Positions 1 to 34,091 of a stretch of DNA of 34,091 bases are shown piece by piece (the stretch's first letter is position 1; each line of letters starts with the position of its first letter). A program made the translations under genes and the position numbers. Origin of the DNA: Thraustochytrium sp. TN22 (lineage: Eukaryota > Sar > Bigyra > Thraustochytrida > Thraustochytriidae); contig JABLUY010000320.1 of assembly GCA_013306675.1 (NCBI GenBank), positions 1 through 34,091 of the forward strand, written 5' to 3'. A model generated the notes under the pieces. That model worked only from the letters and a program-made list of their open reading frames with translations. It was not told where the DNA came from and ran no database searches.

Positions 1-92
1 CGCCGCCGCCGCGCCGCCGCCGCGCCGCCGCGCCGCGCGCGCGAGACCTCGACTGCCGCGCCTCCGCCTCCTCCCCTCTCTCCCGCAACCCG

Positions 93-164
93 CCACTTGC
101 TGGCCGCGACCCTCCACTTGCGCGCCGCCAAGCGCCACTTGCGCCGCGCGGCGCGCCACTTGCC
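93..164 (+). repeat. Four CCACTTGC octamers at 21-22 bp spacing
   Basis: CCACTTGC occurs at 93-100, 114-121, 135-142 and 157-164, so the start-to-start spacing is 21, 21 and 22 bp, about two helical turns. The intervening sequence differs between units, so only the octamer and its spacing are conserved. The core CACTTG fits the E-box form CANNTG. It could be a regulatory array or a decayed heptad-encoding coding repeat. Confidence 0.5.
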
Positions 165-879
165 GCGCCAGGATCGCGGCGGCGGAGCAGGCGGCGCCGG
201 ACGAGGAGGCGGAGGCGGAGGCGGAGGAGGAGGAGGAGGAGGAGGAGGAGGAGGAGGACGGCGGCGAGGACCTGGACCTGGACCTGCACCCGGACGCGGC
301 CCGGGCCGCGGCGCGCACGGCGTCTGGAGGAGGAGGAGAGGGCGAGACGCCCCGATTTACGAGGTCAGCGAGGAGGAGGAGGAGGAGATGGAGGGCTCGG
401 CTTCACGAAGGTGATGCTGGGAGAGGAGAAGAGGGCGACGCGTGCGCGATGGGCCCGGCGGAGGGGGAGGGGAGGGAGGTGCATTGGGGCGCTGCTGGCA
501 GGCTGAGAGGGCTTGCGCTTAGGCGTGGCGAGAGAGAGAACGTCCACGCGTGCAGGCGAATGGGGCTCGGCGGGACGTGCTGCGCCTTGAGAGAGGACGA
601 GGAGGTCTGCTCGCGCGGGGGCGGGAGAGGTTGTTCTCCGTCCGTCACGAACGGGCTTTGCTGCCCATCCCGGTCTAGCGGCCTGGCTCTCGCAGCGTGG
701 CCGTGCAAAGAACGCATCGTCTCACCTCACGCACGCGGACGACGAGGCTGGCGAAGACATACTCAGAACGAGAAAAGGAAACACCCTGCGAGGCCGCGGC
801 AGGCCTCTGCGGAAATGCTCGGCGAGTCCGCATCTCCAGCGCGCCCCACCACACTACATCATCACGCAGGGCGCGGCGC

Positions 880-931
880 TGCGTGGCTTGGCGTGGCGTG
901 GCGTGGCATGGCGTGTCGTGTCGTGTCGTGG
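880..931. repeat. GGCGT/GTGTC pentanucleotide microsatellite
   Basis: An imperfect pentanucleotide run, first TGGCG units and then TGTCG units, drifting by single substitutions. It is one of several GC-rich pentanucleotide arrays in the intergenic DNA of this window. Confidence 0.7.
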
Positions 932-1020
932 ATAGTGCGCAGCTTCGCGCGCGCGCGTCCCGACTGATCACTGGCCAGGAGCGTGCGATCCCTGTCGCCA
1001 TCATCCAGCCCCATCGACCG

Positions 1021-1088
1021 CAGCGCTGCACTGCGATCTCGGCGCTGCACTGCGATCGCGGCGCTGCGCTGCGCTGCGCTGCGCTGTG
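1021..1088. repeat. 19-bp duplication followed by a GCGCT array
   Basis: GCGCTGCACTGCGATC occurs at 1023-1038 and again at 1042-1057, a 19-bp period. It is followed by perfect GCGCT pentamers to about 1086. The array probably arose by slippage. Confidence 0.65.
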
Positions 1089-1656
1089 ATCGGCGCCGTG
1101 CCTTGCTTCCTCCCCCAGAAGTCACAGGCCGGCGGCCCAGCACCTGCATGTACACCGAGCAAGCAGCCGGGGACCGCCGTGGCCGCCGCTCGCGCTCTCG
1201 CGGGGCTCGGTCTTTGCCGGCCTCGCCTCGCGCCGCCTCGCTCCAGCGCCCGTCGCCCCCGCCGCCCCGCCGCGCGAGGTCTGCGGCGCGCGGCCGTCGC
1301 CGAGCACAAGGGAAAAATCGGTTGCGCCAAGCCGCGCCGCGCCGCGCAAAGGCGGGACTCCGCCTGTCCCAGCGGCGGGTGGGCTCGCGCGGGCCGCAGA
1401 CCCTGTTCGCGCGCGGCGGCGGCGCGGCCGGCGCGCGGGCGGCGGCGGCGCGCGCGAGGCCCGCGGCGCGCGAGGCCCCGGCGGCGAGCGCTTCCTGAAG
1501 GCGCGGGCGGCGCGGACGGGCCGGCGACGGCGGGCCGCGGCGCGACGGGGGCGCAAACCGTTGGGGCGCGCAGGAACATAGTCAGGCCAGGCGAGGCGAG
1601 GCGAGCTGAGGAGCAGACCCCGCTCGCACGCTCGCCGCCTGCTCGCGCGGGCCTGG

Positions 1657-1828
1657 ATGGAGCGGGACGGGCGCGCGGGCGCGGTGGTGCTGCGGAGGAG
1701 CGTGCTGACGTTCGCGCTCGTGCTCTCGTCGCTGCTGGTGACGACACTCAAGCTCGCGTTTCAGGAGCCCGAGCTGCCCAGGCCGCCGAGGAGGGCAAGC
1801 CGGCGACAGCGACAGCAGCAGGAGCCAG

Positions 1829-1863
<35 letters not shown>

Positions 1864-3209
1864 ACGCTAACGCAAAGGCAGACCAGCGCGCAGCTGGTCG
1901 CGGCGCGCAGGGCGCAGAGGGTGGCGAGGCTGCAGCCGCGGCGGCGCAGCCTCGAGCGCATCCACGAAGCCGAGCCTGTGCCGGCGGCCGCGCGGAGGCC
2001 GGACGACGACGACGTGCCGCTGGCTGCCGTGGCCACGCCCGCGCCGAGCGCCAGCGTCGGCAGCGGTAGCGGCAGCGGGAGCAAGACGCGCAGCCAGCCG
2101 GACCTGAGTGCGCTGCGGCGGGCCGAGAGCGTGGCGTCCGACACGAGTTCGGAGGGCGCGGCGTCCGGCCGTAACAAGGTCTGGGCCATGGAGGAGGTCT
2201 GCGGGCACCTGCAGAAGCAGAGCGATGTCTTCGGGCTCTGGAAGCAGCGCTTCTTCCGACTCGCCGCCTTCGAGCCGTACGAGCTCCAGGAGTTCGCCGC
2301 GCTCTCGCAGGACCTCGTGGACGAGACCGAACACCGCCGCTTCCTACTGCTGTACTGGTCGTGCGATGGCCAGATGGCCATGACCGGCCGCCACCGCACG
2401 AGCCCGCGCGGTGCCTTCTTGCTCGAGGACTGCGTGGTGGAGTCTGGCGGCGACGCCGCGCAGAAGACCATCGTGCTACGTGGCATGCGCAACGCCATGG
2501 ACCTCAACGCGCAGGTTCCACCCGTTCACCTGAGCGCCTCGGACGCGCGCGGCGCGCAGCGCTGGATGGCGGCGCTCGCCTTCGCCACGCTCGCCGAGAG
2601 CCTGCCGCGGCCCTGCGTCGACCAGCTGCGCACTTTCCCGCTTCCGGACTTGTGCGACACGCTCGGCGTCGTGGCCAGCCCGGCCACGGGCGAGATTCAG
2701 TGCTCCTTTTACTTTCGCCTCTACCGAGCGCACGAGTCCGCGGCGCTCGCGGCGCTCGACGACGATGCGCCGCTTACGCGGGCGTTTTTGCTCTCCTGGG
2801 ACTCCGAGAAGCAGGCCGTCGCCAAGCCCATCACGGCGCAGAGCATCTACGACCTCTCGGTTGCCACGGTCACGCTCTCGCCCGCGCTCCCAGACCTCAT
2901 TATCTTGCGCGGCGTGCGCAACCACCTGCCCGTTAACCTGCACCGCACCAGCGGCAAACTCTATCTCAAAGCTCCCTCCGCGCTTGCCGCGCGCGACTGG
3001 GCGCTCGCCATTGACCCAGCCTGCCGCCTCCCCGACCTGCCTGCCGTCGACAACGCCGCGCTCCAGCGCAAGTCCTCGCTGCCCGACGCTCGCATCGCCG
3101 GCTCTGCCGCAGCCGGGCCGGACGCGGGCGAGGGCGAGGACGAGGACGCCGGCACGGATGGGGAGGAGAGCGTGGAGAACTACGACGCTGAGAACACCAA
3201 CCTCAACGC

Positions 3210-3247
<38 letters not shown>

Positions 3248-3780
3248 GCGGCACTTCCTTCAAGGCCAAGCAAGCCAAGAAGATGCCGGCCTCAAGGCCC
3301 GGCCGTGAGACGCTCGTTGACGAGCTCGTCGTAGATAGCCTCGAGCTGCAGCCACAGCCCAAGAGGAGCAACCAGGACGACGACGCCGAGTTCGAGGTCG
3401 ACTCTCTCTCGGCCGCCGACATCCTTTCCATGCAGCTTCAGGCCGGCACCAGCCCCAAAAGCGTCGACGGCCCGGAGACGGCCTCGGACGAGGGCTCCCT
3501 CATCGAGCATGACGTGGACGATGAAGACGACGACGCCGATGATGACGACGTCGAGCGCGAGCTCGCCGAGGCAGCGGCAGGCGCCGCGGCCTACGCGTCG
3601 CCCCTGCGTAAGTCTCGCTTCGTCGATGCGCCCCTGCAGGCCTGGCAAAGCCCGCGTCCCGCCACGCTGTCCCCCGTCGTCGAGGAGGACCCTGACACGC
3701 CCCGGAGCGCCACCTCACGCACCTCTCGCGCCTCGCGGGGTTCCCGCGCTTCCCTCACTTCCTCTCGGTTCATGCGCTAG
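1657..3780 (+). CDS. Membrane-anchored tandem PH-domain protein
   Basis: This 707-residue protein starts at an ATG immediately before a single hydrophobic segment (about residues 14-35), which reads as an uncleaved signal anchor or membrane helix. A basic and Gln-rich linker follows, including 11 Gln of which 10 are CAG. Residues about 175-310 form a PH domain: a GxLxKQ-like opening, the WKQRFFRL strand and the hallmark Trp in the last helix (QRWMAAL). A weaker PH-like unit lies at about 345-455 (FYFRLY strand, ARDWALAI helix). The rest is acidic, with 12 consecutive AAC-encoded Asn (3211-3246) and a Ser/Thr/Arg-rich tail. PH domains bind phosphoinositides or proteins, so a role in membrane signalling or lipid contact is inferred. 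I do not recognise the family. The gene converges on the SNAPc4-like gene. Confidence 0.8.
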
Positions 3781-3805
3781 TTCAAGCGAACGGTTGTCAT
3801 GATGA

Positions 3806-3880
3806 TGATGTTTGTTTGTTTGTTTGTTTGTTTGTCGGTTTGTTTGTCTGTTTGTTTGTTTGTTCGTCTCTCTGTCTGAT
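3806..3880. repeat. TTTG tetranucleotide microsatellite
   Basis: TTTG units interrupted by TCGG, TCTG and TTCG lie just past the stop of the PH gene, probably in its 3' UTR. The stretch is strikingly AT-rich for this window. Confidence 0.75.
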
Positions 3881-3963
3881 TGTCCACCCACATCGTTTCG
3901 GGCGCCCAGTCGTCTCACTGTCAGTCCCTGAGTCCATGGGAGCATTAACTATCTTGACTACAA

Positions 3964-4200
3964 TCAAGACGATGGGGCCTGCGCTGCCAGCTGACCTGCG
4001 CGCTTCCAGCACATTGTCAGCGTGAGGTCGCATGGTCATGACACTACTCAAGACGACGGGGCCTGCGCTGCCAGCTGACCTGCGCGCTTCCAGCACATTG
4101 TCGGCGTGAGGGGTTGCTTGGTGATGATAAGGATCAAGACGATGGGGCCTGCGCTGCCAGCTGACCTGCGCGCTTCCTACACATCGTCGGCGTGCGGTCG
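3964..4200. repeat. Three tandem copies of the 3' end of the SNAPc4-like gene
   Basis: A segment of about 60 bp recurs with starts at 3964, 4048 and 4134 (periods 84 and 86 bp). The third copy is the real 3' end of the minus-strand Myb-repeat gene, including its TGA. The two outer copies keep the same frame and the same TGA and read almost the same last 19 residues. The main change is Trp for Arg in the MC(R/W)KRAG motif, plus one Pro/Leu change in copy 1. Each copy holds the string CGCAGGTCAGC on the minus strand, a proto-splice site. Origin by tandem duplication is inferred. Confidence 0.85.
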
Positions 4201-5396
4201 CCAGCAGCCTGGCGCCGCTCGCTGAGCGCCCGCGCGATCTGACTCCACTTGCCAGACCCGTGCTGTGCGACCAGCTCCAGCAGCAGCGCGTCTTCTTGCG
4301 CCGTCCACTTGCCCTTGTCCAGCCTGCTGTCCAGAACGTTTGTCCATCGCTCTCTGCACTGCATCGCAGATCGCCCAGGCAAGTGGCGCTGCACGAGCGT
4401 CCAATTGCCTTCGTAGGCCGCCACGCATCGTCGCAGACGACCGTCTTCGTCTTCTGTCCAGGGCACGCGTGCGCGGTGTACATGGACATGTGCACGCGCC
4501 TCGAGGTGTTCGCGGTAGCGCGCGGCGCACTGCCGCGCGGAGAACCGGCTGCGGCCCGCCGGCATGAGCTCTGCGACGAGCTGCCAGTCGTTGTCGCCTA
4601 GAAACCGAACGAGCTCCTGCAGCTTGGCGTCGTCTTCCTTGCCAAATGACGCGGGCGGGCCTTTCCGGGCGAACTGCTCCAAGCAGGTCCACTCCGTCAG
4701 GCTCGTGCCGAGCTCCTCGTTTACTTCCTGCGCGATCACGTCCCAGCCGCTGCACGCGTGCCGGGCCGCCACCTCGCGCAGCGCTTTATCCTGTGCCCTG
4801 GTGAGGGCACCCTGCGCGGCGCGGCTCACCTCACTCGCGTGGCGCGCGCGCAAAGTGCTGATGGAGTAGCCCGGAAAGTGCTTCTGCTGCACCTTGGCCC
4901 AGTCCCCGCCGAAGTCGTGCACTGCCTCCAGGAGCCTGCGCGTCGCGGCCGGCGTCCACGCCGCGAAGCCGGACGCCTGCAGCGGCGCTCGCCGCCACCG
5001 CATCGCGTCGGGATTGCTCAGTTCGCGGCCTGCGAACCGCAGCGAGACGCCGCTGCCCTCCTCCCCCTGCTCCTCGTCCTCTTCGTCCTCCTGGTCTCCT
5101 TCGTCCCGGTCCTCGTCGCGGTCCTCGTCGCGCTGCACGTCCTCGAGCTGGTCCCGGTCCTCGCAGAGCGCCGCGGGCTCGCGGGCCTTGTGCACGTCGT
5201 CGAGGACATTGCCCGCGGCGTCGTCCTCGTCGTCCTCGTCGTTGTCCTCGTCCTCGACGGCGCGCAGCGCAGCCCAGTGCTCGCGCACGTACGCCTCGGC
5301 CAGGCCGAGCGCCGCGGCGACGTCCTCGCGCGCCTCGCGCAGCCGCTCGCGCAGCGCGACGTCGGCGGCGCCGGCCGCGGCGGCGCCGGCGGCCAT
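4134..5396 (-). CDS. SNAPC4: SNAPc subunit 4-like protein with five Myb/SANT repeats
   Basis: 420 residues. The N-terminus is Ala-rich, then strongly acidic (Asp/Glu, residues about 45-115). Five Myb/SANT units follow at about 145-190, 196-240, 254-300, 311-357 and 363-412. Repeats 4 and 5 are canonical (PWTEDEDGRLR, QCRERWTNVL, KWTAQEDALL). Four and a half to five consecutive repeats are the signature of SNAP190/SNAPC4, which binds the proximal sequence element of snRNA promoters for RNA polymerases II and III. A generic multi-repeat Myb factor such as a c-Myb/CDC5 relative is the alternative. Human SNAPC4 is much longer, but short protist forms are plausible. The start is the first ATG, 296 bp from the divergent parvulin start. 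The 3' end is triplicated (see 3964-4200). Confidence 0.7.
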   Translation of the reverse strand: MAAGAAAAGAADVALRERLREAREDVAAALGLAEAYVREHWAALRAVEDEDNDEDDEDDAAGNVLDDVHKAREPAALCEDRDQLEDVQRDEDRDEDRDEGDQEDEEDEEQGEEGSGVSLRFAGRELSNPDAMRWRRAPLQASGFAAWTPAATRRLLEAVHDFGGDWAKVQQKHFPGYSISTLRARHASEVSRAAQGALTRAQDKALREVAARHACSGWDVIAQEVNEELGTSLTEWTCLEQFARKGPPASFGKEDDAKLQELVRFLGDNDWQLVAELMPAGRSRFSARQCAARYREHLEARAHVHVHRARVPWTEDEDGRLRRCVAAYEGNWTLVQRHLPGRSAMQCRERWTNVLDSRLDKGKWTAQEDALLLELVAQHGSGKWSQIARALSERRQAAGDRTPTMCRKRAGQLAAQAPSS

Positions 5397-5692
5397 GCCG
5401 CGCAGCCGCGAGCCGCGCAGCCGCGCCGCGGCGCCGGCAACGGGCGGCGGAGACCTATGGACCGTTGTCGCCGTGCTTCATGACGAAGGGCGCCATGGCG
5501 CAGGCGCGGCAGACCAGAAACGCCAGCGCCGCCAAGACCCGACTCGACTCGCGCTGCGCAGGGGGACGGGGGCTGGGCAGCAGCCGGTCGCACGCAAGCT
5601 CCTTCGCTCGCCCGCGCCTCGCTCGCTCGCGTCGCGTCGCGACTGTCGCAAGGGGAGTGAGAGAGTTTTCCAGAGCAACGACATCGAGCAAG
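5397..5692. promoter_or_regulatory. Shared 5' region of the SNAPc4-like and parvulin genes
   Basis: The two start codons face away from each other across 296 bp, so both promoters must lie here or overlap the flanking coding DNA. I see no TATA box; the sequence is GC-rich. A plus-strand open frame upstream of the parvulin ATG is read as leader, because the ATG at 5693 begins directly with a signal peptide. Confidence 0.5.
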
Positions 5693-6049
5693 ATGCGCGC
5701 GTGGGCCCTCGTTGCGCTGCTGGTGGCCGCCGTGGCGGCGCTGCTGGTGACGCCGAGCGCGGCCACCTCGGCCGCCGCCTCGCACATCCTCGTCAAGTCT
5801 GAGGATCTGGCCAAGGAGCTCAAGGATCTCATCGAGGCCGGCGAGGACTTCTCCGAGGTGGCCAAGGAGCACTCCACGTGCCCCAGCAGCCGCCGCGGCG
5901 GCTCGCTCGGCACCTTCGCGCCCGGCCAGATGGTTCCCGAGTTCAACGACGTCGTCTTCGGCAAGGACTACGAGGTGGGCGTCGTGCACGGCCCCATCAA
6001 GACGCAGTTCGGCTACCACCTCATCCTCATCACCGAGCGCGACCTCTAA
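5693..6049 (+). CDS. Secreted or ER parvulin-type peptidyl-prolyl isomerase
   Basis: 118 residues. Residues 1-24 form a classic signal peptide (Arg, then an Ala/Leu/Val-rich core, then small residues). Residues 29-118 form a single parvulin domain of the bacterial PpiC type: ASHILVK opening, DFSEVAKEHSTCPSS helix, the GGSLGTFAPGQMVPEF signature, and closing FGYHLILI strand. Parvulins catalyse cis-trans isomerisation of peptidyl-prolyl bonds. The signal peptide places this one in the secretory pathway, and the ERDL terminus could at most be a weak ER-retrieval variant. The ATG has A at -3 (CAAGATG). An upstream in-frame ATG at 5465 would bury the signal peptide, so it was not used. The gene converges on LeuRS. 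Confidence 0.87.
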   Translation: MRAWALVALLVAAVAALLVTPSAATSAAASHILVKSEDLAKELKDLIEAGEDFSEVAKEHSTCPSSRRGGSLGTFAPGQMVPEFNDVVFGKDYEVGVVHGPIKTQFGYHLILITERDL

Positions 6050-6070
6050 GTCGTGCGGAGCAGCTGAGCA

Positions 6071-6320
6071 AGCCGAGCCATCGAGGCACAGCCCCGATCC
6101 ATCCGACACGAGACAGATGCCGAGCTAAAAGCGGAGCGAAAGGCCAAGCCATCGAGGCGCTGATCCGACCCGAGAAGGACTTGCAAGCACGAATGTCAGA
6201 CCTTTTGCTTTCCAGACCTTTGCTTCTTTTGGATCTTTGCTTTGCTTTCCAGATCGTTGCCTTTCTACAAAGATCTTTGCTTGCCAGATCTTTGCTTGCG
6301 TTCCATAACTTTGCTTTGCC
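6071..6320. repeat. 3' intergenic duplications and TTTGCTT repeats
   Basis: AGCCATCGAGGC followed by a GATCCGAC-like stretch occurs at about 6076 and again at about 6147, a 71-bp period. From 6195 to 6320 the plus strand is built of TTTGCTT, CCAGATC and GATCTTTGC words in irregular order. This AT-richer stretch separates the convergent 3' ends of the parvulin and LeuRS genes and may hold their polyadenylation signals; none is distinct. Confidence 0.6.
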
Positions 6321-6321
6321 A

Positions 6322-8868
6322 TCAGATGACCAGGTTCACAAGACATTGATCCTTGCCGCGAAAGACGACGATCTCGCGACGGATCGTGGCGCCCTCGAGC
6401 TCAGCCCCAAGCGCCTCGCGAGCCGCGACCAGCACGTCCGCCTCGGAGGGAAGCTCGCCATCTTCGCAGGGCAGGTCCAGGACGGCGCGCTTCTTGCCGC
6501 GCACCTGCACCACCACGGTGAGGGAGCCGACGGCCTCGGCGACGGCGCGGTCTGCCTCGGGCCACGGCTCGCTGTGCACGGAGCCGCGCTGGCCGTCGTA
6601 GAGAATGTCCCAGCACTCCTCGGCGGCGTGCGGCGCAAAGGGGGCCAGCATGCGCACGAGCGCGTCGGCGGCCTCGAAGCGCTGCGCGTGCGAGGCCGCG
6701 GCGTGGTCGGCCATGGAATTGGACAGCTTCATGAGGCCGGCGATGGCCACGTTCAGGTGAGCCTTGGTCTCAAACTGGTCAGAGACGTCCAAGATGGTGC
6801 GGTGCAGCGTTTGCTTGAGCTGCGCGTCGGCCGCACGGTCGCCGTCGGCGTCCGCCGTTGCGCCGAGCTCGGCGCGCTCGATGGCAAGGCCCTCGGCCAG
6901 GGCAGTGACACGGCGCAGCCAGCGCGTCTGGCCCGCGAGCGCCGCGTCGTCCCAGGCCAGCTCGCCCTCGGGCGCAGTGGCAAAGAGAATGGCGAGGCGC
7001 GCCACGTCGGCGCCCACGGTCTGCAGCAGCGACTGCGGGCTGACACCATTGTACTTGGACTTGGACATCTTCTCCCAGACGTACTCGATGGTGGGGTCGT
7101 CGGCGCGCGCGGCGGCCTCGGCTGGCTTGAGGTAGCCGCCGGTCTTGGGGTCCTTGGCAGTCTTGCCCAGCACCATGCCCTGCGTGAGGAGGCGGTCGAA
7201 GGGCGCCGCCGAGGGCGCCACGCCCTCCTCGCGGTGCAAGAAGAGGTTCACGAAACGCGAATACAGCAGGTGCAGAATTGCGTGCTCGATGCCGCCAATG
7301 TACATGTCGACGCCGTTGTCGCCCATGAAGCGTTGCGCCTCGGCAGGCGAGAAGGCCTCCGACCCGTTGCCTGGGTCGCAGAAACGCAAATAGTACCAGG
7401 AGGAGTCCACGAAGGTGTCGAGCGTGTCGAGCTCGCGGCGCGCATGCGTGCCGCCGCAGGACGGACAGCTGACGTCCTCGGCCCAGGCCGCCGCCTCCGC
7501 CGGCTCGTACGGGCGCACCACGGGCAGCTCCTCCTCCGGCACTGGGACGGCGCCGCAGCTGTCGCAGTGCACGACCGGGATGGGCGTGCCCCAGCCGCGC
7601 TGGCGCGAGACGAGCCAGTCATGCAGCTTGAGCGTGGTGACCGGCTCGGTGTGTTCCGGGATGCGGTCCGCGAGCGCCGGGTCCACGGCGCGCACGGGGA
7701 GGCCGTGCGTCTCGGCGAAGAGCGCGTCGCGCTCGTCCTCCGCTGGCACGCCCATGACGGCGCCCGTGCCATAGCCGTCGAGCACGTAGGCCGCCGCGTA
7801 CACTGGCACGCGCTCGCCCGTGAGCGCGGCCGTGGCCTCCACCGGCAGCCGCACGCCGGCCGGGCCCTCGGCGCCGGCCAGCGCCTCCACGGCGGACGCC
7901 AGCGCCGCGTCCTGCGCGGCCAGCTGGCGCACCAGCGCATGCTGCGGCGAGACCGCCACGAAGGTCACGCCCGAGAGCGTGTCCGGGCGCGTCGTGAAGA
8001 CCTCGAGCGGGTCGGCGCCGTCCACCGGGAAGCGCACGCGCGCGCCCTGCGAGCGGCCGATCCAGTTGCGCTGGGCCGTGCGCACCGCCTCGGGCCACTG
8101 CCGGGTGCCGTCGCCGTTCAGGTCCACGCCCGCAGCCAGCTCGTCCGCGTACGCGGTGATGCGCAGAAACCACTGGCGCAGCTCGCGCTGCTCCACGACG
8201 GCGCCCGACCGCCAGGACCGGCCCTCCGCGTCCACCTGCTCGTTGGCCAGCACGGTCTCGTCGACCGGATCCCAGTTCACCGTTGCGTTGTCCTGGTACG
8301 CCAGGCCCCGCTTGAGCATGCGCAGAAAGATCCACTGCGTCCAGCGGAAGTAGTCCGCGTCGCAGGTGGCCACCTCGCGCTCCCAGTCGAAGGCGATGCC
8401 CAGCCCGCGCAGCTGCTCGCGCATTGTCGCGATGTTGCTCTTGGTCCACTCGCGCGGGTCCACGCCGCGTTCGCGAGCCGCGTTCTCCGCCGGCAGCCCG
8501 AAGGCGTCCCAGCCGATCGGGAAGAGCACGTCATGCCCTTGCATGCGGGACTGCCGCGCCAGGGCGTCACCGATTGCGTACACGCGCACATGGCCCATGT
8601 GCAGGTCGCCTGACGGGTACGGGAACATGCACAGAATGTACTTGCCCCCGCGCCTGGCCTCGCCCGCGCCCTCGCCCGCGCCCGCGCCCGCGCCCGGGAG
8701 CGCGCCCTCGCGCGCGGCCGCCCAGCGCGCCTGCCAGCGGCGGTCCACCTCCGGCAGCGCGAGCGCCTCCGCGCGCCCGCGCGCCGGCGTGCCGCTCAGC
8801 GCCCGCGCCCGCGCGCCGCGCAGCGCCCGCGCGCCGCGCGCCGCCGCCCGCCCCGCCGCGCCCAGCAT
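6322..8868 (-). CDS. Leucyl-tRNA synthetase, bacterial/organellar type
   Basis: 848 residues from the ATG at 8868. The Arg/Ala-rich first 45 residues look like a mitochondrial transit peptide. The class I signatures are intact: HMGH at 90-93 ([12 protein letters not shown] context) and KMSKS at 600-604. Between them lies the CP1 editing insertion ([12 protein letters not shown], then [15 protein letters not shown]). The C-terminus ends in the LVNLVI strand typical of bacterial LeuRS. Total length matches E. coli LeuRS (860). It charges tRNA-Leu, most likely in mitochondria. In the editing pocket the usual His before the key Asp is Glu (E377, D378). A TTG upstream would add 15 residues but was not used. 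The gene is single-exon and runs in tandem with the next minus-strand gene. Confidence 0.95.
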
Positions 8869-9090
8869 CCTCGCCCGCGCGCGCGCGCCGCTTGCGAGAA
8901 TGGAATGCTTCAAGGCAAAGGTGCAGCAGCGGTAGCGGCAGCGGCAGCGGCAGCGGGAGCTCGTGGTCGTGGCGCAGCGCGCGCCGCCCGCGCCGCAGCG
9001 GGGCCGGAGGGCTCGCCGGCGGCGGGCCGGGCTCCCGCTGCGGCACGGAGGGGCGCGTCGTGAGCTCTTCCATCTCTTTTTACCGACAGA
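8869..9090. other. Short intergenic spacer with a Gly/Ser-codon-like repeat
   Basis: 222 bp between the LeuRS start and the stop of the upstream minus-strand gene. It holds the LeuRS leader and a short GCGGCA hexamer-like run at about 8930-8960. No gene or clear signal was seen. Confidence 0.5.
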
Positions 9091-9813
9091 CTACGACAGG
9101 GGGCGCGGAGGCACGTCCTGGCGGAGGAAGGCCACCAGAGCGTCAAGCGCACCGTGGACGCCGGGGTAGACGGGGAGGCCGTGGCGCTGCGCGACGTCGG
9201 CGAGGTAGTCGCGGCCGCGGCCGAGATCTTTGGCCTCGTCGGGGCGGAAAAGGGCGGCTTGCAGCGGCTCGATGACCAGGACCACGTGCCTGCGCTGCGC
9301 GATGAGCTCGGCGGCCTCGATCATGGACGCGATCGATCGCGTCTGCGAGCCGATGACAAACAGCGAGACGTAGGCGGCCGCCTTCATGCGCGCCTCCAGC
9401 TGCACCAGCTCGGGACGCCAGTGGTCCACTTGCGGGTTGTAGAAGCTGATGCCCTCTGCCTCGAGCCTTGGGATGGCCACGTCGTGCCGCCAGGTCGTCG
9501 GGTTGCACGCGCCGCCCAAGAAGACCTGCACCTTGTCTGCTGAGCTTGATGCCGTGGCCCCCGCGGCCGTACCGGCGTCCGTGGCCCTCCAGCTCCGCGA
9601 CCGCTTCGGCGACGCCACCGTGCGCCCGGCGGCCACCCCGGCAGCCAGGCCTTGCCCTAGGCAGTCCCGTGGCGAGTCATGCTCGTAGTGCGCGCCTGCC
9701 GCGCTGCCGTCGCTTGCGTCTTTGGCCTCCTCGTAGGCCGCGCCGACGCGGCGGCCGTCGTCCTGCTTGGCGTCGCCCGTGCCGCAGCGCGCCTTTTGGG
9801 CCACCAGGTCCAT
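9091..9813 (-). CDS. Nucleoside 2-deoxyribosyltransferase-fold protein (Raw-like family)
   Basis: 240 residues from the ATG at 9813. Residues 1-94 are low-complexity and probably disordered. Residues about 95-235 form one compact domain: QVFLGGACNPTTWRHDVAIP, then FYNPQVDHW, then LFVIGSQTRSIASMIEAAEL, then HVVLVIEPL and GRDYLADV. This order matches the eukaryotic nucleoside 2-deoxyribosyltransferase-like family found at the C-terminus of Drosophila Raw. In classical deoxyribosyltransferases a Glu late in the fold is the nucleophile; the Glu in SMIEAAEL is the candidate here. The true substrate of the eukaryotic branch is, to my knowledge, not settled. A GTG codon 11 codons upstream was rejected as start. 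Confidence 0.75.
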   Translation of the reverse strand: MDLVAQKARCGTGDAKQDDGRRVGAAYEEAKDASDGSAAGAHYEHDSPRDCLGQGLAAGVAAGRTVASPKRSRSWRATDAGTAAGATASSSADKVQVFLGGACNPTTWRHDVAIPRLEAEGISFYNPQVDHWRPELVQLEARMKAAAYVSLFVIGSQTRSIASMIEAAELIAQRRHVVLVIEPLQAALFRPDEAKDLGRGRDYLADVAQRHGLPVYPGVHGALDALVAFLRQDVPPRPLS

Positions 9814-9877
9814 GGCCTGAGCGGCCGCCGTGGCGGACGCGGCCACGCCGCCCGCTCGCCGGCCGCCTGGCTCAGCC

Positions 9878-9878
9878 G

Positions 9879-9918
<40 letters not shown>
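9878..9918. repeat. GCCT tetranucleotide microsatellite
   Basis: About ten perfect GCCT units, lying 65-105 bp upstream of the Raw-like ATG on the minus strand, where they read CAGG. Confidence 0.85.
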
Positions 9919-10520
9919 GCCACGGCGCGGGCTGAGCTAAGTGCCGACGTGGCCGCGTCGCGCGCGACCCCGACCTCGTCGGAGACCTCCGAGTCGTACG
10001 GTGCAGTGCAGTGTACTGCAGCAGCACTCAGTGCCAGGAATTGCCCTAACGGCACGGAAACCGGGAACGCGGGGCCTGCACAGACGCGGGCCCCAAAGAA
10101 CCGCGCATACAAAGTACAGGTCGCTGGGAAATGAGAGAAGCTCCGTGCACGCACAGATGCTGGATGTTGGGCGAATATTGCGTGGCGTGGCGTGGTGCGA
10201 CATGTGGCGAAGATGTGACGATGCGTTCATCGCGCGTCATGCCATCCACCCACGCTACGTTGCACCGCACCGCACCGCGCCTTACGAACGAGGTCTGTGT
10301 GCCCGCATCTCTTCTCCCTCTCGACGGCTTGGTTCTCCAAGCCCGCGCCTGTCAGACTGTGAGAGTCTTCAAGCAAAGCGCTCGCCCTCGTGAGCCCTCT
10401 CTCGCGTCCCGCTCGCGCTCTGCCTTGCGTCAACGCCAAAAAGGCACCGCTCTCGTCGGCACCGCCGTGCCGTGCCTCTCGCCGCGGCGCCTGCGCGCCG
10501 AGCCCGAGTCGGCCTCGGTC

Positions 10521-10592
10521 TCCTCGTCGTCGTCCTCGTCGTCGTCCTCGTCCTCCTCGTCGTCGTCCTCGTCCTCCTCCTCCTCCTCGTCG
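10521..10592. repeat. TCG/TCC trinucleotide tract
   Basis: About 24 triplets, TCG, TCC and a few others. Read on plus it encodes poly-Ser; on minus it encodes an Asp/Glu run. Coding status is undecided. The tract lies 370 bp upstream of the 983-residue gene. Confidence 0.7.
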
Positions 10593-10760
10593 GCCTGCGC
10601 CTGCGCCTGCCTCCTCCCCGCCGCGGCGGCGGCGGAGGGCGGGGCAGACCGGCAACGCGCGCGGGCAGGGCTCGCGCAGCGTCGGCGGCGCCCGCCGCGC
10701 AGCCCGGCGCCGCGCGGCGCCCCGGCCCGGCCGGCCCGGGCGCGCGCGAGCTGAGCAAGC

Positions 10761-10868
10761 GAGGCGCGGCGCGGCGCGGCGCGGCGCGGCGCGACGACGC
10801 GGAGCGCGCCGCCATCGCCGCCATCGCGGTCATCGCGGCCATCGCCGCCATCACCGCCGTCGCCGCGG
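10761..10868. repeat. GGCGC pentamer array and 9-bp CCATCGCCG array
   Basis: 10761-10793 is a run of GGCGC pentamers. 10811-10868 is six to seven degenerate 9-bp units of the CCATCGCCG type. They precede the ATG at 10965 and are probably leader or promoter DNA. Confidence 0.65.
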
Positions 10869-10964
10869 CCGCGCGAGCCGGCGCAGCGGCTGCGGCGCGC
10901 GGGCCGCACCGGGGCGCGCGCATCGCGCGGCGCGCGTGCGGCCTGGCCGGCGCGCACCGACGCC

Positions 10965-12358
10965 ATGCAGCCCGGGCGAGAGTACGGGCGCAGCACCGAG
11001 GAGGACGTACGGCGCGCGTACCACCAGCAGCACCAGCACCGGCACCAGCTGCAGCAGCCTATGCAGCAGCCTATGCAGCAGCCTATGCAGCAGCCTATGC
11101 AGCCGTACGCTGTGCAAGGCGTGCGGCCGCCGCAGCCGCGCCAGCGCGCGCGGCCACGCGCGCCGCCACCGCCAGGGCCCTCGTCGCCACACGACGTCGA
11201 GGACCTCGGCATGGGCGCGGGGTACGAGCCGCGGTACGAGCCGCATCTGCAGGAGCACGGCATTCACGACGCGTACGCGCACGCAGTGGGACCACCAAGG
11301 GGGGCGGAGCAGCAGCAGGCGCGGTACGGACTGGACGCAGTGGGCGCCGCGAGGTACGCGCTGCCGGCGGCCACGACGGCGGCAGCGCCCGCGGTCCGTG
11401 GCAGCTTTGAGAACTCCATCTTCAAGCCGCGTTACCAGCGAAATAACAAGCGCGGAGGCCTCAAGAACCTCCGATGCTTTCCCTCGTGCGGGTTCAGGCA
11501 CAAAGAGAAGGGGTTTTGCGGCCGGTCTGTGGAGTTCGAGCTCTCCCACGCCGTGCCGCTGCCGCCGGGCCAGGAGTACCACTCGTGGGTGGAGTTCGTG
11601 CGCTCCGACGAGGCGTCGCGGTACTCTCTGGGCGAGCGCGTGGCACTGAGTGCCGTAAGTGCGCTGGAGCGCAGCAAGGACGAGCCCATCAAGCCGCTCG
11701 TGCGCGGCGAGCGCCTCAACGAGAAGAGCACCGATGTGTCCACGTCGTTCGAGTTCAACCGCGAGCGCCGCGGCTGGCACTACGGCTGGACCTCCAACAA
11801 GCACACCTGCAACGCGCAGCATGTACTTCAGTGCTACGTCTTTGAGACCGCGCCGCACAATCCGGGCGACCTGCGCTGTCGCCTCATCGTGCGCTCGCCC
11901 AGTTTCATGCTGTTTTGCCGCCGCCGCCGCCGCTTCACCATCATGCCCTCTGCACCCACCTCGGCGCCCACGAAGCGTGCCCGGGGTCATTCCGCGGCAA
12001 GCGATGGGCCCACGCTCAAGCGCGAGCGCCATGAGTCGGCTGACGATAACATTGACGAGGGCGCGGAAGACGAGGATGACGACCACGACGGCGACGCCGC
12101 CGAGGGCGACGCTGCGGGCGGGCCCCAGGCGCCCTTGGTGCCGTCCTCTGCGCCGCTGCCGCCGACACCGCTGCCGCCCTTGCGCGCCTCTCCTACGGAT
12201 CGCGTCATGGTGTCTGCACCAGCCTCCGTGTTGGGCGACGGCGCCTGGGGCACGGCTCCATACTCAAGCAGCCTCATGCGCCCCGGCGTGCCCGTTTCCG
12301 CAGACTCTTCGCGCCTCGAGGCGACCTTTAAACGCCTCGCAGTCGTCATGAGCCGCAT

Positions 12359-12391
<33 letters not shown>

Positions 12392-12395
12392 ACAA

Positions 12396-12430
<35 letters not shown>

Positions 12431-13916
12431 ACAGCCATCACACTTGCTACACATGCAGCTGCCGCAGTCACCGCAGCCTTTCGAGCCATCGGCGCTGCAG
12501 CAGGAGGACGCGCGGAGCGGCGGCATGGGGGGCGGGAGTGTTGGCTCCGCGGAGGGCTTTGCAACGTTCATGAGCGGAGAGGCAGACGCTGGCGCCTCAG
12601 ACGAGGCCTTCAACGCGCAGGTGCTCGACGCGCTCGAGCTCTTCAGCCGGCTACCCGACATGGGCGAGGACATCTTCTGGTTGGACGGCGTCGAGTCCAT
12701 GGGCAACGGGACGCCGCTCCCAGCCCTGGACCTGCCGCCCGCGACGCCGTGTGCTGGCGCCAAGGACATGGACGCGGAGGAGCCGCCAGTGGCGCCGCTG
12801 CCGGCAGACGAGGCGAGCGGCGAAGCGGGAGGCGCGGGCGTGGCGGGCCCAGGCGCCGTACCGGCGCCCAAGCCGCTCAAACGCACGACCAGCGAGCTCA
12901 TGCTGGATGACGTCGCGCAGTACCTGCGCAAGGAGTCCAAGTTCCAGCGCGCGCTGGGGAAGATCACCGAGCAGGCGCACAATGGCGCGCCGGACTATCG
13001 CGGCTTTCTGCGCATGGTCCAAGACTATCTGGAGTCGTACCGACGCAGCCGCAATATCAGCCGCACGGAGTTTGATCGCGCCTTCAACGGCGCGGTGGCA
13101 CGTTTCAACCAAAACCGCGTCGCACCGCCCCCAAGCCCGTCCAAAGCGTCCTCTTCCTTGTCCGCGGCAGGCGCTGCGGACGCCGGTGGTGAGCCGGCGC
13201 CGCGCCAGCAGTCCCTTCTTGGGTCCGCGTTTGGCGCGCTCACCTCCTTCGTGTCAACCTCTACCTCGGCGGCCGCGGCTGCCGCGGCCGGGGCGGCATC
13301 CTCTTCGTCTTCGTCTTCTTCTTCGTCGTCGTCTTCGTCTTCTTCGTTGTCGTCGTCGTCGTCGTCGTCAGCGTCAGCGCCCAACCGGCTCTCCGCGAGC
13401 AACCAGCCGCTCTACCTTGCGGGCCCGCGCCACGAGCGCATCCCCAACATCCAGGGCCGCTGGCGGCAGACTGAAATGTCCGAGAATCTGATGCAGGAGA
13501 TGCGCATCAAGATGGGCATGCCCTGGATTTTGAGCAAAATGTTCGAGTTCATGGAGTCGCTCTACGAAATCGAAATCCACGCCAGCGACCTGACCATGGT
13601 GACACGGCTCGCTCGCAGGTGGATCTCCAACACCTCGCTACGATTCGTGCTGGACGGCGACGAGCACGAGTGGGGCATCTCGCTGCCCGCGCCATTTTCC
13701 CAGCTCTCGCAAGGGTGGACCTACCGCGCCTGGATCGAGGACGACAAGATCATCCTCTCGCACATGATTGGCGATCAGCGTCTCACGCGCGTCAACTGGG
13801 TTAACCCGGCCCGCGACGCACTGCACTCCACCGTCATCCTCGAGGTTCAGGACCCCGCCTCCGGAAACTACCTTGAGATGGGCCGCGTCAACCAGCACGC
13901 AACCCTCGTGCCCTGA
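10965..13916 (+). CDS. Q/S-rich putative regulator with calycin/FABP-like C-terminus
   Basis: 983 residues; family not recognised. Order: four QQPM units (perfect 12-bp repeats, 11052-11099); a conserved-looking basic, beta-rich domain at about 145-325 with C171, C175, H179 and C185 spaced CX3CX3HX5C; basic clusters at about 326-350 that could be nuclear localisation signals; an acidic, Pro-rich linker; 25 Gln in mixed CAG/CAA (12360-12434); a helical module at about 640-715 (LDDVAQYLRKESKF, YRGFLRMVQDYLES); a poly-Ser tract at about 776-803; and a globular tail at about 822-983. The tail begins GRWRQTEMSENLMQEM and contains MPWILSKM, then alternating beta strands. This resembles fatty-acid-binding-protein/lipocalin order (GxW, two short helices, beta-barrel). 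A nuclear regulator with a ligand-binding barrel is inference only. Confidence 0.7.
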
Positions 13917-14654
13917 CTGTGACGAGGCCGAGCCTTTTCGGGCGAGCTGCAGCATCCGACAACCGTGATCACATCGCTAGCTAGCTACAGCCCCCGCATG
14001 TAAAACTATGCCTCACTGTGTCGCACGCACTGTTTGCCAGGCACCAGGGCAGGGACGGGGCGAGTCGGAGGCAAGCCGCGAGTAGGAGGTTCAATGTGTC
14101 CTCAGGCGTCCTCCATCCTCGCAGTCAGGCTGGTGAAGACGAAGCTCCCAAGCTCTCGCTTGCTTGCTCCCACCGTTTGCTTGCTTGTCCGAAGCGCTCG
14201 GACGGACGTCGTGGCCGTGGCTTGCTGCGGCTCGCTGCGTCGCGGCGCTGCTCCAAGTCCTCGTCGCAGCAGAGCGCAGCGGAGAGCTGGTTGCGCTGAC
14301 CATGGTCAATGTGACGCTGCCAGCCTCAGCTCTGACACTGAGTGCAACACTTGCTCGTAATAATGCAGGCTGCGCAGGCTGCGCAAGCTGCGCAGGCTGA
14401 GAGCCGCGGTTCGGTTCTGCGGTTGCGCTTCGCGCCGTGGCTCGGTTCTGCAGTTGCGCGTTGCGCTCCGCGTTGCGCTGCGCGCCGTGGTTGCGCTGCC
14501 GAGCGGACAGTGAGTGAGGTGACGGTCCCGCTCTCCGTCTCGGTCTCGCCCTCGTCGCCCGGCGTCGCCCGCGCGGCGCAAAGCCGAGTCGAGGCGAGGC
14601 CCAGGCCGCGGCGCGGCGGCGGCGCGGCAGGCGGCGCGGCAGAGACGGGGCGGG
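13917..14654. other. Intergenic region between the 983-residue gene and Ku80
   Basis: 738 bp. GCTAGCTAGCTA at 13976-13987 lies shortly after the upstream stop. 14366-14400 is a short GCAGGCTGC array, and 14405-14500 carries irregular GGTTGCGCT/CGGTTCTGC words. The rest is presumed 3' UTR and Ku80 promoter. No gene was seen. Confidence 0.5.
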
Positions 14655-16859
14655 ATGGCGCGGCCCAAGGTGGCGCTGGCCCTGGTGCTGGACGTGAGCG
14701 AGCGCATGGAGGGCGCGGCGCTGGTCAAGGCGCGCGAGCTGGCGCAGGAGCTCATGGGCAACGTGCTGCGGCAGGGCGCGGCGGCAGACGTGGTCGGCGT
14801 GGTGGCGTGCGGCGCCGACGACACGGAGAACGCGGAGTTCACGGACTACGGCGGCTGCGAGAACGTGGTCGTGGTGCGCGACCTGGACCAGTGCGACGCG
14901 GACCGCGTGCTGTGCGTGGACGAGCCCGTGTGCAGCGCGGCGAGCAAGCAGGCGACGGCGGACCTGGGCGCGGGCGTCAAGGTGGCGCGCGAGATGATCC
15001 GCAGGAAGACCACGGGCAAGACCGGGAACCCGCTCAAGTTCGCGCGGCGCATCGTGGTGCTCACGTCGGCGGCCTCGGGCGCACTGGAGACGCTGGAGGC
15101 GGCGCGCGACGACGGCGAGCTGCAGCAGCAGCCCGAGGTACAGCTAGACTTTGTCGTTGTGGGCGAGGGCGAGCCGAGCGCGCTGCGAGCGCTCGCGGCG
15201 TCCCTGCCGGCCTCCGTGGTCTCGGTGCGGTCGGCGGCGGAGGCGGAGGACCAGGTGCTGCGCGAGCATCGCGGCACAACGGCACGTGTGGCGGGCTTTA
15301 CTGGCGTGTTGCGCGTGCTCGGAGACTCGGTGGGCTTCCATGTGAAGGCGTACATCAAGACCAAGGCCGAGACGCCCCCGCAACTGACCAAGATCTCCAA
15401 GATCCGCGTGGACAAGGAACCGGAGGCGCTTCGGGACCCGACGCAGGCGCTGGTAGACCGGCACATCTCGTACACACGACCGGACAATCCGGACGAGGAG
15501 GTGCGCAGCGAGCACATCACGGATGCGTACCGGTACGGGCGCGAGGTGGTGCCGCTCGGCAGCCACGATGCGGACGCCACCATGTACAAGCTGCCAAAGC
15601 AGCTCACGGTGCTTGGCTACATGAAGCGCAGCGAACTTCCACTGTGGATGAACATGGGGCCGGTGTACATGATCGAGCCGTCGCCTGGGTTGGAGAACTC
15701 GGAGCGCGGCTTCCGCGCCTGGGTGCACGCGCTCCTCGAGGAGGACCGCGTCGCCGTGGCGCGCTTCGTACGGACGGAGGGCAGTTCCATGACCACCATG
15801 GCGCTCATCCCGTACCACAACGAAGCGGAGGACTATGAGTGCCTCTTCACGCGAGAGCTACCCTTCGAGCAGGACACACGCGAGTTCAGCTTCGGCACGA
15901 TCAACCTGCCGCACCTTGTTCCCAACGAGGACCAGCTCGCCGCCGTGGACGACCTCGTGACCGCCATGGACCTCACCGGCGGCGCGGGCAAGGATGTCAA
16001 GCCGGAGGACGGCACGGCCAGGCCGGAGCTTTTCCGCAGCGAGGACACGCTCAACCCATACCTGGAACGCCTCTACCGCCTCATGCTGGAGCGCCTCAAG
16101 GCGCCAGACTGCCCGTTGCCACAGGAGGATGCGCAGACGGCCAAGCTTTACCAGCCGGACGCGGTCGTGCTGGAGGCAGCGCGGCCCGCGTTAGCCAAGG
16201 TTGGCGAGATCTTCTCACTGGAGCGCCGCGAAGAGAACGTCAAGGGGCCGCTCGCGAAGCGTGCGCGCACCGAGGCAGGCGAAGGCTCGGGCTCCACCTC
16301 AACGCCTGCCGCCTCGTCGGGGCCCGCTGCGCTCGGCATGGTGGGAGCGGTGGCCGACGGCGCCGGAATGACCTCTGCGAAGGACTGGTTTGGCGCCGAG
16401 AACCTCGTGGACGCCGTAGGCACAGTCGACCCGGTGCGCGACTACAATGCCATGCTGGACCGCCGCGACAAGGACCTCTCCGAGTCTGCCTTTGCGGGCA
16501 TGACCAAACAGATTGATCTGCTTCTCGGTCCGGACGGTGGCGAGGAGTACCACGCCAAGGCGCTGGCATGTTTGGAGGCGCTGCGCAAGGGCTCACTGCG
16601 TGCCAACACCGAGACGGACCTGAATGACTACCTGCGCAAGCTCAAGTCAGCTGCACCGACCGCCTTTTGGCGCCGTGTTGTGGAGGCTGGGGTCACGCTC
16701 ATCTCGTCCAAGGAAGCCGTCACCGTGCAGGACGTGAGCGAGGAGGAAGCAGCGGCCTTCCTCAAGCAGGCGGCAGCGTCGAGCGCGCCGACGCCGGCCC
16801 TGGCCGCACCAGCTCCGCCCGCAGCGGCTCCCGATGAAGATTTTGACGGCTTTGACTAA
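14655..16859 (+). CDS. XRCC5: Ku80 subunit of the Ku DNA-end-binding heterodimer
   Basis: 734 residues, almost the human Ku80 length (732), intronless. Residues 1-235 form the vWA-like domain (LVLDVSERMEG opening). Residues about 240-460 form the Ku core beta-barrel that encircles DNA, including SSMTTMALIPYHN and CLFTRELPFEQDTREF. Residues about 460-485 form the helical arm (LNPYLERLYRLMLERL). Residues about 575-700 form the C-terminal helical domain that engages DNA-PKcs (PVRDYNAML, FAGMTKQID, AFWRRVVEAG). The tail ends acidic and aromatic (DEDFDGFD), similar in character to the DNA-PKcs-binding tip of animal Ku80. With Ku70 it binds double-strand ends for non-homologous end joining. Ku70 is not in the window. 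The C-terminal domain hints that a DNA-PKcs-like kinase exists in this organism. Confidence 0.94.
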   Translation: MARPKVALALVLDVSERMEGAALVKARELAQELMGNVLRQGAAADVVGVVACGADDTENAEFTDYGGCENVVVVRDLDQCDADRVLCVDEPVCSAASKQATADLGAGVKVAREMIRRKTTGKTGNPLKFARRIVVLTSAASGALETLEAARDDGELQQQPEVQLDFVVVGEGEPSALRALAASLPASVVSVRSAAEAEDQVLREHRGTTARVAGFTGVLRVLGDSVGFHVKAYIKTKAETPPQLTKISKIRVDKEPEALRDPTQALVDRHISYTRPDNPDEEVRSEHITDAYRYGREVVPLGSHDADATMYKLPKQLTVLGYMKRSELPLWMNMGPVYMIEPSPGLENSERGFRAWVHALLEEDRVAVARFVRTEGSSMTTMALIPYHNEAEDYECLFTRELPFEQDTREFSFGTINLPHLVPNEDQLAAVDDLVTAMDLTGGAGKDVKPEDGTARPELFRSEDTLNPYLERLYRLMLERLKAPDCPLPQEDAQTAKLYQPDAVVLEAARPALAKVGEIFSLERREENVKGPLAKRARTEAGEGSGSTSTPAASSGPAALGMVGAVADGAGMTSAKDWFGAENLVDAVGTVDPVRDYNAMLDRRDKDLSESAFAGMTKQIDLLLGPDGGEEYHAKALACLEALRKGSLRANTETDLNDYLRKLKSAAPTAFWRRVVEAGVTLISSKEAVTVQDVSEEEAAAFLKQAAASSAPTPALAAPAPPAAAPDEDFDGFD

Positions 16860-17645
16860 AAGAATTGACAGTGAAGGCGAAGAGAAGAGCTGGTAAGAAT
16901 TCTGAATTCGCGGGTCTCGGCGCGGCCCGGTCGTGCGGGTCTTCCTTTCCGCCATGTCGACTCGGAATTGGCCTCGAAAATGCTCTTCCCATGCCAAACC
17001 ACGACCACCCGATGACCGTGGCTGGACAGTTTCACCTAGCTTAGCTGGAACGCGAGGTACGTGCGGACCGGCCGGGCCACGCAAACTCGAATCCAAGAAG
17101 CTCTTTTGCCCCCGCAGCTTTCAACGACTTGCTTGGTGGCGTGCTTGCCTCTGTCAAGCAGGCCACAGAATGAAAGCCCCGGTCGGCCGGTTGCTCGAGC
17201 TGGGCCCTGGACGGCCGAGGCAGAGAGGCAGAAAGTGCTCACTGCTTGGCCTGGAGGCAGGCTCCAATATATCGGTTGAGCCAATTTTTTTCCCCTGCGT
17301 GCAGTGGCCGCGCGCGGCCGCGCTTGCAGCTCGTGCCAAGGGACCAGTGCGTGTGGGTGGGTGCTGCGTTTCAGGAAGACTCGGGGGCTGATGGGGGTGC
17401 TTGAGTCCGTTTCCGCAATGTGCACGGCCGTAGCCGGCGTGTCTTGGCGCGGGAGTTTGCTTGCGGTTCGTTTTAGTTTGAATGACTGCAAGTCCACCAC
17501 CCTGCTGCTCCCTTTCACTCTGCCAAGCAAGCGCGACTTGCGATTGAGCTTGTGCAAATTGCGGTCTCTCCGCGGCGTGGCGTGGCTCGGCGCTCGCAGA
17601 GTATCATTCGTCGCTCCGTGACGACCGCGCTGCGCGCGCAAGACC
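16860..17645. other. Intergenic region between Ku80 and the adenylate cyclase
   Basis: 786 bp holding the Ku80 3' end and the cyclase promoter and leader. A GAATTC-TGAATTC duplication lies near 16896-16908, and a short TTTTTTT run near 17285. Open frames on the minus strand across 17036-17677 have no domain and overlap the cyclase start. No gene supported. Confidence 0.5.
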
Positions 17646-17704
17646 ATGGGCGCCGGGGCGTCAGCCTCGTCGTCCACGGCGAAGCGGTATCAGCAAGCGC
17701 CGGC

Positions 17705-17774
<70 letters not shown>

Positions 17775-20700
17775 GCGCCGCAGGCCGCCGTTGGCAGGCT
17801 TCACACCGAGCGCAAGTCGCCGCGACTCGAACAAGAACTGATAAAAGCCGCGGATGACCCGGATGAGCTGCGACGTGTCGCGAGACAGGCCATGGCACAA
17901 ACCGAACGCCTCAGGCAGGTGAATCGCCTGGCGCGCGAGCTGTCAACGCGTCATGATCAGAAATCACAGTTCGCCTTCATCATCCGCATGCTCTCCAAGA
18001 TTGTGAACGCGGAGCGCGCCATCCTGTATCTCGTGGACACGGAGCACCAGTGTCTGCGCGTGCAGGTAGCGCGGCATCATGGCGAAGGTGAAGTCGAGGG
18101 CGACTTTGACATTGCGTCCGTGCCGATTCCGCTCGACAAGGGCATCGTCGGCGCGGTGGCACGCGAGGGCATGAGCGTGAACGTGGAGCACGCGCCGAGC
18201 GACGCGCGCTTCAATGCCGAGGTGGACGACGCGACCGTGTCCAAGCTGAAAACGCACTCCCTTCTCACAGTTCCCATAGGATACCCAGAGCGCAAGCTGC
18301 CCGTGCTGTTGGGGCGTGGCTTCACAGCGCTCGATCTGGAGACCACACTCCAGCAGGACCACGAGCGTCTCGAGGCGACAGGCCCTGAAGAGCGTCTCTC
18401 AGTGATCGCAGTGGTGCAGGTGGTCAACAAGCGAGGCGCCGAGGGCCAGATTGAGGCGTTCACGGAGGATGACCAGCTTGTGCTGGAGTCGTCCATGAGC
18501 ATCTTGGCCGGCTACATGCTGCACGTGCAGCTCCGCGAGCGGGAGATGGCCGAGCGCAAGCGCAAGGAGGCCATTTTGAGCATTGCCGTGGCGCTAAGCT
18601 CGACGCTCGACGCTCGCTCGCTGATTGTGACGGTAGTGCAGAAGCTGCAGCGTACCTTCAACGCGGAGCGCTGCTCGCTCTTCATTGTGGACGCGGAGGC
18701 TGGGATGATGTGGACCATGGCGAGCGGCGCTGGCCAGCTCTGGTCGCGGCGCGGAACCGCGAACGGCGGCAACGAGGCAGACATCGTGCGCCTGCCGCTG
18801 AACAAGGGCATCATGGGCCACGTGGCGCGCACGGGCGAGCTGGTGAACGTGCACGACACCAAGATCGAGACTCGCTTTGACCCAACCGTGGACAGCGAGC
18901 GCGGCGTGACGACGCGCTGCATGCTATGCGGCGCGGTGCGCAATTTTGAGGGCAAGGTCGTGGCCGTGGTGCGTCTGATCAACAAACAGGATTCCGCGAC
19001 CGCGTCGTCGTGGACCTCGTCGTCGTCCGCCGGGCCGCACGCCGCCTCGGGCGCGGCGAGAGTTACCGGCGACGGCCTGCTCGAGAGCGGCGACACCAAG
19101 CACCGGTCCATGATGCGCATGCGTCAGTCGGGCCTGGGCCGCAGCGCCGCAAGCTCGCTGTCCAGCAACTTCCGCGTACGCGCCGGGTCCAAGCGGCGCG
19201 GAAGCGTGGTGTACGGCGCGGGCGACAACTTCGAGGTCAACTTTGACGTGGACGACGAGAAGCTGCTGGTGGGTTTGTTCTCTATGCTGGGCGTGGCCGT
19301 GGCCAACGCAGAGCTCTTCTCCAAGTCCTTTGTCGCGCGACACCGGCTCAAGTGTGTGCTGGAGAACGTGTCAGAGCTGGTTCTCACGGTGGACAAGGGT
19401 GGAATGCTCATGGGCTGCAACCGGTCGAGCGCGGAGCTGAACCAGCTGTTTGGGACCAACATCCCGCGCTCCTCCATGCGAGCGCTGCGCGTGACCGAGT
19501 GGCTGCCGGACAGGCAGATCACGAGCGAGCTGCAGGCGGTCCTGCACGAGGCCGTCTCGGACGAGAGCCGCGCTCGCGCCATTGGCGTCACGCGGTCAGA
19601 CCACAAGGTGGGCGCCGGCTCGCACGTAGTTAACTACACGATCAAGCCGATGCTGGGCGTGGGCGACAGTCTGTCGGAGATTCTGCGCGCGCAGGAGCTT
19701 CTCAGCCTCCAGCGCGCCACTGTGGCCAATGACGTGGAGGCGGCCACCTCGGCGCCAGACTTGGACACGCACGGCGCAGAGTGCAGCGAGACTGAATTCG
19801 ACGGGGGCCCGGACTTGGGCGGGCTTATGGCGGCGGCGGCGGCGGCGGCGGTGGCGGCGGAGGATTCGCAAGGGATCGACCTCGGGGCGGCCTCAAGCAA
19901 GTCTCTTCCAGCGATTCTGTCTCGGGCGACGGCGCCGCAGGATCGCGGCGGGGAGGACGCAGAGCAGCAGGAGGCATTGGACGAGGACCTCATGGAGGAC
20001 GCCGACTCGGGCCCTGGGAGCGTCGCACAGCGACGCGTGGAGCTGAACAGCGACGTGATCGGCGCCGTCCTGTGTATTGACGACAAAACTCCGGAGCAGA
20101 AGCTGCTGAGCACGCTCAACAAGTACCTGGCGCCTGACCTGGTGGACCACCTCTTGCAAGACGGCCAGCTCAAGCTGGGCGGCACGCGGCAAAAGGTTAG
20201 CATTCTCTTCAGTGACATCCGGGGGTTCACGACCTTTAGCGAGCAGGTGGGCCCCGAGGAGGTCTTCGCGACGCTCAACGAGTACTTTAGCTGCATGGTG
20301 GACGTCATCACGCGCCATGGAGGCATCGTGGACAAGTTCATCGGCGACGCGCTCATGGCAGTCTTTGGCGTGCCACACCAGAGCGAACGCGACGCCTACA
20401 ACGCGTGCCTGGCGGCCAACGCGATGGAGTCGGCGCTTGCCGCCTTTAACGCGGCGCGCCGCGCGCAGGGCAAGCCGATCATCAAGATCGGGGTCGGCGT
20501 CAGCTGCGGCTACGTGCTCTCGGGGAACATCGGGTCGGAGAACCGCTTCGAGTACACGGTCATTGGTGACGCGGTCAATGTCGCCTCGCGCCTCGAGACC
20601 TCCACCAAGGAGTTCTCTGTGTCCAACCTCGTCAGCGAGGCCACCTACGAGGACATGCGCGCGAGCGGCTGCCCCGTGCAGATCGTGGGCGCAGCAGACG

Positions 20701-21341
20701 GCTCCGGCACGGACGCGCCGGTCGCGACCGCCGCCTCGCCGGACCAGCCTTGGGTCTTTCTGCGCGAGGTGGACCGCGTGCGGGTCGCGGGCAAGGACGA
20801 GCAGACCCAGCTCTATGAGATCGTCGGCGTGGGCGCCGACCTGTCCGAGGCGCTGCCGGCGTCCAAGGCCGCCGCGCTGCGTGCCTATCAGGAGGGCCTC
20901 GAGGCCTACCGGCGGCGCGACATTGAGACGGCGCTGGAGCGCTTTGAGGCCGCGGCGGACGGCGGCGACGGGCCGGCTTGCCTCTTCGAGGAGCGCTGCG
21001 AGTTCCTCATCAAGAATCCGCCCAGTGAGTCTTGGGACGGCGTCTGGGACATGCAAAAGGTCTCGGTCTGGACCTACAACCCAGGCATTGTCAAGGCGCC
21101 CAGCACTGCCGCCGTCGAGCCGCTTTCGCGCCGCATCTCGCGCAAGAACCTCACCTCCACCTCGCTTCCCGAGAGTGCCTCGCACGCGCTCCACGACAGC
21201 AAGCCCAAGAACCAGGTTCACCTGCCCGACGTCCCTGGCGCCGGCGCTGGCAAGCTCCAGCAGGGTCGTCTCAAGCGCTCCAAGAGCATCATCATGCCTG
21301 CCTCCCCCAACTTTTTCGGCGGCGACCATGGCGCCGAGTGA
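17646..21341 (+). CDS. Class III adenylate cyclase with two GAF domains and a PAS-like domain
   Basis: 1231 residues; the ATG has an excellent context (ACCATGG). The N-terminus MGAGASASS fits an N-myristoylation signal, so lipid anchoring is likely. 23 Gln follow. GAF1 spans about 100-265 and GAF2 about 310-450. GAF2's closing helix (LLVGLFSMLGVAVANAELF) is displaced to about 540-558 by a Ser-rich insert. A PAS-like unit lies at about 568-668 and an acidic linker at about 700-800. The cyclase domain (about 825-1000) has FSDIRGFT near 855 (metal Asp), DKFIGD at 896 (Lys for adenine) and YTVIGDAVNVASR from 970 (Thr for adenine, Asn/Arg for catalysis), all favouring ATP over GTP. The C-terminal 200 residues include a TPR-like helical pair. 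It makes cAMP; GAF domains often bind cyclic nucleotides, so feedback control is plausible. Confidence 0.92.
17706..17774 (+). repeat. Pure CAG tract in the cyclase gene
   Basis: 22 uninterrupted CAG codons (17706-17771) followed by one CAA give 23 Gln near the N-terminus. The poly-Gln tract in the 983-residue gene is instead a CAG/CAA mixture. Confidence 0.95.
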
Positions 21342-21601
21342 GCGAGTCTGTCCTCTCCTCTTCTCCGTGTACTTTTGCCTGCGTGGTAGCCTGGTTCGCC
21401 CCGTTCGCAAGCTGAGCTGTGATACCAGTAGCTATCGATGGATCAATTTTGATGCAAGCCTCTGATCAGCCTCCGAGTCACGGTCCGCGAGCTAGTGGCA
21501 AGCTGAGGTGAGCCCGCCCTCCTCCTGGTCGGACTCGACGTCACTGACAGAGAGCACAACCAGCGAGCAGACCGCTCGCGCGGCGAAGCGACTCGAGGAG
21601 C

Positions 21602-22483
21602 ATGGCGCAGCGGCCGAGCACGGCGCTGGTGGGCGGCCTGGAGGTCTGCCTGGCGTGGCCGAGCGCGGCTCGCGATGACGGAGGCGCCTCTGCGGCGGGC
21701 TCGGAGCCCGAGGGCATGGAGGTGGTCTTCCTCATGCACGGGCGGCTGCAGAAGCGCGAGACGCTGACCGCCCACGCGGAGCGCTTCGCGAAGCAGGGCT
21801 TTCTCGCCGTGTACTGGGACAACCCGAACCACGGCGGCCGCATGGTGGACGCGGCGCGCAACGAGGCCTGGGACCGCGGCAACGCGGTGCACGCCTCCGA
21901 CATGTATGCGCAGATGCTCGGTGCGCTGCACGACGTGCAGCTTATGCTGGACTTGCTGCCGGCCGTTCTCGGCATCACCTTCACGCGCACCGCCATCTTC
22001 GGCATCAGCCAGGGCGGCCACACCTGCCTCGTGATCATGGCGGCCGAGCCGCGTATCGATGTTTGCGTCTCGCTCATCTCCTCCGGCGACTACCTGCTCA
22101 ACATGCAAAAGCGCTACACGATGTTCTCGCAGAAGGAGAAGAGCAAGGGCAACTCCGTGCCCGATTTCGACGCGCTTGTGCCGCCTGCGCTCCTGCGCTG
22201 CCTCGAACGCTACGACCCCGTCAACAACCTCGAGGCCATGGCCGCGGGCTCGCGTCCCATGCTCCTCGTCAACGGCGGCGCCGACAAGCTCGTTCCGATT
22301 GAGTGCAACCAGAAGCTCGTCGCCGGCCTCGAGCCGCTCTACGCCGCCGCCGGCAAGCCCTCTAACCTGCACCACCTCGTCCTTGACGGCGTCAAGCACG
22401 CCACGCCCGAGCCCATGCTCCAGGCCGCACAGGACTGGCTCGATCGTCACCTCCGCGTCGCTCCTGCCTCCTCCTCCCTCTAA
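21602..22483 (+). CDS. Alpha/beta hydrolase (dienelactone-hydrolase/acyl-peptidase-like)
   Basis: 293 residues. The core alpha/beta hydrolase order is complete: strand plus oxyanion HGR (VVFLMHGRL, about 38-46), a DNPNHGGR loop, nucleophile elbow GISQGG with Ser136, acid NGGADKLVP with Asp228, and GVKHATPE with His266. No signal peptide or transit peptide was seen, so it is probably cytosolic. The Gly-Xaa-Ser-Xaa-Gly elbow and the short cap match small esterase/dienelactone-hydrolase-like proteins, but the substrate cannot be read from the sequence. The gene lies in the same orientation 260 bp after the cyclase. The 3' flank is AT-rich (TAAATTATAAAATAT) and may carry its polyadenylation signal. 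Confidence 0.85.
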   Translation: MAQRPSTALVGGLEVCLAWPSAARDDGGASAAGSEPEGMEVVFLMHGRLQKRETLTAHAERFAKQGFLAVYWDNPNHGGRMVDAARNEAWDRGNAVHASDMYAQMLGALHDVQLMLDLLPAVLGITFTRTAIFGISQGGHTCLVIMAAEPRIDVCVSLISSGDYLLNMQKRYTMFSQKEKSKGNSVPDFDALVPPALLRCLERYDPVNNLEAMAAGSRPMLLVNGGADKLVPIECNQKLVAGLEPLYAAAGKPSNLHHLVLDGVKHATPEPMLQAAQDWLDRHLRVAPASSSL

Positions 22484-23731
22484 ATTATAAAATATCAATG
22501 GCGAAGTACAAGTGCATAAAAAAAACCGAGTTGAACACCTGAACCAAGTCAAGCCCACGACGAGCGAGTTGACGAACCTACCCTACCACCTGCTAGGCCT
22601 TCCCCCTCTCACTCCCTGCGAGGCGATCCGCACCGTGACGTGCTTGCTCGCGCCCACCACGCCCACCACGATAATCTTACACACGAGTACCCTCGCTCGC
22701 TCGCGCTAGCGCAAGCAAGCGCACACTCTGACTCTTTCCTCGCTTTTCCACGCTAGTCGTTCCGGCTTCTTCTCTGCTGGCCGCTGCCGCTTTACTCGCT
22801 CCTCGGCTGGCCGTGACGGGGTCCGAGTCGCCCGTCGTCGCGCTTGGATGGAGCCTCGCGAGCCTCGCCCAGGCTGCCGGGTCCCCGCGCCTCGCTCCTC
22901 GCCTCGCAGCCTTCGAGCCCGGCTTCTCATCTCATTCCTTCGGATCCTCCCTCAGGCCAGGCTGGGAGCACCTGAGCGAGCTGAGCTGAGCTGAGGCTGC
23001 TGAGCTGAGCTCTCCTCGCTAACAACATCTCCTCGCCCGGCTTCGAGTTCCAGTTCTCCTCCGAGTTCGAGTCGCGGCCAATCATTGGCTGCCATTGGAT
23101 CTTTCCCCACGGGGCCCACGAGGTAGCCTAGAGTTAGTTCGTTCTCCTCCGAGCCCGAGCAGCCCGCTCGCGCCTCGCCGCCTCCTGACTTCACTTGTCA
23201 TTATTGGTGGCTCGGGCATCGGGCTCCTCCTCGTCCCCCTCTCGCGAGACCCGCCCAGCGCGCTGGCCCTTGCACGGGTCGAAGAGGAGCCATTGGGTTC
23301 TCGAGGCCGGCACGTGCCCATCCTCCCCGCCCACGGACCCGGCCCCGCGCGCGCTTCGCGCGCCTGCGCGCGCCCGGGTCCGGTGCAGCGGCGCGCGTCT
23401 GGCTCCCACGCGGGCGAGTCGCCGGGCGCCCCCCTCTGGGGCGTGGACGCGACGGCGGGAAGCAGAGGGGAGACTAGCGCGGACTGCGGGAGGGGGGGCA
23501 CGCGGCGAAGGCCGCCTGCACAGCGACGATCCCGCGCGAGGGCGCAGACAAACAAGCAACGCCGCGACTGGACTCCGCTCGCCCGCTCGCTCGCCCGCTC
23601 GCTCGCCCGCTCGCTCGCTCGCCCGCCCGCCCGCACGCACGCCCGCACGCACGCTCGCCCGCGCGCGCGCCCGCCCGAGGAAGGCAGACTCGCTCGCGCG
23701 GAGGCCCCAGCGGAGGCAGCGGAAAAGCAGG
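22484..23731. other. 1.25-kb intergenic region with GAGCT and GCTC/GCCC repeats
   Basis: AT-rich DNA follows the hydrolase stop. 22974-23012 is a run of GAGCT pentamers. 23574-23683 is a long alternation of GCTC and GCCC tetramers ending in GCAC units. A plus-strand frame from 23195 is open into the ankyrin gene, but upstream of 23732 it only encodes repetitive Ala/Arg/Pro/Ser, so it is read as leader. No independent gene was seen. Confidence 0.5.
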
Positions 23732-24181
23732 ATGTCGGGCATCGACCTGTGCGAGGCGGCCGGCGAGGGCGACAAGGAAGCGGTGCGCATGCTGCTGTTC
23801 GAGGAGGGCGTGGACATCAACGCGACGGACGAGTCGAACTGGACGGCGCTGCATATCGCCGCGTTCAACGGCGATGAGGACATGCTCATATTTCTGCTGG
23901 CGCAGGACGACGTGGACGTGAACGCCACGGATAACTCCGGCACCACGCCCTTCATGAACGTCGCGCTCAGCGGCAACATCGAGGCCGTCAAGCTGATGCT
24001 CGCGCACCCGGATCTCAAAATCACCAAGAAGGACAACAAGGGCAAGATGGCCGTCGACTACGCCAAGCAGCGCGGCGTGGATGATGTCATCAAGCTGGTC
24101 AAGAAGGAGACCAGCATTGCCATGAAGCTCAAGAAGGGTGCCTCGCGCCTCTCGCAGCGTCTCTCCGGCAAGCGCCGCTAA
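23732..24181 (+). CDS. Small ankyrin-repeat protein
   Basis: 149 residues starting MSGIDLCEAAGEGD. Three full ankyrin repeats plus a fourth partial one are visible: units end or begin with DINATDESNWTALHIAAFNGD, DVNATDNSGTTPFMNVALSGN and ITKKDNKGKMAVDYAKQRG. A basic tail (LKKGASRLSQRLSGKRR) follows. Ankyrin stacks mediate protein binding. No enzyme or membrane part is present, so it is probably an adaptor. The chosen ATG starts directly at the first helix; the in-frame upstream extension is compositional noise. The gene converges on PPIL3. Confidence 0.85.
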   Translation: MSGIDLCEAAGEGDKEAVRMLLFEEGVDINATDESNWTALHIAAFNGDEDMLIFLLAQDDVDVNATDNSGTTPFMNVALSGNIEAVKLMLAHPDLKITKKDNKGKMAVDYAKQRGVDDVIKLVKKETSIAMKLKKGASRLSQRLSGKRR

Positions 24182-24559
24182 GCGACGCCTTGCGATGCAC
24201 GCAACGAGCCCCCTCCACTCGTGCGCGTTGATTGTTGTTGACATACGTAGCGCTCGTGACCATAGTTACCGAAAGAAACGTCATCTTCTGCTGGCGATCA
24301 TTCTGCTCACCGTGACGCTGGCCACGAAGCTTGCCTTGCGAGCTGCAACGTCCCGCCGCCGTCGAATCGGACGGACGCGCTGCGCTGGCGACCCTGCGCG
24401 CCGCGACGCATCTTGTCGAGAATCGTTGATTTTAGCTCGTCTTAGAATACATCAAGGTCTGCTTTCTGACGTGTGGGTCGCGTGGCCTCACGGTCAGGCC
24501 ATCTTTTTGTTTCGACGTGTGGTTCGCGTGGCCTCCGGTCTGATTTTTCTCACGTGTCC
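24182..24559. repeat. Convergent 3' intergenic region with a 22-bp direct repeat
   Basis: Between the stops of the ankyrin and PPIL3 genes. The string beginning GACGTGTGG and ending GCGTGGCCTC occurs at 24468-24489 and 24514-24535 with one mismatch (46-bp period). No gene was seen. Confidence 0.6.
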
Positions 24560-25129
24560 TCATGACGTGCCCATGTCCGCGAGCGGGTTGGCGTGGATAG
24601 TAACGCCTTCAATGACGATGGGCTGAACGGGCCGGTTCTTCTTGCCGACCGGCGCGGCCTCCATGGCAGCCAGGACCTCCATCCCTTGGGTCACGACACC
24701 AAAGACACAGTAGACATCGTCCAGGTGCGGCTGCGCACCGTAGGTGAAGAAGAACTGCGAGCCATTCGAGTTTGCGCCCTTGTTCGCCATGGACAGCACT
24801 CCGCGTTTGTCGTGGCGTAGGCTCGGGTGAAACGAGTCCCCGAACTTGCCGCCCCAGATGCTCTCGCCGCCCTTGGGGCCACGTGCGCCCAGGTCGTACT
24901 CGTAGGGCGCTGCACCCTCTGCCGCGCCCTGGGCCGCAGCACCACGCCGCGCCGCCACGGCCGGGTCGCCCCCCTGCACCATGAAGCCCGCCATGTTGCG
25001 GTGGAAGGTGAGGCCGTCGTAGTAGCCGCTCGCGGCCAGCGCCAAGAAGTTGTAGCACACGCGCGGCACCTCCTCGCAGGCGAGCTCCACCTTGATGTCG
25101 CCCAGGCTCGTGCGCAGCGTCAGCGCCAT
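24560..25129 (-). CDS. PPIL3: Cyclophilin, PPIL3 (cyclophilin J) type
   Basis: 189 residues from the ATG at 25129, which gives MALTLRTSLGDIKVEL, matching the family's own start (MSVTLHTDVGDIKIE). It keeps FHR and [20 protein letters not shown], and the PPIL3-type QPHLDDVY in place of the WLDGKH of most cyclophilins. The ending ITIHANP-like motif (VTIHANPLAD) is also diagnostic. About 24 extra residues, rich in Ala/Gly/Arg, sit between GGDP and GGESIWGGKF and lengthen a surface loop. PPIL3 associates with the spliceosome; the His and Tyr replacements suggest weak or altered isomerase activity. An in-frame codon upstream at 25180 was not used. It converges on the ankyrin gene. Confidence 0.9.
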   Translation of the reverse strand: MALTLRTSLGDIKVELACEEVPRVCYNFLALAASGYYDGLTFHRNMAGFMVQGGDPAVAARRGAAAQGAAEGAAPYEYDLGARGPKGGESIWGGKFGDSFHPSLRHDKRGVLSMANKGANSNGSQFFFTYGAQPHLDDVYCVFGVVTQGMEVLAAMEAAPVGKKNRPVQPIVIEGVTIHANPLADMGTS

Positions 25130-25466
25130 GCTGCTGCCACCGCCGCGACGCGCGCCAGCGCTGAGTGAACGAACGTGCACGCGCTGGCCGCCGCGCCGGT
25201 GGTCGCGCTAGCTGCGCGACACCGCGCCGCGCCGCGCCGCGCCGCACCGCGCTTCTGCCGCGTCGGAGGAAGGTTGGTGGTTTGCTGGCCTGGCCTCGAC
25301 TCTCGAGTCTCGAGCTGCGCGCTCGCGACAAACCCACCAAGCTCAGCATCATCAAGGCACTGGTCACAGTCCGGCTGCGTTTACATAAATCTTAACAGCG
25401 CCGCGCTACATTTTTAGAACAGCGCCGGCCTGGCTGACGCTCGCTTCGCGTCAGTCACTCAGTCAG
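25130..25466. other. Intergenic region with CGCGC pentamers
   Basis: The PPIL3 promoter region. 25221-25252 is a CGCGC pentamer run, and CAGTCACTCAGTCAGTCAGG lies just before the stop of the next minus-strand gene. No gene was seen. Confidence 0.5.
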
Positions 25467-26597
25467 TCAGGTGTTGCCGAAGAGCATGGTGCCGAGCGCG
25501 TCCGTGGTGGCCGCGACGGCGCCCAGAATCCGCCTGCGCTGCGAGAGGAGAAGCGCCGCGACCGCGGACCCGACGGCCAGAGCGAGCACCTGGTCCTTGG
25601 TGAGCACGAGCGCGGGCTCGTCGTCGTCGCCAGGTTCCCCCGGGGCGCCGTCGGCAGTGCCCGTCTTGCGCCCCTGCGAGGTGGTCCCGGGACGCGGGCG
25701 GCCAGAACCCGAGGTCGTGCCGGGCGTGGCCGGGCCGGACGCGGACGACGGCGTGGCGGCCTCGCTCGAGGAGCCGGTGCCGGAGGCCGCTGCCGTGGAC
25801 GTGGAGGTCGCAGAAGGCGACGCGGAGGCGGCGCCAGCGGCACCGTTGGCCGCGCCGGCGTCCGCCGCGACGTTCTTGGCGCGGAGCGCTTCTGAGGCCG
25901 CGAGCTCCTCGTTGAGCGCGTGCAGGAGTTCCTGGCGCTTCTCGCGCGAGAGCAAAATGTTGTTGTTGTGAATGGCCAGGAAGCGCTGCGCGCCGTCAAC
26001 CTCGCCCAGATGCGGCAGCGTGTGCACGGTGTAGAGCTGCGCAAGCGCCGCGTACTGCGCGCACATCTCTGGCGTGGCGACGCCGCCGCGCTTGACGCGC
26101 TCCGCGTAGTGCCCCAGAAAGGCCTCCAGCTTCTCCTTGACCACCTCGTGCAGGCCGAGGTGCGACTTGAGGTTGAGCCACGCCAGCACGAGGTCAAAGG
26201 GCAGCGGGCCGTTCAGCCGCAGGAACCTGTCCAGCAGCTGCATGTCCGCCGACCCGGACGGCTCGCCGCCCTCGAAGATGCACTGCAAGAAGAGCATGGC
26301 CGCCTGCTGCTTGCTGCTCCCGCGGTCGTTCCGTCAATCCGTCAGTCCTTCAGTCAGGCAGGCAGCGGCAGCGGCATCATCTGCCGCAGCACGCAAGGCC
26401 AGCACAGCACGCAAGACCTACGCTGGAACATCCTGGCGGCTCTGCGGCTCGATCTCGAGCGCCGCGGTGCCCGCGCGCGCCTCGTCGAGGTGGCGCTTGA
26501 GCACGGGCCTGCACCGGCCGGCGCAGGCCGGCAGCGCGCCCGACAGCAGGTCCGCCTCGGCGCGCGCCAGGTCGGCGCGCAGCGCGGCGTCCGCCAT
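25467..26597 (-). CDS. PEX26: Tail-anchored PEX26-like peroxin, two exons
   Basis: Exon 1 is 26597-26422 and exon 2 is 26313-25467, joined in phase 2 to give 340 residues. The splice rests on GTAGGT (donor) and GAGCAG (acceptor) and removes an in-frame TAG. Residues about 1-200 are helical: AEADLLSGALPACAGRC, AAMLFLQCIFEGG, NGPLPFDLVLAWLNL, QLYTVHTLPHLGEVDGA. This order follows PEX26/APEM9 (a helix with accumulating ADLLL-like residues, a PFxVL-like helix, and an LPLG turn). A Ser/Thr/Gly-rich linker follows. One membrane helix (about 301-316) followed by Arg-Arg-Arg lies near the C-terminus, the layout of a tail-anchored peroxisomal protein. Known role: docks PEX1/PEX6, which extracts ubiquitinated PEX5. 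The head-to-head PEX2 supports the assignment. Overall similarity is low, so the assignment is an inference. Confidence 0.62.
26314..26421 (-). other. 108-bp spliceosomal intron in the PEX26-like gene
   Basis: On the minus strand it begins GTAGGT at 26421 and ends GAGCAG at 26314. CTGAC-like branch words occur within its last 45 bases. Removing it joins codon GC|C (Ala) and keeps the frame open; retaining it gives a stop two bases in. Confidence 0.65.
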
Positions 26598-26707
26598 GGC
26601 CCAGCCCCTCCGCGCTCGCTCGCTCGCCGCCCCGCCCCGCCCCGCGCCGCGCCGCGCCGCTTTGCGCGTTCTGGCGCGCGCGCAGCGCCGCCGCACGGAC
26701 AGGAGGC
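26598..26707. promoter_or_regulatory. 110-bp bidirectional promoter of the PEX26-like and PEX2 genes
   Basis: The two ATGs are 110 bp apart in opposite directions. The interval holds CCCCGCCCCGCCCCGC-like GC-boxes (about 26629-26650) and no TATA box. One compact element must initiate both transcripts, unless PEX2 starts at the later ATG (26795), which would widen the gap to 197 bp. Confidence 0.65.
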
Positions 26708-28060
26708 ATGGGATTCCCATTCTGGCCATGGCCGGCGGGCGCTTCGCGCGCAGAACCCGAGCGCGGCGGACGCCGGCGGGCGCGCGCGCAAGCCATGTGG
26801 CGCGCGGAGCAGGAGGGCGAGCTGGAGGCCGTGACGGCCGCCCTGCGGTCGCGCAGCCCGGGCGGGCTCGGCGGGCCGGGCGCCCGCAGCGCCGCGGCGC
26901 AGCTGGACGTGAGCCGCGTGGCGCAGCTCGACGCGGGCCTGCTGGACGCCGAGCTGGTCAACCTCCTGCGCGCGCAGACGCGCGGCGCGCTGGCCTGCGT
27001 GCCGGCGTGGGAGCAACGCCTCGCGCGCTATGAGCCGGAGCTCATGGCGGCGCTGCGCTTCGTGGTCTGGGCCCTCTCCTACCGCGTCAACGAGGCGCCG
27101 CCCGGGGACGCGCTGCAGAACCTGCGCTACCGCAACGAGGCCGTCTTCGCCGCGCCGCACAAGCGCAACCTGCTGCGCCTGCCGGGCGACCTGCCCACGC
27201 GCACGCAGCGACTGCTGCATGGTGCCGGCTACGTGCTCGCTCCCTGGGCCTGGGAGCGTCTCGAGGAGCACGCCCTCGTGCACCGCTGGTCTTCGCGCGA
27301 GCCGGACGACTGGCGCAGCCGCGCCGCGCAGCTCATGGACCGCGCCGAGCGCGTCCTTGTGCTGGCCAACCTGGCCAACCTCATGCTCTTCTTTTACAAC
27401 GGCCGCTACCGCTCCCTGCTTGACCGCGTGCTGCAGATGCGCGTCGTCTACGCCGGCAAGGAGGCGCAGCGCTCCGTTAGCTTCGAGTTCATCAACCAGC
27501 AGCTGCTCTACGATGGCTTCAGCGACATGCTCATGTGCGTGCTGCCGCTCATCAACTGGGAGCGCCTGCAGCGCTTCGGCGCGCGCTCGCTGCTCACGAT
27601 CCAGACCGCCTACCTGCGGTCCGTGCGTCCTTGGCTGCGCTTCTTGCGTCGCCGCCTCCTAGGCCTCTTGGTGCACGCAGAGCGGCGTCTGCGCGCGCTG
27701 CGGCGCCGACAAGCCAAGCAGGCCGCGGACGAGGCCGCGGCCGGCGGTGCCGACAATGAGAGGCCCTCCATCTTTGAGCGTCTTCTCGAAGCCGACGTTC
27801 GCGCCGCAAAGACCGCTGCTTCCGCCGACGCGGACGAGGCGCCCGCCGATGCTGCGGATGCCCGGGACGGGTCCGGGCTGCCAGCGCTCATCTCCTGCGT
27901 CTCCTGTGGCAAGACGCCGGCCTGCATGCCGCACCGCGTCGACTGCGGCCACGAGTACTGCTACTTTTGCCTCAAGACCACGCAGATGCAGGCTGCCGAT
28001 GCCGACAGCTTCCTCTGCGTGCGCTGCGATGCGCCCATCTTGCATGCCAAGCGCCTTTGA
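26708..28060 (+). CDS. PEX2: Peroxisomal RING E3 ligase PEX2
   Basis: 450 residues. It carries the PEX2 N-terminal pattern (SRVAQLDAGLLDAELVNLL, then PAWEQRLARYEPELMAALRFVVW), the central conserved blocks (NLRYRNE, LLHGAGYVLAPWAWERL, LANLANLMLFFYNGRYRSLLDRVL, FEFINQQLLYDGFSDMLMCVLPLINW) with membrane helices, and a C-terminal RING at about 397-445: CVSC, then CGHEYCYFC, then CVRC. PEX2, PEX10 and PEX12 form the peroxisomal ubiquitin ligase that marks PEX5 for export. An Asp/Ala-rich linker of about 60 residues precedes the RING. The first ATG was used; a second in-frame ATG at 26795 gives a more usual N-terminus and may be the real start. Divergent from the PEX26-like gene. Confidence 0.93.
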   Translation: MGFPFWPWPAGASRAEPERGGRRRARAQAMWRAEQEGELEAVTAALRSRSPGGLGGPGARSAAAQLDVSRVAQLDAGLLDAELVNLLRAQTRGALACVPAWEQRLARYEPELMAALRFVVWALSYRVNEAPPGDALQNLRYRNEAVFAAPHKRNLLRLPGDLPTRTQRLLHGAGYVLAPWAWERLEEHALVHRWSSREPDDWRSRAAQLMDRAERVLVLANLANLMLFFYNGRYRSLLDRVLQMRVVYAGKEAQRSVSFEFINQQLLYDGFSDMLMCVLPLINWERLQRFGARSLLTIQTAYLRSVRPWLRFLRRRLLGLLVHAERRLRALRRRQAKQAADEAAAGGADNERPSIFERLLEADVRAAKTAASADADEAPADAADARDGSGLPALISCVSCGKTPACMPHRVDCGHEYCYFCLKTTQMQAADADSFLCVRCDAPILHAKRL

Positions 28061-28534
28061 CAACGAACCTGAGTACCGCAACGGGTAGGCAGAATGCAAG
28101 CAGGCAGGCAGGCAGGTAAGAAATCATGTGACCTTTTTTGCCGCCGAAAAGGGCCTTGACCTGCCCGTGTTTGCTCCCTCCCCCTGCCGGGCGCCCTTTT
28201 TTCGCTCGCTCGCTCTTTGCTCTTCAGCAAACAAGAGCGCCTTGCATTCATGCGAACATCCAAGCTCAAACGCACAAGAGGCAAGGAGCAAGTAATGCGC
28301 ATGCGCTCGTCCAGCAGAGTTTCGCAGCTGCAGCAGCTCTAGTAGCTCTAGTAGCTAGCTAGCTACTAGCTAGCTCTTAGACAACGTGCCCGTCCGAGTC
28401 TTGTCACGCCCTTGAAGAAGCCGTGGCGCGCGCCGTGGCGCGCCCTTGAAGACGCAGTGGCACTCGGCGCGGCCTTCACCACCACCGCCACCGAGACCAC
28501 AACCCCGGCAAACCATACTCCACCCAAGCGCGCC
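28061..28534. other. Intergenic region with GCAGG and TAGC repeats
   Basis: Three GCAG units lie after the PEX2 stop. 28337-28376 is an AGCTCTAGT / TAGCTAGCTAGCTACTAGCTAGC stretch, highly self-complementary. The remainder is presumed PEX2 3' UTR and PPIL1 promoter. No gene was seen. Confidence 0.55.
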
Positions 28535-29152
28535 ATGGCGACCTCCGGCGCCGCAGCGACGGGCGCGAACGGCGCGAACAGCGCCGCCGCCGCCGCCGCC
28601 GCGAGCGCACCCGAGGCCGGCGCGGCGGCGGGCGAGCGCGAGGGCGGCGTGGTGCTCGAGACGAACATGGGCACCATCGCCGTCGAACTGTACTGGGACG
28701 AGGCGCCGCGCGCGTGCGAGAACTTCCAGCGGCTCGCGGACGCGGGCAAGTACAACGGCGTGGTGTTCCATCGCGTGATCGCTAACTTCATGATCCAAGG
28801 CGGCGACCCAAGCGGCACGGGCCGCGGCGGCCAGTCCATCTGGGGCGGCAAGTTCGAGGACGAGATCACGCCGCGGCTCAAGCACGTGGGCGCCGGCGTC
28901 CTGAGCATGGCCAACGCCGGGCCCAACACAAACGGCTCGCAGTTCTTCTTCACGCTCGCGCCGTGCCCGTGGCTCGACGGCAAGCACACCATTTTCGGCC
29001 GCGTGTACTCGGGCATGCGGGTCGTGCAGCGCCTGGGGATGGTGCCGTGCGACAAGAACGACCGCCCGCTGCAGCCCATCAAGATTGTGCGCGCCTTTTC
29101 GTACGAGGGCCCGGCGCCCCCGAGCGAGCAGGCGCTCGTCGCGAGCCAGTAG
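28535..29152 (+). CDS. PPIL1: Cyclophilin, PPIL1 type
   Basis: 205 residues from the ATG at 28535 (GCCATGG context). An Ala-rich leader of about 40 residues precedes the domain. The fold is a canonical single-domain cyclophilin: [22 protein letters not shown] (PPIL1 has YLETSMGIIVLELYW), [55 protein letters not shown], and RLGMV near the end. All active-site residues (Arg, Phe, Gln, Asn, Trp, His) are present, so it should be an active prolyl isomerase. In humans PPIL1 binds SKIP/SNW1 in the spliceosome. A non-ATG extension upstream was ignored. Confidence 0.93.
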
Positions 29153-29155
29153 AGG

Positions 29156-29183
29156 CACGCCACGCCACGCCACGCGGCGCCAC
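29156..29183. repeat. CACGC pentamer run after PPIL1
   Basis: Four to five GCCAC/CACGC pentamers begin four bases after the PPIL1 stop. It is part of the pentanucleotide theme of this window. Confidence 0.65.
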
Positions 29184-29290
29184 GAGCCCGACGAGCGAGC
29201 CCGGATAGGTACTGATCTTGTACACAGCTTACAAACACAGAGATTACTGTTCGACTGGGCACCAGGTGATGGTGGATGTCCCTCGGAACT

Positions 29291-32088
29291 TTACTGGCTG
29301 GCGCTGGAGGCTGCCGCGCCAAGCAGGGCGAGCAAGCCGGCAGGGTCAAGCTCGCGGTCGGCCTCAAGCTGGCCCTGCGAGAATGCTGGAGAGCCGCCGC
29401 CCTTGCCGGGCACTTGCTTCAGCAAAAGGCGCAGGGCGTCGCCAGCGGCGACCTCGCTATTGGCACCCGCAGCGCAGGCGACCAGACGCGGCCCGCACAC
29501 GGCGACGTGCAGGCGCGAGGGGTCCGCCTTGACGGCCTCGTTGAGGAAGGCCTGGAGCGCCTTACGCGACTCCTTCGGGTCGTCCGGCGCCACATCGGGC
29601 ACCTCGTGCACCACGATGCGGTCCGAGGAAGCCGCAGCGCCGGCGCCGGCGGCCGTGGGCTGCAGCAGTCGCTTCTGCAGCGCCTTGTTGTCGGCGCGCT
29701 GCTTTTGCAGCGCATCGCGCAACTTGGCGACGGCGTCCTCGACGGCGGCGGGCTTGGGCGAGGACTTGAGCGTGTCCCCGAGGCGCTCGAGCGCGTCGGC
29801 GCGATCCTGCAGCCAGACGCGCGCCGCAGCGCCGGCCACGGCCTCGACGCGGCGCGTGCCGGCGGCCACGCTGCTCTGGCCGACGATTTTGAATGGGTGC
29901 AGGAGCGCCGTGTTGGCGGCGTGCGTGCCACCGCAGAGCTCCACAGACCGGTCTACGCGGAGGCCGGCGCTGGAGGGCGCGCGCACGCTAATGACGCGCA
30001 CCACATCGCCGTACTTCTCGCCAAAGTGCATGAGCGCGTCCAGCTGCTTGGCTTCTTCGATAGGGACGGTCTGCGTGCCAACCTCGAGCGCCTCTTCCGC
30101 GAGCGCGTTGACAGCGTCCTCGATGCTGCGGATCTGTAGAAAAGGGTCAGTCATTCTGTCTGTCGGCACATTGAAAACGAATTAAAACTCCTCCCCCCCG
30201 CCCCGCCCCGCCCCCTCTAGGCCGTTGTCGTGAGTACGTGTATGAATGTGGAGCCCACCCGCAGCGAGCGCGTTGGATGCGGTCTCGTCGGGGAAAATGT
30301 CGACGAGACCACCACCGCGGGGGCTGGCGCACTTGACTGTTGCACTCGTTCCTTGGGGCGATTCTCATCTAGAAAAACGAGAAAGCCCCTACACATGAAT
30401 GCGTCTCTCCTAATCCCTCTGTACTCTCTCCCTGTCTCTCTCTCCCTCTCTCTCTCTCTCTTGCAGCAGCAACACAGATACGTACCTGTTGACGCGTGAG
30501 CGGCTCGCCGTGCGTAAAGTCGAAGCGCAGACGGTCCGGCGTGACGAGCGAGCCGGCCTGCACGACGTGGTCGCCAAGCTCGGCGCGGAGCGCGGCCTGC
30601 AGCAGGTGCGTGGCCGTGTGGTGCGCGGCGGCGCGGCGGCGCGCAGTGCCGTCGACGCAGGCAGAGACGCGCGTGCCGACCGCCGGCAGCGCGTCGAACG
30701 GCGCGTTCACGAGGATGGCGAGGCCGTCCTCGAAAGGACGACAAACGTGCTTGACCTCGGCATTGTGCACGTGTTCGCCGTTGGCCAGCACAAGGTGACC
30801 GCAATCGGCGGCCTGGCCGCCGCCCTCCGGGTAAAAGGGGCAGGGCGAGATGACGAGCCAGGAGGTGTCGGCGTCGGAGCCCGGCGCAGCGGCCAGCACA
30901 ACGGCCTCGTCCTCGCGCAGGCGGTCGTAGCCGGAAAAGGGCACGCGCAGGTCGCCGCGGCGCGCCCAGGCGCGCACATCGGGCGTGGGCTCGAGCGGAC
31001 CGGCTGGGCCGTCGGCGGACCAGGACGCGTTGGCCGCGGAGCGCGAGCGCTGCTCGTCCATGTGGCGCTCGAACGCGTCAAGGTCGACCGCGACTCCGCG
31101 CGCCTCCGCCACGCGCGTGGTGAGGTCGATGGGGAAGCCGAAGGTGTCGTACATCTGGAAGGCGAGCGCGCCGTCGAGCGTCTGACTCGCAGCAGCCGAG
31201 GCCAGGTGGCGCTCGAGGTGCGCCATGCCGTGGTCGAGCGTTCGCAAGAAGGAGGCCTCTTCCGCCTGCAGCACCGAGGCGATGGCGCCGCGGCGCTCCG
31301 CGAGCTCCGGGTACGGATTGGAGATCGCAAAGGTGGCCTCGAGCGCGGGTAGCAGCGAGGCGAGGAAGGGGTCGCGCAGGCCGAGCGCGTGGCCAAAGCC
31401 GACCGCGCGGCGCACGATGCGGCGCAGCACGTAGCCGCGGCCGACATTGCTGGGCACGACGCCGTCTGCGATGAGGAAGGCGGCAGCGCGCACGTGGTCG
31501 GCGGCGATGCGCGCGAAGAGGCGAGTCTGGTCGGCAGTGGCCGTGGAGCCGGCAGGCACGAGCGCGGCGGCCTGCGCGACGAGCGGGGCGAGCAGGTCCG
31601 TGTCGAAGTTGGACGGCACGCCCTGGAGCACGGCGCAGATGCGCTCGAGGCCCATGCCGGTGTCGACGCAGGGCGCCGGGAGCGGGCTGAGGCCGCCGGC
31701 GCCGTCCGACTGGAACTGCATGAAAACAAGGTTCCATATCTCCAGGTAGCGGTCGTCGTCCGGCAGCGAGGCGTCGCCGGTGTCGAAGAAGATCTCCGAG
31801 CACGGGCCGCACGGCACGCCCTGGCCGTCGCCCATGGACCAGAAGTTGTCCTCCTTGCCGAGGCGGCGGATCGGGCCCGCCTCGGGCGGCAGCACGCGCC
31901 GCCACAGCTCCTCACTCTCGTCGTCGTCCTGGAAAACCGTCACGCTGAGCCGATGCGCCGGCAGCCCCAGCTCGCCGTGCACAAAGGACCACGCCTTGAC
32001 GATGGCCTCCTCCTTGAAGTAGTCGCCAAAGGAGAAGTTGCCCAGCATCTCAAAGAACGTGTGGTGCCGCGCCGTGTAGCCGACGTTG

Positions 32089-32123
<35 letters not shown>

Positions 32124-32414
32124 CTTTTGACAGCTCGTCGCGCGCGTGTACGGCCGCTCGTCGCGGCCCAGGAAGACCTCCTTGAACGGCACCATGCCCG
32201 CGTTCGTGAACAGCAGGCTCGCGTCGCCGCTCGCCGGCACCAGCGGCGCTGACGGCACGCGCGCGTGGCCGTCCGCCTCGAAGCTCGCCAGGAAGCGCTC
32301 GCGCACCTCGCCGCTCGCCGTGCCCGAGAGCGCCGCGGCGCGCGCCGCGCCGCACCCCGGCCGCGCGCGCCGCACGCCGCACGCGCGCCGCGCCGCCGCG
32401 CCCGGCCCCAGCAT
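29291..32414 (-). CDS. Alanyl-tRNA synthetase, two exons
   Basis: Exon 1 is 32414-30486 (643 codons, phase 0) and exon 2 is 30133-29291, giving 923 residues. The first 35 residues are Arg/Ala-rich and look like a mitochondrial leader. Class II core: [52 protein letters not shown], and MGLERI. The editing domain has HHTATH (H599 and H603) in exon 1 and CGGTH (C710, H714) in exon 2, so both metal-binding halves are present. A short coiled-coil and C-terminal domain follow. It attaches Ala to tRNA-Ala and removes Ser and Gly. Only one AlaRS is visible here. Dual cytosolic and mitochondrial use is common for AlaRS in eukaryotes but cannot be told from this window. Confidence 0.93.
30134..30485 (-). 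other. 352-bp spliceosomal intron in the AlaRS gene
   Basis: On the minus strand the donor is CAACAG|GTACGT (30486/30485) and the acceptor is TTTTCTACAG|ATC (30134/30133). A CTGAC branch-like word lies about 14 bases before the acceptor. A GA-rich microsatellite (plus-strand CT run, 30424-30462) lies near the 5' splice site and a C/G run near 30188-30212. The intron joins codons in phase 0 between the two metal-binding halves of the editing site. Confidence 0.9.
30424..30462. repeat. CT dinucleotide microsatellite in the AlaRS intron
   Basis: CT repeats with a few CCT interruptions; GA-rich on the coding strand, starting about 23 bases inside the intron from the donor. Confidence 0.8.
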
Positions 32415-33006
32415 CGTGCCGCGCCGAGCGCCGCGCCGAGCGCCGGGCCTTTGGCCTTCGACTATTCTGGATTTGCTCTTCGCGTTCGCGGCTCATCGCA
32501 GCCACGTCACTGGCAGCCACGCATCTTTTTCTCCCAAACCCGGGCGCGCGGGGAGCCCGGGGCCTCCGGGGAACCCTCGCTGCCGTGGCGAGAGCTAGCT
32601 AGCTGAGCGCTGCGGAGCGGAGAAGCCTCATCGTGATCACTCTTCAGGCTCAGGAGTGCGACGCGACGGTGAGCGCGGTCAAGCGCGCGGCCAAGCTGTT
32701 TTGATTAATGCCGTTCGCAGGGCCTTGCAGCGGGGAACCCAGTGTCGAACGCAGTGTTGAACCTATCGAAGCCTATCGAACGTAGAACAGACTGAACGGC
32801 GCGGCGGTTAACGTTATTGTGCAGTGGCCGTGCGTGGCCACTGCGGTTGTTACAGCAATCTCACTGACAGCACAGCACAGAATCACAGATCGCCTAACTA
32901 ACTGTGACAGTGCCACGTGCAACCAGGGAGAGGCAGGAAGAGCAGCGTTGAGTCGTACGCGCCGTGCGCCGTTTGCGCCGTTTGCGAGCACTCGCAGGTG
33001 CCAGCC

Positions 33007-33055
33007 TGCCAGCGCCTCCCACCGCTGCCAGCGCCTGCCAGCGCCTGTCAGCGCT
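33007..33055. repeat. 10-bp TGCCAGCGCC array
   Basis: TGCCAGCGCC at 33007-33016, 33026-33035 and 33036-33045, then TGTCAGCGCT at 33046-33055. Ordinary tandem slippage is likely. Confidence 0.7.
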
Positions 33056-34011
33056 CGTCCCCTGGGATTCATCATGATCACGCCAGCGCCTCGTCGCTGA
33101 GCAGTCGTGGTGTGCAGTCGTGCTGGCCTTGGCAGCGCGAGCTCCCGGAGATGCGCGCCGGCGTGCGTGCCGCCGGCTCACGAGCCGCGAGGCCCCTGCT
33201 CGCCCGTGCGACGCCGTGCGGCCCGCCAGCCACCGTTCGCTCCACGGCCGAGCACGCTCAGCCTCTGCTCTCAAGCGGAAAGAAGAAAGAAAGACATGTT
33301 CACGCCAACGTCTCCGGTCCAAAGCCCACACGCGGATATTTCTTCGTTCGCTCCCGCGGCCACGCGGCCACCCGTCGTCGGCAAGCCGCATCATGATCCT
33401 CAGAGCAATCTCTCTCTGCCAGTGCACGCACCAAGCTCGCCTGAGGCTCGCACGAGCAGCTAGAGAGCTACCTACCAACGTGACCTGTAAGTTCTCTTCG
33501 TACTAGTAGAGCTCGTGCTCGAGCGAGCTCGTAAGTTAGTAGCTGCTCGACCTCAACTTGACTAGGTACTACGTAGGTCGCCAGCTCCCCGGCCAGCTCC
33601 CCCGCCTCCGCCTCGACGAGCCGCGCCACGTGTCTCCTCGCCTGCGCCCTCGCAAACCCCAATCGCCGCGGCGCGTCGCACCGTCACAGTCCGCCGGCCA
33701 GCGCTCGAGGCGCAGACGGCCTCTGTCAGAGCGCCTCCGAGTCGTCCTCGCCCTCGCTCCGGGGCGGCTCGAGGCGGCGGCCGCCCGCCCTGCAGCCCGG
33801 CTGCGCGAGCTCGCGCCCGCCGCCGCCGGGTCCGAGCCGGCCGCCGCCGCGCCGGCCTCGCGGTCCTGCCGGAGGTCCACGCCGCCCAGGTACCCGCACC
33901 TCGGCGTCCCACGCGCGCCGCGCCGCTCCCAGCCTGCCTCGCCGCCGGCCTCGTCCGCGCCGCGCGCAGACCCGCTTCGCCGCCGCAGCCGACCGCGCAG
34001 CGCGGGCAGCG

Positions 34012-34088
34012 CGGCGCAGCGCAGCGCGGCGCGGCGCAGCGCAGCGCAGCGCAGCGCAGCGCAGCGCGGCGCAGCGTAGCGCAGCGCG
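34012..34088. repeat. GCGCA/GCGCG pentamer microsatellite at the right edge
   Basis: About fifteen pentamers, GCGCA with GCGCG and one GTAGC variant, reaching nearly to the window end. Confidence 0.85.
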
Positions 34089-34091
34089 CGG

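Follow-up and report, generated by a model that had tools for sequence, protein, structure and literature searches.

Nuclear receptors and other transcription factors of their ligand-gated kind are, to our knowledge, an animal speciality, and the ligand domain of these receptors has an all-helical fold. Among the described proteins that lie closest to the one analysed here, human THAP4 is a nuclear protein that begins with a zinc-finger DNA-binding domain and ends in an all-beta heme barrel, nitrobindin, which binds heme via a proximal histidine (PMC6275384). Fatty-acid-binding proteins (FABPs) are described as cytosolic animal proteins, and in the bile-salt receptor VtrA/VtrC of Vibrio a calycin-like barrel controls a DNA-binding domain (PMC4933562). 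The protein described below is encoded by an open reading frame (ORF) of 983 amino acids from Thraustochytrium sp. TN22 (positions 10965..13916, + strand, ATG start), and it combines a basic candidate DNA-binding domain (domain A), a helical segment (domain B) and a candidate calycin/FABP-like barrel (domain C).

Within the window, that is, the whole stretch of 34,091 nucleotides that was analysed, this ORF is intact and its stop-free frame opens already at 10755 on the + strand, and the codon composition of the ORF shows a GC3 of 0.82 versus a GC2 of 0.51. The sequence-only reading had ascribed to the protein poly-glutamine, poly-serine, acidic linkers, basic clusters and a CX3CX3HX5C pattern, and a script scan found all of them where that reading had placed them. 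All features named here lie on the + strand. Starting from the N-terminus, a (QQPM)x4 repeat (residues 30-45, 11052..11099) in a low-complexity region is followed by domain A (residues 153-322, 11421..11930), which contains the putative zinc site C171/C175/H179/C185 (residues 171-185, 11475..11519) and is closed by RRRRR (residues 319-323, 11919..11933), a segment that is CRRR-like in most aligned paralogs. A KRAR...KRER stretch (11973-12032) precedes an acidic linker (12033..12119), the acidic run EDEDDD occupies residues 368-373, and the poly-glutamine tract (Q25) covers residues 466-490 (12360..12434). Domain B (residues 644-720, 12894..13124) is followed by a poly-serine linker, with S16 at residues 779-794 and S7 at residues 796-802 (13299..13370), and then by domain C (residues 829-983, 13449..13913), where the GxW start reads GRW at residues 831-833. 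Regarding the linkers, an activation-like cluster of acidic and hydrophobic residues does not exceed chance in the 983-aa protein, as 51 of 300 shuffles of its own linker score as high, and just one of the 12 linkers compared (that of L030) exceeds all 300 shuffles.

Among the window neighbours, nine of the ten scanned ORFs match Pfam, including Ku, Pex2/Pex12, two cyclophilins, a Myb protein and a GAF-cyclase, which marks the DNA as eukaryotic. The 1231-aa protein at 17646-21341 combines two GAF stretches with a nucleotide cyclase domain and carries polyQ close to its N-terminal end. Two further genes are presumably those of LeuRS and AlaRS, as read from the ORF translations; the alanyl-tRNA synthetase reading occupies two frames, 30369-32414 and 29291-30169 (-), about 200 bases apart, and an intron or a sequence break is the likely reason for this split.

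Searches of the 37.9-Mb genome (453 contigs) located domain A at no fewer than 23 places, and a second query made from another paralog recovered the identical 23 places; the 983-aa protein is a member of a large paralog family, not a singleton. All 23 copies have a pI of 7.7-9.8. An alignment of 22 of them, from which L032 was excluded owing to a long insert, has eight invariant columns (R, C, P, C, H, C, Y and H), and the putative metal ligands C171, C175, H179 and C185 make up four of these, being kept in 22 of 22 aligned copies, which differ in the spacing ahead of the metal-site histidine. L032 likewise reads C-x3-C-x3-H-x5-C, and the conservation of the four residues is more than chance. 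The insert of L032 (contig C248) comprises approximately 110 residues ahead of the last strand, partly acidic and of low complexity, and is either a genuine insertion or an unspliced intron. Concerning the genomic arrangement, contig C22 carries three family members (18956, 24436 and 37167) and the 15.6-kb contig C354 another three (237, 6441 and 9817), on both strands, which suggests local duplication.

Regarding the databases, Pfam gave no significant match for domains A, B or C, whether the whole protein, the domains, the alignments of 22 and of 12 members or the consensus sequences were searched. In PDB, too, neither the profiles nor the consensus sequences of A and C had a significant match, and no chain was found for domain B, which was searched within the whole protein. 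The lowest E-values of the 983-aa protein, TFIIA in Pfam (0.003) and a nuclear-pore chain in PDB (0.00019), both fall on the polyQ stretch. No relative of domain A was found in the viral contigs or the prokaryote genomes searched, nor any of domain C in the viral contigs, and no such regulator family appears in titles or abstract starts among the literature matches listed.

DNA-binding families typically have many copies of a basic domain in which metal-site residues such as these are invariant, and conserved metal ligands, as in zinc-dependent DNA-binding proteins, are present in domain A in the form of its putative metal site. The proposal of a transcriptional regulator is supported indirectly, by the basic domain with its invariant C, C, H and C residues, the 23-copy family and the polyQ, polySer and acidic linkers, but its candidate DNA-binding domain matches no recognised family. 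This last point favours another view, that the members are not transcription factors but proteins associated with RNA or chromatin, or cytoplasmic scaffolds, whose linkers are of low complexity, as does the presence of polyQ in the window ORFs at 1657 and 17646, which means that low complexity is not special to the 983-aa protein. However, the basic domain and its invariant site in a 23-copy family count against this view, which we consider improbable. Judged from their sequences, the 983-aa protein and its paralogs probably form a family of nuclear regulators not described before, and the regulator part of our explanation is likely.

The fold of domain A was approached by structure prediction, which the sequence-only reading had proposed as a check, and by profile comparison. 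Its single-sequence AlphaFold2 model is unusable (pLDDT 32.9). Among three Ig-fold families tried, p53 was the best, with a weak similarity (score 19.2, E 0.033) that 2 of 80 shuffles equalled; FABP, taken as a negative control, came near this value, with 6 of 80 shuffles as high. As for single members of the p53 family, in a reference set of few sequences, human and mouse p53 beat all 82 decoys, while the p63 score was matched by 8 of the 82 and that of p73 by 2. The other candidates gave no signal (Rel, 43 of 80 shuffles as high; Runt, 11 of 80) or stayed at chance level (Velvet, with a Pfam match in 1 of 22 members only, E 0.22); a genome-wide search for Velvet likewise gave no hit, but its controls gave none either. 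Domain A is possibly a p53-like Ig fold, which we regard as a lead.

Domain B lies between A and C and is helical by propensity. When searched as a single protein, it gave no convincing paralog (best other E 0.31), which hinted that it was unique to the 983-aa protein; this was overturned by a profile, built from nine segments chosen by eye from the linkers, that finds the helical segment in 9 of the 23 family ORFs, with L038 as a borderline case (E 0.0046). When the 983-aa protein was left out of the profile, its domain B was recovered with an E-value of 4.2e-5 in a set of 24 frames. The middle regions of the family are diverse: L028, L029 and L030, which bear domain C, have no detectable domain B and have in common a different conserved region of approximately 110-230 residues ahead of C. 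In addition, L039 and L046, with no detectable C, resemble each other in their C-terminal part (E 4e-19, 314 columns), possibly a further domain as judged from its sequence.

Domain C is also a family trait, as a single search with it reached five other genome places at E < 1e-3, and iterated profiles detected it in 12 of the 23 family ORFs, always C-terminal to A within one open frame. With a profile built from the other 11, domain C of the 983-aa protein is recovered at an E-value of 1.5e-26 (set of 24 frames). Not all copies are complete, since L029, L030 and L043 match just the first 82-98 of the 131 profile positions and L028 the first 121; these four are omitted from the 8-member profile used below beside the 12-member one. 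Weak extra places were seen on C364 (E 0.96) and C419 (E 0.56). The remaining 11 of the 23 members show no domain C, which was counted against the leading explanation, but its absence in a paralog can also reflect an intron or a broken frame. On the domain-A tree, the distribution of C requires three events of gain or loss; 15 of the 20 inner branches of this tree are weakly supported, and a single origin of the domain with later losses is possible.

Regarding the fold of domain C, intracellular lipid-binding proteins (iLBPs, the group of the FABPs) follow the order of one strand, a helix pair and nine strands. The single-sequence AlphaFold2 model of C has this order, with a strand at 830-836, helices at 840-850 and 854-863 and nine strands between 866 and 976, at very low confidence (mean pLDDT 37.1, pTM 0.26), and the predicted helix pair stands where the sequence-only reading had placed ENLMQEM / MPWILSKM. 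A propensity calculation over eight members agrees partly, giving strand 1, a helix, a strand-like stretch, a helix and then mainly strands. At the level of families, Pfam recognised nothing for C alone or its consensus, and no match of the iLBP/FABP kind (PF14651) among the 12 members. A genome-wide search for this family gave no hit, but its controls gave none either.

The comparison of profiles, likewise suggested beforehand for calycin-type families, was made by hhalign against 13 FABP-type sequences and resulted, per single comparison, in E-values of 0.048 for the 8-member profile of C (52 columns) and 0.028 for the 12-member profile (60 columns). Strand 1, both helices and strand 2 are in register in these local alignments, which stop within the first half of C, and nothing is secure past the first third to half. 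After the removal of gap-rich columns, the FABP profile was shuffled by column or by block; none of 100 shuffles reached the score of the 12-member profile (17.8), and 1 of 100 that of the 8-member profile (17.6). Global alignment gave an E-value of 0.048 over 115 columns for the 12-member profile and failed for the 8-member one (score 0.4, 2 columns). Taken singly, the FABPs had a mean score of 13.3 versus 11.1 (sd 2.3) for 82 decoys, which were pieces of 13 other window ORFs; one of the 13, CRBP1, beat all 82, and 7 of the 13 align in the N-terminal register, the other 6 being out of register or too short to judge. Two natural decoys, however, score 17.8-17.9, equal to the FABP profile, so the likeness between C and FABP is suggestive at most. 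Beta-lactoglobulin, at its GTW, likewise aligns with the GxW stretch of C, and the nitrobindin domain of THAP4 scored 13.6 against C in a single-sequence hhalign, over 10 columns at GxW/GTW. RBP4 was rejected as a relative, being out of register, as was Bet v 1 (score 14.2), whose match is just 8 columns long and also out of register.

The decoys that equal the FABP profile, and the score of Bet v 1 itself, would fit a domain C with another known fold missed by sequence methods, for instance alpha+beta of the SRPBCC/Bet v 1-like kind, the FABP likeness then being accidental. Folds of this kind need a C-terminal helix, and AlphaFold2 predicts none in C; moreover, the Bet v 1 match has the defects given above and the match to the FABP profile exceeds 199 of 200 shuffles, both profiles together, by which another fold becomes quite unlikely. 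As to the barrel of the sequence-only reading, it is weakly supported by the order of the AlphaFold2 model and by the faint in-register similarity to the FABP profile, and is left with no Pfam or PDB match; on the evidence of model and sequence, a calycin/FABP-like barrel has about an even chance.

Most copies of domain C are basic, 10 of 12 having a pI of at least 8.0, and the alignment of C has just one invariant column, the glycine of GxW; these features suit a surface-binding module no less than a pocket. They agree with a regulator lacking a ligand pocket, in which A binds DNA, B and C are protein-protein modules, and C is beta-rich with a filled core, holding partners or dimerising. The family and linker evidence (the copies of A, the metal-site conservation, B and C) is equally compatible with such a protein, and the weakness of the FABP similarity is in its favour. 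Meanwhile, the predicted order of C is that of a ligand-binding barrel and its best single in-register match, CRBP1, is a retinol-binding relative of FABP, both of which tell against a filled core. We hold the pocketless regulator as a tentative alternative, clearly short of an even chance.

The explanation that we prefer is that of lineage-expanded nuclear regulators, to which we give a probability of about 0.4; the odds of the alternatives overlap with it and with one another. According to this explanation, domain A, ordered by zinc via C171/C175/H179/C185 and flanked by basic segments, would bind DNA, as its conservation and charge suggest, and the acidic and polyQ low-complexity linkers would act in transcription, in keeping with their composition. 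The helical domain B may serve in self-association or partner binding, and domain C would be a calycin/FABP-like beta-barrel holding a small hydrophobic ligand, such as a lipid. Occupancy of C by this ligand would then alter the activity of the regulator, a kind of control that we consider possible while giving it well under an even chance.

Regarding the lipids of this organism, contig C124 (26703-35603; L057, L058) holds a near-full-length PUFA synthase of PfaA type in one frame of 3044 residues, with 2539.7 bits at a cut-off of 1010.1, from which we infer that the cell probably has unusual lipids available. On the opposite strand, approximately 2.6 kb from the first, lies a second frame of polyketide type (2083 residues), an arrangement that fits a thraustochytrid. 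In a broader reading, rather unlikely in our estimate, a protist lineage that makes omega-3 lipids would have arrived, independently of animals, at its own expanded set of transcription factors that sense lipids, in effect a nuclear-receptor system assembled from other components. These components, proposed with the same reserve, would be a DNA-binding domain of a new, zinc-stabilised type, a helical domain for association and a FABP-like barrel reading intracellular lipid. If true, a family in which DNA-binding domain and lipid barrel are joined would represent an independent solution, and it would indicate a way in which oil-rich protists might sense their own lipid state. Even with no ligand, a regulator-like family of 23 copies, for which no match was found in Pfam or PDB and in which the C, C, H and C residues are invariant, deserves a name as a domain family.

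Compared with the known systems, the p53-like superfamily resembles domain A by its weak profile score (E 0.033), but the zinc site of p53 is split, whereas the putative metal site of domain A is a single cluster of 15 residues. THAP4 is alike in having a putative zinc-site domain first and a candidate barrel last in one chain, and differs because neither the THAP zinc finger nor nitrobindin is among the Pfam matches of the 983-aa protein and its domains. In contrast to nitrobindin, domain C has no invariant histidine and has a predicted helix pair after strand 1. The iLBP/FABP family (Pfam Lipocalin_7) corresponds to domain C in the predicted strand-helix-helix-nine-strand order, the GxW start and a length similar to that of FABPs; the differences are that domain C has no sequence match in Pfam or PDB, is fused to other domains and occurs in a protist. 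VtrA/VtrC is bacterial, signals across a membrane and forms its barrel from two proteins, whereas a single polypeptide is concerned here (PMC4933562). Nuclear receptors, finally, would share with the 983-aa protein a zinc-stabilised DNA-binding domain and a hydrophobic-ligand domain in one chain, but their two-zinc C4 and helical ligand-binding domains are absent among its three Pfam matches up to E 10, and its candidate ligand domain is barrel-like, not all-helical. As a hypothesis, it is fair to call the 983-aa protein an analogue of nuclear receptors.
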